Assembly: GCF_014284195.1 (NCBI RefSeq)
Contig: NZ_JACOGC010000007.1
Coordinates: 1-64,000 of the forward strand
DNA from: Cognatundibacterium griseum
GTDB taxonomy: Bacteria; Pseudomonadota; Gammaproteobacteria; Burkholderiales; Burkholderiaceae_D
Length of the DNA: 64,000 nucleotides
Reading direction: 5' to 3'
Shown: piece by piece, positions 1-64,000 of the stretch
Numbering within the stretch: position 1 is the stretch's first letter
How the letters are laid out: each line of letters starts with the position of its first letter
Program-made: the position numbers and the translations under genes
Notes under the pieces: model-generated
Seen by the model: the letters and a program-made list of their open reading frames with translations, nothing else
Told to the model about the DNA's origin: nothing
Databases searched by the model: none

Positions 1-126
1 GATTTCGACGAGTTTGGTTCCTAGTCCATTGACCAGGGCGTACACCAGTACGACGTGAAAGGCTATGACCAGCCCTATCCCCAGAAATTTCTTTCCGGGT
101 TCTTGCTGGCGATCTGAAAAATCCAT
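1..126 (-). CDS. TonB-family energy transducer, N-terminal fragment (partial)
   Basis: Only the first 42 codons lie in the window; the rest runs off the left edge. The start ATG (126-124) is preceded by a good ribosome binding site, GGAGGAGT on the minus strand. The product has a short charged cytoplasmic leader (residues 1-13), then one hydrophobic segment (about 14-36) with a His inside it (FHVVL). This is the layout of the TonB N-terminal membrane anchor, in which a transmembrane His contacts ExbB/ExbD. By family knowledge TonB passes proton-motive-force energy to outer membrane receptors for iron chelates or vitamin B12. The Pro-rich linker and C-terminal domain cannot be seen, so another single-anchor protein is possible. 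Confidence 0.6.
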   Translation of the reverse strand, partial: MDFSDRQQEPGKKFLGIGLVIAFHVVLVYALVNGLGTKLVEI

Positions 127-1074
127 TAATACTCCTCCAAAACAACAAGGTCTACCATTTGACTCGCGTCAACATGTATGAACAAAAAACGATTATAAAT
201 GTTGTGACGCGTCAAAAAGAGCCTGACGTACAAAACCACTTATAAATTCATCGCTGGGGGAAAGACCAAAATATATGACGTTTAATTAGCAAGAAAAGGC
301 TTATTTAATTTTGCAATATTCTTGCTGACATATTGACCGCCCGAACAGACTAATTATCTTTTAGATAGTAAACAATAACATTTCACTATCAATACAATCA
401 TTTTTGGCTGCACAAATTTTCGTTTAATGAGAAAAATATGATTTTCCGGAATCTGACAGGCATATTTTTATGTAAATAAATTTACGTTACTCAGTTAAGT
501 CCGAAAATTAATGCATTAAATTCCTGCACCAAATTTTCCGAAGGCGCATAAGACCATTTCGGTCTGCTGCCTGTCAATATCTTCCAACCTGTTCTTTCAT
601 AAAAACAACAGCGCGCATTCTGCCAAAAAAAGACAGGAAAAGGAAACGCATATTTTTGTGCTTCGCAGCATATTTTTGGTGCATTTTGGATGTTTAATCC
701 ATGTCAATCCGGTTTATTCGCCTTGCGATGGCCGTAACTGAATAAAATTTCCTTTCCCTTTCAATTCGATCAAAAAAACGGCAAAAATTGCGCCGTTTTT
801 TTTATTCTTTTTTATGCATGACAACAAAGAAATTCAATCTCATCTTGTTTTTACCTGCCATTCCTGAATTATTTCCACTGTCACGCACGTAATCGGTGCA
901 GTGCTATTGATAAAAAATTTTTCTTCTCTATCGCACTGACTGAAAACTTCAGCTAAGGTTACGGCGCCCGGCATGAAACGGTTTTTCCTGATTTTCAACA
1001 TCCCGTTTGACATCGTGATGACATGATCAGTCCGCATTCTTTGCCCGTCTTAATTCAAGTAGGAAGAACAACGC
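127..1074. other. 948-nt AT-rich intergenic region with palindromes and a terminator
   Basis: No convincing gene lies here. It separates the minus-strand TonB-like gene from the plus-strand ABC operon, so it must hold both promoters. Two related palindromes lie upstream of the TonB-like gene: TTGACTCGCGTCAA (159-172) and TGACGCGTCA (205-214). A 5-bp-stem hairpin, AGACC/GGTCT, sits at 551-565. The string GCATATTTTT occurs three times (around 460, 648 and 668). A terminator-like hairpin lies at 772-802. A 65-codon open frame at 1037-840 (minus) has no family resemblance and no ribosome binding site, and I do not call it. Confidence 0.6.
772..802 (+). terminator. Rho-independent terminator-like hairpin with no obvious upstream gene
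   Basis: ACGGC (778-782) pairs with GCCGT (792-796). An A-tract precedes the stem and a run of eight T follows it, so it could work in either direction. No gene ends just before it on the plus strand. It may end a small RNA or a decayed gene. Confidence 0.5.
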
Positions 1075-2922
1075 ATGATTCGCTCAATGACAACCGGGAA
1101 ATCCGGTCTGTTTAAAACTCTTCGCCAGTGTTGTTTACCAGCGGTACTGCTTCTGGTGAGTATGGGAATATATGCGGCGCAGGCTGAAACCGCGCCGGAC
1201 AACGCGGGATTTGCCGATCCGGAAAAAGTATTGCGGACGATTTTTCCGGTCGCGGAAACAGGTTTTGATCCGGCTGCAACACGCGATTTATATTCCAATG
1301 CCGTCAACGAAGTTATTTTTGAACGTTTATTCAGCTATGACTATCTGGCGAGTCCGGCCAGGATCGTTCCAGAAACGGCGGAGAAACTGCCTGAGATTTC
1401 TGAAGACGGAAAGACTTATCTGATACGGCTGAAAAAAAATATTTACTTCACCCCGGACGAAGCGTTTCAAGGAAAAAAACGCGAGCTGACGGTGGATGAT
1501 TATGTTTACTCGCTCAAGCGGCTGATGGATCCAAAAATCGCTTCCAGCCACCGCTGGCTGCTCGAAGGAAAAATTCTTGGTCTGGACGCCTGTGCGGAGA
1601 AGGCAAAAAAGACCGGAAAATTTGATTACGACGCCAGAGTTCCGGGATTTGAAGTGATCGACAAATATACCTTGCGCATCCGCTTAACCAGACCGGATTT
1701 CAACCTCCCGATGATTCTGGCTTATACCGCCGCATCTGCCGTTGCGCGCGAGGTGATTGAGAAATATCAGGACTTGCAAGGACAGGTCATGGGAAATCCG
1801 GTCGGTACCGGACCTTACCGGCTGACGGAATGGGTGCGTGGCTCAAAAATTGTTCTGGAAGCCAACCGGGATTATCGCCCGGTATTCTGGGATGCTGAGC
1901 CGGGCAAGGACCCGGTTGATCAGCAGATTGTGCGCACCATGAAAGGTAAGCGGCTGCCGCAGATAGGCAAGGTGATTGTGCACGTGATTCTGGAAGATCA
2001 GTCGCGTTTGCTGGCGTTTCAGAAAGATGAATCCGACCTGTTCCAGCTTTATGGCGGACTGGCGCCACAAGTCTTAAAAGACGGCAAGCTGAAACCGGAA
2101 TTTCAGAAAAAAGGAATACAGCTTTCACGGATTATTGATCCTGAACTGACAATTTACTACTGGAACATGCAGGACCCTGTTTTTGGTGGTCTCAGCAAAG
2201 AAAAAATCGCGCTGCGCCGGGCGGTGGCGATGGCGCACAAAGTAGAAGACGAAATCCGTATTGTTGATAACGGTGAAGCAGTACCGCTGGAATTTCCGAT
2301 TCCTCCCGGTGTGGTCGGCCATGATCCGGATTACCGCAGCAGCATTCAATACGATCCGGTTGCAGCCAATGCCCTGCTGGATAAATTTGGCTACAAAAAG
2401 GGAAAGGATGGTTATCGTAATCTGCCGAACGGGCAAGCATTTGAAATTCACTACACCACCCAGACCGAATCGCGTGGCCATCTGCAGGCAGAAGTCTGGA
2501 AAAAGACCTATGACAGTGTCGGCATCAGAATGCAGGCTGATTTCCGTCCGTTTGCCGAAATTCTGAAAGCAGAAAAACAATGTCAGCTGACACAGCGCAT
2601 TTCTCCATGGATGGCCGACTATCCGGACGGGGATAATTTTATGCAGCTGTTTTATGGAAAAAACATTCATATGAATAACAATGGCTGCATGGAGATCCCC
2701 GAATATGACCGCCTGTACGAAGCATCTCAACAGCTTCCGGCCGGGCCGGAGCGGGATCTGCTATATCACAGGATGGCGCGCATTCTGGAGGTCTACGCAC
2801 CGCAGCGCATTGGGTACGCACGCTACCGCAATATGCTGGCACAACCACGTGTGATCGGCTACAAAAAACATCCGATCATGCATGTCGAATGGCCGTTCAT
2901 CGACATCGATAAAAACAAATAA
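1075..2922 (+). CDS. Peptide-type ABC transporter substrate-binding protein (SBP_bac_5 family)
   Basis: Periplasmic binding component of an importer for peptides or related solutes. The 615-residue product starts with a signal peptide: basic residues up to about 18, a hydrophobic core (PAVLLLVSMGIYA) and a probable cleavage near AQAE (about 35-38). The mature part shows the family-5 pattern: a 'P..L...F DP' type opening (TGFDPAATRDLYSN), the GTGPYRLTEW motif near residue 243 and a conserved C-terminal 'YxxMARILEVYAPQ' stretch. ATG at 1075 has AGGAAG about 8 nt upstream; a second in-frame ATG at 1087 is possible. It heads a four-gene operon with two permeases and a double ATPase. Substrate cannot be read from the sequence; dipeptide, oligopeptide or microcin-like peptides are all possible. 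Confidence 0.9.
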   Translation: MIRSMTTGKSGLFKTLRQCCLPAVLLLVSMGIYAAQAETAPDNAGFADPEKVLRTIFPVAETGFDPAATRDLYSNAVNEVIFERLFSYDYLASPARIVPETAEKLPEISEDGKTYLIRLKKNIYFTPDEAFQGKKRELTVDDYVYSLKRLMDPKIASSHRWLLEGKILGLDACAEKAKKTGKFDYDARVPGFEVIDKYTLRIRLTRPDFNLPMILAYTAASAVAREVIEKYQDLQGQVMGNPVGTGPYRLTEWVRGSKIVLEANRDYRPVFWDAEPGKDPVDQQIVRTMKGKRLPQIGKVIVHVILEDQSRLLAFQKDESDLFQLYGGLAPQVLKDGKLKPEFQKKGIQLSRIIDPELTIYYWNMQDPVFGGLSKEKIALRRAVAMAHKVEDEIRIVDNGEAVPLEFPIPPGVVGHDPDYRSSIQYDPVAANALLDKFGYKKGKDGYRNLPNGQAFEIHYTTQTESRGHLQAEVWKKTYDSVGIRMQADFRPFAEILKAEKQCQLTQRISPWMADYPDGDNFMQLFYGKNIHMNNNGCMEIPEYDRLYEASQQLPAGPERDLLYHRMARILEVYAPQRIGYARYRNMLAQPRVIGYKKHPIMHVEWPFIDIDKNK

Positions 2923-2958
2923 TGCACAGACTGTACTTATACCTCAGGAATTTTTGAA

Positions 2959-3897
2959 ATGGCTGCTTATATTCTGCGACGCCTGTGGCAAATGGCCCCG
3001 ACTATGCTGGGCGTGATTTTGCTGGTTTTCTTTCTGTTTAACTGGGTCGGTGGTGATCCCGCTTATATCCTGGCCGGCAAAATGTCGAACCCTGAACAGA
3101 TTGCAAATATCCGCCAGCAGTTAGGTATCGATCAGCCCTACTATGTCCAGCTCTGGATATTTATTCAGCAGATTGCCACCTTCAATTTTGGTAACAGCTG
3201 GAGCACGGGAGAAGCGGTGTCTTCGATTATTTCCAGCCGTCTTGGCCCGTCGCTGACAGTATTACTGCCGCTGACTGTGATTGAAACGCTGATTGCGATT
3301 GCTCTTGCGCTGTTGATTGCATTCCGGCGCGGCAGCATCACTGACCGGGCCGTGATGGTCACCTGTACCGTCGGTATGTCGATCAGCATTCTGGTGTATA
3401 TCATCGTCGGGCAATATGTGTTTGCCTACCAACTCGGATTTTTTCCTGTACAGGGATGGGGCAACAGCCTGGCGGAAAATCTGTTCCGCTATTCGGCGCT
3501 GCCGGTATTAATTGCGCTGGCGGTGGGCGTGGCGCCCAGCCTGCGTCTGTTCCGCAGCTTTGTACTGGATGAAGTGAACCAGGATTATGTGCGGACGGCA
3601 CGCGCCAAAGGTGTGCCGGAGCGCCGTGTGAAATGGGTGCATGTGCTGCGCAATGCGTCTATCCCCATCATCACCCATGTCATGTCCAATCTGCCGGCAT
3701 TGCTGATTGGCGCATTCCTGATCGAACGGTTTTTTTCTATCCCCGGCATTGGCAGGGAAGTGATTCTGGCCGTTGAACGCAGTGATTTTCCGGTCATCAA
3801 GGCAATCACGGTGTATGTGGCAGCTGCAACGATGTTATTTAATCTCCTGACCGATTTGCTGTATCAGGCAGTTGATCCGCGTGTTCAGCTGAAATAA
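2959..3897 (+). CDS. ABC transporter permease, DppB/OppB type
   Basis: Inner membrane channel subunit of the peptide-type importer, 312 residues. It begins with the family hallmark, a first membrane helix after a short basic leader (YILRRLWQMAPTMLGVILLVFFLF), then the 'GGDPA' motif and a conserved 'RxQLGIDQPYYVQ' periplasmic loop. The ATPase-contacting EAA-like loop is at about residues 210-230 (DYVRTARAKGVPERRVKWVHVLRNA). Five or six hydrophobic segments are visible. The gene starts 36 nt after the binding-protein gene and is followed 9 nt later by the second permease, which indicates one transcript. Confidence 0.92.
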   Translation: MAAYILRRLWQMAPTMLGVILLVFFLFNWVGGDPAYILAGKMSNPEQIANIRQQLGIDQPYYVQLWIFIQQIATFNFGNSWSTGEAVSSIISSRLGPSLTVLLPLTVIETLIAIALALLIAFRRGSITDRAVMVTCTVGMSISILVYIIVGQYVFAYQLGFFPVQGWGNSLAENLFRYSALPVLIALAVGVAPSLRLFRSFVLDEVNQDYVRTARAKGVPERRVKWVHVLRNASIPIITHVMSNLPALLIGAFLIERFFSIPGIGREVILAVERSDFPVIKAITVYVAAATMLFNLLTDLLYQAVDPRVQLK

Positions 3898-3906
3898 GGA
3901 CCGGTC

Positions 3907-5019
3907 ATGCATTCCAATCTTTCTCCGATGAATCAACCTACTTCCCCCGGTTTATGGACACTGGCATGCCGCCGTCTGCGTGCAGACCATACCGCCATGA
4001 TCGCCCTCGCTGTCGTGCTCGCATTTTTGCTGACGCTTTTATTGTCAGTCAGCGGACTGATTGCCGCCGATTGGGAAAATGAAACCGGTGTCAGCTACGC
4101 ACCACCGCATTTCATCGGCGCCAGCCAGCCTGAAAGTGCAATAACACCCGAATCAACCGCCGCTGTGCCGGATAATCCCTTTGATCCGCTGAAAGATGTG
4201 CTGCGTGAATTGCGGCAGAAAAACGGAACACAAACAAACGCCCTGAATGATTACGGCATTGCTGATCCGCTGGCAGCAGAAATGGCAGAGATTCGGGCTG
4301 AACTGGCGAAATCAGGCAAGGCGCGCGTCGTCCAGCGCGCCGCCACCCTGCCCTTTGGGGCAGATAAATGGGGGCATGATATCGTCAAGAAAACGATCAA
4401 AGGCGCGGAAACTTCGATCGTCGTCGGCCTGGTCGCCGCTTTACTGGCGACTTTACTGGGAACGCTGTTTGGTGCTGCCGCCGGTTATTTTGGTGGCTGG
4501 ACAGATGATTTCTTTAACTGGTTTTACAGTATTTTCACATCGATTCCCTATTTGTTGCTGGTGCTGTCAGTGGCAGCGGTACTTCAGCAAAAAGGAGTTG
4601 GCACCATCATTCTGATTCTGGCATTGACCGGCTGGACCGGCCCGTTTCGCCTGATGCGTGCCGAGTATATGAAACACAAGAACCGGGAGTATGTCTGGGC
4701 GGCGGACGCCATCGGCGCTTCGCACTGGCGGAAAATGTTTATCCATATTTTTCCGAATGTCAGCCATGTCGCCCTGGTCCAGGTATCCATTCTGGTGGTT
4801 GGATTTATCAAATCGGAAGTGATCCTGAGTTTTCTCGGATTCGGCGTACCGGTCGGCACGGTCTCCTGGGGCAGCATGCTGAATGAGGCGCAGAACGAAT
4901 TGATTTTGGGTAAGTGGTGGCAGCTGGTCGCAGCGACCAGTGCGATGGCTGTGCTGGTCACCGCCTTCTCTTTGTTCACCGATGCCTTGCGCGACGCGCT
5001 GGATCCCAAACTGAAATAA
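3907..5019 (+). CDS. ABC transporter permease, DppC/OppC type with enlarged periplasmic insert
   Basis: Second membrane subunit of the importer, 370 residues against about 300 for DppC. After the first membrane helix (about 30-52) there is a hydrophilic stretch of about 120 residues, rich in Pro, Ala and Glu, before the transport domain starts at about residue 165. The EAA loop is recognisable near 255-275 (NREYVWAADAIGASHWRKMFIHIFPN), and the C-terminus ends in the typical 'DALRDALDPKLK'. The insert is longer than in standard DppC and may help dock the binding protein; that role is inference. It lies 9 nt from both neighbours in the operon. Confidence 0.9.
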   Translation: MHSNLSPMNQPTSPGLWTLACRRLRADHTAMIALAVVLAFLLTLLLSVSGLIAADWENETGVSYAPPHFIGASQPESAITPESTAAVPDNPFDPLKDVLRELRQKNGTQTNALNDYGIADPLAAEMAEIRAELAKSGKARVVQRAATLPFGADKWGHDIVKKTIKGAETSIVVGLVAALLATLLGTLFGAAAGYFGGWTDDFFNWFYSIFTSIPYLLLVLSVAAVLQQKGVGTIILILALTGWTGPFRLMRAEYMKHKNREYVWAADAIGASHWRKMFIHIFPNVSHVALVQVSILVVGFIKSEVILSFLGFGVPVGTVSWGSMLNEAQNELILGKWWQLVAATSAMAVLVTAFSLFTDALRDALDPKLK

Positions 5020-5028
5020 GGAATTTCT

Positions 5029-6753
5029 ATGCAGACAGATACGCCATTACTTGAAGTCAGTGATCTGCGGGTTTCATTTCGCATCAGTAAAAAAGACAGC
5101 ACAGAGACCGTCAAGGGCATTTCTTTTTCCATTCCGCGTAATTGCACCGTCGCCCTGGTCGGGGAATCCGGCAGCGGAAAATCTGTGAGTTCACTGGCTG
5201 TCATGGGCTTATTGCCGCCGGATACCTCACAGATTGGCAATGGCAGCCGGATTCTGTTTGAAGGATGCAACCTGCTGGAGCTGTCCACCGAACAACGCCG
5301 TCAGCTGTGCGGTAAAGATATTTCGATGATATTTCAGGAACCAATGAGTTCCCTGAACCCGGTATTTACTGTCGGTTTTCAGATTGCGGAAGTCTTGCAA
5401 CTGCACATGGGCATGAATGCAAAGCAGGCGCGTAAACGGGCCATTGCCCTGCTGGAGGAAGTCGGCATTCCAGAACCGGAACGCAAAATAGATGCCTACC
5501 CCAGCCAGATGTCTGGCGGACAGCAGCAGCGCGTCATGATTGCGATGGCGATTGCCTGCGAACCGAAGCTGCTGATTGCCGATGAACCGACAACGGCACT
5601 CGACGTCACGATACAAAAGCAGATTATCGAACTGATTCACAAGTTACGCATCAAGCATCAGATGTCGGTGCTGTTTATTACGCATGATCTGGCACTGGTC
5701 GGTGAAATCGCCGATCAGGTCATCGTGATGCGGCATGGGGAAATCCGCGAAACCGGCAGCACACAGCAGATTTTCAATCACCCGGCAGACAGTTATACGC
5801 AAGCCTTGCTGCATTGCCGCCCTTCGCTCGACAAACGCCCGTGGCGATTGCCGGTCATTGCGGATTTCATTGAAAACGACCATACCCTGCCGGAACAGCG
5901 GGAGCGGCAGCGCGGATTGCATGGCGGTGAAGACATTGTGCTGGATGTGCGCGGACTGAGTAAGAGTTTCTTCACCCGGGAAGGCTTATTCGGTAAAAAA
6001 GAATTTAAAGCCGTCGATGATGTTTCATTCCGGCTCGCGCGCGGCAAGACGCTGGGAGTGGTCGGTGAATCCGGCTCAGGTAAAACCACGGTCGGACTGA
6101 CTCTGATGCGGCTGCACCGCGCCAGCAGCGGTCAGGTAATGTTCGACGGAAAAAATATCCTCGCCATGCCGGACAAGGATTTTCTCCCTTATAAGCGGCG
6201 TATCCAGATCATTTTTCAGAATCCCTATGCTTCACTGAATCCCCGTTTCACGATCGGCCAGATTCTGATGGAGCCGATGCATATCCACCAGATTGGCAAC
6301 AATGATGGCCAGCGCGCTGCCTTAGCGGTTCAATTGCTGGATAAAGTCGGGCTGCCGGCAGCCGCATTTCATCGCTATCCTCACGAGTTTTCCGGTGGCC
6401 AGCGCCAGCGCATTGCCATCGCCCGCTGCCTGACCATGAAACCGGAAGTGCTGATCTGTGACGAATCTGTGTCGGCGCTGGATGTTTCGGTACAGGCACA
6501 AGTGCTCAACCTACTGCAGGATCTGCAGGAAGAATTCGGACTGTCTTACATCTTCATTTCCCATGATCTGGCCGTCGTGAAATACATCGCCGATCAGGTC
6601 ATGGTCATGAACCGGGGGAAAGTCGTGGAGATGGCCAATGCCGACGATCTGTACCATCAGCCGCAGCATGCCTATACCAGAACGCTGCTCAGTGCGATTC
6701 CGCGTGGACTGGCTTCCACCGCCAGCATGACCTCGTCGGTAGCATCAATATGA
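5029..6753 (+). CDS. Fused double ABC ATPase for peptide import (DppD-DppF fusion)
   Basis: Cytoplasmic ATP-hydrolysing subunit that carries both nucleotide-binding domains in one 574-residue chain, as in YejF or GsiA. Domain 1 (about 8-255) has Walker A GESGSGKS, signature SGGQQQR and Walker B LLIADEP. Domain 2 (about 305-560) has Walker [10 protein letters not shown], signature SGGQRQR and a Walker B reading [11 protein letters not shown]. Each domain ends with the oligopeptide-type C-terminal extension (DSYTQALL and HAYTRTLL). Last gene of the operon, 9 nt after the second permease. A palindromic repeat starts 5 nt after its stop codon. Confidence 0.95.
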
Positions 6754-6758
6754 ATGCA

Positions 6759-6831
6759 GGGGGAGTATCTGAAAAATCAGGCCGATTGTCGCCGTCAAAA
6801 AAGAGGCTAAAAATATACTCCCCCGAGTATA
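6759..6831. repeat. Inverted GGGGGAGTAT element, copy 1
   Basis: GGGGGAGTAT (6759-6768) is the reverse complement of ATACTCCCCC (6815-6824), with 46 nt between. The second arm is also half of a local palindrome, TATACTC-CCCC-GAGTATA (6814-6831). The same parts recur at 26184-26263 in a different order. Position directly behind the ABC operon suggests an operator or RNA structure; function unknown. Confidence 0.7.
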
Positions 6832-7062
6832 TTTTATGTCTCAAACTATCCGGAATTACGTCGCGCAAATCTCCCGGATTCCGGCAAGCCCCTGAAATCT
6901 GTACGGACATGCTTTTATTTCACTGACCACCAGGAGAAATCACCGACATTTGCCCGATTCACACTTAGCATCTACAATTCCGACCTGTTGCTGTGTCAGC
7001 TTGCTGCAGACACAACAAAATGCACCGTCCAGTCACTGTGATGGATAGAAACAATGAACAAA

Positions 7063-7098
7063 GGAAATGCGCAGCGGCTGACCGCCCGGCGCATTTCC
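7063..7098 (+). promoter_or_regulatory. Hairpin in the fabI leader
   Basis: GGAAATGCGC (7063-7072) pairs perfectly with GCGCATTTCC (7089-7098) around a 16-nt loop. There is no T-run after it, so it is not a simple terminator. It might affect translation or RNA stability of fabI, or be an operator; no evidence decides. Confidence 0.4.
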
Positions 7099-7169
7099 CG
7101 AACAACCAAAGCGTTGTATCGGCACGTTTTTCCGGACGTGCCAGTGCGGCGATTTTATCTGGAGTCAAC

Positions 7170-7964
7170 ATGGCATTTCTGCAAGGCAAAAAAATTCTGA
7201 TCACCGGTTTACTGTCCAACCGTTCTATCGCTTACGGCATCGCCCAGGCTTGCAAACGCGAAGGCGCTGAACTGGCATTCACTTATGTCGGTGACCGGTT
7301 TAAAGACAGAATCACCGAATTCGCTGCAGAATTTGACAGCAAACTGATTTTCGACTGCGACGTCGCCAGCGATGAACAGATCGAAGCCGTGTTTAAAGAC
7401 CTGGGCCAGCACTGGGACCGGCTGGATGGACTGGTGCATGCCATCGGCTTTGCCCCGCGTGAAGCGATTGCCGGCGAATTCCTCGATGGCTTTTCGCGCG
7501 AAGCCTTCCGTATTGCACATGACATCTCCGCATACAGTTTCCCGGCAATGGCAAAAGCCGCTTTACCAATGCTGCACGCCGATTCCGCCCTGCTGACCCT
7601 GTCGTATCTGGGAGCGATCCGCGCGATTCCTCACTACAACACCATGGGACTGGCAAAAGCCTCGCTGGAAGCATCGGTGCGCTATCTGGCAGAAGACCTG
7701 GGTAAAAAGGGCATCCGTGTGAACGGCATTTCTGCCGGCCCGATCAAGACCCTGGCGGCCAGCGGCATCAAGGATTTCGGTAAACTGCTGGGCTTCGTTG
7801 CAGACCATGCACCGCTGCGCCGCAATGTGACGATTGAAGATGTCGGCAATACCGCAGCATTTCTGCTGTCACATCTGGCAAACGGCATTACAGGCGAAAT
7901 CACGTATGTTGACGGTGGTTTCTCCCACGTCATGGGTCTGAACGCAGACACCTACGACCGCTGA
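7170..7964 (+). CDS. fabI: Enoyl-[acyl-carrier-protein] reductase (NADH), FabI
   Basis: Catalyses the last step of each fatty acid elongation round in the cytoplasm, reducing trans-2-enoyl-ACP with NADH. The 264-residue length matches FabI (262 in E. coli). The nucleotide-binding start is [13 protein letters not shown]. Gly93 lies in HAIGFAP, a loop that contacts triclosan-type inhibitors. The catalytic set Tyr146, Tyr156 and Lys163 falls at the same numbers as in E. coli ([19 protein letters not shown]). I chose ATG 7170 because GGAG lies at 7161-7164 and the protein then begins at the conserved [13 protein letters not shown]. It is a single gene with its own strong terminator. Confidence 0.97.
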
Positions 7965-7998
7965 TCTACCGTATTACCAACCGTCATTTCTTCCCCTG

Positions 7999-8030
7999 AA
8001 AAGCTGCAAATCGAATTTGCAGCTTTTTTC
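7999..8030 (+). terminator. Rho-independent terminator of fabI
   Basis: A 13-bp perfect stem (7999-8011 with 8015-8027), a CGA loop and a following T-run, 35 nt after the fabI stop. Confidence 0.92.
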
Positions 8031-8035
8031 TTTTC

Positions 8036-8425
8036 TTCCTGTCAAAAACAAGGCTGCCAACTTCAGTAATCAACCTCACTGGTTGATTACCAACGTCTGC
8101 CGGATGTGCAGAAATCAGGAAAGATCCGGCGACATATTATTTAATCGCGTTTTTATGTGCTTACTTGATGTGATGACAGATTGACTTATTTTTGGCTACT
8201 CCCTGGCATTTACAGAGTAAAATATATTTAAAAAAAGACAATATTCTACTTTCTGGTCAAAACAGGTCAGAAAACTTCTGTATCAGCAAAAATAGAGGTT
8301 TTCAAATCTTTTTTGATCGACTACACTTTCAATAAAACTATCGTTAACAATTTTTAACAATTAGTGCAATATTTTCACTGAGCAATACGGCAAATACCTT
8401 ACATCACCTGATCGGTATCCAGGAT
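8036..8425. other. 390-nt AT-rich gap before the cellulase gene
   Basis: No gene seen. It contains a perfect 10-bp inverted repeat with a 5-nt loop at 8066-8090 (GTAATCAACC / GGTTGATTAC), an operator-like palindrome about 340 nt upstream of the cellulase start. The right half is A/T-rich, with several TTTAAC/TAACAA-like runs that could hold a promoter. Confidence 0.5.
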
Positions 8426-9589
8426 ATGCTCGTTTTTCGTCTGATTACGATTACCCTCTCACTGATCCTGATTATCCTGCCCGGATGCTCAGGTAATCAG
8501 TCTGTACTCACTGCCAACGCCGTCTGCTCGACTTCCTGGCCGGAGTGGTTGCGTTTCAGGCAAATGTTTGTCACTCCGGAAGGCCGGGTAGTTGACCACA
8601 GCACGCCCAATAAGCAAACGGTTTCCGAAGGACAAGGGTACGCCATGTTTTTTGCGCTGGCCGCCAACGACCGGAGCAGCTTTGACAATCTGCTGCGCTG
8701 GACCGAAAACAATCTGGCGGGCGGTGACCTGACGACACGTCTTCCTGCCTGGCAATGGGGGCAGCGTAATGATGGCAGCTGGGGTGTGCTGGACATGAAT
8801 TCTGCGTCGGATGCCGATCTGTGGCTGGCTTATACGCTGGGTATTGCGGGAGAAGTCTGGAACGACCGTCATTACAGCCGTCTGTCACATGCACTGGCTC
8901 AGCGCATCCTGAACGAAGAAACGGAAAACATTCCCGGCCTGGGTCTCACCCTGTTGCCGGCTCCCTACGGATTTACCCTGCCAAATCGCAACTGGAAACT
9001 CAATGCGAGCTATCTGCCAATACAGTTATTACGCTGGTTCGCACAAAACGACAGCGATTCCCGCTGGAATAAACTGATCCAGTCCTCAAACCGGATCATT
9101 CTGAGCTCCGCTCCCAGAGGTTATGCGGCAGACTGGGTTGTTTACAGTCAGGAAAAGGGTTTTCAACCTGATGCGGTCGGACTGGGTGAAGGCAGCTATG
9201 ATGCGATTCGTGTTTATTTGTGGGCAGGCATGCTGTCGGAACACGATGACTTGCGCCCTGCCCTGCTGAAAACCCTGCAACCCATGGCGGTGCTGACTGA
9301 AGCAAAAACCTACCCGCCCGAATATGTCGATGTACTGACTGGCGAAGTCAAAAGTCCGGCCTCAGCCGGATTCTCCGCAGCACTGCTGCCATTTCTGGAA
9401 AGCAGCAACGCGCACTCCGTACTGGAACAGCAGCGCCAGCGGGTACAAAAACAAGGCATCCGTGCTGACGTTTACTACGATCAGGCGCTGTACCTGTTCT
9501 CATCCGGCTGGCAATCCCGTCGTTTCCGGTTTCAGGGAAACGGCGATGTCCGGCTCAGCTGGGTCAAATCCTGCACTCCCGGCGGCTGA
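8426..9589 (+). CDS. bcsZ: GH8 family endo-1,4-beta-glucanase, BcsZ-like, probable lipoprotein
   Basis: Periplasmic or outer-membrane endoglucanase cutting beta-1,4-glucans; in cellulose producers BcsZ trims nascent cellulose. The 387-residue product (E. coli BcsZ 368) has a hydrophobic leader ending in a lipobox LPGC with Cys21. GH8 motifs follow: the acid Glu68 in VSEGQGYAMFFAL, the WQWGQRNDGSWGVLDMNSASDADLW block, and AADWVVYS..G further on. No cellulose synthase genes (bcsA, bcsB, bcsC) are next to it, so it stands alone between fabI and rhlE. The start has AGGA only 2 nt before ATG, a poor fit, but no better in-frame start precedes the signal sequence. Target polymer is uncertain without bcs genes. 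Confidence 0.88.
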   Translation: MLVFRLITITLSLILIILPGCSGNQSVLTANAVCSTSWPEWLRFRQMFVTPEGRVVDHSTPNKQTVSEGQGYAMFFALAANDRSSFDNLLRWTENNLAGGDLTTRLPAWQWGQRNDGSWGVLDMNSASDADLWLAYTLGIAGEVWNDRHYSRLSHALAQRILNEETENIPGLGLTLLPAPYGFTLPNRNWKLNASYLPIQLLRWFAQNDSDSRWNKLIQSSNRIILSSAPRGYAADWVVYSQEKGFQPDAVGLGEGSYDAIRVYLWAGMLSEHDDLRPALLKTLQPMAVLTEAKTYPPEYVDVLTGEVKSPASAGFSAALLPFLESSNAHSVLEQQRQRVQKQGIRADVYYDQALYLFSSGWQSRRFRFQGNGDVRLSWVKSCTPGG

Positions 9590-9927
9590 ATCGCCCGCAG
9601 CCATTCCCGTCTCCAGGATACTTGTGTGAAATTTTTCTGCGTAAGTATATAAATTCATGTATGATCTCATTTTTGCACTGCAATATCAGTGTAAAACCTG
9701 AGTAGCATCGCAAGCCTCTGCACATCCTCTGTTGGATGATGCATAAAAAAGCCCTCCCGCCCTGCATGTCTGGTAACACCCGATAGACATCATCCCGGCG
9801 CAAAGCTTTTGTGCCGAAATTTCATTGTCGTCCGTAGTTGGATTTTCTGTGTTCATTTCGTTTGGTTGGCGCTGCTTATTTGCGCGCGCTGTTTGCGCAG
9901 CGTGCTCCATTTTTACGAAAGAATTTC
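9590..9927. other. 338-nt leader region of rhlE
   Basis: No gene seen. Several short hairpins are present: CACTG/CAGTG near 9677-9692, CATCC/GGATG near 9723-9738, and GGCGCAAA/TTTGTGCC around 9796-9814. Long structured leaders are common for DEAD-box helicase genes and can mediate autoregulation by RNA decay; here that is only a possibility. The open frame extending rhlE upstream to 9838 lacks a start signal. Confidence 0.45.
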
Positions 9928-11349
9928 ATGAATTTTGAAGAATTAGGTCTCCACGTCAATATCATCCGCGCACTGACTGATGCTGGCTATACCAAGCCGA
10001 CACCAGTACAGGAGCAGGCGATTCCTGCTGCGATCGAAGGACGTGACCTGCTGGTTTCTTCCCAGACCGGTTCTGGTAAAACAGCCGCATTCATGCTGCC
10101 AGCCCTGCACAAATTAGCCACTGCCGAAGTCGTCAGTTACAGCAACGAGAAAACACCGAATCAGGAACGCCAGTCTGCCCGTTCCCGTGGCGACCGTCCG
10201 CGCTTTGTCGCGGCAAAGCCAAAAATGCTGGTTCTGACACCAACCCGTGAACTGGCTTTGCAGGTAACAACCGCGACAGACAAATACGGCGCTTATACCC
10301 GCCGTCTGAAAGCAGTATCGATTCTGGGTGGCATGCCTTATCCGAAGCAGATGCAATTGCTATCCCGCAATCCGGAAATTCTGGTCGCCACACCTGGCCG
10401 CCTGATTGATCACATGGAATCCGGCAAGATTGATTTTTCTGAACTGCAAATGCTGGTCCTGGACGAAGCCGACCGCATGCTGGACATGGGTTTTATTGAA
10501 GATATCGAAAAAATCGTCGCCGCGACACCACCGACACGCCAGACCATGCTGTTCTCGGCGACGCTTGATGGCGTTGTCGGTAACATGGCAAAACGTATTA
10601 CTACGGAACCAATGGTGATTCAGATTGCCGGCTCTGCCAGCAAGCATGAAAACATTCAGCAGAAAGTCCACTTCGTTGACGATCTGTCGCACAAAAACCG
10701 TATGCTCGACCACTTGCTGCGTGATGTATCGCTGGATCAGGCCGTGGTGTTTACCGCAACCAAACGCGACGCCGATACGATTGCAGACCGTTTGAATATC
10801 GCCGGTTTTGCTGCTGCCGCATTGCATGGCGACATGCATCAGGGCGCGCGCAACCGCACACTGGATGGTTTGCGCCGTGGTCATATCCGCGTTCTGGTAG
10901 CGACCGATGTTGCCGCACGCGGTATCGACGTGCCAGGCATCACCCACGTGTTCAATTACGACCTGCCGAAATTCCCTGAAGACTACGTACACCGTATCGG
11001 CCGTACTGGTCGTGCAGGCCGTAAAGGCGTAGCCGTATCTCTGGTGAACCATGCGGAAAGCATGCACGTAAAGCGTATCGAGCGCTTTACCAAGCAACTG
11101 ATTCCGGTCGATGTCATCGAGGGTTTTGAGCCGAAAAAGACTGCGGCACCAGGCCGTACATCTGCCCGCAAACCACAAGGCTGGAAACCGGGTGACAATC
11201 GCAAGAGCGGCTACGGCAACAGCAAACCTGGACAACGTTCTTTCAGCAAACCGGGCAGCAGCACTGCTCCGCGTAAAGACGGCGGCAGCGCTTACAAAGG
11301 CAGCCGTCAAGCTGAAGGCGGCGCCCGCCGCAGTTTTGGCGATTACTGA
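9928..11349 (+). CDS. rhlE: ATP-dependent DEAD-box RNA helicase RhlE
   Basis: Unwinds short RNA duplexes in ribosome assembly and RNA decay. The 473-residue product has all helicase motifs in order: Q motif (YTKPTPVQEQAIP), Walker A SQTGSGKT, PTRELALQ, DEAD in VLDEADRMLDMGF, SAT, ATDVAARGIDV and HRIGRTGRAGR. A basic Gly/Lys/Ser-rich tail (about 390-473) probably binds RNA without sequence preference. I chose ATG 9928 because MNFEELGL is the usual RhlE beginning; only a weak GAAAG lies upstream. A 45-residue insert between motifs I and Ia, carrying SARSRGDRPRF, is rich in charge. Confidence 0.95.
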   Translation: MNFEELGLHVNIIRALTDAGYTKPTPVQEQAIPAAIEGRDLLVSSQTGSGKTAAFMLPALHKLATAEVVSYSNEKTPNQERQSARSRGDRPRFVAAKPKMLVLTPTRELALQVTTATDKYGAYTRRLKAVSILGGMPYPKQMQLLSRNPEILVATPGRLIDHMESGKIDFSELQMLVLDEADRMLDMGFIEDIEKIVAATPPTRQTMLFSATLDGVVGNMAKRITTEPMVIQIAGSASKHENIQQKVHFVDDLSHKNRMLDHLLRDVSLDQAVVFTATKRDADTIADRLNIAGFAAAALHGDMHQGARNRTLDGLRRGHIRVLVATDVAARGIDVPGITHVFNYDLPKFPEDYVHRIGRTGRAGRKGVAVSLVNHAESMHVKRIERFTKQLIPVDVIEGFEPKKTAAPGRTSARKPQGWKPGDNRKSGYGNSKPGQRSFSKPGSSTAPRKDGGSAYKGSRQAEGGARRSFGDY

Positions 11350-11412
11350 TCTGGCTGCTGATGTCACGTACACCGGACACCATATAGTATTTCCGCAATA
11401 AACCGTATCATC

Positions 11413-11445
11413 AAAAAGCGATCTCTTCCGGGGTCGCTTTTTTTT
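11413..11445 (+). terminator. Rho-independent terminator of rhlE
   Basis: AAAAAGCGATC pairs with GGTCGCTTTTT around CTCTTCCGG, followed by a run of T, about 65 nt after the rhlE stop. Confidence 0.8.
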
Positions 11446-11501
11446 ATACTGCTCTGCCAGCGTATAATCGCTATCTTGACCAACGCATCATTACTGCATA
11501 C

Positions 11502-12560
11502 ATGAGCTCCAACCCTGACCAAGCCCTGCGCCTGACTTCCTTTTCTCATGGCGGCGGCTGCGGCTGCAAGATTGCGCCTGGCGTGCTTGCCGAAATTCTC
11601 AAAAAATCTGCCGGTTTTCCGGTTCCTGCTGCGCTCATGGTCGGTATTGAAACCTCCGATGATGCTGCCGTCTATCGACTCAACGACGAACAGGCGCTGA
11701 TTGCCACCACTGACTTTTTCATGCCTATCGTTGATGATCCGTTCGACTTCGGGCGGATTGCAGCAACCAATGCGATCTCGGATATTTATGCTATGGGCGG
11801 CACCCCGATCATGGCACTGGCACTGGTAGGCATGCCGGTCAGTCAGCTGCCGCTGGATGTCATCGGGCAGATCATCCGCGGTGGTGAAACGATCTGCGCC
11901 GAAGCGGGCATTCCGATTGCCGGCGGCCACACCATCGATTCCGTGGAACCGATTTACGGCCTGGTCGTCATGGGACTGATTCATCCATCGAAAGTGAAAC
12001 GTAATGCGGATGCCAGGCCGGGTGACCAGCTTATCCTCGGTAAAGGTCTCGGGGTTGGCATCTTATCTGCGGCACTCAAAAAACAGGCGCTCGATGATGC
12101 CGGTTATGCCAGTATGATTGCCAGCACCACCAAACTGAATCGCCCCGGCCAGCGCTTGTCCCATCTCGCAGATGTGCATGCCATGACCGACGTGACAGGT
12201 TTCGGATTGCTCGGCCATTTGCTGGAAATCTGCCGTGGTTCGGGATTGCAGGCCCGACTGACGCTGCCTGCCATCCCCCTGCTCGATCAGGTAAGCCCGC
12301 TGGCTCAGGCTGGCTATGTCACCGGCGCATCCGCCCGCAACTGGGCAGCCTACGGGCATGAAGTCCGTCTTGATGCAGGCGTGGCCGCTTATCAACAGGC
12401 TTTACTGACCGACCCGCAGACTTCAGGTGGCCTGCTGGTTTCCTGCGCACCGTCTGCCGTGGAACAGGTGCTGGCTATTTTCTGCGAGGAAGGTTTTCAT
12501 GATGCCGCCGTGATCGGTGAAATCGTTGCAGGATCACCGGTTGTTGAAGTTAAGCTTTGA
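11502..12560 (+). CDS. selD: Selenide, water dikinase (selenophosphate synthase) SelD
   Basis: Makes selenophosphate from selenide and ATP, the selenium donor for selenocysteine and for 2-selenouridine in tRNA. The 352-residue product has the active-site segment SHGGGCGCK (Cys20, Lys23), matching Cys17/Lys20 of E. coli, so the catalytic residue is Cys, not Sec. The metal/ATP site TSDDAAVYRL and the NAISDIYAMGG block are present. It is followed 22 nt later by tal on the same strand. No selA, selB, selC or mnmH is visible, and the FDH in this window uses Cys, so the selenium product used here must lie elsewhere. No clear ribosome binding site precedes ATG 11502. Confidence 0.95.
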   Translation: MSSNPDQALRLTSFSHGGGCGCKIAPGVLAEILKKSAGFPVPAALMVGIETSDDAAVYRLNDEQALIATTDFFMPIVDDPFDFGRIAATNAISDIYAMGGTPIMALALVGMPVSQLPLDVIGQIIRGGETICAEAGIPIAGGHTIDSVEPIYGLVVMGLIHPSKVKRNADARPGDQLILGKGLGVGILSAALKKQALDDAGYASMIASTTKLNRPGQRLSHLADVHAMTDVTGFGLLGHLLEICRGSGLQARLTLPAIPLLDQVSPLAQAGYVTGASARNWAAYGHEVRLDAGVAAYQQALLTDPQTSGGLLVSCAPSAVEQVLAIFCEEGFHDAAVIGEIVAGSPVVEVKL

Positions 12561-12582
12561 ATTCACCATGGAATAACTACGA

Positions 12583-13527
12583 ATGACTACTATGAATCAA
12601 CTTGAACAACTGAAACAGTACACCACCGTTGTTGCCGATACCGGCGATTTCCAGGCCATCAAGGCTTACGCGCCGCGCGATGCCACGACGAATCCGTCGC
12701 TGATCCTGAAAGCCGTGCAAAAGCCTGAATACCGTCATCTGCTGGAAAAGGCCGTGGCAGAAACAGCCGGTCAATCCGTGGACGACACCATTGACCATTT
12801 GCTCATCGCTTTTGGCCTGCAAATCCTGAACGAAATTCCGGGCAGGGTATCAACCGAAACTGATGCCCGGCTGTCGTTCGATACCGAAGCAACGGTTGCC
12901 AAAGGGCGCAAACTGATTGCGATGTACGAAGCCGCCGGCGTTCCCCGCGAACGGGTACTGATCAAAATCGCCTCCACCTGGGAAGGCATACAGGCAGCGG
13001 AAATTCTGGAAAAAGAAGGCATCCGCTGCAACATGACTTTGCTGTTCTGCCTTGCTCAGGCGATTGCCTGTGCTGAAGCAGGCGCCAAGCTGATTTCCCC
13101 TTTTGTTGGCCGCATTTACGACTGGTACAAAGCCAAAACCGGCCAGGAAATTTTCGGTGCCGATGATCCGGGTGTACTGTCCGTCAAAAAAATCTACAAC
13201 TACTACCGTAAATTCGGCTACCAGACCGAAGTCATGGGCGCCAGCTTCCGCAACACTTCCCAGATTCTGGAGCTGGCAGGATGTGACCTGCTCACCATCA
13301 GCCCTGAACTGCTGCAGAAACTGGCAGACTCCGCAACACCAGTCACTCCGAAGCTGAGTGCCGAAAGCGCAGCCAGCGCATCAATCAGCAAAATCGAGAT
13401 GAACGAAAAAGCGTTCCGCTTCCAGTTGAATGAAGATGCCATGGCAACAGAAAAACTGGCCGAGGGTATCCGCGCCTTCTGTGCCGATACCATCAAGCTG
13501 GAGCAGATGATTGCAGCAATGCGTTAA
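12583..13527 (+). CDS. tal: Transaldolase (TalB type)
   Basis: Pentose phosphate enzyme that transfers dihydroxyacetone from sedoheptulose-7-phosphate to glyceraldehyde-3-phosphate through a Lys Schiff base. The 314-residue chain has the class I pattern: Asp19 in [18 protein letters not shown], the Schiff-base Lys128 in [18 protein letters not shown] and [13 protein letters not shown]. Length matches E. coli TalB (317). ATG 12583 has GGA at about -12; ATG 12592 is a possible alternative. It lies 22 nt after selD, so the two may be cotranscribed, and ends with a terminator at 13603. Confidence 0.97.
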
Positions 13528-13602
13528 CAACGCCGGCGTGCTGTCATTTTGTATCTGACATGACAGGAGCCATGCGGATCGCATACCATAACGGGCAAAG
13601 AT

Positions 13603-13632
13603 AACGGGCAGAGTTTTCTGCCCGTTTTTTTA
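13603..13632 (+). terminator. Rho-independent terminator of tal
   Basis: AACGGGCAG (13603-13611) pairs with CTGCCCGTT around a short T-rich loop, followed by a T-run. A second copy of AACGGGCA lies just upstream at about 13590. Confidence 0.88.
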
Positions 13633-13668
13633 CCTGATCACACCGATAACTTTTGACAACACCGGATA

Positions 13669-14304
13669 ATGAAAAAAATTCTTGATCTGTCCAGCTGGAA
13701 TCGCCGCGAGCACTTTGATTTTTTTTCCCGTCTGGATGAACCTTTTCACGGTATTGTCACCGATGTCAACTGCAGCGCAGGCTATCAATATTGCCAACAG
13801 GAAGGCATTTCCTTTTTCCTGTTTTATCTTCACCGCTGCCTGCAGGCTATCCAGAAAACTGAAGCCATGCGTTACCGCATTCAGGGGCAGCAGGTTGTTG
13901 ATTATGCGGTCATCCATGCGAATGCCACGATCGGCCGCAGCGACCATACTTTTGGTTTTTGCCCGATTGAGTTTAACCCGGACTTTCAGGCATTCAGTCA
14001 GCATGCCCGGCGAGCCATGGACCAGGTCAAAAACGCCGCCGGTCTGTGTTTTAATCAGGACTGCGAGCGTGACGATGTGATTCACTTTTCGGCGATGCCA
14101 TGGTTACAGTTCACCGGAATCACCCACGCGCGCCGGCACGACGGACTGGACAGCGTCCCCAAGATTTCAGTCGGACGCTGCTCGCACATTCATGGTGAAT
14201 GGAGCATGCCGGTTGCCACCTTTGTACACCACGGTTTAGTCGATGCTTACCATGTCCATGAGTTTCTGCAGCAATTTGAAGCGGGGCTCAACCAGCGCCC
14301 CTGA
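13669..14304 (+). CDS. CatA-like acyltransferase (chloramphenicol acetyltransferase fold)
   Basis: A 211-residue protein of the trimeric CAT superfamily, which transfers acetyl from acetyl-CoA to a hydroxyl group. The N-terminal WNRREHFDFF is typical of CAT, as are MPWLQFTGITHAR and the C-terminal catalytic segment VHHGLVDAYHVHEF with His187/His188. The canonical HHxxxDG reads HHGLVDA here, so Gly is replaced by Ala at 193. Native substrate is unknown and chloramphenicol resistance should not be assumed. The gene stands alone between the tal terminator and the opposite-strand rnhA. Confidence 0.85.
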   Translation: MKKILDLSSWNRREHFDFFSRLDEPFHGIVTDVNCSAGYQYCQQEGISFFLFYLHRCLQAIQKTEAMRYRIQGQQVVDYAVIHANATIGRSDHTFGFCPIEFNPDFQAFSQHARRAMDQVKNAAGLCFNQDCERDDVIHFSAMPWLQFTGITHARRHDGLDSVPKISVGRCSHIHGEWSMPVATFVHHGLVDAYHVHEFLQQFEAGLNQRP

Positions 14305-14366
14305 CCGGTATCTGCAGCTACCACAGCAACCATGCTGACCGCAGCTGCAAACGTTCCCGCGCATCC

Positions 14367-14840
14367 TTAATCTTCCGCAGAACTCTGCGCTGCTCCGGAC
14401 GATCCGCTTAATACGCTGTCAACCCCTTTATTGGCCAGCTGATCGGCCTTTTCATTGCCGGGATGACCAGTATGGCCACGCACCCAGCGCCACTCAATCT
14501 GGTGCACGCCTTGCGCCGCATCAAGTGCCTGCCACAAGTCTACATTTTTGACCGGCGCCTTTGATGCCGTTTTCCAGCCCTTGGCCTTCCAGCCGCTCAG
14601 CCATTCTGTCATGCCCTTCAGCACATACTGACTATCCGTGTGCAATATGATGTGGCAAGGACGTTTCAATGCCTGAAGCGCCTGTATCACCGCCATTAAT
14701 TCCATCCGGTTATTGGTGGTCTCACGTTCGCCGCCAAACAATTCTTTCTGACGGCTGCCCGCCACCAGCAATGCACCCCAGCCGCCGACACCGGGATTTC
14801 CTTTACAAGCACCATCTGTATAAATTTCAATTTTATCCAT
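14367..14840 (-). CDS. rnhA: Ribonuclease HI
   Basis: Cuts the RNA strand of RNA-DNA hybrids (R-loops, primers) in the cytoplasm. The 157-residue chain carries the full two-metal active site: Asp9 ([12 protein letters not shown]), Glu47 (NNRMELMA), Asp69 (LHTDSQYV), His123 and Asp133 ([15 protein letters not shown]). The C-terminal tail after residue 140 is Ser/Ala-rich and dispensable-looking. Its start is one nucleotide after the stop of the upstream methyltransferase-like gene, so the two are coupled. The order gloB, yafS-like, rnhA is also found in enterobacteria. Confidence 0.97.
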
Positions 14841-14841
14841 A

Positions 14842-15612
14842 TTACTTTTTCATTTTATTCACCAACGGCACAGCATGCGCACGGGTAAGCCGCTGCCGTT
14901 TCCATGCGGGGCCAACCAAATGCATACCCCTGACACGTTTGACAGCCTGCATCACATAGACCGCTCCCAGCGGTGTCCACCACTGGCGCCCGGCATTTTC
15001 CAAGAATTGAAAGCGCTGCAGCCATTTTTCAGTATGGCAGGACGGTGCATAACAACCGAAATCCACGCCTGCTATTTCCATACTCAGCAATTTCAGCCAG
15101 TCTTTCAGGCGCGGCGGGCTGATGAATTCCCCTTCACGGGGCAGGTAATAATTCTGATTGATCCGCCCTGCAAACTGCCTCAAACCCCATAAACTGGCAC
15201 GGTTAAAACCGGTAATGATGACGCGCCCTTCAGGAATCAGCACCCGTTCCACCTCACGCAGAATCTGGTGCGGTTCGACAGCGAATTCGAGTACATGCGG
15301 CAGCACCACCAGATCGATGCTCTGCGCATCAAACGGCAGTTCAGTGAATTCATGGACTACGGCAATCCGCTGATTGGCTTCTGAATTGCTACCGGTTAAT
15401 ACCGGATTGGTATACCAGCGGTGCGGCATACGACTGGCTGCCAGGGCATCAATTTGCGGCATGCCGATCTGCAGTGCATTGAACCCGAAAATATCAACGG
15501 TAAGCGTCGCAAGGAATGCCTGTTCCCAATTCCGGATGTATTGACCAGGAGGAAGCTCCAGCCAGCTATCGAGGTCTATAATGTCCTTTTCCACAGATTT
15601 CACACTGTTCAT
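14842..15612 (-). CDS. YafS-like protein with a degenerate class I methyltransferase fold
   Basis: A 256-residue protein with the SAM-methyltransferase layout, sitting between gloB and rnhA as yafS does in E. coli. Post-motif strands are good: [13 protein letters not shown] and [26 protein letters not shown]. Motif I, where SAM normally binds (usual LDLGCGxG), reads LQIGMPQID, with the glycines largely lost. Whether it still methylates anything is uncertain. I place the start at ATG 15612, with AGAG about 8 nt upstream; an ATG at 15657 would add 15 residues. The start lies inside the divergent gloB gene. Confidence 0.8.
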
Positions 15613-16396
15613 GAAGAATTCTCTGAGTATATTGACTGTACCGGCTTTTGACGACAATTATCTCTGGATCATTCATGACGGGCATGCTGCTGTCGTGGTG
15701 GACCCGGGCGATGCCGTGCCGGTTGAAGAAGCGTTACAAAAGCATCATTTAGCACTCTCAGCCATCCTGATTACCCACCATCACGGGGATCATACCGGCG
15801 GGATTGCCACCCTGCTTAAAATGCATGCCGTACCGGTCTATGGACCTGCCCATCCGGCGATTCCATCGGTCAGCCATGTCGTCAGCAATGCTCAGCAGAT
15901 TCATCTTGCCAGCCCGGATTGTCTGCTGCAGGTTATCGCTGTTCCGGGTCATACCAGAGAACATATTGCCTACTTCTGCCCGGAGCAGGAATGGCTGTTC
16001 TGTGGCGACACCCTGTTTGCCGGAGGCTGCGGCCGGCTGTTTGACGGCACTCCTGCGCAAATGCTGCACTCGCTGGATACGCTGTACAATCTGCCCGATC
16101 AGACCCTGGTGTATTGCGCGCATGAATACACACTTGCCAACCTGCGCTTTGCCGCGGCAGTTGAACCACACAACCCAATATTGCAGCAAAGAGGCCTGGA
16201 CGAGCAAAATAAGCGCAGTAGAGGGATACCGACCGTGCCCAGCCGTCTGGAGCTGGAAAAACAAACTAATCCGTTCCTGCGGATTCGGGAAACCAGTGTT
16301 GTCAATGCGCTTCTGGCTCAGGGTAAAATCCCATTCCCACAAGACGATATCAGCCACTTTGCGGCATTGCGCGAATGGAAAAATCGTTTTGCATGA
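15581..16396 (+). CDS. gloB: Hydroxyacylglutathione hydrolase (glyoxalase II)
   Basis: Hydrolyses S-lactoylglutathione to lactate and glutathione, the second step of methylglyoxal detoxification. A metallo-beta-lactamase fold is shown by THHHGDHTGG (metal ligands), PGHTREHIAYF, FCGDTLFAGGCGRLF and YCAHEYTLANLRFA. The 271-residue frame from ATG 15581 has GAGG at 15571-15574, a good site. ATG 15611 would give the more usual 261-residue start [19 protein letters not shown]. Either way the gene overlaps the start of the divergent YafS-like gene, so each promoter must lie inside the other gene. Confidence 0.95.
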   Translation: MSFSTDFTLFMKNSLSILTVPAFDDNYLWIIHDGHAAVVVDPGDAVPVEEALQKHHLALSAILITHHHGDHTGGIATLLKMHAVPVYGPAHPAIPSVSHVVSNAQQIHLASPDCLLQVIAVPGHTREHIAYFCPEQEWLFCGDTLFAGGCGRLFDGTPAQMLHSLDTLYNLPDQTLVYCAHEYTLANLRFAAAVEPHNPILQQRGLDEQNKRSRGIPTVPSRLELEKQTNPFLRIRETSVVNALLAQGKIPFPQDDISHFAALREWKNRFA

Positions 16397-16458
16397 GTCT
16401 CTGTAATCCATCAGGCAGGACAGCTGAACGCTGCCTGCCAATTATTTAATTTCCTTGC

Positions 16459-17661
16459 ATGTCACAGAATCAACCGCACACCACTACTCTCGCCCTGTTC
16501 TGCAAGGTCGTCGACAATTACGGCGACATAGGCATCTGCTGGCGCCTGTCACGTCAGTTACAGGCGGAGCACGGGATCGCTGTCACACTGTGGGTGGATG
16601 ATTTACTGACTTTTCAGCGTCTTTGTCCGGAAATCCGCACCGACCAGTCGCAACAGGAAATTGCCGGAATCCAGATCAGGCACTGGGCGCATCAGGAAGA
16701 TACATTCACGGCAAATGACATTGCAGACATCGTGATTGAATTTTTTGGTTGCGATATTCCGCCGGCCTATATCGCTGCCATGTCCCAGCGCTCACCGCAA
16801 CCGGTCTGGCTGAATCTTGAAGGCTTAACCGCCGAAGAATGGGTGGAAGGCTGCCATAGCCTGCCCTCGCCGCATCCGCGCTATTCGCTCACCAAATATT
16901 TTTTCTTCCCCGGATTTACCCCAAAAACCGGTGGTCTGCTTTTTGAGTCCGGTATAGAACAGCGGCAATCAGCATTTATAGCAAACAATGGCAAAACCGA
17001 TTTTCTGAAATCGCTGGGCTTGTCGGAGGCAGAAATACAGTCTGAACTGATCTCCCTGTTTTGCTATCCGCATGCGCCGGTAGCGGCATTGTTTGACGTC
17101 TGGAAAAATTCTGCCCATCCTGTCACCTGCCTGGTTCCTGAGGGTGTGGCCTCCGAGATCGTGTCGGCCTTTCTTGATACACCACCTGTCAGGGGTACGA
17201 TGGTGACCCGGGGTGCGCTCACATTGCGCGTCATACCGCTGATACCGCAAACTGTCTATGATCAACTGCTCTGGTCGTGCGATATCAATTTCGTGCGGGG
17301 AGAAGATTCTTTCGTCCGCGCGCAACTGGCAGGCAAACCGTTCGTCTGGCACATTTATCCGCAAGAGAATGCGCTGCATCACGTTAAATTACGGGCGTTT
17401 CTCAAGCGCTATACAGGCTCCCTGTCAGCCCAGCCGTTCTGGACCGCCAATATTCAGAATTTCTCTCTCGCATGGAATGGCGTCACCCAGCCATCCGCTG
17501 CTGAATGGAAAAACTTGTGGCAAGAGATGATAGCCGCCGCTGCCCAATCCGGCATCAGCCTGCAGTGGAAGCAGGAGATTCTCAAACATGGTGATTTGTG
17601 CAGCAATCTTCTGCAGTTTGTCGCTGCCATTCAGGAAAAAACCGTCATTAATGCGGTATAA
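16459..17661 (+). CDS. earP: EF-P arginine rhamnosyltransferase EarP
   Basis: Transfers rhamnose from dTDP-rhamnose to Arg32 of elongation factor P, which the ribosome needs to pass polyproline stretches. The 400-residue GT-B type protein starts with the EarP hallmark CKVVDNYGDIGICWRL, holding Asp19 and Asp23 of the active site. The C-terminal RGEDSFVRAQLAGKPFVWHIYPQE carries the conserved catalytic Glu and the nucleotide-sugar site. It lies directly upstream of efp, its substrate gene, with 114 nt between. This pairing is usual in betaproteobacteria and Pseudomonas. Confidence 0.96.
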   Translation: MSQNQPHTTTLALFCKVVDNYGDIGICWRLSRQLQAEHGIAVTLWVDDLLTFQRLCPEIRTDQSQQEIAGIQIRHWAHQEDTFTANDIADIVIEFFGCDIPPAYIAAMSQRSPQPVWLNLEGLTAEEWVEGCHSLPSPHPRYSLTKYFFFPGFTPKTGGLLFESGIEQRQSAFIANNGKTDFLKSLGLSEAEIQSELISLFCYPHAPVAALFDVWKNSAHPVTCLVPEGVASEIVSAFLDTPPVRGTMVTRGALTLRVIPLIPQTVYDQLLWSCDINFVRGEDSFVRAQLAGKPFVWHIYPQENALHHVKLRAFLKRYTGSLSAQPFWTANIQNFSLAWNGVTQPSAAEWKNLWQEMIAAAAQSGISLQWKQEILKHGDLCSNLLQFVAAIQEKTVINAV

Positions 17662-17775
17662 TGCACGGTTATTTTTTCATGTGTTTTCAGATTCGATCAA
17701 ACGTCGGCTTGCGTGGCTCTTAACCAACAGGCAACAGATGATCTTTATGCAACCACCTTTTTACGTATATTCGCT

Positions 17776-18351
17776 ATGAAATTTGCAAAAGAAATTCGCG
17801 TTGGCAACATTATTATGGTTGATGGTAAGCCAATGATCGTATTGCGCTCCGATGTTAACGGCTCCAGCCGTACTGGCTTCACTTACAAATGGAAAATGAA
17901 AAACCTGCTGACTAACAGCCCGCAGGAAAACGTTTTCCGTGGCGACGACAAGTTTGACGTTGTTGTTCTGGATAAAAAACCAGTGACTTATTCTTACTTT
18001 GCCGATCCTCTGTTTGTCTTCATGGATGAAGAATACAACCAGTTTGAAATCGAAGAAGAAAACCTGGGTGATGCATTGCACTACCTGAAAGATGGCATGG
18101 AATGTGAAGCTGTGTTTTATGATGGTAAAGCAATCTCCGTCGAATTACCGACAACCATCGTCCGTCAGGTGATCTACTCCGAACCTGCAGTCAAAGGCAA
18201 CACTTCCGGTAACGTACTGAAAGAAGCCAAAATCGAAAATGCGATTGAAGCCAATCGTCATATCGTTCAGGTACCGCTGTTCGTAAGCCAGGACGACATG
18301 ATTGAAATCGATACCCGTACTAACGAATACAAGAAGGTCGTTCGCAACTGA
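17776..18351 (+). CDS. efp: Elongation factor P (Arg32 type)
   Basis: Binds between the ribosomal P and E sites and rescues stalling at consecutive prolines. The 191-residue chain has three beta-barrel domains in the usual order. The tip loop reads [12 protein letters not shown], placing Arg at position 32, the residue rhamnosylated by EarP. No Lys34 is present, so EpmA-type lysylation is excluded. I chose ATG 17776 ([11 protein letters not shown]); an upstream in-frame start at 17713 adds an unrelated leader. A perfect -10 box TATAAT lies at 17657-17662, overlapping the end of earP, but without a good -35. Confidence 0.97.
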
Positions 18352-18397
18352 TCGCCAATGATCTTTTTCTGACAGCGCAAAGCTGCGCGAACGCTGT

Positions 18398-18436
18398 AAA
18401 AAAACGCTGCCCGGTTAAATCCCGGCAGCGTTTTTT
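18398..18436. terminator. Bidirectional terminator between efp and metQ
   Basis: AAAAAACGCTGCC and GGCAGCGTTTTTT form a long stem around a short C/G- and T-containing loop. A-tract on one side and T-tract on the other let it stop transcription from efp and from the converging metNIQ operon. Confidence 0.9.
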
Positions 18437-18474
18437 CTTGCCCGTTTTATTATCACCATTGCTGGTCAATACGC

Positions 18475-19287
18475 TCAGAAAGCAGGAACCACTGCCCCCT
18501 TATATTTTTCCTCAATAAACTTCTTTACTTCCGGTGAATTCAGCGCAGCAATCAGCTTTTTGAAAGCCGGGCCGTTTTTATTGTCTTCACGCGCCACCAG
18601 CAGATTAGCGTATGGCGAATGAGCGTCTTCAATAAACAAAGAATCTTTTACCGGATTCAGCTTCGCCTCGATCGCATAATTGGTATTAATCAAAGCCAGA
18701 TCAACCTGATTCAAAACCCGTGGCAATGTTGCCGCTTCGAGCTCTTTGAATTTCAGTTTTTTAGGATTATCGATAATATCTTTCTTCGTTGCTGAAATAT
18801 TGTTCACATCTTTCAGCTTCAGCAACCCTTGTCTGGCGAGCAGCAGCAAAGCACGGCCAGAATTTGATGGATCGTTAGGAATGGCGACTGTGGCGCCTTC
18901 CGGAATATCCGCCACTTTTTTGTATTTAGCAGAATAGGCTGCGAATGGCTCGACATGCACTTTGGCAACAGGCACCTCAATATCGTTACTGTGACTCTTT
19001 TTAAATTCGTTCAAATAAGGCTGATGCAAAAAGAAATTTCCATCCAGGTGTTTTTCATTGACTTGCACTGCCGGTTGCACGTAATCCGTGAATACTTTGA
19101 TCTTCAGATCGACGCCCTCTTTTGCCAGCAGAGGCTTAATGAATTCCAGAATTTCCGCATGCGGAACCGGTGTAGCCGCAATCGTCAGCGTTTCTGCAGC
19201 AATGGCAGAGATACCGGACACCAGTCCGGTCACGACCAACGCAGATGCCAGTAATTGATGCAGTGTTTTTTTGAATTGAAGTGCCAT
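18475..19287 (-). CDS. metQ: D-/L-methionine ABC transporter substrate-binding protein MetQ
   Basis: Periplasmic methionine-binding protein of the NlpA family, 270 residues. The signal peptide covers about residues 1-31, with cleavage after AIAA. Family motifs include IAATPVPHAEILEF, FLHQPYLNEF, ATVAIPNDPSNSGRALLLL and LALINTNYA. Enterobacterial MetQ is a lipoprotein, but here there is no Cys at the cleavage site, so a soluble periplasmic form is likely. Last gene of metN-metI-metQ on the minus strand, 31 nt after metI. Confidence 0.95.
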   Translation of the reverse strand: MALQFKKTLHQLLASALVVTGLVSGISAIAAETLTIAATPVPHAEILEFIKPLLAKEGVDLKIKVFTDYVQPAVQVNEKHLDGNFFLHQPYLNEFKKSHSNDIEVPVAKVHVEPFAAYSAKYKKVADIPEGATVAIPNDPSNSGRALLLLARQGLLKLKDVNNISATKKDIIDNPKKLKFKELEAATLPRVLNQVDLALINTNYAIEAKLNPVKDSLFIEDAHSPYANLLVAREDNKNGPAFKKLIAALNSPEVKKFIEEKYKGAVVPAF

Positions 19288-19318
19288 GTGAAATATCCTT
19301 AATAGAAATGATATAAAT

Positions 19319-19978
19319 TTATTTTCGGGAAAAATGAATGACGAGCCGGTCCCCGGCGTATTGCAGCAACTGCACCAGCAAAATCAGTATGGCAACCGTG
19401 ACGATCATCACGTCGGTCTGGAAACGCTGATAACCATACCGCAATGCCAGATCGCCCAATCCGCCACCGCCAATCACACCGGACATCGCGGCGTATGACA
19501 CCAGAGTAATTGTCGTGACCGTTCCGGCGGCCAGCAAACCGGGTAAGGCTTCAGGCAGCAAAGCCTGCAAAATGATCTGATGTGTTCTGGCACCCATCGC
19601 CTGGCAGGCCTCAATAATGCCGCGATCAACTTCACGCAAGACGTTTTCCACCAGCCGGGCAAAAAAGGGAGTCGTCCCGATCACCAGTGGCGGGATCGTA
19701 CCTGCCACACCCAGTGAGGTGCCGACCAGCAGCAAGGTAAACGGAATCAGGACAATCAATAAAATGATGAACGGCACTGAACGCAAGACGTTCACCATTA
19801 CCGACAGCACTGCATACACACCACGCTGTTCCAGCAACTGCTTTTTGCCTGTCATGAATAAAAATATCCCCAGCGGCAAGCCCAGCAGGATCGTGAAAAA
19901 AAGAGAAAAACCGGTCATGGTCAGTGTATCGAGCGTTGCCTGCGCAATATCCTGCCAGTCGATGTGAGAGAAATCCAT
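19319..19978 (-). CDS. metI: Methionine ABC transporter permease MetI
   Basis: Inner membrane channel of the methionine importer, 219 residues with five hydrophobic segments. The EAA-type coupling loop is clear: EACQAMGARTHQIILQALLPEALPGLLAAG. The GVIGGGGLGDLALRYGYQRF stretch near the C-terminus is characteristic of MetI. Its start overlaps the metN stop by one base (TAATG), indicating translational coupling. Confidence 0.96.
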   Translation of the reverse strand: MDFSHIDWQDIAQATLDTLTMTGFSLFFTILLGLPLGIFLFMTGKKQLLEQRGVYAVLSVMVNVLRSVPFIILLIVLIPFTLLLVGTSLGVAGTIPPLVIGTTPFFARLVENVLREVDRGIIEACQAMGARTHQIILQALLPEALPGLLAAGTVTTITLVSYAAMSGVIGGGGLGDLALRYGYQRFQTDVMIVTVAILILLVQLLQYAGDRLVIHFSRK

Positions 19979-21018
19979 TACGCCACTCCTGCTTCAGTTT
20001 CGATGATGTCTGCCGTGACCTGCCAGCTCCGCAGCAAACTCAGTACCTGCGTCACCTGTTCCGGATTTGCTCTGAGTTCGATCAATAACTGTCCATATGG
20101 CGTGTCTTTGATACGGGAAATAGTTCCCTGCAAAATCGCAATTTCGGCACTGGTCTGCGCTGCAATGCGGCTGAGTATCGGCGCATAAGTAGCAGAACCC
20201 ACATAAGTAAGCCGCATCAGAACACTGTCCGGGTCGCGCTCCATTCCGCGCAGAAAGCCGATATCCTGATCCTGATTTTCAGCCACCATGCTGCGCGTCA
20301 CCGGGTGTTGCGGATGGAGAAAAACATCCGTCACCGGACCATTTTCCACAATCTGTCCTGCATCAATCACCGCCACCTGATCGCAAATAGAACGGATCAC
20401 CTGCATTTCATGCGTAATCAGCACGATCGTGAGTCCCAGCTTCTGATTAATCTCTGACAGCAGACGCAAAATGGACTGGGTCGTTTCGGGGTCCAGAGCA
20501 GAAGTTGCCTCATCACATAACAGTAAGTGCGGATAATTGGCCAATGCACGGGCAATACCGACGCGCTGTTTCTGTCCGCCGGAAAGCTGTGCCGGATATT
20601 GATGACGCTGCGCTGTCAGCCCGACCAGCTCCAGCAGTTCAGTAACGCGCTGCTGACGCTGCTCTTTGCTGTACTGCCCGGTCAGGCGGAGAGGAAAATC
20701 AATATTATCCGCAATCGTTTTGGCATACAGCAGATTAAAGTGCTGAAACACCATTCCGGTACGTTGCCGCAGTGCGTGTAATTGCCGGGAGTCATATTGC
20801 GTGATGTCTTCTCCCTCGATCAGAATTTTTCCGGCGGAGGGGCGTTCAAGCAGATTCAGTGTCCGCAGCAGCGTGCTTTTGCCTGCTCCTGAACGGCCGA
20901 TAATACCGAAAATCTGCCCTTTCTGAATTTGCAGATGAATGTTCTGCAATGCGTGGATAGTGCGCCCGCCGGCATGGTAATGCTTTTCTAAATGTTCAAT
21001 CTGAATCACTGCATACAA
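19978..21018 (-). CDS. metN: Methionine ABC transporter ATPase MetN
   Basis: Cytoplasmic ATPase of the methionine importer, 346 residues. Walker [11 protein letters not shown]-loop [10 protein letters not shown], signature LSGGQKQR, Walker [13 protein letters not shown] and switch His in LITHEM are all present. The C-terminal part (about 265-340) fits the NIL/ACT-like domain that senses internal methionine and shuts off transport by trans-inhibition. First gene of the operon. The start may be ATG 21018 or a nearby GTG, as the ribosome binding site is weak. Confidence 0.96.
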
Positions 21019-21040
21019 TCGGTTGATTACTCAGCTCACA

Positions 21041-21070
21041 ATTTTAGCGAATCATGAAAATGCAATCCAA
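21041..21070 (-). promoter_or_regulatory. Putative promoter of metNIQ
   Basis: On the minus strand TTGGAT (21070-21065) and TAAAAT (21046-21041) are 18 nt apart, ending 22 nt before the metN start. Fair match to a sigma-70 promoter. Confidence 0.4.
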
Positions 21071-21152
21071 TCATATAAAGTCAGTTACTTATACCAATAT
21101 TGTTATATGAATCCAATGCGCAATACGCTTGCACGATAAGGCCGATGGAATA

Positions 21153-21182
21153 AAAAAATGCGGCAAAACGCCGCATTTTTTG
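21153..21182 (-). terminator. Rho-independent terminator of the thioredoxin-fold gene
   Basis: AAAAAATGCGGC and GCCGCATTTTTT form a perfect stem with a short A-rich loop about 50 nt after the minus-strand gene ending at 21233. It is symmetrical and may act in both directions. Confidence 0.88.
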
Positions 21183-21232
21183 TTTCCGGACTGCTTCGCC
21201 TAACCGGCCAGCAGGCCTAGGCGGCCAACAAT

Positions 21233-22795
21233 TCAGGCCTTGCCCAGAACGCCCTGACAGACAGCCTTCTGATCATCTGCATCAGGCAATCTGGCACAGA
21301 TCCCATTTAACTGAGTGCGCAGCTTCTGGTACGCGGCCTGATGTTTACCATCCTTATTCCAGTCGTTCAGCTTTTTACCCATTTTTTCAAGATAGGCACG
21401 GTTGCGCTCATAAAATGCATGGTCAGTTTTATCCAGTTCATCAAATATGGCAGATGTCACGCTGGAGATTTTCGCATCATCCGCCGGAGTCAGGTCGACC
21501 AGATTCATCACATAACTGGAACCCCACTGCAGGCGGGTCGCAGGTCCCCTGGATGCCTGATAAGCCTGCTCATACCAGCTGACTGCCGCTGTCTTATCGC
21601 CACGCTTCTTCGCATTACTCCCCAAGGACGACATGAAATAATAAGGTGAATGGGAACGTTTTAACTCGGCCTTCAACAACTGATCCGCATCGTCCAGCAA
21701 ACCGGCATCACTCAACGCATGCGCCGCTGAATTCACCACGGACTGGCGTTCATACGCATCTGTCGTTGCCTGTTCAATCTGGGTAACCCGTTTGCGGATC
21801 TCATTTTGTAGTGCGGCTTGCGGCTTCGCGCCATCCAGAGCAGCCAGCGCGACCTGCGCATTCAGCGCCTCCAGCCGGTCAGTGCGGGAAAGACGCTGAT
21901 CATCCGCCAACCGGACCAAAGCGATATTCCATGCTGCAACAAGTTGATTACGCGGCGCTGACTGAGGCATAGTCAGAAAACGGCTCAGATCAGCTGCGGC
22001 ACCAGCCACCAGATCAAGATTGTCGCGCGCCGTTTTTGCATCGTTCAGGATCTTGATCAGCCGTTGGGTCGCCACTGCTTTATCCAGTTCGGGCACGGTC
22101 TGTCCGGGTTTAGCTGAGGCAATCGCCAGTAAAGCACGGAAATATAAACGCGCAGCATCCGGGCCCGCCGGGCTGAGTTCCGCCAGCCGATACAAGGTCT
22201 GGGGCACATCTTTCGGCGCCACCAGTTTTTGTTCAGGATCATCCCATGAATAGTCTGCCAGCAAACTCCAGTCATCATGGCGCAAGGACTTCCCACCGCC
22301 CAGCGCAATTTTCAGCGTGTCATTCACAGACACCGAGGTATTTAGTGCCAGCGTCAGCACTTGCAAGTAACGCCCTGAGTCAACTTCACCCGGCAAACGT
22401 GTGATCTCGGTACCATCGGCTTTCAACAAGATCATGGTCGGATAACCGCGAACCTTAAATTGCGCTCCCAGCTTCTGCGCACCAGGGCTATCGCCATCCA
22501 GATAAACCGGAACGAAGTGACGTGATTTATCGATAAATTCCTGCCGGTTAAAAATTGTTGCCTTTACCTGATTGCATGGAGGGCACCAGGCAGCCCCCCA
22601 ATAGAGAAATAATGGACGACCGGATGCTTTTGCCTGTGCAAATGCAGCATCCAGATTATTATCTTTACGCCAATCTATGCCGTCCGCATGCGCTGCAGCG
22701 CTCGCTTTTTCAATCGCCAGTAAATCCGGAGATGCCGCCAGGCCCAACACCAGACCGACCAGCGCAGGAATCGAGAGGAAATCGCTTGTCTTCAT
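21233..22795 (-). CDS. Periplasmic thioredoxin-fold protein with long helical repeat tail
   Basis: A 520-residue exported protein. A signal peptide (about 1-28) is followed by a thioredoxin domain (about 40-150) with active site WCPPC (Cys71, Cys74) and the cis-Pro segment GYPTMILL. The redox-active CPPC suggests disulfide reduction or exchange in the periplasm. The remaining 350 or so residues are helical and Ala/Leu/Asp-rich, with TPR-like stretches (for example KKRGDKTAAVSWYEQAYQASRG near 410-430). One other Cys pair lies at the far C-terminus (GICARLPDADDQKAVC). Client unknown. The gene is monocistronic. Confidence 0.8.
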   Translation of the reverse strand: MKTSDFLSIPALVGLVLGLAASPDLLAIEKASAAAHADGIDWRKDNNLDAAFAQAKASGRPLFLYWGAAWCPPCNQVKATIFNRQEFIDKSRHFVPVYLDGDSPGAQKLGAQFKVRGYPTMILLKADGTEITRLPGEVDSGRYLQVLTLALNTSVSVNDTLKIALGGGKSLRHDDWSLLADYSWDDPEQKLVAPKDVPQTLYRLAELSPAGPDAARLYFRALLAIASAKPGQTVPELDKAVATQRLIKILNDAKTARDNLDLVAGAAADLSRFLTMPQSAPRNQLVAAWNIALVRLADDQRLSRTDRLEALNAQVALAALDGAKPQAALQNEIRKRVTQIEQATTDAYERQSVVNSAAHALSDAGLLDDADQLLKAELKRSHSPYYFMSSLGSNAKKRGDKTAAVSWYEQAYQASRGPATRLQWGSSYVMNLVDLTPADDAKISSVTSAIFDELDKTDHAFYERNRAYLEKMGKKLNDWNKDGKHQAAYQKLRTQLNGICARLPDADDQKAVCQGVLGKA

Positions 22796-23253
22796 GGAAT
22801 GTCAATTAATTAAATCAGAAGGGTAATCAGTGTAGCATTGATATATTAAGCAAAGCGCGTCTGGCAGGTTTTGGGTTCAGACTCTTTTCGAGGAAGCTTA
22901 TGCAGTGCGCGTTTTTTGCAAAACGATTTTCAGATGCGCCGCTTAAAATCTCCTGCGCCTGTTCCGACAAATCCTCATTTAGCCATATTGTCGCCGCTCC
23001 CTGTGGTGCATCTGCGTCAGAGAGACGGGAGCGCATTTCATTGCCCTTACCTGATGCAAGTGTCATGAAATTTGCGCAGCCGGAAAACAGGCTAGAAAAA
23101 TATTTGAACGCTGGCGAAAAAATTGACCTGCTTTACAACGAGAAATCAATTTTGATCGCAAAAAAACAGCAAGGAGGCGCTACTTTTTTTCCATAGATAA
23201 CTCGAACGGCAAAAAGAAAAAGCCCGTCAAAAACGGGCTTTTTCTTGATATTC
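22796..23253. other. 458-nt region without a confident gene
   Basis: Two overlapping open frames, 22900-23196 (plus, 98 codons) and 23066-22827 (minus, 79 codons), have neither ribosome binding sites nor recognisable families. A start at the internal plus-strand ATG near 23065 would give a 43-residue Lys/Glu-rich peptide (MKFAQPENRLEKYLNAGEK...), which I cannot name. The right end holds the tRNA operon terminator. Confidence 0.4.
23214..23246 (-). terminator. Terminator of the tRNA-Ala/Glu operon
   Basis: A perfect 14-bp stem (23214-23227 with 23233-23246) and a 5-nt loop lie directly after the last tRNA-Glu on the minus strand, with a T-run on that strand. Confidence 0.9.
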
Positions 23254-23329
23254 TGGCGTCCCCAAGGGGATTCGAACCCCTGTACTCACCGTGAAAGGGT
23301 GATGTCCTAGGCCTCTAGACGATGGGGAC
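23254..23329 (-). tRNA. tRNA-Glu (UUC), copy 3 in transcript order
   Basis: The 76-nt cloverleaf includes an encoded CCA. Acceptor GTCCCCA pairs with TGGGGAC, anticodon loop CTTTCAC gives UUC, and the T arm is GGGGTTCGAATCCCC. Identical to the next two copies. Confidence 0.97.
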
Positions 23330-23384
23330 CTATGTCCATTGACAGTCTTATCTGTGGAACCGGATAAATGACTGGTTTGAATCC

Positions 23385-23460
23385 TGGCGTCCCCAAGGGG
23401 ATTCGAACCCCTGTACTCACCGTGAAAGGGTGATGTCCTAGGCCTCTAGACGATGGGGAC
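23385..23460 (-). tRNA. tRNA-Glu (UUC), copy 2
   Basis: 76-nt copy identical to its neighbours, with encoded CCA and UUC anticodon. Separated by a 55-nt spacer from the copy at 23254. Confidence 0.97.
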
Positions 23461-23508
23461 ATATTCTGTCCGTACTGACCTGCACTTGCTGTCCGCAATA
23501 AAATTTAT

Positions 23509-23584
23509 TGGCGTCCCCAAGGGGATTCGAACCCCTGTACTCACCGTGAAAGGGTGATGTCCTAGGCCTCTAGACGATGGGGAC
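23509..23584 (-). tRNA. tRNA-Glu (UUC), copy 1
   Basis: 76-nt copy identical to the other two, with encoded CCA. 48-nt spacer to copy 2 and only 23 nt to tRNA-Ala. Confidence 0.97.
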
Positions 23585-23607
23585 AACAAGTGTTTGTTCT
23601 GCTTTTT

Positions 23608-23683
<76 letters not shown>

Positions 23684-23702
23684 GATGCAGAACAGAAGAA
23701 AG

Positions 23703-23731
23703 ATTATAGGGGATAGGCGTTATATTGTAAA
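23703..23731 (-). promoter_or_regulatory. Strong sigma-70 promoter of the tRNA-Ala/Glu operon
   Basis: On the minus strand TTTACA (23731-23726), a 17-nt spacer and TATAAT (23708-23703). The -10 box is perfect and ends 19 nt before tRNA-Ala. It sits just after the gltX stop at 23752. Confidence 0.85.
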
Positions 23732-23751
23732 GCCCTCCCCGGTCAAAATGC

Positions 23752-25146
23752 TCAGTCGGCCGTATTCGTCAGGCGAGCGAGAACCACGTCCCGGCCAAAC
23801 AATTCAATCACCGCATCAATCGATGGTGTCTGCAACTGCCCGGTCAGCAGCAGACGCAACGGCATCGCCAGTTGTGGCATTTTCAAACCATGCTCCGCCA
23901 GCACCTGCTTCAATGCGGCGGAAATCGCGGCCTTATTCCATTCGACTGTGCGGCACAATTCGGTATATTGCTTCAGCGCCGGACGGATCGCGTCGGTCAG
24001 ATGCTGCTGTAATAACGCGGCATCTGGAGCCGGCTGCCGGTAAAACAGCATTGCCGACTGCGCCAGCTCGACAGTGGTGTTCGCTCTTTCCTTCAGTAAG
24101 GCGATCACTGCTGGCAATGACGGAGCGCCGTCAAAAATAGCGCCGTCTTTCAGCATGGCAGGCTGCACCAGATCCGCCAGACGCTGATTGTCTGCCGCCT
24201 TGATGTAGTGATTATTGATCCATGCCAGTTTTTCGGGATTAAATTGCGCCGCAGCCCCGGATAAATGGGTCAGATCAAACCAGCTGCACATCTGCTCCAT
24301 GGAGAAAATTTCATCATCGCCATGACTCCAGCCCAGGCGAGCCAGATAGTTCAACATCGCTTCCGGCAGATAACCTTTATCGGAGTAATCCATGACGCTA
24401 ACGGCATCACGGCGCTTTGATAATTTCTGTCCATCCGTTCCGAGAATCATCGGCACGTGGCCGTATTGGGGCAGCGTCGCACCGAGTGCATTAAGAATGT
24501 TGATCTGGCGTGGGGTGTTGTTCACATGATCGTCGCCGCGAATAACATGCGTGATCTGCATATCCCAGTCATCGACTGCAACGCAAAAATTGTAAGTGGG
24601 TGTGCCATCCGGACGGGCAATCACCAGATCATCCAGCTCGCGGTTGTTGATGGTGATTTGGCCTTTGACGACATCATGCCAGGTCACATCGCCATCCAGC
24701 GGATTTTTAAAGCGAATCACAGGCTTGCGGTCTGCCGGAATCGCTGGCAGGGTTTTACCACTTTCCGGACGCCAGGTGCCGTCGTAGCGCGGTTTTTCAC
24801 CGGCAGCGCGCTGGCGTTCGCGCATGGCCTCGACTTCTTCCGGCGAAGAATAACAATGGTAGGCCGTACCATTCGCCAGCATCTCCGCCAGCACGGCACG
24901 GTAACGGTCCATACGCTGCATCTGGTAGAAAGGACCTTCGTCATGCACCAGCCCCAGCCAGTTCATGCCGTCCAGAATTGCCTGTACCGCTTCCGGTGTG
25001 GAGCGCTCCAGATCGGTATCTTCGATACGCAGTACAAATGTGCCGCCATGATGACGGGCAAATGCCCAGCTGAACAAAGCGGTGCGGGCACCACCAACGT
25101 GGAGATAGCCGGTCGGGCTGGGAGCAAAACGGGTACGGACTGTCAT
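23752..25146 (-). CDS. gltX: Glutamyl-tRNA synthetase
   Basis: Charges tRNA-Glu with glutamate in the cytoplasm. The 464-residue class I synthetase has the HIGH-type motif [11 protein letters not shown] at the N-terminus, [16 protein letters not shown]-like substrate contacts ([11 protein letters not shown]), [11 protein letters not shown] and the KMSKS-type loop KLSKRRD. The C-terminal third is the anticodon-binding helical domain. I place the start at ATG 25146 ([13 protein letters not shown]); an upstream ATG at 25197 would add 17 residues and neither has a clear ribosome binding site. Three tRNA-Glu genes, its substrates, lie directly downstream on the same strand. Confidence 0.96.
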
Positions 25147-25207
25147 GGAATGGAATGCGCGGTCTGACTGCGAAACAGAAGCAAGCGACCTGAGCATACA
25201 GAAAAGT

Positions 25208-25230
25208 TAAAAGCGGTATTTTACCGTTTT
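25208..25230 (-). terminator. Weak terminator after fdhD
   Basis: CGGTA/TACCG hairpin with flanking A and T runs at 25208-25230, between the fdhD stop and gltX. Confidence 0.4.
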
Positions 25231-25281
25231 CGCTCTCATCGGGATACCGGCAGCCAACGCCAAGCTTGCCGGAACAATCAA

Positions 25282-26178
25282 TCAGACCTGTTCGGTGACC
25301 GTCATGACTTCGGCAAATAACTCTGGCTCAAACACCATCCGCTGCGCATGCGTCAGCAACAGAAAGTGCCTGCCTGTGCAGCGGGAAAACAAACTCATAC
25401 CGACCTGCTCGGCAACCTGATGTCCCATTTCTGTCGTACCGGAACGCGACAACAGAATAGGAATACCCATTTGCGCTCCTTTGATCACCATTTCGGAAGT
25501 CAGTCGGCCCGTCGTGTAAAAAATTTTATCGCCGCCCTCCATGCCATCCAACCACATCTTACCGGCGATGGCATCGACCGCATTATGGCGACCGACATCT
25601 TCAACGAAATACAGTAAATCGCCATGCTGAGAAAACAAGGCGCAGCCATGCACGGAGCCTGCTTTTTTATAGACGGATTGCTGGGTGCGGATGGTGTCGA
25701 TGATCCGGTAAAGTGCCGACTGCCGGATACGTGCCTGATCCGGCAACACGATCTGGTCAACTTCATCCATCAATCCGCCAAATACCGTGCCCTGGCCACA
25801 ACCCGTGGTCACGACCCGCTTGGCCGTGCGCTCTTCAATATCCACGACGCCGTTTCGGGTCGTGACTGCCGCTGCGCCGACCTCCCAGTCCACCTGCACC
25901 GCTGCAATCTGGTGAATATCCCTGACCAGACGCTGATTGCGCAGATAGCCAAGCACCAGTGCTTCAGGATTACACCCCATGCTCATCAGCGTGACCAGCT
26001 CACGCTTATCCAGATACACGGTCAATGGTCTTTCTGCTGGAATCGAAATCAGGCTGGAACGACCGCGTTCATCCGTCACCTGCACTTCTCTGGTGAATGC
26101 GATGGTCGACTGGCTCAGTTCCGGCAAAGGCAAGGTATCAGGCATGAGGAAAATATCTGCCAGCAGGCATAAAGACAT
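25282..26178 (-). CDS. fdhD: Formate dehydrogenase accessory sulfurtransferase FdhD
   Basis: Passes sulfur from IscS to the molybdenum cofactor so that formate dehydrogenase becomes active. The 298-residue product has the family blocks RPLTVYLDKRELVTLMS, RVVTTGCGQGT with Cys127, SVHGCALF, VEDVGRHNAVDAI and TTGRLTSEMVIK. The E. coli protein has a CxxC here; this one has only the first Cys. From ATG 26178 the ribosome binding site would be GGGGGAG, 9 nt upstream, inside a palindrome. A second ATG at 26145 begins MPDTLPLPE. It ends the FDH gene series. Confidence 0.95.
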   Translation of the reverse strand: MSLCLLADIFLMPDTLPLPELSQSTIAFTREVQVTDERGRSSLISIPAERPLTVYLDKRELVTLMSMGCNPEALVLGYLRNQRLVRDIHQIAAVQVDWEVGAAAVTTRNGVVDIEERTAKRVVTTGCGQGTVFGGLMDEVDQIVLPDQARIRQSALYRIIDTIRTQQSVYKKAGSVHGCALFSQHGDLLYFVEDVGRHNAVDAIAGKMWLDGMEGGDKIFYTTGRLTSEMVIKGAQMGIPILLSRSGTTEMGHQVAEQVGMSLFSRCTGRHFLLLTHAQRMVFEPELFAEVMTVTEQV

Positions 26179-26183
26179 TCAAA

Positions 26184-26263
26184 TATACTCCCCCGGAGTA
26201 TACTAAAAGCCCTTTTATTCTCAACGGCCTCAGGAGCAAAAAGGCGAAAATCCGGGGGAGTAT
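26184..26263. repeat. Inverted GGGGGAGTAT element, copy 2, in the fdhD leader
   Basis: TATACTCC-CCC-GGAGTATA (26184-26202) is an 8-bp palindrome whose minus-strand right half holds the probable fdhD ribosome binding site GGGGGAG. A further arm GGGGGAGTAT (26254-26263) is complementary to ATACTCCCCC (26185-26194) at a distance of 59 nt. Two mutually exclusive RNA pairings are possible. The same arms occur at 6759-6831. Confidence 0.7.
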
Positions 26264-26305
26264 GTAATTTAGCAGGTAATTTACAGCATCAATACCGCTT
26301 TTACA

Positions 26306-26656
26306 TTACTTTTTCTGAGCAACCGATGGGGGCACGGACACGGACGTCACTGGGGCTGGCGCTGCAGCGGCTTCCGGCGGAACATGGGGGCCGGGATCAG
26401 CACAGGCTGGGGTCGTCACCGTGGCAGGTTGACTGTTTTTTTCTTTATGATAATGGGTTGCGACACGATCCTGCGCTTTACACAGCTGGAATGCCGCCAC
26501 CTTATCCGACCAGGCAGCTTTTGCCTTCGCTTCCTCCGCCTTTGCCTTGGCTTCGGGTGAAGGCTCCGGCAATTTTGCCTGTACGGCACCGCTGCCCACC
26601 AGCAGCAGCGTTGCGGCAGCGCGCATCAGATGCGCCATGTTTTGAGGTACATTCAT
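26306..26656 (-). CDS. Small exported Ala/Pro/Lys-rich protein of the formate dehydrogenase cluster
   Basis: A 116-residue protein starting at ATG 26656, with GGAG 6 nt upstream. A signal peptide (about 1-27, core RAAATLLLVGSGAVQA) is followed by a charged Lys/Glu/Ala-rich helix and a segment with two Cys (QLCKAQDRVATHYH and TPACADPGP). The tail is Pro/Ala/Val-rich. I do not recognise a family with a known function. It starts 16 nt after the gamma subunit stop, so it belongs to the same transcript; a structural or cofactor role in the periplasm is possible. Confidence 0.7.
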   Translation of the reverse strand: MNVPQNMAHLMRAAATLLLVGSGAVQAKLPEPSPEAKAKAEEAKAKAAWSDKVAAFQLCKAQDRVATHYHKEKNSQPATVTTPACADPGPHVPPEAAAAPAPVTSVSVPPSVAQKK

Positions 26657-26672
26657 CCTATTCTCCAGAAAA

Positions 26673-27833
26673 TCAGGCACCGGCACCTGAGTGGGCAACC
26701 GGCTCAGGAACGCCTTGTTCTGCGCTTCGCACGCGTGGAATTTTTCCCTGTTCAATATCGGCATACCACAAGTCGTGATGCTCTTTCGCCCAGACATCAT
26801 CCACATAGCCAGTACGCATGGCTTCATAAGCGCCTTCCATCCCGAGCGTGCCGAGATAGATATGCCCGATCACTGCCGATGCCGCCAATACTGCCGCAAC
26901 CACATGCACGATACTGGCGATCTGCATGTACGCCCGGGAGTATTCAAATCCGGGAATCAGCATGTCCAGCACAAATCCGGAAGCGCTGATAACCAGACCA
27001 AGCGCAACGACCACGCCCCAGAAAACGATTTTTTCACCGGCGTTAAAACGGTGTGAACTCACATGTTCACCACTCATCAGTCCGCCCATTTTGCTCAGCC
27101 ATTTGATATCAGAAGCATCCGGCAGGTTATCTCGCACGAACTGAATGAAAAACAGGATGATCGACAGGGTGAATACCGGGCCGGCAAAATTGTGGATGTT
27201 CTTGCACAGAAAAGCCAGCCAGCCAAACAGGGTCAGGCCAAAAAACGGCAACAGAATATGCTTGCCAAACAAAATAATCCCGCCAGAAACTGCCAGCGTG
27301 ACGAAGCTGATTGCCATGCTCCAGTGCAGCGTTCTTTCGGTCGGCGTAAATCGTTCAATCAGCCTGCCGGTACGCGGGCCGTCCAGCTTGATCTGTCCAC
27401 GGAAAAAGTACATGGCAGCCACCGCTGCCAGCGCCACCAGCAACAGCGTGCCGCCGATCATCGTCAATGGTCCGTTGCGATACTGACGCCATGCTTCACC
27501 GGCTGTCGTGGCACGGCTCTGACCGGGAAACTGCGTTTTGCCCTGTATCAGCACACCGGCCTCCAGCGCAGGCAGGCTGGAATAGTGTTTGGTACCATCT
27601 GCCACACTGCGGAAAACCGGCGCCAGATTACCCGGCTGGGTCTGACTACGCTCGGCCTGATTCTGTTTCAGGATATCGACCGACTCGACACCGGGCAATG
27701 TCGCCGCCGGCGGTTGCGCTGAAGATGTCTGGGCAGACTGAGCCTGCGCCTCCCTGCTTCCGGCATTCGCCTGCTGCGCCATGCTGAACTGGGACGCCAG
27801 CGCCAGCGTCATGGCAAGTATTAAAGCTTTCAT
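26673..27833 (-). CDS. fdhC: Formate dehydrogenase gamma subunit (cytochrome b556)
   Basis: Membrane anchor that takes electrons from the iron-sulfur subunit through two hemes b to quinone. The 386-residue chain has a signal-like leader (1-25), a periplasmic linker of about 100 residues and a first added helix (about 122-142). The conserved four-helix core follows (about 170-350), with heme His candidates in RTLHWSMA, KNIHNFAG, SIVHVVAA and IGHIYLG. It is longer at the N-terminus than E. coli FdnI/FdoI (about 215), a form usual in beta- and gammaproteobacterial FDH clusters. Gene letter used here is generic. Confidence 0.93.
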   Translation of the reverse strand: MKALILAMTLALASQFSMAQQANAGSREAQAQSAQTSSAQPPAATLPGVESVDILKQNQAERSQTQPGNLAPVFRSVADGTKHYSSLPALEAGVLIQGKTQFPGQSRATTAGEAWRQYRNGPLTMIGGTLLLVALAAVAAMYFFRGQIKLDGPRTGRLIERFTPTERTLHWSMAISFVTLAVSGGIILFGKHILLPFFGLTLFGWLAFLCKNIHNFAGPVFTLSIILFFIQFVRDNLPDASDIKWLSKMGGLMSGEHVSSHRFNAGEKIVFWGVVVALGLVISASGFVLDMLIPGFEYSRAYMQIASIVHVVAAVLAASAVIGHIYLGTLGMEGAYEAMRTGYVDDVWAKEHHDLWYADIEQGKIPRVRSAEQGVPEPVAHSGAGA

Positions 27834-27848
27834 GCCAGCTCCATGTCT

Positions 27849-28082
27849 TTAGTTGGTTTTGACATACTCATTCTGGTATTGACCGCGAGCGCGCACCTGA
27901 TTTTCCCAACTGGTTTTATCGCCCTTGTTCCAGCCCTTGGCGACAAATTCATTGTGCGCGCCATTCCATGCCTTTTCATCGACCAGTCCACGCTTAGTCG
28001 TTGTGGCCTGATCGCGCTCCCCGCAGCCGGAAAGCAGCACGGATGCTGCAACCAGCATCATGCTGAAGGAAATGGTTTTCAT
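27849..28082 (-). CDS. Small lipoprotein of the formate dehydrogenase cluster
   Basis: A 77-residue protein with a clear lipoprotein signal: short basic start, hydrophobic core and lipobox LLSGC (Cys20). The mature part is hydrophilic and Lys/Trp/Asn-rich (AWNGAHNEFVAKGWNKGDKTSWENQ). It is tightly placed between the beta subunit (2 nt before) and the gamma subunit (15 nt after). The mature peptide may lie near the FDH complex at the periplasmic face. Function unknown. Confidence 0.8.
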   Translation of the reverse strand: MKTISFSMMLVAASVLLSGCGERDQATTTKRGLVDEKAWNGAHNEFVAKGWNKGDKTSWENQVRARGQYQNEYVKTN

Positions 28083-28084
28083 GA

Positions 28085-28720
28085 TTATTTCTCCGTTGCA
28101 GGCTGCAATTCCGGTTTCGCATCCGCATGCGGTGCCTTGCCGTAAGCAGTTCCCCAGCCCCAGATTTCACTGCCCTTGCCACGCTTGACCACGCGATTAC
28201 GGAAAATTTCAGAGATCACGTCACCATCGCCACCCAGCAAAGCCTTGGTGGAACACATTTCGGCACACAAAGGCAGCTTGCCTTCCGCCAGACGATTGCG
28301 TCCGTATTTCTCAAACTCTTTCTCGGAACCGTCTTCTTCTGGTCCGCCAGAACAGAACGTGCATTTGTCCATTTTGCCGCGCAGGCCAAATGTGCCATTC
28401 GACGGAAACTGCGGCGCACCAAACGGGCAGGCGTAGGAACAATAGCCGCAACCGATGCAGATATCCTTGTTATGCAACACCACACCTTCGTCAGTGCGGT
28501 AAAAGCAGTCCACCGGGCAAACCGCCATGCAGGGCGCATCCGAGCAATGCATGCAGGCGACGGAAATTGATTTTTCCTGACCGATCACGCCATCATTCAC
28601 CGTCACTACGCGCCGACGGTTCACGCCCCATGGGACTTCATGTTCGTTTTTACACGCCGTCACGCAGCTATTGCATTCGATACAGCGCTCTGCATCACAG
28701 ATAAATTTCATTCTTGCCAT
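28085..28720 (-). CDS. fdhB: Formate dehydrogenase beta subunit, four [4Fe-4S] ferredoxin
   Basis: Carries electrons from the catalytic subunit to the cytochrome b subunit. The 211-residue chain has four Cys clusters in order: CIECNSCVTAC, CMHCSDAPCMAVCP, CIGCGYCSYACP and CTFC...CAEMC. It lacks the C-terminal membrane helix of E. coli FdnH (294 residues), matching the shorter FDH3-type beta subunit. ATG 28720 has AGGAGAG about 6 nt upstream; a longer frame from 28765 is less likely. It begins 17 nt after the alpha subunit stop. Confidence 0.95.
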   Translation of the reverse strand: MARMKFICDAERCIECNSCVTACKNEHEVPWGVNRRRVVTVNDGVIGQEKSISVACMHCSDAPCMAVCPVDCFYRTDEGVVLHNKDICIGCGYCSYACPFGAPQFPSNGTFGLRGKMDKCTFCSGGPEEDGSEKEFEKYGRNRLAEGKLPLCAEMCSTKALLGGDGDVISEIFRNRVVKRGKGSEIWGWGTAYGKAPHADAKPELQPATEK

Positions 28721-28737
28721 TTTTCTCTCCTGTGAAA

Positions 28738-31704
28738 TTACGCTGAGAACCGTTCGATATTGCAAATCGTGGTCTTGGTTTCCTGCATCATCGTGACCGA
28801 GTCATAACCATAAGTGGTGGCCGTGTTCACGGCTTCACCCCTCACAATCGGCATCGCGCCTTCCGGATAAAACTCTTTCATATCCTTGCCCTGCCACCAG
28901 CCAGAGAAATGGAAAGGAATGAATGCCGTGTCTTCCGCAACACGCGGCGTTACCAGGGCACGTACCTTGATGCGCGCCCCGGTCGGGGTGGAGACGATGA
29001 CAAATTCACCGTTCCGGATACCACGATCGGATGCTGCTTTTGGATTCAGCTCGACAAAATTTTCCTGCTGCAGTTCTGCCAGCCACGGATTGGAACGGGT
29101 TTCCTCACCACCGCCCTCATATTCAGTCAGGCGACCGGAAGTCAGGATGATCGGGAATTTTTCATACAGCTTTGCCTCGATATTTTTCTGCTGCACCGAT
29201 TTGTACAGTGTCGGTAAGCGCCAGAAAGATTTTTTATCGTCATGGGTCGGATACTTCGCCACCAAGTCAGGACGGGTACCGAACAAAGGCTCGCGGTGCT
29301 GCGGGACCGGATCAGGGAAATTCCAGACCACAGCACGCGCTTTGGCGTTACCAAACGGATGGCAGCCATGTACCTGCATAACCACGCGCTGAATGCCGCC
29401 GGACAAATCGGTTTTCCAGTTTTTACCTTCTGCAGCTTTTTTCTCGGCTTCGGTCAGATCGTCCCACCAGCCCAGTTTTTTCAGCAAAATATGGTCGAAT
29501 TCCGGATAACCCGTCGTGATATCAGCACCGAGTGAATGTGAGCCATCTTCCGCCAGCAGGCTGACGCCATCACGTTCCACCCCGAAATTGGCACGGAAAT
29601 TACCGCCGCCTTCCATCACGTGCTTGGAGGTGTCGTACAAATTCGGCGAACCCGGATGTTTCAGTTCAGGCGTTCCATAACAAGGCCACGGCAAACCAAA
29701 ATAATCGCCAGTCATGTCGTAACCACTGACCGAGTCCTTACCACCTTTGCATTTGAGCGTTTTTACATCAAACAGATGCATATTGCGCATATGCGCCTTC
29801 AGGCGTTCCGGCGACTGACCGGTATAACCAATCGTCCACGTACCACGATTAATCTCTTGCAGCATGGATTCAGGCTCAGGTTCCATCATGCCACCTTTAC
29901 CAGGCACCATTTTCAGTTTTGCCACCAGCTCTTTGGCAAAACCGAGTTTTTCTGCCAGCTGATACATAATCATGTGATCAGTGCGGGATTCAAACAGCGG
30001 CTCAATGACTTTTTCACGCCATTGAATCGAACGATTAGACGCGGTAACTGAACCGGACGTCTCAAACTGTGTAGCGGCCGGAAGCAGATATACCTGACGC
30101 TTGGGATTAAGCTCCTGTCCATCAACTTTCATGGCGGCCATCGCTGCCGTAGCGGATGGATAAGGGTCAATCACCACCAGCATGTCGAGCTTATCAAACG
30201 CTTTTTTCATTTCCAGACCACGGGTCTGGGAGTTAGGTGCATGACCCCAGAACACCATCGCCTTGACGCTGTTTTCCTGATCGATCAGTTCACTCTTTTC
30301 CAGAACCGCATCGATCCAGCGCGATACCGTGGTGCCGGATTTTTCCATCATGGCCTGAGAGGCAAACTGCTTCTTGACCCATTCGTAATCCACACCCCAG
30401 ACATTGCACCAGTGTTTCCAGGCGCCCGCTGCCAGACCAAAATAGCCCGGTAATGAATCAGGGTTTGGACCCACATCGGTCGCACCCTGCACGTTGTCGT
30501 GACCGCGGAAAATATTCGTGCCGCCACCGGATTTACCGATATTACCGAGCACCAGTTGTAGCAGACAAGATGCACGCACGATCGCATTGCCGATGGTGTG
30601 CTGGGTCTGCCCCATGCACCATACGACGGTCGATGGACGATTCAGCGCCATCGTTTCAGCAGCCTGATACACTTGCGCCTCGGGTACGCCGCAAGCCTCT
30701 TCGACTTTTTCCGGCGTCCACTTCAGCGCTTCTTCTTTAATTTTTTCCATGCCGTACACACGGTCGTGGATGTATTGTTTATCTTCCCAGCCGTTCTTGA
30801 AGATGTGATACATCATGCCGTACAGGAAAGGAATATCGGAGCCGGAACGAATGCGGATGTACTGGTTCGATTTTGCCGCAGTACGGGTATAACGTGGATC
30901 AACCACGATCACCTTGCAGCCGTTTTCTTTGGCGTGCAACAGATGCAACATCGAAACAGGATGCGCCTCGGCGGCATTGGAACCGATATACAACGCGGCT
31001 TTCGCATTTTGCATATCGTTGTAGCTGTTGGTCATCGCGCCATAACCCCAGGTGTTGGCCACACCCGCAACCGTGGTGGAGTGGCAGATACGTGCCTGGT
31101 GATCGGTGTTGTTCGTTCCGTAAAAAGAGACGAATTTACGCAGCAGCATCGCCTGCTCATTATTGTGCTTGGATGAGCCAACGAAGAAGGTAGAATCTGG
31201 GCCGGAAGTTTTCTTAATCTCCAGCAGCTTGTCAGCAATTTCTGTCAGCGCCTGATCCCAGCTGATGCGCTGATATTTACCGTTAATCAGCTTCATCGGA
31301 TACTTGAGGCGATATTCACCATGCCCGTGCTCGCGCAGTGCAGCACCTTTCGCGCAATGCGCACCGAGATTGATGGGTGAATCAAATACCGGCTCCTGCC
31401 TCACCCAGACGCCATTTTCCACCACGGCATCCACCGCACAACCGACGGAACAATGGGTGCAGACTGTGCGACGGACTTCAATCTTGCTGTTGCCAGATTT
31501 TTCACTGGCAGCACCGGTGGCACGTGCCTTCTGAATCAGTCCCAGCTGCGAAGCCGCAATCCCGGCACCGACACCGATACCGGAACGTTTCAGGAATCCG
31601 CGTCGGTCCATCGTGGGCAGCGCACGCGACAGCGTGTCGGCCAGACCGGACGAAAAACGGTTGTTTGTGCGCGATGCAGCATCGCCTTTGCGGGTTAATA
31701 GCAT
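28738..31704 (-). CDS. fdhA: Formate dehydrogenase alpha (catalytic) subunit, molybdopterin type, Cys form
   Basis: Oxidises formate to CO2 at a bis-MGD molybdenum or tungsten site facing the periplasm. The 988-residue protein has a twin-arginine signal (DRRGFLKRS, about 33-41). A [4Fe-4S] site of Cys82, Cys85, Cys89 and Cys117 precedes the molybdopterin domains. The metal ligand is Cys207 in ARICHSTTVAG, where E. coli FdnG/FdoG have selenocysteine, so no UGA recoding is needed. The C-terminal molydopterin-binding domain includes GRLTEYEGGGEETRSNPWLAEL. It follows the TAT-target peptide gene by 14 nt and leads into fdhB. Confidence 0.97.
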   Translation of the reverse strand: MLLTRKGDAASRTNNRFSSGLADTLSRALPTMDRRGFLKRSGIGVGAGIAASQLGLIQKARATGAASEKSGNSKIEVRRTVCTHCSVGCAVDAVVENGVWVRQEPVFDSPINLGAHCAKGAALREHGHGEYRLKYPMKLINGKYQRISWDQALTEIADKLLEIKKTSGPDSTFFVGSSKHNNEQAMLLRKFVSFYGTNNTDHQARICHSTTVAGVANTWGYGAMTNSYNDMQNAKAALYIGSNAAEAHPVSMLHLLHAKENGCKVIVVDPRYTRTAAKSNQYIRIRSGSDIPFLYGMMYHIFKNGWEDKQYIHDRVYGMEKIKEEALKWTPEKVEEACGVPEAQVYQAAETMALNRPSTVVWCMGQTQHTIGNAIVRASCLLQLVLGNIGKSGGGTNIFRGHDNVQGATDVGPNPDSLPGYFGLAAGAWKHWCNVWGVDYEWVKKQFASQAMMEKSGTTVSRWIDAVLEKSELIDQENSVKAMVFWGHAPNSQTRGLEMKKAFDKLDMLVVIDPYPSATAAMAAMKVDGQELNPKRQVYLLPAATQFETSGSVTASNRSIQWREKVIEPLFESRTDHMIMYQLAEKLGFAKELVAKLKMVPGKGGMMEPEPESMLQEINRGTWTIGYTGQSPERLKAHMRNMHLFDVKTLKCKGGKDSVSGYDMTGDYFGLPWPCYGTPELKHPGSPNLYDTSKHVMEGGGNFRANFGVERDGVSLLAEDGSHSLGADITTGYPEFDHILLKKLGWWDDLTEAEKKAAEGKNWKTDLSGGIQRVVMQVHGCHPFGNAKARAVVWNFPDPVPQHREPLFGTRPDLVAKYPTHDDKKSFWRLPTLYKSVQQKNIEAKLYEKFPIILTSGRLTEYEGGGEETRSNPWLAELQQENFVELNPKAASDRGIRNGEFVIVSTPTGARIKVRALVTPRVAEDTAFIPFHFSGWWQGKDMKEFYPEGAMPIVRGEAVNTATTYGYDSVTMMQETKTTICNIERFSA

Positions 31705-31718
31705 AGCTCGCCTCGCTA

Positions 31719-31907
31719 TCAGATAGTGGTGGTACGGTAGTATTTCTTGATGTGCTCAGTCAGGCGATAGCCATCGCCTGCGGGTTCTGCAGCAACCGCT
31801 TCCGTGATTTTTTGCTGTACGACTGGTGCCGATTTGAATGCCAGCAGTCCGGCAGCGGCCACGCCCAGTCCGCCCAGTAAATTACGGCGTTTTATTTTTT
31901 GTTCCAT
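31719..31907 (-). CDS. Formate dehydrogenase-region twin-arginine target peptide
   Basis: A 62-residue protein that is mostly a Tat signal: KRRNLLGGLGVAAAGLLAF, then a short tail ending in TEHIKKYYRTTTI. It matches the small 'formate dehydrogenase region TAT target' family found next to FDH genes; its exact role is unknown. GGAGACGG lies just upstream of the start. It sits 14 nt before fdhA. Confidence 0.88.
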   Translation of the reverse strand: MEQKIKRRNLLGGLGVAAAGLLAFKSAPVVQQKITEAVAAEPAGDGYRLTEHIKKYYRTTTI

Positions 31908-32143
31908 GTCCGTCTCCGGTAAGGTAGGCTGATCGGCAGAGCTTGCAGAAAAGACATGCTCATGCGGTATCTGCTCCCGTGCATAGCTCTTTATTCTGGC
32001 AACGGGTTGACGTCTCTGGCGTCTGATTGTTCAGTCTACTCGAAATTTAAAAAATCACCTGCTTTTGATTTTTCAATTTAATACAAATTTTCATTTCTTT
32101 GGTGTAAAAATTTTCATTGAAACGTGAAAATACGTGTTGTCCC

Positions 32144-32758
32144 TTATTCCATGTCGAATGATTGTGCTTCCACCTCCAGAAAGATTTTCGTGAGTTGTGC
32201 CAGCGCTGCATAGAACCGAGCCTGAGGATGCGCAATGATCGTCCCGCACAGATCACCCGCCCAACTTTGCAGATGGGTCGAGAAAAACTGCTTTTGTGTC
32301 CCCAGATTAGCTTGCAGTATGTCTTCCGAGGCAATCAGGTAACGCATTACCTCACACAATGACGCAATATGATCCTCCGTTTCCATCACCTGATCTGCGC
32401 GTTCAAGACCAAGCTGCTGAAGGTCACTGCGTAGCGCAGCCAGTGGTTTTTCCATCAGAAATCCACTGAGGTAATAAGATCCGTACAACAAAATCTCAGG
32501 CTTCCCGGTGCCAATAAATAACTGTGCATATTCGTCGCTGATGGTTTGAACATCCAGCTGGTTTGCCATATTGACCATGTCCGCCCACGCCTGTCCCAGC
32601 ACCCCCTCGCCCGCGACTGCCGATGACCGCATTGTCTGCAATAACTCCGGTGAAGGTGGTGCATAAAACAAGGCGGCCAGCAAACCGTACAAATCAGCAC
32701 GCGCCGTCTCCTCGCCCTGATCGGGAGTTTCAAATTTAATCTGTGTCGATGTTTCCAT
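32144..32758 (-). CDS. TorD/DmsD-family redox enzyme chaperone
   Basis: Cytoplasmic all-helical chaperone, 204 residues, of the family that binds Tat signals of molybdoenzymes and protects them until the cofactor is inserted. Family motifs are DEYAQLFIG and the LYGSYYLSGFLMEKPLAALRSDL block, followed by DHIASLCEVMRYL. Most likely client is the FdhA signal peptide encoded 440 nt downstream. It is separated from the TAT-target gene by 236 nt, the largest gap in the cluster, which may hold a second promoter. Confidence 0.9.
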   Translation of the reverse strand: METSTQIKFETPDQGEETARADLYGLLAALFYAPPSPELLQTMRSSAVAGEGVLGQAWADMVNMANQLDVQTISDEYAQLFIGTGKPEILLYGSYYLSGFLMEKPLAALRSDLQQLGLERADQVMETEDHIASLCEVMRYLIASEDILQANLGTQKQFFSTHLQSWAGDLCGTIIAHPQARFYAALAQLTKIFLEVEAQSFDME

Positions 32759-32801
32759 ATACCTGCCTAAGTAGGGGAAAAGCGGGCGCGTACCGGCGCA
32801 G

Positions 32802-34874
32802 TCATTGCGGGCGGCGCGCTTCCTGCGTGCTCATCATATCAACCACCCGGCAATCTGCGCACATGCGGATACGGTCCAGATGTCCGGCAAAAGCCTGATG
32901 CCCGGAGAGCTTCAACAACATGCTCTCAATCATCTGGGCAGTCGCAAACGGCTTGCTGCAACGAATGCAGTGATAGGGTTGCGCCTCATTCAGTATTCTG
33001 GTTTGTTTTGCCTCTTCCCCCAGCAGCAGACGCGGCGTCAGGGTAATCGCCTGTTCCGGGCAAGTCTCTTCACACAAGCCGCATTGCACGCAGTTACGCT
33101 CAATGAAACGCAATTGCGGCATCGAGGCATTATCCATCAGCGCAGAAGACGGGCAGGCGCCGACACAGGACATGCACAAGGTACAGGCATCCTGATTGAC
33201 TGCCACACTACCGTACAACGCTCCCTTGGGTAAGGCCACTTCTGAAACAGCAACAGGGGCATGCAGCAATAAATGGCTGAGTGCAAAGTCCAGCGCTTCC
33301 CGCTTATCCTTCGCGACATGAAAAGTGGCCACCGGCGGAGTATGGGCGGCACTCATCGCGTACAACTGCTGCGGCAGACGACTTGCCGAGGAATCCGCCA
33401 GCAGTACTATGTGCTGCCCCTGATATCCCAGCCCATTCAATATTGTCTGCGCAACGCGGATTTCTTTTTCCAGGGCAGCACGGTATTCCGGCGCTTCTTC
33501 GTCAGTCATCAGAATCACGATCTGGGTCGCGCCATAGCAGACGGCGGACAGCCACAGATCCATACCAGTCGAAGCCGTGTGATGCAAAGCCAGCGGAATC
33601 ATACGTGCCGGTAAGCCGCGGCCACCTGCCCGTGCCAGTTGACCAACTTCCAGCAACAATGCTGCACCTGCCTGCTTACTATGCAACAGGAGTGCCGCAT
33701 CCTGTCCGCCGGCACGATGATAAGCCTGCAGCATGGTACGGATATGCGACCCCGTATCCGGTGCACGCATGTAAGCGTAGCTCATGGCGCCGGTCGGACA
33801 CACGGTCGTACAGGCGCCACAGCCGGCACAAAGATTCGGATTGACGGAAACTTTGTCACCGGCCGAAGAAATCGCCTCCGTGGAGCAGACATCCAGACAT
33901 GCCGTGCAGCCTTGCTTTCCACTACGACTGTGCGCGCAAAGTTTGTCCTTGTAATGAAAAAATTTGGGTTTTTCAAACTCTCCGGTCATTTGCGTCAGTG
34001 TCAGCACTGCCTCAAACTGCGCGGCAACATCCGCGCCGGGGGCAAAATATCCTTGCGGCTTATCAGACATTTTCAGTAAAGCATTGCGCGACAGGTCGAG
34101 CACCAGATCGGCCTGTGTATCGCGCCCGGTTGCGACACGTTCAAAATCAATCGCACCAATCGGGCCGCAGGCTTTGACGCAATCACGGTGATCCCGGCAT
34201 TTATCCAGATCAATCTGATAACTGAAATCAATCGCATTTTCCGGGCACGACGTAATACAGGCATTGCAGCGCGTGCAGGCTTCCAGATCAATTGGATTTT
34301 GCTGCTGCCAGCGAACCTCAAACTGCCCCAGATAACCGCTGACGGTGATTGCACGACCGGACCAGACGGGGAATGTTCTTTCCGTCAGCCGCGCACCATG
34401 TGCGGCACCTTCGGTCAGCAACACGTTCACCGCCATTTGCGAAGCCAGTTTATCGGCCCAGGGAATCGCCACATCGGCCGGACCAATGATGAGCAAATTA
34501 CCATCGGATGTATAGTTAACCACCGGTACCGGCTCCGGCTCCGGCAGTGCTGCAGCCGCCAGAAGTGCCGCCATCTTGGGAATGGTGCTGGGAGCCTCTT
34601 CTGACCATCCGGCCTGCTCTCTTAAATTCACAAACCGCAGCGGCGCCACCGATTCACGGCCCAACTCAGAAAACAAAGCGCGTTCCTGAGTGCAGCCGAC
34701 AATGACATCCTCCACACCTTGCATTGCCTGCAAAAACTGCCCCGCTTCGCGACGGCACAGCATATCGCTGTGCTGCACCGCTTCCGCCCCAATGGCGTCT
34801 GCGATTTTTCTGGCTGAAGCCGCATTGATCGGTAATGTGTGATTACAACTGCAAATTTTGATCTGTGGATTCAT
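32802..34874 (-). CDS. Large polyferredoxin of the formate dehydrogenase cluster
   Basis: A 690-residue iron-sulfur protein. Cys clusters in order include CTRCNACITSCP (about 199), CRDHRDCVKACG, CTACLDVCSTEAI, CAGCGACTTVCP, CTLCMSCVGACP and CVQCGLCEETCP, with a zinc-like CIRC...CADCR at the C-terminus. At least six ferredoxin motifs are visible. The N-terminal 190 residues include a nucleotide-like stretch (GNLLIIGPADVAIPWADKLA). It has no signal peptide, so it is cytoplasmic. This gene type recurs beside FDH in Burkholderiales and may feed or test electrons during FDH assembly; that is inference. Confidence 0.85.
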   Translation of the reverse strand: MNPQIKICSCNHTLPINAASARKIADAIGAEAVQHSDMLCRREAGQFLQAMQGVEDVIVGCTQERALFSELGRESVAPLRFVNLREQAGWSEEAPSTIPKMAALLAAAALPEPEPVPVVNYTSDGNLLIIGPADVAIPWADKLASQMAVNVLLTEGAAHGARLTERTFPVWSGRAITVSGYLGQFEVRWQQQNPIDLEACTRCNACITSCPENAIDFSYQIDLDKCRDHRDCVKACGPIGAIDFERVATGRDTQADLVLDLSRNALLKMSDKPQGYFAPGADVAAQFEAVLTLTQMTGEFEKPKFFHYKDKLCAHSRSGKQGCTACLDVCSTEAISSAGDKVSVNPNLCAGCGACTTVCPTGAMSYAYMRAPDTGSHIRTMLQAYHRAGGQDAALLLHSKQAGAALLLEVGQLARAGGRGLPARMIPLALHHTASTGMDLWLSAVCYGATQIVILMTDEEAPEYRAALEKEIRVAQTILNGLGYQGQHIVLLADSSASRLPQQLYAMSAAHTPPVATFHVAKDKREALDFALSHLLLHAPVAVSEVALPKGALYGSVAVNQDACTLCMSCVGACPSSALMDNASMPQLRFIERNCVQCGLCEETCPEQAITLTPRLLLGEEAKQTRILNEAQPYHCIRCSKPFATAQMIESMLLKLSGHQAFAGHLDRIRMCADCRVVDMMSTQEARRPQ

Positions 34875-35481
34875 TCTTGGAATCTTTTTCTGTCGGTATT
34901 TCTGCTGATTGTAAAACCGGGATCACTGACTGAGCCGACATGCCGGCGTCATCCGGATCGCCGCTTGTACTTTCCTCGTGGAGTGCAGCACATGATGCGG
35001 AAGTATGCGGAACTGCCTCAGATACCCGAGGCTGCGGCTCAGGCTCCAGCAAATGCTGCAACTGCTGCCCGATCACACCCAGCGGGTTAAGCAAATTTTT
35101 TGCGTGTGCCAGAGACTCCAGCATCCCTTCCGGCAAGGGATCGGGCTGGCTATAGTCACCGATATAAATATCCAGCCCATCCATCACATTGAAATGAGGA
35201 TTGGTAAATAATTTTTTCATTGCGGAACGCCGCACAGACTCATCCACATCCTGCGCCATGAATCTGGAAAAATCGGATTCATCCGACAGCGTCTTTACAT
35301 CTTCCATCGTCAGGGATCTGGATTCTGTCTCTGCCTGTGACGCTGCCGTGACGCCCTGATCCGGCTGTGACTCATCCTGGCGCGCCAGATTTCCACCGGA
35401 AATCTCTGCCTGCGACTCTGTGGCCAGCTCCCGGGCAGGTCGTTTCTTGCTCCAGCGGTTAAAAAAATCTTCAGCGGCCAT
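34843..35481 (-). CDS. DUF3306 family protein
   Basis: A 212-residue acidic protein starting MAAEDFFNRWSKKR, the common DUF3306 opening. A conserved core (about 60-120) reads TMEDVKTLSDESDFSRFMAQDVDESVRRSAMKKLF. The rest is Pro/Ser/Glu-rich and looks disordered. Its 3' end overlaps the polyferredoxin start by 32 nt and its start overlaps the DUF3305 gene by 11 nt, so the three are translated together. Function unknown; the family is known mainly from FDH clusters. Confidence 0.85.
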   Translation of the reverse strand: MAAEDFFNRWSKKRPARELATESQAEISGGNLARQDESQPDQGVTAASQAETESRSLTMEDVKTLSDESDFSRFMAQDVDESVRRSAMKKLFTNPHFNVMDGLDIYIGDYSQPDPLPEGMLESLAHAKNLLNPLGVIGQQLQHLLEPEPQPRVSEAVPHTSASCAALHEESTSGDPDDAGMSAQSVIPVLQSAEIPTEKDSKNESTDQNLQL

Positions 35482-36025
35482 GACGGTCTTTTTCCGGAGT
35501 GACAAACCTGGCAGCAGAATTTTCCGCATCAGCCATTTTCTGCACACCCTCCCCGCCCTCAAAGGATGGACGCTTGCGTGGCTTCTTACCTTCATAGCGA
35601 AAATGCTGCTGCGTATATTCAGCCAGCCAGGCCGCCACTTCCGCAGAAAGCGGTAAGGTATCAACCTGCTCCCCACCATCCATTTGCCTTGCCGCTTCAT
35701 CATAGGACAAGGAAATCGTCTTGGGCACCGCAACTTCAGCACCACTGATTTCCTCCATGCGCCACATGACAAACCAGCAGGGGATTTCTGAGCTCAGATT
35801 CAGAAAATAGCCGGGCGTTTCATCGGCAAATAGCTGCGCTGCAAATCCTGGAAATATCCAGCGCTGTTCATGCTCATCCGACATCAGCAGGCGGACTCCG
35901 GCATCAGACATATCCGGCAGAATTTCAATGGGTTTCCACTGAAATGGCTGCCAGCGATTGTTGATCGCTCTCCGCTGCATGATGATGCTGAGTGTCAGGG
36001 GCAAGGTCGTGTTTTTTTCCATCAT
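35471..36025 (-). CDS. DUF3305 family protein
   Basis: A 184-residue cytoplasmic protein beginning with two possible ATGs (36025 and 36022). The family core covers LSIIMQRRAINNRWQPFQW, FAAQLFADETPGYFLNLSS and PCWFVMWRMEE. Its role is unknown, but it is regularly the first gene of the FDH maturation block. The frame is open upstream to 36082, overlapping the start of the divergent pseudouridine synthase gene. Confidence 0.85.
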   Translation of the reverse strand: MMEKNTTLPLTLSIIMQRRAINNRWQPFQWKPIEILPDMSDAGVRLLMSDEHEQRWIFPGFAAQLFADETPGYFLNLSSEIPCWFVMWRMEEISGAEVAVPKTISLSYDEAARQMDGGEQVDTLPLSAEVAAWLAEYTQQHFRYEGKKPRKRPSFEGGEGVQKMADAENSAARFVTPEKDRHGR

Positions 36026-36080
36026 GCTAGTATTACAGAGTAATAAAAGTTTCGTCCAGCGATTAAAAATCATCTTTCCC

Positions 36081-37016
36081 ATGCATGCACCACTTCCTGC
36101 CCGCGATGGCGTTGCCCCCAGCTACATCTGGCTCCCGGAAGGGAAATGGCACAACATCCTGGATTTCCTGACCAGTTACTTTCCGGACGTTAGCACAGAG
36201 ACATGGCAGTTGCGGATAGCCAGAAATGAAGTCGTCGATGCCCATGGCGTTCCTTGTCAGCCAGACACACCGGCCAAACGGGGAATGTGTATTTATTATT
36301 ATCGTGAACTGGAAAACGAAACACCGATTCCTTTTGAAGCATCAATCCTGCATCTGGACGATCATTTGCTGGTCGCCGACAAGCCGCATTTTCTTCCGGT
36401 CACACCCGGCGGCCGTTTTTTGCATGAAACCCTGTTGGTAAGACTGAAAAAAGAAACCGGGCTGCCGCATCTGACACCGATTCACCGGCTGGACAGGGAA
36501 ACTGCCGGCGTGATTCTGTTTTCACACAATCCGGAATCCAGGGGCCGGTATCAGGCATTGTTTCAGCAACGCGCGATTCGTAAAACCTATTACGCCCTGG
36601 CACCGGCATTACCGGAAACACAATTCCCTTGCACTCATCAAAGTCACATGCGTGAAGGTGAACATTTTTTCACCATGCAGGAAGCACCTGGCATCATTAA
36701 TTCTGAAACATGGATCGACATTGCAGAATCGTACGGTGCATACAATTTATATCTTTTAAAACCGGTAACCGGCAAAAAACATCAGTTGCGGGTTCATCTT
36801 GCGAGCATCGGTGCTCCCATCGTCAACGACAGTTTTTATCCCGTTACTCAGGCCTGCCGGGGCGACGATTTTTCAGCGCCCTTGCAGTTACTGGCAAAAG
36901 CGATCGCATTTGATGATCCTCTGAGCGGAGAAACACGCGAATTCATCAGCCAGCGCAGCCTGCAGACCGGTGTCGCACACGACAGAACCGGCCCGGCTAT
37001 TGACAGTGTCCCCTGA
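36081..37016 (+). CDS. RluA-family pseudouridine synthase
   Basis: Converts a uridine of rRNA or tRNA to pseudouridine. The 311-residue protein has the catalytic motif HRLDRETAGV with its essential Asp, plus the late KKHQLRVHLASIG block. An S4-like N-terminal part is not evident. Which RNA is modified cannot be told from the sequence. ATG 36081 lacks a clear ribosome binding site. The end of the gene holds the -35 box of the next tRNA-Pro promoter. Confidence 0.9.
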   Translation: MHAPLPARDGVAPSYIWLPEGKWHNILDFLTSYFPDVSTETWQLRIARNEVVDAHGVPCQPDTPAKRGMCIYYYRELENETPIPFEASILHLDDHLLVADKPHFLPVTPGGRFLHETLLVRLKKETGLPHLTPIHRLDRETAGVILFSHNPESRGRYQALFQQRAIRKTYYALAPALPETQFPCTHQSHMREGEHFFTMQEAPGIINSETWIDIAESYGAYNLYLLKPVTGKKHQLRVHLASIGAPIVNDSFYPVTQACRGDDFSAPLQLLAKAIAFDDPLSGETREFISQRSLQTGVAHDRTGPAIDSVP

Positions 37017-37028
37017 TAAGGCTAATAT
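37000..37028 (+). promoter_or_regulatory. Sigma-70 promoter of tRNA-Pro
   Basis: TTGACA (37000-37005), a 17-nt spacer and TAATAT (37023-37028), ending 9 nt before the tRNA start. The perfect -35 box overlaps the last codons of the pseudouridine synthase gene. Confidence 0.85.
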
Positions 37029-37037
37029 GTTGGTCTT

Positions 37038-37114
37038 CGGAGTGTAGCGCAGCCCGGTAGCGCATCTGCTTTGGGAGCAGAGGGTCCAAGGTTCGAATCC
37101 TTGTACTCCGACCA
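37038..37114 (+). tRNA. tRNA-Pro (UGG), copy 1
   Basis: 77-nt cloverleaf with encoded CCA. Acceptor CGGAGTG/TACTCCG, anticodon stem TCTGC/GCAGA with loop TTTGGGA gives UGG, T arm GGTTCGAATCC. Confidence 0.97.
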
Positions 37115-37120
37115 GTTTTG

Positions 37121-37150
37121 AAGGGATCGTGAAAACGATCCCTTTTATTT
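37121..37150 (+). terminator. Terminator between the two tRNA-Pro genes
   Basis: AAGGGATCG (37121-37129) pairs with CGATCCCTT (37136-37144), 6-nt loop, followed by TTATTT. Confidence 0.75.
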
Positions 37151-37192
37151 CTGAATAATCAGGCTAAACTGATTACAGGAAAATTCGTTTTT

Positions 37193-37269
37193 CGGAGTGT
37201 AGCGCAGCCCGGTAGCGCATCTGCTTTGGGAGCAGAGGGTCCAAGGTTCGAATCCTTGTACTCCGACCA
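37193..37269 (+). tRNA. tRNA-Pro (UGG), copy 2
   Basis: 77-nt gene identical to copy 1, including CCA. 78 nt separate the two. No clear promoter of its own is seen; it may rely on readthrough of the first terminator. Confidence 0.97.
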
Positions 37270-37272
37270 GAA

Positions 37273-37304
37273 AAAAAAGCCGCTGAACTTTCAGCGGCTT
37301 TTTT
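37273..37304 (+). terminator. Terminator after tRNA-Pro copy 2 (possibly bidirectional)
   Basis: A 14-bp stem (37273-37286 with 37291-37304) and 4-nt loop, A-rich and T-rich on the two sides. It could also serve the converging ribD gene. Confidence 0.9.
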
Positions 37305-37366
37305 CATTTTCAGCCCATCATTCAGCCCTTTATTTTTCTGACAAGCGCTGATTGCATCCCGGCAGT

Positions 37367-38470
37367 TCAGATAAAGCGGGCAAGAATCCGCATATCCGCA
37401 CCGAGCGGAGTAACCGAATGAAAAGCCAGCGATGTTGCCTGATCCACATGCGTCAGCTCAGGAATAGAGACCAGACCAGCGCCCATTCCCAGCAGTCTGG
37501 GGGCGAGATACAGCAATAATTCATCAGCCAGTCCGGCTCGGAGCAAAGCGCCATTCAGCCTTGCTCCAGCCTCGACATGCACCTCATTGAGCTGTCGCCG
37601 GCCAAGTTCCTGCAATAATTCCCGCAAATCAACCTGTCCTGAAATATCTGGCATGCATAGCACCTCTGCCCCTTTTGCTTCCAGTAATTTCCGCTTTTCC
37701 GGCTGATCAGCGGCACAGACAATCAAGCTGCGTCCTGAATCAAACAATCTGGCACTCACCGGAATCTGCAGTTGTGAATCCAGCACAATCTTCAGCGGCT
37801 GACGCGGCGTCTCCACCTCCCGAACATTCAGTTGAGGATCATCAGCCAAGACAGTCCCAATACCGGTCAATATGGCATCAGCCTGCGCACGCCAGAGGTG
37901 CCCGTCACGCCGCGCCTCAGGTCCGGTAATCCATTGACTCTGGCCGTTCGGCAAAGCAGTTTTTCCATCGAGACTGGCAGCAATCTTGATCCTGACCCAC
38001 GGCCTGCCGTTTTCCATGCGCTGAAAAAATCCGAGATTCATTTCACGGGCAGCCTGCGCGATATCAGGATAGCTGCCGCACTCGGTCTGGATACCGGCTT
38101 CCTGCAGGATACGGATACCCTTTCCCGCCACCTGCGGGTTGGCGTCTCCGATCGCCGCCACCACACGGGCCACGCCGGCCTGAACCAGCGCACTTGCGCA
38201 GGGTGGCGTCCTGCCGTAATGACTGCATGGCTCCAGTGTCACATAGGCGGTTGCACCCTCAACATGAAATCCTCTGGCTGCGGCATCGCGCAACGCCTGC
38301 ACCTCCGCGTGCGCCTGACCGACTGGCTGGGTCCACCCCTCACCAATCACCTGCCCCTCTTTGACCAGCACGCATCCAACCCGTGGATTTGGTGAAGTTT
38401 CAATCGTGGCGCGCTGCGCCAATGCCAGAGCGCTTTGCAGATAGTGCCGGTCAGTCTGCGTATCACTCAT
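37367..38470 (-). CDS. ribD: Bifunctional riboflavin deaminase/reductase RibD
   Basis: Catalyses the second and third steps of riboflavin synthesis: deamination of the pyrimidine, then NADPH reduction of the ribosyl side chain. The 367-residue chain has the zinc deaminase site HAE (His54, Glu56) with PCSHYGRTPPC (Cys82, Cys91). The C-terminal reductase (about 147-367) has IKIAASLDGKTA and DAILTGIGTVLADDPQLNVR. Its ATG follows the apbC stop after a single base, so the two genes are translationally coupled. No other rib genes lie here. Confidence 0.97.
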   Translation of the reverse strand: MSDTQTDRHYLQSALALAQRATIETSPNPRVGCVLVKEGQVIGEGWTQPVGQAHAEVQALRDAAARGFHVEGATAYVTLEPCSHYGRTPPCASALVQAGVARVVAAIGDANPQVAGKGIRILQEAGIQTECGSYPDIAQAAREMNLGFFQRMENGRPWVRIKIAASLDGKTALPNGQSQWITGPEARRDGHLWRAQADAILTGIGTVLADDPQLNVREVETPRQPLKIVLDSQLQIPVSARLFDSGRSLIVCAADQPEKRKLLEAKGAEVLCMPDISGQVDLRELLQELGRRQLNEVHVEAGARLNGALLRAGLADELLLYLAPRLLGMGAGLVSIPELTHVDQATSLAFHSVTPLGADMRILARFI

Positions 38471-38471
38471 C

Positions 38472-39560
38472 TCAGGTATGCTGGATTGTGATGCTGGGGA
38501 ATTTACTGGTCATGTCTTTGGCTTTTTCCGCGACTTTGACCGCGACTTTGCGTGCGATTTCACGGTAGATTGCAGCAATTTTTCCATCAGGGTCGGCGAC
38601 GACGGTCGGCTTGCCGGAGTCAGCCTGCTCCCGGATTGCCATCGTTAATGGCAATCCGCCCAGGAAATCAACACCGTAATCCGCACACATTTTCTGCCCG
38701 CCACCCTCACCAAAAATTGCTTCCGCATGGCCGCAATTCGAGCAGATATGCGTACTCATGTTTTCAACGATGCCGAGAATCGGGATGCCGACTTTCTCAA
38801 ACATCTTCAATCCTTTACGTGCATCCAGCAGCGCAATATCCTGTGGTGTCGTCACAATCACTGCGCCCGTGACCGGCACTTTTTGCGACAAGGTCAGCTG
38901 TACGTCGCCGGTGCCCGGTGGCATATCAACAATCAGATAATCCAGATCACGCCAGTTAGTCTGCTCCAGCAATTGTTGTAACGCCTGGGTGACGATAGGG
39001 CCGCGCCAGACCATCGGCTCATCCGGATCAATCATGAAGCCGATGGAGGAAACTTGCAGTCCATGATTTTCCATCGGTTCCATGGTTTTGCCATCAACAG
39101 TCTCGGGACGGCCATGAATGCCCATCATCATCGGTTGCGACGGACCGTAAATATCCGCATCCAGTATGCCGACTGCAGCACCTTCTGCCGCCAGCGCCAG
39201 CGCCAGATTGACAGCCGTTGTCGATTTACCGACACCACCTTTGCCGGATGCCACCGCAATAATATTTTTCACATTCGGCATCAGTTTGATACCGCGCTGC
39301 ACCGCATGTGCAACGATTTTCGAGCTGACATTGACGCTGACATTACCAACACCCGGTAACGCACGGATTGCTGCGATGACGCTTTTACGGATCAGATCAA
39401 ACTGGCTTTTTGCCGGGTAGCCAAGTTCAACATCCAGGCTCACATCTGCGCCGTCAAATGTGATGTTTTTGGCTGACTTGCTCCTGATCAGATTAAGCTG
39501 GGTATTCGGATCAATCACCTGTGAAAGTGCGTTTTTAATATCGTCGACGGTAAGTGTCAT
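38472..39560 (-). CDS. apbC: Iron-sulfur cluster carrier ApbC (Mrp/NBP35 family P-loop protein)
   Basis: Cytoplasmic scaffold that binds and hands over [4Fe-4S] clusters using ATP. The 362-residue chain has an N-terminal MIP18-like domain (about 5-85). A deviant Walker A SGKGGVGKS lies near residue 105, followed by DADIYGPSQP, DMPPGTGD and the metal-binding CSNC. I chose ATG 39560 (MTLTVDDI), which has GGAG 7 nt upstream. Many iron-sulfur proteins in the nearby FDH cluster could be clients, but that link is only by proximity. Confidence 0.95.
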   Translation of the reverse strand: MTLTVDDIKNALSQVIDPNTQLNLIRSKSAKNITFDGADVSLDVELGYPAKSQFDLIRKSVIAAIRALPGVGNVSVNVSSKIVAHAVQRGIKLMPNVKNIIAVASGKGGVGKSTTAVNLALALAAEGAAVGILDADIYGPSQPMMMGIHGRPETVDGKTMEPMENHGLQVSSIGFMIDPDEPMVWRGPIVTQALQQLLEQTNWRDLDYLIVDMPPGTGDVQLTLSQKVPVTGAVIVTTPQDIALLDARKGLKMFEKVGIPILGIVENMSTHICSNCGHAEAIFGEGGGQKMCADYGVDFLGGLPLTMAIREQADSGKPTVVADPDGKIAAIYREIARKVAVKVAEKAKDMTSKFPSITIQHT

Positions 39561-39918
39561 GTATTTCTCCATTCAATGCCCGCAAGTCTAGCGCAAAACA
39601 CCCGCAGAGACCGGAATAGGCAGAAGAAATGAAGGGCCATATTCTTATCATTCCGGTACTGAGATAGCAGGGAAAAATGTGCACTCCCTTTTCCCGCATG
39701 TAAGAAAAAACATCAAAATGTAAATAAAATCAGCCTATTTCTATACAATTTCGCCGATATTTATCACTTCCACATAAAGCGTTACAAGACTGTACAACTC
39801 TCTTTGAAAACCGCTCTATTCCTCGTTTTGAAATGCCGTGACTGCTTTTATAACAATGGAGGCTATCGGGAACGAAGGCCTGTAGTTCAAATCATTGTCA
39901 CAATCAGCGAGGAAAATT
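39561..39918. other. 358-nt gap between apbC and the Ser/Gly-rich gene
   Basis: No gene seen. It must hold promoters in both directions. GCCGATAT at 39753-39760 matches a flagellar sigma-28 -10 box, but the -35 part does not fit. AT-rich stretches dominate 39700-39800. A GGGAAAA.../TTTTCCC inverted repeat lies around 39669-39695. Confidence 0.45.
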
Positions 39919-40671
39919 ATGTCAATTTCATCCATTGGTGGAAGCTGGAATGTCACTCAGACCCAGCAACTTTCAGGTGTCTCATCCGCAAATAATCAGG
40001 TAGGTGATGTGGATGGCGATCATGACGGCGGCGGCCGTATTCAGCGCAGCGGCGGCAAATTTACAGCTGCCCTGAGCCAGGCACTGGCGCAACTGGGGAT
40101 TACCGGCACCACAACGACGTCTGGCGCATCGGCACCGGATTCCGGCACTACCAGCACCACGAGCAGCAGTTCAGCAACTGGCAGCACGACGAGCACCGAC
40201 ACCAACGCATCTGCGCAACAACAAGCCGTTGCAGCTTTTGCGCAGAGCCTGTTTGCTGCTTTACAGTCCCAGATCAGCGCACAAAACGGCAGTAATTCAG
40301 GCAGCAACTCAAACAGCAGCTCCGGCAACAGCGGCAGCACTGCATCCGTCACAGCCACCGGCGGACATCATGGGCATCATCATGGAGGTGGCATCAGCCA
40401 ACTGGAGACAGGCCTGCAAAATCTGATCCAGCAACTATCGTCCAGCGCATCAGCATCTTCTGGCAGCTCAGGCAGCGCCACCGGTGGTAGCAGCACATCT
40501 GCCAGCACCAGCAGCTCGACACTGGATGCGTTGCAGCAAAGCTTTTCCAATCTGCTGACTGCAGAAGGTAAATCCGGCAGCAACGTCAATCTCACGACTT
40601 TCCTGCAGACACTGAATAACAGTCTGCACGGTGCCGCACAGACCGGCAATATCGTCACCAGCAGCGCCTGA
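39919..40671 (+). CDS. Low-complexity Ser/Thr/Gly/Asn-rich protein with a His cluster
   Basis: A 250-residue protein I do not recognise. It starts at ATG 39919, with GAGG 6 nt upstream. The opening MSISSIGGSWN has no classical signal peptide. An acidic loop DVDGDHDGGGR (29-40) resembles a calcium-binding DxDxDG motif. A His patch HHGHHHGGG (150-158) could bind metal. Between low-complexity Ser/Thr/Gly linkers lie four amphipathic helical segments (about 47-60, 99-121, 159-174, 202-240) rich in Gln, Leu and Phe. Composition suggests an exported or surface protein. Nearest neighbours downstream are polysaccharide genes on the opposite strand. Confidence 0.65.
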   Translation: MSISSIGGSWNVTQTQQLSGVSSANNQVGDVDGDHDGGGRIQRSGGKFTAALSQALAQLGITGTTTTSGASAPDSGTTSTTSSSSATGSTTSTDTNASAQQQAVAAFAQSLFAALQSQISAQNGSNSGSNSNSSSGNSGSTASVTATGGHHGHHHGGGISQLETGLQNLIQQLSSSASASSGSSGSATGGSSTSASTSSSTLDALQQSFSNLLTAEGKSGSNVNLTTFLQTLNNSLHGAAQTGNIVTSSA

Positions 40672-40694
40672 GTTCTGACCTGAACCGCAGCTCA

Positions 40695-40722
40695 AAAGGA
40701 GGCTGGTTTCCTGCCAGCTCCT
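40695..40722 (-). terminator. Possible terminator after the glycosyltransferase gene
   Basis: AAGGAG-CTGG pairs with CCAG-CTCCTT with one bulged base. On the minus strand it is followed by a short TTTT. It lies about 20 nt after the glycosyltransferase stop. Confidence 0.4.
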
Positions 40723-40742
40723 TCAATGAGCGTCACCGGCTT

Positions 40743-41720
40743 TTAATGCAGAGAATGCGATTGCGAGGTCACTGGCATGAACACCGCCACAGCATACAAC
40801 AGCACCTGCCCCCAGAAAGTCGGGCTGACCAGCATACGGTCAGCCAGTTTGCAGATGCGTTGCCAGCGCGACAAAGATTCAAATTGCGCAATACCCGCAA
40901 TGACCGCTTTATTCCGACCATTAACATCCGGAAACTGCGCCAGGAATAAACTGGCCTGACGACTGGCATCTTGTAGATTTTTTTGTGCCAGCCGGTATTT
41001 TTCTAATGGGGAAAACAGTTTTTCCCAAAAACTGCTGACTTTTGCGCCGATCTGATTGTTCTGGTGCTGACGGTAATACATCGTCGCCCGGTCAACATAA
41101 GCGACCTGTCCAAAAACAGCCGCCACCTGCATCAGCCACCAGTCGTGCATGACGGCTCCTGACGGCACAGGCAATGCCATCTCCAGCAGACATCGATTCG
41201 CCATCATCGTGCAGCCGGGAGCGATGTTATACAAAAACATCCGCTCAGTCCCCCGGTATTGCGCCGGCAGGATTTTCTGAAATATAAAGAAAGAAGGTGC
41301 GGTCACATTCAGGCCATCATCAGTTACCGCCAGATCAGTGAACACCAGAAGCGGCACATCCTGCCCATATTCCTGTTCCAGCTGTCGCATGCGCTGAAAT
41401 GTCAGGTGAATTTTATCGCGCATCCAGACATCATCCTGATCGGCCAGCATGACATACGGAGCAGCGGTCGCTGCCAGTGCATGATTGAAATTGGCGATCA
41501 CGCCTTTTTCAGGATTGCTCAGCAAGTGTAAGTTCCGATACCGTGCGCTCAGTTCACGAACGATTTCGCTGGTCCGGTCTGGCGAAAGATTATCGGAAAC
41601 AATCACATTGCCCAGGCAGATATCCTGATCAGGAAGCTGATTGCTGAAAATGGAATGAAGTTGCTCAGCAATATAGTGATCGCCGCAGTAAGCAGCAAGT
41701 GCAATGTCGATAACAGGCAT
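40743..41720 (-). CDS. GT2 family glycosyltransferase (rhamnosyltransferase-like)
   Basis: A 325-residue GT-A fold enzyme using a nucleotide sugar. The N-terminal strand IDIALAAYCGDHYIAEQLHSI, the SDNLSPDRTSEIV segment and the metal/donor DxD-type motif in MLADQDDVWMRDKI are typical of GT2 rhamnosyl-type enzymes. A C-terminal hydrophobic stretch (about 300-318) may bind the membrane. A flippase gene lies upstream on the same strand, so it probably adds a sugar to a surface polysaccharide repeat. No ribosome binding site is clear; codon usage looks normal for the region. Confidence 0.88.
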   Translation of the reverse strand: MPVIDIALAAYCGDHYIAEQLHSIFSNQLPDQDICLGNVIVSDNLSPDRTSEIVRELSARYRNLHLLSNPEKGVIANFNHALAATAAPYVMLADQDDVWMRDKIHLTFQRMRQLEQEYGQDVPLLVFTDLAVTDDGLNVTAPSFFIFQKILPAQYRGTERMFLYNIAPGCTMMANRCLLEMALPVPSGAVMHDWWLMQVAAVFGQVAYVDRATMYYRQHQNNQIGAKVSSFWEKLFSPLEKYRLAQKNLQDASRQASLFLAQFPDVNGRNKAVIAGIAQFESLSRWQRICKLADRMLVSPTFWGQVLLYAVAVFMPVTSQSHSLH

Positions 41721-41893
41721 AAAAACTAAAAAAAACAGATATTGAATTGGTGAGCAGATTCAGATGGCATTGATCTGGTCAGGCCGGGCATGACTGGCAG
41801 TGCACCTGACAGACCCGTTACAACAACCAGCAACGCCCTTGAATATTGTATGAGTAAGATAAAAACGATCTTATCAGACCCGGTAAGCGGTAT

Positions 41894-43135
41894 TCACCAC
41901 AGCCGCATGCCTTTTCTCTTGGCAGCCACCATCATTGCCAGCGTAATCATGATCTCCGTCAGATACAAACTGGCAATCAATCCTGTCGACTGCCATTTCC
42001 AGGTCAGGTATGCCGCATACAGAGCATGTGCCGGTCCGGCGAACACATAAATGCGGCTCAATATACGGCTTTGTCCCAACGCAAGGAAACGCCATTGAGA
42101 AATAATCGTCGCCACGCCAATCACCAGCGGCAGAAATGCCAGTGCTTTGAGATAAATCGCCGCCGGCTGAAATTTTGCTCCCAGATAATGAAGTGCGATC
42201 ATATCCGCAAAACAGAACAAAACCAGTCCGCCAGCCAGCTGTATACCAAGCAAAAACAAGGCGCCACGACGGATCAGTCCCCGTACCTCGGGCCATGCCT
42301 GCTGCTCCGCACCAAGCGCGGCAATACGCGGAAACAGCGCTGACGCCACCGGCTGGATAAACCCTTGTGCCGCCACACGCAGTTTATCTGTCGCGGCAAA
42401 ATAGGCGACCTGCTCTGCGCCGGCAAAAAACTTGAGGAGAATAATATTGATGGTCGTATAAAAGCTGGTAGAAATATTCGATAAAAATACCGGCCATCCC
42501 TCTGCCAGCATTGCTTTGACGCTTCTGATACTGATCGGCGCGCTGCTCAGCAAGTGATTTTTCTGGACATACGCATACGTCAGCAATGCCGCCAGTATGC
42601 CTGGAATATTTTGCAGCACAGCGGCGATGACCACATCTTCCGGCCGCTTAACCAGCCAGAATACCAGCGGCAAGGGCAACAGGCGGGAAAGACTGGTGAT
42701 GATGGCGAGCACCCGCATTTTTTCCAATCCCTGAAACAGCCAGACAGGAAACAACGCATTACCCAATACACCAACAAAACACGCCAGCAACAACACCCCG
42801 TAATGCCGCACATCAGCAAACAACACACCCAGCAGCAGGCAAATCAGCGCAGACAGACATGCCAGCAACAGTTTGACCGCCAGTGTGTTCGCAACCACAC
42901 CGGACACAGCCTGCTTATTGGCGCTGTCGAGCGCAATCAAACGGGTTGCCGTAATGCCGAAACCATAATCCGTCAGCAAAATAAAATATTGCACGACCGC
43001 CTGCGCAAAACCCAGCGCAGCAAAATCATCCACATCCAGCGTCCGGGTCAGATACGGCAGAGTTAGCAACGGTGCCAGGTAAATCAGCCCCTGGACCATG
43101 ACAAGATAAATAATATTTTTAGTAGTCGTTTTCAT
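41894..43135 (-). CDS. Wzx-type polysaccharide flippase (MOP superfamily)
   Basis: A 413-residue membrane protein with about 12 hydrophobic segments, beginning MKTTTKNIIYLVMVQGLIYLAPLLTLPYLTRTL. The signature GFAQAVVQYFILLTDYGFGITATRLIAL marks the O-antigen flippase subfamily (RfbX/Wzx). By family knowledge it moves undecaprenyl-linked sugar repeats across the inner membrane. I place the start at ATG 43135; the frame stays open to 43291 but that part has no family match. A glycosyltransferase follows 173 nt later. No polymerase (wzy) is in the window. Confidence 0.9.
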   Translation of the reverse strand: MKTTTKNIIYLVMVQGLIYLAPLLTLPYLTRTLDVDDFAALGFAQAVVQYFILLTDYGFGITATRLIALDSANKQAVSGVVANTLAVKLLLACLSALICLLLGVLFADVRHYGVLLLACFVGVLGNALFPVWLFQGLEKMRVLAIITSLSRLLPLPLVFWLVKRPEDVVIAAVLQNIPGILAALLTYAYVQKNHLLSSAPISIRSVKAMLAEGWPVFLSNISTSFYTTINIILLKFFAGAEQVAYFAATDKLRVAAQGFIQPVASALFPRIAALGAEQQAWPEVRGLIRRGALFLLGIQLAGGLVLFCFADMIALHYLGAKFQPAAIYLKALAFLPLVIGVATIISQWRFLALGQSRILSRIYVFAGPAHALYAAYLTWKWQSTGLIASLYLTEIMITLAMMVAAKRKGMRLW

Positions 43136-43389
43136 TGTCCGGAGGCACATTACAGCACGCACCCAGCTTCCTGTTTTCATCAGTCCGAGATCATACCTGC
43201 AGATCAGGGCAGATGAGTATAAAGTTGCCCGATCACGCAGTATGCCATCCAATATCTGACTAAAATCATGCATACATAGTGAAATATGCAATCAGACCGG
43301 GCGGGCTTGTTAAAATGATGCAATAACTTTGCCACCACTCCTTGCAGCCCTTTCGTCACAAACCCGCCTGTTTTTGTATTGATCCTGCC

Positions 43390-44448
43390 ATGAACACCCA
43401 TCCGCTCCCTGCACCTGCCAGCTCGTCTGCGACGTACACTGACAATCAGGTCATCACGGCGACAAGCTATCTGGATACCGTCATCAGAACAGTCTTCCAG
43501 CATACCGGTTCGCAAAAGGCGGTCGTCGTCTACGATCAGGCTTGCCCTCTGGCATGCATACTGACTGCAGCCTATCGTGCCTGCCTGCCGGATGCCAGCC
43601 TGATCGACTTTGAGGCCAGCGCTGCCGCAGAAGTGCTGAATACCTTACATGGATTGCATGAGCACGATCTGGTGATCCTCATACAGTCCACCAATTTCAG
43701 ACTGGAAGCCTACCGCCTGCGGGTCGAACTGTTTAAAAAAGGACTGAAAGTCATTGAACATCCGCATCTCGCACGTATGACCGGACAGGAAATCGATTAC
43801 TACATTGATTCATTGGCTTACGATGCCGCGTATTACCGACATACCGGGCTGGCTCTCAAACAAAAGATTGATCATGCATCGCATGGAATAATCGACAGCG
43901 GAGGTGAGCAACTCATTTTCAGCGGCCATTTCGAGCCTGCCAAAATGAATATCGGTGATTACAGCGGCATGAAAAATGTGGGCGGGCAATTTCCCATCGG
44001 TGAAGTGTTTACTGAATCGATTGATCTGGAAGCGGTACATGGCAGTATCCGGATTTTCATCTTTGGCGACACCACTTTCCGCATCAACCAACCAGCACAG
44101 CCAATCACGCTGATCGTAGAAAAAGGTCAGGTTACAGAGACAAAAAATTCCACACCCGAATTTGAAACGGTTCTGGCCAATATACGAAAAGACGACGGTG
44201 TTGTCTGGGTCAGGGAACTTGGCTTTGGTATGAACCGGGCATTCAGCCGGGAACGCACCGTACAGGACATCGGAACCTATGAAAGGATGTGTGGAATCCA
44301 TTTGTCACTGGGATCCAAACATGGCAGTTACGCCAAGTCGCATATTAAACGCGGAGAAGGAAGGCATCATGTCGACGTATTTGCCATTACAGAAGCAGTC
44401 CTGCTGGATGGAGAAAATATTTACCGGGATGGCCGCTGGCTGGTGTAA
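43390..44448 (+). CDS. M29-like metallopeptidase (aminopeptidase T/AmpS family)
   Basis: A 352-residue protein (family usual about 400) with the full set of M29 metal and catalytic residues in order: Glu205 in FPIGEVFTES, Glu276 in VRELGFGMN, His304 in CGIHLSLGS, Tyr314, His327 and Asp329 in HHVDVF. The N-terminal half is more divergent (QKAVVVYDQACPLACILTAAYRA). M29 enzymes remove N-terminal residues using two metal ions; the substrate here is unknown. The start is unclear: ATG 43390 lacks a ribosome binding site and a TTG at 43342 would add 16 residues. It stands alone between the flippase and metG. Confidence 0.75.
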   Translation: MNTHPLPAPASSSATYTDNQVITATSYLDTVIRTVFQHTGSQKAVVVYDQACPLACILTAAYRACLPDASLIDFEASAAAEVLNTLHGLHEHDLVILIQSTNFRLEAYRLRVELFKKGLKVIEHPHLARMTGQEIDYYIDSLAYDAAYYRHTGLALKQKIDHASHGIIDSGGEQLIFSGHFEPAKMNIGDYSGMKNVGGQFPIGEVFTESIDLEAVHGSIRIFIFGDTTFRINQPAQPITLIVEKGQVTETKNSTPEFETVLANIRKDDGVVWVRELGFGMNRAFSRERTVQDIGTYERMCGIHLSLGSKHGSYAKSHIKRGEGRHHVDVFAITEAVLLDGENIYRDGRWLV

Positions 44449-44681
44449 CCATCTGGTGCCTGTCACCGGATTTACGCAAAACCGACATGACGTTATTGCC
44501 GTACCCGATCGCACCGATGCGCTGCCTGCGACGCTCCGCCTGTACCAAAATAATTTTCGGTAAGTCCCATCAATATGGGTAAAAATGACGCAAAAACCGT
44601 CGAACGCATTCCATCAATATCGCAAGAGGATTTCACTGTTAAAATAACAGACTTGTCCCTTCATTTTCAAAGTGCATCAAC

Positions 44682-46742
44682 ATGACCCGTAAGCTGTTCG
44701 TCACCACCGCCCTCCCTTACGCTAACGCGCCCTTCCACCTCGGCCACATCATGGAATACATCCAGGCTGACATCTGGGTCAGGCATCAGCGAATGTCGGG
44801 TAACGAAGTGCATTTCGTAGGTGCGGATGATGCGCACGGTGCACCGATCATGATTGCCGCTGAAAAGGCCGGCATCACGCCGCAAGAGTTCGTTGCGCAG
44901 ATCGCGGCTGGCCGCAAGCAATATCTGGATGGTTTCCATATTCAGTTTGACAACTGGCATTCGACTGACGGCGCGGAAAACCATGCGCTGTCGCAGGACA
45001 TTTACCGCAAACTGAAAGCCGCCGGTTTCATCACCAGCAAAACTATCGAGCAATTCTACGATCCGGTCAAAAACATGTTCCTGCCGGATCGCTACATTAA
45101 GGGCGAATGTCCGAAATGCGGCGCCAAAGATCAGTATGGCGATTCATGCGAAGTCTGCAGCGCCGTATACGCGCCGACCGAAGTCGTGAATCCTTACTCT
45201 GTATTGACTGGTGCTACACCAGTCATGAAATCGTCGGAGCATTTTTTCTTCAAACTATCTGACCAGCAATGCGTTGATTTCCTGCGCGGCTGGGCTTTAC
45301 AAGATAACCGCCTGCAATCGGAAGTAGCGAACAAATGCAAAGAATGGCTGGAAGGCGAAGATGGCCTGGGCGACTGGGATATCAGCCGCGACGCTCCTTA
45401 TTTCGGTATCGAAATTCCAGATCAGCCGGGTAAATATTTTTACGTCTGGCTCGATGCGCCGGTCGGCTATCTGGCTTCACTGAAAAATTATTTCGGTAAA
45501 ACCGGACGCGATTTCGACGCCTTCATGGCCGATCCGTCCACCGAACAAATTCACTTTATCGGCAAAGACATCACCTATTTCCACACGCTGTTCTGGCCTG
45601 CAATGCTGAAATTCTCCGGCTACAAAACGCCGGACAATGTGTATGCACATGGCTTCGTGACCGTTTCCGGTGAAAAAATGTCGAAATCGCGCGGTACCGG
45701 CATCTCGCCATTACGCTACCTTGAAATCGGCATGAATCCGGAATGGTTGCGCTATTACTTCGCGGCTAAACTGAACGCGAAAGTCGAGGATTTAGATCTG
45801 AATCCGGATGATTTTGTTGCCCGTGTCAATTCCGATCTGATCGGTAAGTACATCAACATCGCATCCCGCGCTGCCGGCTTCATCAGCAAGCGTTTCAACG
45901 GCGTCATCAGTACAGCTTGGGCAACGTCTGACGATGCCTTCCTCGCCAATCTGCGCAATGCCGCGCCAGAAATTCAGGCATTGTTTGAAGCGCGTGAATA
46001 CGGTAAAGCCTTGCGTGCAGCGATGGAGCAAGCCGATCTGGTGAACGCTTATGTCGACGCGAACAAACCTTGGGAACTGGCGAAAAAACCGGAAAACGAT
46101 GCCAAGTTACAAGAAGTGTGCAGCCGCCTGCTGGAGGCTTTCCGTATCCTGACGATTTTCCTGAAACCGGTATTGCCACAACTCACCACCCAGGTCGAAG
46201 CACAGCTGAATCTCGCACCACTGCAATGGGCCGATGTCACCACACCGATGCCGGATCAGCATGTGATCCACCCTTATACACATTTGATGCAGCGTGTTGA
46301 TCCTCTGATTTTCGATCAGTTATTTGATGCGCCGACGGCGGCTCCAGCGGCGGTTGCAGACGCCGCATCCACGGCAACCAGTACGATCGAACCACTGGCC
46401 GAAGAAATCAAGATCGACGATTTCGCCAAAGTTGATCTGCGCATTGCAAAGATCGTCCATTGCGAACATGTTGATGGTTCCGACAAACTGCTGCGCCTCA
46501 CGCTGGATGTGGGTGAAGGTAAAACACGGAATGTGTTTTCCGGCATCAAATCAGCTTACCAGCCTGAACAGCTGATCGGCAAATTCACCGTGATGGTCGC
46601 GAATCTGGCACCGCGCAAGATGAAATTCGGCATGTCCGAAGGCATGGTGCTGGCCGCATCCGCCGCCGATGAAAAAGCCAATCCGGGCCTTTACATTCTG
46701 GAAGCCTGGCCGGGTGCGCAACCTGGGATGCGGGTACGGTAA
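44682..46742 (+). CDS. metG: Methionyl-tRNA synthetase
   Basis: Charges tRNA-Met. The 686-residue class I enzyme has the HIGH motif in [11 protein letters not shown] (His19-His22), a zinc knuckle [17 protein letters not shown], the KMSKS motif in [12 protein letters not shown] and the helical anticodon domain (about 390-540). An Ala/Thr-rich linker leads to a C-terminal EMAP-like tRNA-binding dimerisation domain (about 580-686, [15 protein letters not shown]). Length matches E. coli MetG (677). A 6-bp inverted repeat CTGTTA/TAACAG lies 32 nt upstream of the start. Confidence 0.97.
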
Positions 46743-46768
46743 CACCATTGAGCATATCGTCCGGCGCA

Positions 46769-47248
46769 ATGACCTTGACGATACGAGAAGCCACGATTAC
46801 AGATGCAACCTTAATTGCGGCACTCACCCGCTCGTGCTGGGCAGGAATCGTAGCGGCCAGCTCGGCTGCGCATCGTGAGACGCCAGCTATCGTGGCGCAG
46901 GATTTATCTGGCGGCGGAGCATTTTTACTGTTCGCCGCTCAAGAGCCGGTCGGTTCTGTCCGTTGGGCCGTACCGGATACAAATCCTCATCTGTGGGAAA
47001 TACGCCGCATGGGCGTCCTGCCTGCGCACAGACAGCAGGCACTGTCACGACTGTTGCTGGAAGCAGTGATCCATGCTGCCGGTATTTGTTCCATTCCTGA
47101 ACTTCGCCTCGCTGTTCGGCATGATCAGCCCCGTTTGCTGCAGCTTTATGCCGGCTATGGGTTTGAACTGGCTCCGGGGCTGGCATATGCACATGCCAAC
47201 CCTGCGGAACCTGCGCCTTATGTTATGCGTCGTTTTCTGAAAAGCTGA
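46769..47248 (+). CDS. GNAT-family N-acetyltransferase
   Basis: A 159-residue protein starting MTLTIREATITDATLIAALTR, the usual GNAT opening. The acetyl-CoA loop region reads EIRRMGVLPAHRQQALSRLLLEAVIHAA, where the usual Q/RxxGxG/A appears as HRQQALS, slightly altered. The closing LQLYAGYGFEL matches motif B. Substrate unknown. It starts 26 nt after metG and may be cotranscribed with it. An in-frame TTG at 46748 is a less likely start. Confidence 0.8.
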   Translation: MTLTIREATITDATLIAALTRSCWAGIVAASSAAHRETPAIVAQDLSGGGAFLLFAAQEPVGSVRWAVPDTNPHLWEIRRMGVLPAHRQQALSRLLLEAVIHAAGICSIPELRLAVRHDQPRLLQLYAGYGFELAPGLAYAHANPAEPAPYVMRRFLKS

Positions 47249-47341
47249 CGAAATACGCACAGTTTCAACGCGCTAATATATTTACAGTATACTCACCGGA
47301 CTTGCTTAACTCGTCCTGACCCTGATCCGGAATACTCTTTC

Positions 47342-49165
47342 ATGAATAACCCGACTATTGCCCACGCAGTGATTTCCCCGATCCCTGCACGTCTGCTGCA
47401 ACTCCGCAATGCAATGAAATCACGCGGACTGGATGCCTGCATTATTCCATCTGCCGACCCGCATTTATCAGAGTACCTGCCAGACCACTGGCAAGGCAGA
47501 ACTTACTTTTCAGGATTCACCGGGTCGGTCGGCACACTGGTGGTCACTGCGGATTTTGCTGGATTATGGGTGGACAGCCGTTACTGGAGCCAGGCGGAAA
47601 AAGAGCTGGCACCAACCGGTATCCAGATGATGAAGATCGCATCGGCGGCGGCAACCCTGCATATTGACTGGCTGGCCAACCATCTGCAACCGGGTCAGAC
47701 CGTTGGTGCGGATGGCATGGTTCTGGGACTGGCAACGGCAAGAGCGCTGGAAACTACCCTGCAAAAACGCGGGATACGGCTCGATACCAGCCATGATCTG
47801 CTGCAGGCAACCTGGGATCAGCGACCACCGCTGCCACAGTCTCCGGTCTTTGAACATGTCGCACCGTTTGCCGTCACCAGCCGCCGGGAGAAACTGGCGC
47901 TGATTCGCGGGCAAATGCAGATCAAAGGAGCCAATTGGCATTTTGTCTCCACCGTGGATGACATCGCCTGGATTTTCAATCTGCGCGGTTCAGACGTCAG
48001 TTACAACCCTGTATTTGTGGCACATGCGCTGATCGGCACAAACGCTGCCACGCTATTTGTTTCTTCCGGAAAGATCAGCCCCGAACTGGCTGCCCGGCTG
48101 GCAGAGGATCAGATCACGGTGCAGGATTATTCCGATGCCCGGAAAGCCGTCAGCAGCTTGCCGGACGATGCTTGTCTGCTCATCGATCCGCGGCGCATGA
48201 CTGATGGCTTCAGAAAAGCCGTGCCGCCTCAAGTACACGTCATTGAAGCCATTAATCCTTCCGTCTTTGCAAAATCCCGGAAAAATGCACAAGAGATCGC
48301 TCATATACGGGAAGCCATGGAGCAGGATGGCGCAGCGCTCTGTGAGTTTTTCAGCTGGCTGGAATCTGCGCTGGGAACGGAAACAGTGACCGAACTCACG
48401 ATCGACGAAAAAATCTGCGCGGCCCGCGCCCGTCAGCCCCATTTCATTTCCCCCAGTTTTGGTACGATAGCCGGTTTTAACGGTAACGGCGCCATGCCGC
48501 ATTACCGGGCAACGCCTGAATCGCATGCCGTGATTGAAGGTGATGGTTTATTACTGATTGATTCGGGTGGGCAGTACCTGAATGGCACCACCGATATCAC
48601 CCGCGTCATGCCAGTCGGCCAAGTGTCCGAAGCACAGAAAAATGACTTTACACTGGTCCTGAAAGGTATGATCAACCTGTCGCAGATGCAATTCCCGCGT
48701 GGAACCCCTTCCCCGGCGCTCGATACGGTAGCGCGCGCGCCCATCTGGCAGGCAGGAATCAATTACGGTCACGGTACTGGTCATGGCGTCGGTTATTTTC
48801 TGAATGTCCATGAAGGACCACAATCCATTTCCGGTGCGCTGGCAGAAGCACATACTGCCATGGAAGAAGGCATGATCACCTCTAATGAACCAGGGATCTA
48901 CCGCCCTGAAAAATGGGGTGTCCGGATTGAAAATCTGCTGCTGACGGTTCCGGCTGTGAGCACGGAATTTGGTGATTACCTGAAATTTGAAACAGTCACC
49001 TTGTGCCCGATTGATACGCGCTGCATTCAGCTTGCACTGATGAGAGCCGATGAAATCACCTGGCTGAACGATTACCATGCAACGGTCCGGCAACGTCTCG
49101 CGTCCAGACTTTCCGGCGCCGCCCTGAACTGGCTGCTGGAACGTACCGAACCTATTTCGCATTAA
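47342..49165 (+). CDS. Xaa-Pro aminopeptidase (aminopeptidase P, M24 family)
   Basis: Cleaves an N-terminal residue that precedes proline. The 607-residue protein has the long three-domain form: two creatinase-like N-terminal domains (about 10-320) and a C-terminal pita-bread domain. Metal ligands are seen in LLLIDSGGQYLNGTTDITR (two Asp), GHGTGHGVGYFLNVHEGP (His), ITSNEPGIY (Glu) and GVRIENLL (Glu). It resembles eukaryotic XPNPEP1 in length. Cytoplasmic, as no signal peptide is seen. It is monocistronic, 93 nt after the GNAT gene. Confidence 0.93.
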   Translation: MNNPTIAHAVISPIPARLLQLRNAMKSRGLDACIIPSADPHLSEYLPDHWQGRTYFSGFTGSVGTLVVTADFAGLWVDSRYWSQAEKELAPTGIQMMKIASAAATLHIDWLANHLQPGQTVGADGMVLGLATARALETTLQKRGIRLDTSHDLLQATWDQRPPLPQSPVFEHVAPFAVTSRREKLALIRGQMQIKGANWHFVSTVDDIAWIFNLRGSDVSYNPVFVAHALIGTNAATLFVSSGKISPELAARLAEDQITVQDYSDARKAVSSLPDDACLLIDPRRMTDGFRKAVPPQVHVIEAINPSVFAKSRKNAQEIAHIREAMEQDGAALCEFFSWLESALGTETVTELTIDEKICAARARQPHFISPSFGTIAGFNGNGAMPHYRATPESHAVIEGDGLLLIDSGGQYLNGTTDITRVMPVGQVSEAQKNDFTLVLKGMINLSQMQFPRGTPSPALDTVARAPIWQAGINYGHGTGHGVGYFLNVHEGPQSISGALAEAHTAMEEGMITSNEPGIYRPEKWGVRIENLLLTVPAVSTEFGDYLKFETVTLCPIDTRCIQLALMRADEITWLNDYHATVRQRLASRLSGAALNWLLERTEPISH

Positions 49166-49210
49166 ATTTCGCATTAAGCCTGCATGCCGCATCACCATGC
49201 GGCATGGTTT

Positions 49211-50125
49211 TTATACCCATTCCCTGCAATAACGGAGAAAGTGCTGCAACCGGGGGGAAAGCAATTTATGCCGGTGATAAACCAGATAAAAATGCCTTCG
49301 CAAGGCAGGCAACTCCGTTTGCAGTTCGCATAAGCGTCCAAGCGCCAGCAAATCCTCCACGACGATTCTGGAAATGCACGCCAGTCCCAGACCTGCGGCA
49401 GCCGCATGTTTGATCGTTTCCGGATTACCAAACTCTCCCGCAACTTTCAGGGAAGAAAAATGGGGCAGCAACATCTGTTCAACATGTTCTCGGGTGCCGG
49501 AACCGGGTTCCCGCAACAACCACCTTGCCGACTGTAAATCCTGGTAAGTAACGCGGCCATGATTGCGTGTTGCCAGGGCATGATCTGGTGCGCAGACAAT
49601 CACCATTTCATCTTCCAGCCACGGCTCCACGGATAATTCCGTATCGTGACAGGCCCCTTCGATAAAACCACAATCCACAGCATATCCTGCGACTGCACTC
49701 ACGACCTCTGCCGTATTGGCGATGTATAACTGGGGATAATCCGGCAAATCAGCCTGCTGCCGTGCAGATGAGCGCTCCCTCTGACTATCCGCCAGCAATG
49801 CCGGTAAGCAGTAACTCCCGATCGTCATGCTGGCGCCGATCCGGATGCCGGACCAGCGATCATCTCCTTCCGTAAATAATTGCTCGACGGAAGATGCGGT
49901 ATCAAGCAGCAGACGCGCTTGCGGCAACAGCAACCGTCCATTGTCATTCAACATCAGACGCTTGCCGATACGGTCAAACAATTGATGGGACAAAACATGC
50001 TCCAGCTCATTCAAGGCCGCACTGGTAGCCGATTGCGATAAGGAAACGACTTCCGATGCGGCGACCGTGCTGCCCGATTCTGCAACTGCGAGAAATACCT
50101 GTAATTGACGGAGACTTAATTTCAT
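49211..50125 (-). CDS. LysR-type transcriptional regulator (YeiE-like)
   Basis: A 304-residue DNA-binding regulator. The winged helix-turn-helix is at the N-terminus (LSLRQLQVFLAVAESGSTVAASEVVSLSQSATSAALNELE) and the effector domain covers about 90-295, with GYAVDCGFIEG and EPGSGTREHVEQMLL. It is divergent from a YeiH-family gene, as yeiE and yeiH are in enterobacteria, so it probably controls that gene and itself. The 112-nt shared gap has an AACCTG-TTTTT-CAGGTT inverted repeat. The effector is unknown. Confidence 0.9.
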   Translation of the reverse strand: MKLSLRQLQVFLAVAESGSTVAASEVVSLSQSATSAALNELEHVLSHQLFDRIGKRLMLNDNGRLLLPQARLLLDTASSVEQLFTEGDDRWSGIRIGASMTIGSYCLPALLADSQRERSSARQQADLPDYPQLYIANTAEVVSAVAGYAVDCGFIEGACHDTELSVEPWLEDEMVIVCAPDHALATRNHGRVTYQDLQSARWLLREPGSGTREHVEQMLLPHFSSLKVAGEFGNPETIKHAAAAGLGLACISRIVVEDLLALGRLCELQTELPALRRHFYLVYHRHKLLSPRLQHFLRYCREWV

Positions 50126-50141
50126 TTAAATAAATTTAATT

Positions 50142-50158
50142 AACCTGTTTTTCAGGTT
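50142..50158. promoter_or_regulatory. Inverted repeat, candidate LysR-regulator operator
   Basis: AACCTG (50142-50147) and CAGGTT (50153-50158) with a 5-nt T spacer, in the AT-rich gap between divergent regulator and membrane protein genes, 16 nt upstream of the regulator start. Size and place suit a LysR-type site. Confidence 0.5.
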
Positions 50159-50237
50159 GATTATACAAAAATAATCCGTTTTTTAATTTTAATATATTCC
50201 CCTATGCTGCACAGCATCTTCATTGGACACAGAGATC

Positions 50238-51293
50238 ATGCCCGCATACACCACCTTCAGCACTGCCCGCCGTTTCGGTAAAAATGTCTCTCTTTTTTCC
50301 CCTGGTGTGTTTTTGTGCGCGTGCTTCGCATTGGGTGCGTTGCTGATGGCGCAGCAATCATGGATGCAGCAACACGGTCTCAGCGCATTGAGTATCGCGA
50401 TGCTTGCCGGAATCTGCCTCGGCAACAGCCTGTTCAGGCAGCATGCCGCCCAATTTGGCAAGGGCATACAATTTTCACGTCAGGAATTACTGCGTTCAGG
50501 CATTGTTTTATACGGATTACGTCTGAGCCTGCAGGATATTACCCATATCGGTCTGCTGGCTGTATTGATTGATGCATTGATTGTCTGCAGCACGTTTGGA
50601 ATCGCCCTCTTCCTGGGAACAAAAGTATTCCGCCTGAACCGGGAGCTGAGTATGCTAATCGGCGCTGGCAGTGCGATTTGCGGGGCTGCAGCCATCATGG
50701 CAACGGAGCCGGTCGTCAAAGGTAAATCGGAAGAAGTCAGTGTGGCAATTGCCGGGGTCGTTCTGTTTGGCAGTTGCAGCATGTTGCTCTACCCCATATT
50801 CCCGCGGCTTCTGACTCACCTGAGTCCGACAGCGTATGGAATTTATGCCGGTTCGACCATTCATGAAGCAGGACAAGTCATCGTCGCAGGAAAAGCCGTC
50901 AGTGATCTGGCGGCAGACACGGCGATCATCACCAAAATGGTCAGAGTGATGATGCTGGCGCCATTTCTTCTTTTATTGCCCGCCGGTCTGCGTCACTTTC
51001 ATACGCCATGCGAGAAAAATGGACAGACCTCAGTCCGGATGCCGTGGTTTGCCGTGTTATTTATCTTGGTCGTGGGGATTAACTCGACTGGATGGATCGG
51101 CGAAGCGTACCGGGTCAGCCTGATTCAGGCGGATACTTTTGCCTTGTCCATGGCAATGTTTGCCCTGGGAGTCAATACGCAGATCAGCACCGTGCTGAAG
51201 GCCGGCTGGCCGCCATTTCTTTTATCCGCCAGTTTATGGATATGGCTCATCGCAGGGGGCGCATTGGTGAATTATTTGCTGATCGCCATCTGA
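50238..51293 (+). CDS. YeiH/UPF0324 family membrane protein
   Basis: A 351-residue inner membrane protein with about ten hydrophobic segments. Family motifs are LAGICLGNSLF, SGIVLYGLRLSLQDI, IGAGSAICGAAAIMATEPVVKGK and GSTIHEAGQVIVAGKAVS. The family is annotated as putative sulfate or small-anion exporters, without firm substrate proof here. ATG 50238 has AGAG nearby; a TTG 15 nt upstream is less likely. A 15-nt tandem duplication covers its stop codon. Confidence 0.9.
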   Translation: MPAYTTFSTARRFGKNVSLFSPGVFLCACFALGALLMAQQSWMQQHGLSALSIAMLAGICLGNSLFRQHAAQFGKGIQFSRQELLRSGIVLYGLRLSLQDITHIGLLAVLIDALIVCSTFGIALFLGTKVFRLNRELSMLIGAGSAICGAAAIMATEPVVKGKSEEVSVAIAGVVLFGSCSMLLYPIFPRLLTHLSPTAYGIYAGSTIHEAGQVIVAGKAVSDLAADTAIITKMVRVMMLAPFLLLLPAGLRHFHTPCEKNGQTSVRMPWFAVLFILVVGINSTGWIGEAYRVSLIQADTFALSMAMFALGVNTQISTVLKAGWPPFLLSASLWIWLIAGGALVNYLLIAI

Positions 51294-51317
51294 CGCCGCT
51301 GAATCTGACGCCGCTGA
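51288..51317. repeat. Tandem 15-bp duplication over the yeiH-like stop codon
   Basis: ATCTGACGCCGCTGA occurs twice in a row (51288-51302 and 51303-51317). The first copy holds the TGA stop of the membrane protein gene, so a second in-frame stop results. Confidence 0.85.
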
Positions 51318-51367
51318 AATAGCAGTACGGTGACAGCACTTCACCGCACGATGCCGTTCAATCATTG

Positions 51368-54300
51368 TTATTCCTGCGACGCCAGGAATTTTCTCAGGGC
51401 GAGATTCATTAAAGCCAGCTCACTCAACAAATGCTGCAGTGTGTCTGTCGTGCCTTGAAAGCGATTGTTTTTCCCGGACAACTCCAGGTCTCGCGCCAGA
51501 AATTCCACTGGCTCCGCCCCGAAATTCCCCACCAGACCTTTCAGGGTATGCGCGGAACGATACAGCAATTCGCTATCCTGTCGCTGGATGGCGTCCATGA
51601 TTTCATCCTGATACTGCGGACATGCCTCTAAAAAACTGTCGCCAATGATGCGGACAATTTCCACATCGGCACTCAGCAGTGCTTTATCGTAATCAAATTC
51701 CTGCACATGCTGGCCTTGCAGCAGACTCGCAGCAGATTCTATTTCCTGTGATTTTTCATTCATATTCTTTTTAAGCTCTGTCTGAAATTGAATTAACAAA
51801 TCCCTGAGTAATTCAGCCTTAATCGGTTTGGACACATACTGATCCATTCCCGCCGCCTGGCAGCGTTCCCAGTCGCCCGGCATCGCATTCGCGGTCATCG
51901 CAATAATAGGAATCCGTGACAAGTGCCACTCTGCCTCTGTCTGACGAATACGCTGCGTTGCCTCAATGCCTCCCATTTTCGGCATCTGCATATCCATCAG
52001 AATCACATCAAACGGCTCCTGCGAAAACTTCTCCAAAGCGATCAAACCATTTTCAGCAACAATGGCAACGAATCCCCATTTATTCAGCAGCGATAACACC
52101 AGCTTCTGATTAACCAGATTATCTTCAACCAGCAATATGCGCAATGAGGGCATGTCTTCTGACTGGCTGACGGTTTTATATACGTGCAGTTCTTCATGAC
52201 GCTCTTTTCCACCTGCCAGCATAGACACCACTGCGTCGTACAGTTCCGACTGACTCACCGGTTTAGTGATGTAATGCTGGACACCCAGTTCCTGACACTT
52301 CGCAAAATCCTCTCTGGAACCGGCTGAGGACAATAAAATAATCCGTTTTTTCAGCACTTCGTGCCTGTCATGCAACCGCATCCAAAAATCAAATCCATTC
52401 ATTTCAGGCATACAGACATCCAGCAATACCGCATCAAACTGGCTGTCCGGAGCCTGCTGCTCTATCACTGTCAGGGCCTCTTGTCCGGATGCAGCAAGCG
52501 TTATCTGCATTTCCCATTTTTTCAGCGTATCGGAAAAAAACAGCCGGTTGACTGCATTGTCATCCACGATCAGTGCATGCAAACCGGACAGATTCACGGT
52601 CTTTTGCATCGGTAACAGTTCATCTGCCTTGCCAAACCTGGCGGTGAAATAAAAAGTGCTGCCCTTTCCGGGCTCACTATTGACTTCCAACAGCCCGTTC
52701 ATGCACTGAACCAGCCGGGAAGAAATACTGAGCCCCAGCCCCGTTCCGCCATATTTGCGCGTGGTAGATGCATCCACCTGACTGAATGCGCTGAAGATCG
52801 TTGCCTGCTTGTCCTTCGGAATCCCGATGCCATGATCGGTGACCGAAAAGTAAATATCGATCCAGTCATTATTTTCATGTACCAGTTGCGCATCAATAAT
52901 GATATCGCCCGCGTCGCTGAACTTGATCGCATTACCAACCAGATTGACCATAATCTGGCGCAAACGTCCCGGATCGCCAGCCAGCATTTCCGGAATAGCC
53001 GGGTCGATTTTATACACCAGCTCAATGGCTTTCTCAGAGGAGTGGACCGCGATTCCTTTCAGTGTCGCAGCAATCAGCTCACGCAAGGAAAAATCAATGC
53101 GTTCAAGCACAACCTTCCCGGATTCTATTTTTGAGAAATCCAGAATATCGTTAATGATGCTCATCAGTGATTGCGAGGAGAGCCGGACCAGTTCCAGATA
53201 CTCTCGCTGCTCTGCCGTCAGGGTGGTATCGAGCGCTAATTCCGTCATCCCGATAATGCCATTCATCGGCGTCCTGATTTCATGGCTGACCGTGGCGAGA
53301 AAGTCGCTTTTTGCTTTATTGGCTGATTCGGCATCATTCTTTGCCTGCACCAGGTCTGCCTCAAAACGCAGGCGCTCGGTGATATCACGGCAGGAACCGT
53401 AAATACTGCCATCAGGCAGCAGTGCGGCATTCAGTTCAACAGGAATCAGCTGACCACTTTTGCTGATCAGAGTCAGTTCAGTGCGCAATGCCTTTTCGGA
53501 CAGAATTTTAAACAGGAAATGTTTTTTGGCTGCAGGTCTGTCTTTAGGGGGAAGCACTTCATACATACTGGTGCCAATCAACTCCTCCCTGCGGTAGCCC
53601 AGCATATCGAGTGCGAGGTCGTTCACGTAAATCCAGCACTCATTGGAGTCGGCCACAAACACGGCATCGGCCGCGTTATCCAGCAACATCCTCTGCTTGG
53701 CTTCGCTGTCTTTCAATGCACGGCTGACAGCAATACGTTCCGAAATATCCTTAAATGCGGCAACAGATCCGACCAGCACATCATTATCGTAAATCGGCGA
53801 CGCCACGATGGAGACAGGAAACAAAATACCCGACTGATGCTGAAAATACTCCAGCTCGGAGCGATAAACCTCGCCACTCTGTGTCGCCAGCGAAATCGGG
53901 CATTCCGCATCGGGTACATGCATGCCATCAGGTCTGATGGAATGAATCAGGTTATGCAGAATTTTTCCCTGCACTTCTCCAAACCGGCGCCCCAGTATTT
54001 TTTCACCTTCAGGGTTCAAGTAGGTACAGCATCCGTTCACATCCAGCGTATAAATACCCTGCCCCAGTGTATTCATCACATTTTGCAGTAATGTCTGACT
54101 GGATTCGATTTTTTCACGCAAGCGCAGCTGCTCTGAAATATCCGTGCGAATCGAAATATACTGATACGGCTGATGATTCCCATCCAGAAACGGGACAATG
54201 GTCGCATTAGTCCAGTAAAAGCTGCCACTCTTGGTTTTGTTCCGGATTTCCCCGTGCCACACTTTCCCCGACGAAATCGTCAGCCACAGATTGCGGAAAA

Positions 54301-54922
54301 ATGCTTCTGAATGCAAACCTGAATTGACGATACGATGATTATTACCGACCAGTTCATGGGCCGCATACTGGCTGATTTGGCAGAATTTCTCGTTGGCATA
54401 AAGAATGATTCCACTCGCGTCGGTGACGCTGACAATCGCATGCTGATCGAGGGCAAACTGTTGATTCTGGACTTTCTCAAGCGCATCTTCCAGATCTTTT
54501 CTGGTGGACAGCAATTCCTGCACCAGTCCGGACAATAATTGACTCAGGCTTTCCAGATCACTGTCATCCTGCAGATGTTTTCCCAGCGGCATCAGCAGCT
54601 GGTTCACCGTATTTCTGAGTGTCTGTAAAACCTGTTTTTTCTGCTCTGCGTCCTGACGCAGGGTTTCATTGAGCTGCACCAGTTCTGCAGAACTCAGCTC
54701 CAGACTCAGCTTACCCAGCGCCAGATCACGGTCAGCCTGCTGATAGGCGTCATCTGCCTGAATCAAAAAACTGCGCAAGCCGCCCAGCATCTTTCGCGCG
54801 GTGATACTGAGCTGCTCCGAAGCGGCAAACAGTTCCAGCTCGGCCAGCGCCTGTTCCAGCTGGTCTTCATCATGAATACCGAACAAGCGCTTGTACTGGC
54901 GCAGAGAGAGCTTGTGTAACAT
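51368..54922 (-). CDS. Hybrid histidine kinase with three PAS, two receiver and one HPt domain
   Basis: A 1184-residue multi-step phosphorelay sensor without membrane helices. Order: helical N-terminus (1-150), PAS1 (about 155-270), PAS2 (about 278-400), PAS3 (about 405-520), HisKA with His547 (VSHEIRTPMNG), HATPase (about 650-770, VGNAIKFSD and GGTGLGLSI), REC1 with Asp835, REC2 with Asp977 and HPt with His1125 (SAHTLKG). All phosphorelay residues are intact. Its start overlaps the FIST gene stop by one base (TGATG). The partner output is probably the HD-GYP regulator just upstream, though REC domains could act on others. Cytosolic sensing is likely. Confidence 0.93.
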   Translation of the reverse strand: MLHKLSLRQYKRLFGIHDEDQLEQALAELELFAASEQLSITARKMLGGLRSFLIQADDAYQQADRDLALGKLSLELSSAELVQLNETLRQDAEQKKQVLQTLRNTVNQLLMPLGKHLQDDSDLESLSQLLSGLVQELLSTRKDLEDALEKVQNQQFALDQHAIVSVTDASGIILYANEKFCQISQYAAHELVGNNHRIVNSGLHSEAFFRNLWLTISSGKVWHGEIRNKTKSGSFYWTNATIVPFLDGNHQPYQYISIRTDISEQLRLREKIESSQTLLQNVMNTLGQGIYTLDVNGCCTYLNPEGEKILGRRFGEVQGKILHNLIHSIRPDGMHVPDAECPISLATQSGEVYRSELEYFQHQSGILFPVSIVASPIYDNDVLVGSVAAFKDISERIAVSRALKDSEAKQRMLLDNAADAVFVADSNECWIYVNDLALDMLGYRREELIGTSMYEVLPPKDRPAAKKHFLFKILSEKALRTELTLISKSGQLIPVELNAALLPDGSIYGSCRDITERLRFEADLVQAKNDAESANKAKSDFLATVSHEIRTPMNGIIGMTELALDTTLTAEQREYLELVRLSSQSLMSIINDILDFSKIESGKVVLERIDFSLRELIAATLKGIAVHSSEKAIELVYKIDPAIPEMLAGDPGRLRQIMVNLVGNAIKFSDAGDIIIDAQLVHENNDWIDIYFSVTDHGIGIPKDKQATIFSAFSQVDASTTRKYGGTGLGLSISSRLVQCMNGLLEVNSEPGKGSTFYFTARFGKADELLPMQKTVNLSGLHALIVDDNAVNRLFFSDTLKKWEMQITLAASGQEALTVIEQQAPDSQFDAVLLDVCMPEMNGFDFWMRLHDRHEVLKKRIILLSSAGSREDFAKCQELGVQHYITKPVSQSELYDAVVSMLAGGKERHEELHVYKTVSQSEDMPSLRILLVEDNLVNQKLVLSLLNKWGFVAIVAENGLIALEKFSQEPFDVILMDMQMPKMGGIEATQRIRQTEAEWHLSRIPIIAMTANAMPGDWERCQAAGMDQYVSKPIKAELLRDLLIQFQTELKKNMNEKSQEIESAASLLQGQHVQEFDYDKALLSADVEIVRIIGDSFLEACPQYQDEIMDAIQRQDSELLYRSAHTLKGLVGNFGAEPVEFLARDLELSGKNNRFQGTTDTLQHLLSELALMNLALRKFLASQE

Positions 54923-56085
54923 CAGCGATTCTCTGCAAGATAAGTGATGGTCATGGTCTGATTATGCAGGCTGCAGACATGCAACTGGTGGCCGGGACAA
55001 ATTTCACCATTGGAGTAAAAACCGCATAAGACCGCATCATTTCCCAGAATTTCGCCGACGATTTCAGCTTCTTCCTCCACCCGCCCCCCCATCACCAGTT
55101 TGCGTCCGATACAGCTGACTAACATTGCCAGCGCCTGCCCCTGACGCATTTCGTGGTTATTCCTGACGGCCTGCGCAGCGATTTCCGCTCCATCAACCAG
55201 GTCATTGGTATGTGCGTGCATCAGGCGTAAATATCCTTCTGGATTGATCTCACCTGCCAGAATCAGGCTGCCGTCTGTTTCATTAATGCCTAATATCGTG
55301 CGGATACTTCCTGAAGACTCCCGCATGTCCGTCAGCATTTCAAATGGGAACAGCAACCCTGAGCCCGGTAAGTCCTTTGCATATTCCCCCAGATATCGCC
55401 TGTAAATTTCCAGCGCTGGTTTCCCATCAAGCTCGTAAAGGATATTGTTGGCGCAGTGGGTAATTTTCCGGATCGGGCCAAAGGCTTTCCAGCCACCATA
55501 ACTGCCATGAGAAAAAAATAATTTCTCCCCATAAAACCCTATCGCTATCACCGCCTCAGATGACACCCCTGCCGGAGAGAAGGTATACGTCCGGGAAAAA
55601 GCACCGCCATCCGCAGCCAGACCGCCGGTCACCGGAATAGATTGACCGAGAATACTCACAACGCCATCGATCAGCGCACTGCCATTGATATTGACCCCCT
55701 GTCCCAACAGCATGACAGCCCGCAGTCCTTCACGTGAAAGTCCTGCGCCCAGCGTCTGCCCGGCATGAAATGAGGCATCCATATTCGCCAATTGCGCAGT
55801 AGCGATCTGAAACCGGCTATTCTCAAAATGCAATGCGGTGATGACCGTTGTTTCATCATGAACGCCGTCCCGGTTAATTTCACCGGCGGTTGTGCAACCG
55901 ATTTTGGCCAGCGACGGGAAAACCCGGTTGATAGACTCAACGAATAACGGATCAGTCAAATGTCTGACACAGCCAAAAATCAATAACAACTGTGGATCAA
56001 TAGCAGACAACTCTTCCAGTCTGGAAGGTATAGAAATATCTACCGGGATATTTTTTAATAGAATTTGTGCGATTTTCATAGGCAT
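54922..56085 (-). CDS. FIST domain sensor protein
   Basis: A 387-residue cytoplasmic protein with FIST_N (about 25-220; IGCTTAGEINRDG, PVTGGLAADGGAFSRTYTF) and FIST_C (about 230-370; NEISxx-like segments and GFYSNGEICP at the end). FIST domains are predicted to bind small ligands such as amino acids and are often tied to signal transduction proteins. The stop codon overlaps the hybrid kinase start (TGATG), so the two proteins are made together, strongly suggesting that FIST supplies the input. Start could be ATG 56085 or 56079; a strong ribosome binding site is missing. Confidence 0.9.
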   Translation of the reverse strand: MPMKIAQILLKNIPVDISIPSRLEELSAIDPQLLLIFGCVRHLTDPLFVESINRVFPSLAKIGCTTAGEINRDGVHDETTVITALHFENSRFQIATAQLANMDASFHAGQTLGAGLSREGLRAVMLLGQGVNINGSALIDGVVSILGQSIPVTGGLAADGGAFSRTYTFSPAGVSSEAVIAIGFYGEKLFFSHGSYGGWKAFGPIRKITHCANNILYELDGKPALEIYRRYLGEYAKDLPGSGLLFPFEMLTDMRESSGSIRTILGINETDGSLILAGEINPEGYLRLMHAHTNDLVDGAEIAAQAVRNNHEMRQGQALAMLVSCIGRKLVMGGRVEEEAEIVGEILGNDAVLCGFYSNGEICPGHQLHVCSLHNQTMTITYLAENR

Positions 56086-56097
56086 GTCAGGAGGCCA

Positions 56098-56122
56098 GGT
56101 AAAAAGCCATCTGCTTTTTACC
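56098..56122 (-). terminator. Hairpin between the HD-GYP and FIST genes
   Basis: GGTAAAAAGC (56098-56107) and GCTTTTTACC (56113-56122) form a perfect 10-bp stem with a 5-nt loop. There is no T-run after it on the minus strand, so partial termination or RNA protection is as likely as full termination. Confidence 0.5.
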
Positions 56123-56189
56123 GTCGGATCACTCTGATCAATCAGAAACGCAGACCGGGCAAATCATTTTATTGGATTAACGCGAAAGC

Positions 56190-57257
56190 TTATTGAGATG
56201 CAACAGTGCTTCCTGAGGTTTCATCCCGATAGCGGTTGCGGATTTCAAGCACCTGCTCCCAGCCGGCAATGAACGCGTTGATACAGCCCGGATCGAAATG
56301 TTTTCCTGCCCCCTCTTTCAGGAAGGTCAGCGCATCATGCACGTCCCAGGCTGCTTTATAAGGACGCTCGGATGTCAATGCATCAAACACATCTGCAACA
56401 GCAACAATCCTGGCCAATAAGGGGATTTCTTCTGCTTTCAAGCCATCCGGATACCCTGTGCCATCATATTTTTCATGATGCGACAAAGCAATCAGTGCCC
56501 CTGCCTGCAACATTTCCGATGCGCTTCCGGCAAGAATATCGTACCCCATCCGGGCATGCCGTTTCATGATCTCGAATTCATCCTCGGTCAGTTTTCCAGG
56601 TTTGAGCAAGATGCTGTCGGGAATACCGACTTTTCCCAGATCATGCATGGGTGCTGCTTCCAGCAATAATTGCTGCTCCTCTTCGGGTAATCCGAGGTAT
56701 TCCGCGATAATCCGTGAATAATTTGCCATGCGCAGAATATGCGCTCCGGTTTCCGGGTCTCTGGAATCTGCTGCTTTAGACAGACGGAAAATAGTTTCTC
56801 TTTCCCTGGCACGAATTTCCGTGGTGGCTTTTTTTACTTCGACGGCCAGCCAGCTGGCTCTGTCCAGCAAAAAACGCTGACTCTTGCGCAATGCAAGCAT
56901 ATTTTTGGTCCGCGCCAAAAATTCAATTTTATCGATCGGCTTGATCAGAAAATCATTGGCACCCACATCCAGCGCCTGATAACGAAGCTCCAGCTCGCTG
57001 TTAGCGGTAATCATCAAAACCGGGATGTCGTGACAGCCGGGAAGCCGCCGGAAGCGACGGATAAACTCGACGCCATCCATCGTTGGCATCATATAATCGA
57101 CCATCACCAGATCCGGCACATGGCTATCACACCACTTCAGCGCCAGCTCTGGCTCAACAAAACTGACCGCTTCACATTGATCGATTTTTTTGAGTAGCAG
57201 ACACAACAATGTAACGTTAATCTGCGCATCATCGAGCACTAAAACGTTCATCTTCAT
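56190..57257 (-). CDS. Response regulator with HD-GYP domain (c-di-GMP phosphodiesterase type)
   Basis: A 355-residue RpfG-like protein. The receiver domain (1-120) has Asp54 in VMVDYMMP. The HD-GYP domain (about 150-345) has the His205-Asp206 pair in MHDLGKVGIPD and the full HHEKYDGTGYP motif (260-270). All catalytic signatures of c-di-GMP hydrolysis are intact. It is the first gene of the series leading to FIST and the hybrid kinase on the same strand, 104 nt upstream of FIST. Phosphotransfer from the kinase's HPt to this receiver is the simplest model, by inference. Confidence 0.93.
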   Translation of the reverse strand: MKMNVLVLDDAQINVTLLCLLLKKIDQCEAVSFVEPELALKWCDSHVPDLVMVDYMMPTMDGVEFIRRFRRLPGCHDIPVLMITANSELELRYQALDVGANDFLIKPIDKIEFLARTKNMLALRKSQRFLLDRASWLAVEVKKATTEIRARERETIFRLSKAADSRDPETGAHILRMANYSRIIAEYLGLPEEEQQLLLEAAPMHDLGKVGIPDSILLKPGKLTEDEFEIMKRHARMGYDILAGSASEMLQAGALIALSHHEKYDGTGYPDGLKAEEIPLLARIVAVADVFDALTSERPYKAAWDVHDALTFLKEGAGKHFDPGCINAFIAGWEQVLEIRNRYRDETSGSTVASQ

Positions 57258-57413
57258 CGAACATCCCCTCCAGGACTACTCTGGTCAGCAGTAAGCCTGC
57301 TATCTTCAGCAGCAATATTTTTTGAGTGTACCGCATTACATCTGGAGAAATAATGGGAATAACAAAATTTATCGTTTGTTATTCCGTACAGGAAGGGGGC
57401 TTAATCAGCCTCA

Positions 57414-58709
57414 TCAGGCTTCAATGACCGCACTGGCGGGAAACTGAACAGAAAATTTACTGCCGACATTAGGTACGGAGTCAATCAGCAATGTGGCCTT
57501 ATGGCGCAACAACACATGCTTCACGATCGCCAATCCCAGCCCTGTTCCCTGTGTCTCTCTGGAACGGCTCTTATCCACCCGATAAAACCGTTCTGTCAGC
57601 CGTGAAATATGTTCGGGACTGATACCGATACCGTTATCGGCAACGGTGAATTTGGGACCGGCATTTCCATTCGCCCAGCTGATCTGGATGGTGCCGTTTT
57701 CGGGTGTATAGCGAATTGCATTCGTCACCAGATTCGTCAGCGCACTGCGGATTTCATCCGTGCTGCCGCGAATATCGGGGCCATTGAAATCCAATGTCAC
57801 CTGATGATGCCCTGCAGACAGTGCATGTGCTTCCTGCAATATCTGCTCCAGCATCGCGCGCATATTAATCGTTTCCGTGCGCAGCAGATGATCCATAGAC
57901 TCCAGCCGGGTCAGCGTCAGCATATCCTCGACCAGCCGCTGCATGCGCGCGCCCTGCTCCGACATCAGTTTCAGATGCGCACTCCGGGTTGCGGCATCCA
58001 GTTCCGGTTGCAATGATGCAATTTCCAGAAAACCGTTAATCACCGTCAGCGGTGTGCGCAACTCGTGCGAAGCATTGGCAATAAAGTCCCTACGCATCAT
58101 ATCAATACGCTCAGACTCGGTAATGTCATGCGTGACCAGAATCTGACGCCGGTTTTCAAACGGAATGATATGGGTAATCAGTTTGCGATCCCGGAACGAC
58201 AAGGTGAGCGGTGTATCGTAACGGCCAAGAATAATGTAGTCCATGAATTCCGGGCTGCGCACCAGATTCGTGACACGCATGCCCTTATCCTGCGCCAGAC
58301 TGAGCCCCAGATGGCTCTCTGCAGCCGGATTACACCACTCCAGAAACAGAACATCATCCATGATGACCACGCCATCCGGCAATAATGTCATCGCCTGTCT
58401 GAAGCGTGCCAGCCACTCAGTCAGTTCGGTCTGATTCTTTTCATCTTCGCGGCGCAATTTATACAAACGCGAAAAAATATCGGTCCACGCGCCCCATCCA
58501 TCTGGCAGACGCGAGCTTCTTGGATTATCGAGCCAGTCAGCCAGCCGCTGCAGATAAAACAACTGCATCACGATCAGTGCAGCCATCGCCACCAGTCCAA
58601 GGAATAATCCCCACGTAATGCCCCACATAGAGGAAGCAATGACCGTTCCAACAATGACGAGCAACATCCGTACAGAATTGGAAATCCAGAATATAAGGCG
58701 CGGAGACAT
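57414..58709 (-). CDS. phoR: Phosphate regulon sensor histidine kinase PhoR
   Basis: Membrane sensor that phosphorylates PhoB when phosphate is low. The 431-residue protein has two N-terminal hydrophobic segments (about 8-28 and 33-52), a linker helix, a PAS domain (about 100-195), HisKA with His215 in ANASHELRTPLT and HATPase (about 320-425; NLVTNAIRYTP, GTGLGLAIVKH). No large periplasmic domain exists, as in E. coli PhoR, since signalling goes through Pst and PhoU. The gene lies 204 nt downstream of phoB; the gap is AT-rich and may carry its own promoter. Confidence 0.95.
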   Translation of the reverse strand: MSPRLIFWISNSVRMLLVIVGTVIASSMWGITWGLFLGLVAMAALIVMQLFYLQRLADWLDNPRSSRLPDGWGAWTDIFSRLYKLRREDEKNQTELTEWLARFRQAMTLLPDGVVIMDDVLFLEWCNPAAESHLGLSLAQDKGMRVTNLVRSPEFMDYIILGRYDTPLTLSFRDRKLITHIIPFENRRQILVTHDITESERIDMMRRDFIANASHELRTPLTVINGFLEIASLQPELDAATRSAHLKLMSEQGARMQRLVEDMLTLTRLESMDHLLRTETINMRAMLEQILQEAHALSAGHHQVTLDFNGPDIRGSTDEIRSALTNLVTNAIRYTPENGTIQISWANGNAGPKFTVADNGIGISPEHISRLTERFYRVDKSRSRETQGTGLGLAIVKHVLLRHKATLLIDSVPNVGSKFSVQFPASAVIEA

Positions 58710-58913
58710 GAAAATCCCTGATATTTTTATTGAAATGGGGTAGGTAGAATCAGTGTGAACGGCTGGTCAGACTATCAAAAACAGCAACAGATTTCATTTA
58801 TTTTTCATGAAACTGATTGAACGATCCGAAAATTTTTCTGACAACTTTTTTCATGCTATCACTGCTGCGATGAATCGGGTTCCGGTACAGCTTGTCACCG
58901 GAACCGGTGCCGT

Positions 58914-59600
58914 TTATTTTTCCGACAGCATGTAGCCAACGCTGCGCACAGTCTTGATCAGCGACTCGGCAGATTTCAATACTTTACGCAAACGCAGGAC
59001 ATGAACATCCACCGTACGCTCTTCAATCACCACATGGTCACCCCATACTTTATCGAGTAACTGGCTGCGTGAAAAAACCCGTTCTGGATGCGCCATAAAA
59101 AACTTCAGCAGCTTGTATTCGGCATGGCCGATATCGACCTTCTGGTCATTGATCTTGACCGTGCAGCTGACCGGGTCCAGTACCACGCTGCCAGCAGTCA
59201 AGGCAGTCTGCGCATGTTCCGGACTCTTGCGGCGCAACAGCGCCTTCATCCGGGCTGTCAGCTCTCGGGGTGAAAATGGCTTGGTAATATAATCGTCGGC
59301 ACCATGATCCAGACCGGCGATCTTGTCTTCTTCCATGCTTTTCGCAGTCAGCATGATCACCGGGATTTCGTTGAACTGCCGATCGGAACGAATGCGTGAC
59401 AAGAGACGCAGACCGCTCTGGTCAGGCAGCATCCAGTCCAGCAGGATCAGTTGCGGAGTCCGGCGCTGGATAAATTCCCATGCTTCAGCTGTATTATTTA
59501 CCGCAAAGGTATTCCAGCCAGCAGCGCGCAAAGTGAAACTGACCAGCTCGACAATTGCTGGTTCGTCTTCAACAATCAATATAGTGGTATCGGCAGCCAT
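58914..59600 (-). CDS. phoB: Phosphate regulon response regulator PhoB
   Basis: A 228-residue OmpR-type activator that binds Pho boxes. The receiver domain has acid pocket Glu11/Asp12 and phosphorylation site Asp55 (LILLDWMLPDQSGL). The winged-helix DNA-binding domain (about 128-228) reads EYKLLKFFMAHPERVFSRSQLLDKVWG and ERTVDVHVLRLRKVL. It begins 8 nt after the phoU stop, so it is likely on the pst-pho transcript. Confidence 0.96.
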   Translation of the reverse strand: MAADTTILIVEDEPAIVELVSFTLRAAGWNTFAVNNTAEAWEFIQRRTPQLILLDWMLPDQSGLRLLSRIRSDRQFNEIPVIMLTAKSMEEDKIAGLDHGADDYITKPFSPRELTARMKALLRRKSPEHAQTALTAGSVVLDPVSCTVKINDQKVDIGHAEYKLLKFFMAHPERVFSRSQLLDKVWGDHVVIEERTVDVHVLRLRKVLKSAESLIKTVRSVGYMLSEK

Positions 59601-59608
59601 TGTCTTTT

Positions 59609-60319
59609 TTAGTTTTTCTGATCCTGTTTGACGGCGACATAATCTGAATGCCGGATATCTTTACCTTCGACAATATAGATTGTGTGTTCCGCGATATTCT
59701 TGGCATGATCACCGATACGCTCGATAGCCTTTGCCACCCATAATGCATTCAGCGCGTAAGAAATCGTGCTCGGATCTTCCATCATGAACGTAATCAGGTT
59801 ACGCATGATCGAACGGAAATCGTTATCGATAATGGCATCCTGTGCAATCAGTTGCACCGCTTTGGCATCATCCAGGCGGGCAAATGCATCCAGCGATTGA
59901 TGCAGCATGTCTGCCACGCTGCTGGCCAGAACGCGCACGGTTTCATGGCCATTAAACATGGAGTTGACCCGGCGGCCGTTTTGCGATTCTTTGGCAATCC
60001 GCGCAATTTTGGTGGATTCGTCGCCAATACGCTCCAGATCGGTAATCACCTTTCCGGTCGCCATGACAGTACGCAGATCATTCGCTGCCGGCTGACGTTT
60101 TACAATCAGGTGGCTGCACATATCATCGAGTGAAACTTCCAGCCGGTTTACTTCCAGATCGGACTGAATGACTGCTTCAGCCTGCTCTGCATTGCCGGTC
60201 CGGAAGCAGGACATCGCATCATGAAAATGGCTTTCAACCAAGCCGCCCATCATCAGAACCTTGGAACGAATGGTTTCAAGGTCCATATCATATTGTTTTG
60301 AAGAGTGTTCGCCTGTCAC
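59609..60319 (-). CDS. phoU: Phosphate transport system regulator PhoU
   Basis: Represses the Pho signal when phosphate is plentiful by linking PstSCAB and PhoR. The 236-residue all-helical protein has two repeats of the PhoU motif (AANDLRTVMATGKVITDLERIGDESTKIA, and SYALNALWVAKAIERIGDHAKNIAEH). I chose a GTG start at 60319, preceded by AGGAG with a 6-nt gap. The protein then begins VTGEHSSKQYDMDLE, the usual PhoU opening. The longer frame from a TTG at 60355 has no such signal. Confidence 0.94.
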   Translation of the reverse strand: MTGEHSSKQYDMDLETIRSKVLMMGGLVESHFHDAMSCFRTGNAEQAEAVIQSDLEVNRLEVSLDDMCSHLIVKRQPAANDLRTVMATGKVITDLERIGDESTKIARIAKESQNGRRVNSMFNGHETVRVLASSVADMLHQSLDAFARLDDAKAVQLIAQDAIIDNDFRSIMRNLITFMMEDPSTISYALNALWVAKAIERIGDHAKNIAEHTIYIVEGKDIRHSDYVAVKQDQKN

Positions 60320-60355
60320 GGGGTTCTCCTGTCTTTCTGATCTTTGAGAAATCAA

Positions 60356-61135
60356 TTAACCGAAACGACCGGTAATATAGTCCTGGGTTTCTTTTTTCAC
60401 CGGATTCATGAAAATATGATCGGTTTCCCCGTATTCGACCAGTTCTCCCAGATACATGTAAGCGGTATAGTCCGAACAACGTGCCGCTTGTTGCATGTTA
60501 TGCGTGACGATGGCAATCGTGTATTCCTCTTTCAGTTCGTTGATCAGCTCTTCGATCTTCACGGTGGAAATCGGATCCAGTGCCGACGTCGGCTCATCCA
60601 GCAGCAATACATCCGGCTTGACGGAAACGCCGCGCGCAATGCACAGACGCTGCTGCTGCCCGCCAGACAGGCTCAGGCCGCTCTTATTGAGCTTGTCTTT
60701 GACCTCATTCCAGATCGCCGCCTTCTTCAATGCCCATTCGACGCGCTCGTCCATTTCACCCTTGGACAAATTTTCATACAGACGTACACCAAAAGCGATA
60801 TTGTCATAAACCGACATCGGAAACGGTGTCGGTTTCTGGAACACCATACCAACCTTGGCGCGCAGCAGATTAATATCCTGATCGGCATCCAGAATATTTT
60901 TTCCGTTATAAATAATCTGTCCTTCGGCGCGCTGACCAGGATACAAGTCGTACATACGGTTTAATGTGCGCAATAAGGTCGATTTACCACAACCGGATGG
61001 TCCGATAAAAGCGGTGACTTTTTTATCAAAAATATTCAGATTAATATCGCGCAGACTGCGTGTGGCACCGTAATAAAAATTCAGCCCGTTGATTTCGATT
61101 GCTTTTTTCTGTGTCGTTGTTGGATTCGTAGTCAT
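60356..61135 (-). CDS. pstB: Phosphate ABC transporter ATPase PstB
   Basis: Cytoplasmic ATPase of the high-affinity phosphate importer, 259 residues. Walker [10 protein letters not shown], signature [13 protein letters not shown], Walker [13 protein letters not shown] and the PstB-specific NRMYDL (here [11 protein letters not shown]) are present, ending with the typical [17 protein letters not shown]. It lies 13 nt after pstA and 36 nt before phoU. Confidence 0.97.
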
Positions 61136-61148
61136 ATCGATACTCAGA

Positions 61149-62021
61149 TTAGTGCTGTGATTTTTGGTTAAACAAGGTACGCGACAAAATATTCAGGCCC
61201 AGTACACTAAAAGTGATCAGCAAGGCTCCGCCCCATGCCAGCTCACGCCAGTTGTCGTAAGGGCTCATTGCATACGAATAAATCACGACCGGAAGATTGG
61301 CCATTGGCTTATTCATGTTGCCATTAAAAAATTGATTATTCAGCGCGGTGAACAGCAAAGGCGCTGTCTCGCCGGAAATCCTGGCAACGGCAAGCAAAAT
61401 ACCCGTGACCACACCCGCTTTCACTGCGCGCAGACGCACCAGCAATGCGACCTTCCAGCGTGGTGCGCCGAGCGCAAACGCTGCTTCACGCAGGCTTGCA
61501 GGTACCAATCCCAACATGTTGTCTGTCGTACGCACCACCACCGGAATCGCTATCAGTGAAATAGCCACGCTGCCAGCCCAGCCGGAAAAATGCTTGACGT
61601 TAGCAACGTAAATTGCATACACAAACAAACCGATCACAATCGAGGGAGCCGACAACATAATGTCCGTCACAAACCGGGTAATACCGCCAAACCAGCTTTT
61701 ATCACCGTATTCAGCCAGATAAATACCGGCGAGGATGCCGATCGGCGTCGAAATCAGTGTGGCAGAACCCACCATCATCACACTGCCGACAATCGCATTC
61801 ATCAGGCCGCCACCATCACTGCCCGGTGCGGGAGTCGTCTCGACAAACATAGCCAGATTGATGGCAGAAAATCCTTTGATTAACAATGTGAATAAAATCC
61901 ACATCAGGAAACCGATACCAAAAGCCATCGCAATCGATGACAACGCAATGCCCATACGATGTATTAGCAGACGGCGCCGATAAACTGGGTTTTGTGCAGA
62001 CTGCAGAGCGGTATTTTCCAT
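61149..62021 (-). CDS. pstA: Phosphate ABC transporter permease PstA
   Basis: Inner membrane permease, 290 residues, about six helices. Family segments are [35 protein letters not shown] and the EAA-type loop [26 protein letters not shown]. Start overlaps the pstC stop by one base (TAATG), so the two are coupled. Confidence 0.96.
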
Positions 62022-63076
62022 TATTTCGTTCCTTCTTTACGGCTCAATCCCAGCAGTAAAAGCTTCGCCGCCGCCAGCACAACAAAGGTGATCACAAACA
62101 ATATCAGGCCTAATAAAAACAGGGAGGAAGTGTGAAGCACTGATTCGGCTTCGGCAAACTCATTCGCCAGCGTCGAAGCAATACTGTTACCGGCTGAGAA
62201 CAAAGACCAGGAAAGTTTGTGTGCGTTACCGATGACGAATGTAACTGCCATCGTTTCGCCAAGTGCGCGTCCCAGACCGAGCATCACGCCACCGACCACA
62301 CCAATTTTGGTATAAGGCAGCACAATTTTCCGGACCACTTCCCATTTGGTGCAGCCAAGTCCGTATGCGGACTCTTTCAACACCGGCGGCACCACTTCAA
62401 ATACATCCCGCATGACGGAAGAAATAAAAGGGATAATCATAATCGCCAGAATGATGCCTGCCGATAAAATACCCAGACCGATCATCGGACCGGAAAACAG
62501 CACGCCAATAACCGGCAGTTTCCCAAGCGTCATCACCAGGAAAGGCTGAATGTAGGTCGAGAATAAAGGTGCAAAAATAAACAGTCCCCACATGCCATAA
62601 ATAATACTCGGCACACCTGCCAGCAATTCAATGGCTGTACCTAAAGGACGTTTGAGCCAGGCGGGGCAAATTTCAGTCAGAAATAAAGCAATGCCGAAAC
62701 TGACCGGGAACGCAATCAGAAGCGCAATGATGGATGTGCTCAAGGTGCCGGCAATGGCGATCAGACCGCCAAACTTGTCATTCACCGGATCCCACTCTAT
62801 CGTGGTGATAAACGGCAAACCGAATTCCTGCATGGCCGGTATGGCGCGCAGAAACAGAGAAACGATAATCCCCAGCAGCACAACCAGTACCAGTGCGGCA
62901 AAGCCGAGGGTTAACTTATGAAATAAAAAATCTTGCCATCGTTGACGACGCATAACAGCAACCAGCCGCTCATGACTTAACTGCGACGATTCATTATTTT
63001 TAGACTCAGAAACTGTTGGACTTACAGATGATGCGGTCATAGTGACGGGGGACATTGATGTAGGCATGGGTGTCAT
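62021..63076 (-). CDS. pstC: Phosphate ABC transporter permease PstC
   Basis: Inner membrane permease, 351 residues from ATG 63076, which has GGTGGAA just before it. ATG 63067 and an upstream frame to 63100 are alternatives. A Ser/Thr-rich cytoplasmic N-terminus (about 45 residues) precedes six helices. Motifs include [20 protein letters not shown] and the coupling loop [30 protein letters not shown]. It follows pstS after a gap with a hairpin. Confidence 0.95.
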
Positions 63077-63132
63077 TTCCACCGAAAGGCAGTCCGGCAA
63101 AAACTGACCGGACCGCCCTCTGTTTGTTGCAG

Positions 63133-63162
63133 ACCCGCCTTAACTTACCGACCAAGGCGGGT
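63133..63162 (-). promoter_or_regulatory. Hairpin between pstS and pstC
   Basis: ACCCGCCTT (63133-63141) and AAGGCGGGT (63154-63162) form a 9-bp GC-rich stem with a 12-nt loop in the 110-nt gap after pstS. There is no T-run, so it is probably not a full terminator. Such hairpins often protect the binding-protein mRNA so that it is made in excess over the permeases. Confidence 0.6.
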
Positions 63163-63186
63163 ACATCTTACTGATGTTAAAACCAA

Positions 63187-64000
63187 TTACCAGATTGCTT
63201 TACCGGAAGCATCCTTGATTTTTGCTTTCCAGCCATCTTCAATCAGTTTCACAACCGGAGCTGGCAGAGAAACATATTCCAGTTCAGTTGCCATTGCGCC
63301 ACCGTTCTTGAATGCCCAGTCAAAGAATTTCAATACTTCTTTGCCTTTTTCAGCTTCAGCCTGAGATTTGTGCATCAGGATGAAGGATGCACCAGTGATT
63401 GGCCATGTCAGCTTACCTGGCTGGTTAGTCAGCACCAGATACATGCCAGGAGCCTTATTCCAGTCAGCGCCAGCTGCAGCGGCTTTGAAGTTTTCGTCAT
63501 CAGGCTCAGCAAACTGACCATCTGCATTTTTCAGCAGTGTGTAAGTCATTTTGTTTTTCTTCACATAAGCATATTCCACATAACCGATGGAATTCTTGAT
63601 GCGCTGAACGTTGGCAGCAACGCCTTCATTACCTTTGCCACCCAGACCGACTGGCCATTTCACCGCAGTGGAAGAACCAACTGCTGTCTTGAATTCAGCA
63701 CTGACTTTGCTCAGATAATCAGTCCACAAGAATGTAGTACCTGAACCATCAGAACGGTGCACAACTGTGATTTCTTCTGCTGGCAATTTAACGCCAGGGT
63801 TGATCGCTGCGATTTCTGCTGCATTCCACTTGGTGATTTTGCCCATGTAGATGCCTGCCAGGACTTCACCTGTCATTTTCATCTTGCCTGGAGCAACGCC
63901 ATCCAGATTCACAACAGGAATCACACCGCCAATAATCGCTGGGAACTGTGTCAGGCCTTCTGCATCCAGTTCTTCCAATTTCAAAGGCATATCGGAAGCA
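63187..64000 (-). CDS. pstS: Phosphate-binding periplasmic protein PstS (5' end outside the window)
   Basis: The final 271 codons of the phosphate-binding protein lie in the window; signal peptide and N-terminal lobe are cut off by the right edge. The visible part begins ASDMPLKLEEL, then VNLDGVAPGKMKMTG, YMGKITKWNAAEIAAINPGVKLP and VHRSDGSGTTFLWTDYLSKVS, all PstS hallmarks. The Arg-Ser-Asp-Gly-Ser-Gly-Thr stretch contacts phosphate. It is the first structural gene of pstSCAB-phoUBR. The Pho box, if present, lies outside. Confidence 0.96.
   Translation of the reverse strand, partial: ASDMPLKLEELDAEGLTQFPAIIGGVIPVVNLDGVAPGKMKMTGEVLAGIYMGKITKWNAAEIAAINPGVKLPAEEITVVHRSDGSGTTFLWTDYLSKVSAEFKTAVGSSTAVKWPVGLGGKGNEGVAANVQRIKNSIGYVEYAYVKKNKMTYTLLKNADGQFAEPDDENFKAAAAGADWNKAPGMYLVLTNQPGKLTWPITGASFILMHKSQAEAEKGKEVLKFFDWAFKNGGAMATELEYVSLPAPVVKLIEDGWKAKIKDASGKAIW

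Follow-up and report, generated by a model that had tools for sequence, protein, structure and literature searches.

The hairpin that lies ahead of the fdhD gene in the window (the whole stretch of DNA that was analysed, 64,000 nucleotides) is one copy of an element found about 91 times in the genome under study (G000), that of an Undibacterium close to U. oligocarboniphilum. The element combines two boxes whose centres are 62-63 bp apart, one a complete palindrome (ATACT-N6/7-AGTAT) and the other a half box, and its identification as a dispersed DNA-level element, and not as an RNA switch, is well supported. We consider it likely that this element derives from an operator, that its most likely ligand is an orphan protein of the CsoR/RcnR family, here called X; it may have an architectural or boundary role rather than that of a switch for fdhD. 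No description of the element was found in the literature searched on the motif, on genome-wide binding by the CsoR family or on Undibacterium repeats.

The features of the fdhD locus, and those of a further element in the window, are the following:

25282-26145, minus strand, fdhD, beginning at the conserved ATG 26145 (FdhD/NarQ family, PF02634, 257 bits)
26185-26201, minus strand, proximal box, the full palindrome ATACT-CCGGGGG-AGTAT with an N7 core, recognised by pattern and by arm conservation
26202-26247, minus strand, spacer containing a T/A tract and, in its centre, a weak dyad (CC near 26227-26226, GGG at 26212-26210)
26248-26263, minus strand, distal box in the same 16-bp frame, of which only the left half is kept (ATACTCCCCC, 26263-26254)
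26306-26656, minus strand, upstream neighbour, an ORF of 116 aa without family match
6753-6768, plus strand, distal box of the second element, with the right half kept (GGGGGAGTAT, 6759-6768)
6815-6830, plus strand, proximal box of the second element, ATACT-CCCCCG-AGTAT

The centres of the distal and proximal boxes are 62.5 bp apart in the fdhD element, whose spacer has helically phased G/C and A/T according to the family profile, and 62 bp apart in the second one. The latter (6753-6830), which belongs to the same family, has tandem genes on either side. The 116-aa ORF, for which the Pfam and NCBIfam searches gave zero matches, sits between formate dehydrogenase genes and fdhD, and relatives show similar sequence upstream of fdhD.

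The original prediction had described a hairpin, TATACTCC-GGG-GGAGTATA, which was found at 26202-26184 of the minus strand, as well as an upstream segment capable of pairing with one of its arms over 10 bases. The pairing was even more extensive, since all 13 of 13 bp were formed between minus-strand positions 26263-26251 (ATACTCCCCCGGA) and 26197-26185 (TCCGGGGGAGTAT), leaving a loop of 53 nt. When the leader RNA was folded, as had been proposed, its energy was -51.6 kcal/mol (z -3.19) and the minimum free energy structure included this long-range pairing. The further claim that both pairings hide the Shine-Dalgarno sequence of fdhD is doubtful, because it depends on ATG 26178, a start without conservation. 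Comparison of the leader sequences by eye showed that this codon is GTG in the record of U. oligocarboniphilum (L091) and ATC in that of U. rivi (L092), and that there is a 1-nt length change ahead of the conserved fdhD start (MPD...), which corresponds to ATG 26145. Since this alternative start is conserved and ATG 26178 is not, the hairpin is probably located outside the initiation region. U. oligocarboniphilum, U. rivi and U. aquatile all retain the fdhD element; none was seen in the printed leaders of Massilia, Noviherbaspirillum and other Oxalobacteraceae loci.

Genome-wide, the palindrome with at most two mismatches had 63 matches and its reversed control only 1, and the half box ATACTCCCCC had 93 matches versus 1 for the control, numbers well above those expected by chance. 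Because the palindrome and the half box both recur throughout the genome, the feature is not peculiar to fdhD. The idea of a DNA site, which had been offered beside that of an RNA switch, is supported in the sense that the fdhD copy belongs to a two-box element spread over the genome, but not as an operator dedicated to fdhD, and the switch itself is not supported. From 86 stretches around the sites, 83 two-box elements were extracted by script, and further pattern hits brought the number to 91. The second box was present in every one of the 83 analysed elements and the distance between centres was 61.5-64 bp in 82 of them; in the element of the X-gene leader it is 73 bp, about one helical turn longer.

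The whole element spans about 80 bp, its boxes being separated by an A/T tract with a weak central CC-N12-GG dyad. The spacer is near-constant in length and lineage-specific in sequence, and its G/C content is periodic, with maxima at about 10.5-11 and 21 bp, as judged against a lenient null obtained by permutation (shuffling). The distal box retains either the left or the right half, as expected of a double-stranded site. A conserved stem in the spacer was rejected, because no complementary covariation was found in 82 copies (none of 2637 column pairs reached z 4). The G-tracts of the two boxes were mostly on opposite strands (52:27 in G000 and 78:36 in G032), which the model proposed below does not require, and in genome G144 the core of many elements was not a G-tract. 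The central dyad of the spacer also differed by lineage (TGTCCA..TGGACA in G144, GCGCA..TGCGC in G248); such lineage-specific dyads, seen in the elements of G144, G248 and G032, look as though they were bound by a second protein whose specificity changes, or as though the copies had been homogenised.

All 83 elements were intergenic with respect to the genes called by our own gene caller. Between tandem genes their orientation was random (26 along transcription and 27 against it); they were weakly enriched between convergent genes (21 of 83, p 0.02) and weakly depleted between divergent ones (only 9, p 0.045). The elements of G000 were spaced more evenly than at random (CV 0.68 vs 0.98; P 0.0006 with fixed ends), as were those of G032 (P 0.005). 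No even spacing was seen in the part of the L-type list that was covered for G144, and this genome showed no pattern in replichore orientation or in regional density.

In order to evaluate constraint, G000 was compared at 19 orthologous loci with G247, which has the fdhD element of the U. oligocarboniphilum record. Divergence was 1.1% and 1.5% in the two proximal arms, 6.9% in the distal box and 21% in the core, while the spacer differed by 11-21% and the near flanks by 13-15%, with a bias favouring the arms in that 16 of the 19 loci came from lists demanding perfect arms. The element was present at all of the other three loci, in one of them with a mutated arm. A comparison independent of the choice of perfect arms was provided by the L-type elements, of which 30 out of 37 had a reciprocal-best partner between the species, at a spacer divergence of 17.5%, whereas the survival of about one partner was expected at the spacer rate. 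There were no empty sites at the 19 aligned orthologous loci.

Fifteen of 44 Undibacterium genomes carry between 17 and 183 elements, and all 15 encode X. Of the 18 without X, 17 had zero elements and one (G188) had a single element-like site (L191), which may be either a remnant or a copy gained by horizontal transfer. None of the 368 other genomes sampled in the class had the L-type pattern. In the X tree the expanded genomes formed one clade, with modest support (84/80), and genomes with X outside this clade had 0-3 elements each; G263, which falls inside, had only 2. As the expansion is confined to a single clade, its co-occurrence with X counts as one evolutionary event and is weaker than it looks. 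Moreover, the 0-3 elements outside the clade and the two of G263 imply that X alone is not the cause of the expansion.

One orthologous element was common to seven sister genomes with X, in a syntenic stretch of 3 kb, where it is flanked by NagB-II-like and sugar-binding-protein genes and a nagA-like gene adjoins. G000 has an element at this same place of the nag (N-acetylglucosamine) locus (L027), and the nag-locus element is likely to be the founder.

The genome contains two PF02583 genes, that of X (G000:C10:59451-59762) and that of an FrmR-like protein (L109). X scored 57.8 bits with PF02583, above the curated cut-off of 22.8, and remained below all the NCBIfam cut-offs (RicR 33.5/175, RcnR 20.9/138 and FrmR 23.6/133 bits). 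According to alignments, it does not have the usual metal ligands: one Cys is kept, there is no second Cys and Ser replaces the His of solved relatives. Of the 25 X leaders from Undibacterium that were readable by script, 21 had the motif ATACT-N6/7-AGTAT upstream of the gene (it was in none of those of G144, G262, G258 and G269, and that of G264 was not read). Most of the palindrome-bearing Undibacterium orthologs also had a half box, GATACTCCC, within the first codons of X, and some X orthologs of other genera have an upstream palindrome too. Judged from these sequences, X is apparently autoregulated.

An inverted TACT/AGTA dyad around a G-tract defines the RcnR/CsoR-type operator (PMC7055735, PMC3902906), that of RcnR being TACT-G6-N-AGTA, with two copies per intergenic region (PMC7055735), and the box described here has such a dyad. 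Together, the co-occurrence with X and the palindrome in the X promoter point to this protein as the likely ligand of the boxes. The FrmR-like protein was rejected as the ligand, because its promoter sequence differs and because G188 has such a protein without any expansion.

The stable fold of the fdhD leader (z -3.19) and the preference for pairing between the distal and proximal boxes, already given for G000 and G032, agree with a cis-regulatory hairpin governing fdhD translation. We regard such an RNA switch as very improbable, given that the orientation of the elements to transcription is random (26:27), that the spacer has no covarying stem, that the pairing is dispensable, being missing in 27 of 79 copies, that there were zero Rfam matches near fdhD and that the hidden ribosome-binding site would serve an unconserved start codon. 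The elements might instead be promoter operators of a conventional X regulon, with fdhD as one regulated gene among about 90; the RcnR-type operator, the apparent autoregulation of X, the retention of the element ahead of fdhD in the three Undibacterium species and the position of the likely founder between nag-locus genes all agree with this. However, their excess between convergent genes, their scarcity between divergent ones and their lack of a fixed orientation to genes speak against a regulon, which seems unlikely to us.

A mobile repeat of the MITE or REP-like kind, dispersed by a transposase that acts in trans and recognises the boxes as ends, with X as incidental, would account for some 90 copies of one asymmetric build in a single clade, each lineage with its own spacer consensus, and for the one copy, probably the founder, that the sister clade has; any reading needs some form of copying. 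Like the repetitive extragenic palindromes (REP/BIME; PMC3733652), the elements are many small palindromic intergenic copies in one lineage, but their two boxes keep a constant helical distance, with conserved arms and a free core, and GTAG/CGTC tags belong to the REP/BIME family (PMC3733652). The number of elements was uncorrelated with Y1 transposase genes, which were present in 18 of 18 genomes tested, with and without elements, and a Y1/RAYT transposase link was therefore rejected. No empty sites were seen at the 19 aligned loci, nor was any target-site duplication clearly found at a constant length or offset (5-mers and 7-mers were in weak excess), which may also speak against mobility. 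The far better conservation of the box arms than of the flanks after insertion and the mutual avoidance of copies in two genomes argue against it as well, so that a mobile repeat appears rather improbable, if somewhat less so than a regulon.

In the operator-derived element that we favour, the boxes, at a distance of six helical turns, would lie on the same face of the helix, and X would bind both of them and form a compact complex by wrapping the phased spacer, in the way that DNA wrapping has been reported for RcnR (Iwig and Chivers 2009, as cited in PMC3902906). The operator of the nag locus would have been the starting point, from which copies reached about 90 intergenic positions in the lineage, where selection on the boxes and on their spacing would keep them in place, and each element may then function as a local boundary formed by nucleoprotein or as a chromosome-architectural site. 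The wrapping and the architectural role are plausible, with chances that we would place just short of even. The resemblance to the RcnR system comprises the box (ATACT-G6/7-AGTAT), its presence in two copies, a probable PF02583 protein and a plausible wrapping geometry. In contrast to that system, the copies number about 90 per genome rather than being limited to a single intergenic region, X has no usual metal ligands, the spacing is fixed at 62-63 bp and one of the boxes is degenerate.

The architectural role that we favour has its counterparts in the matS/MatP, SBS/SlmA and Noc sites, which are dispersed chromosomal site systems. Like them, the element is a specific site repeated tens of times and probably has one cognate DNA-binding protein, but it differs in its two boxes and in the protein family, and neither regional depletion nor replichore orientation was seen in G144. 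In its most specific form the proposal is tentative: X may have lost metal sensing and may now serve as a chromosome organiser in one Undibacterium clade, wrapping about 20-180 paired sites that came from a single nag operator.

If this were true, it would show how a local repressor operator can give rise to nucleoprotein sites all over a genome. The likely starting state, a single nag site, persists in sister species, so that the origin of such a site system would be directly testable, as would its effect on chromosome structure and transcription.
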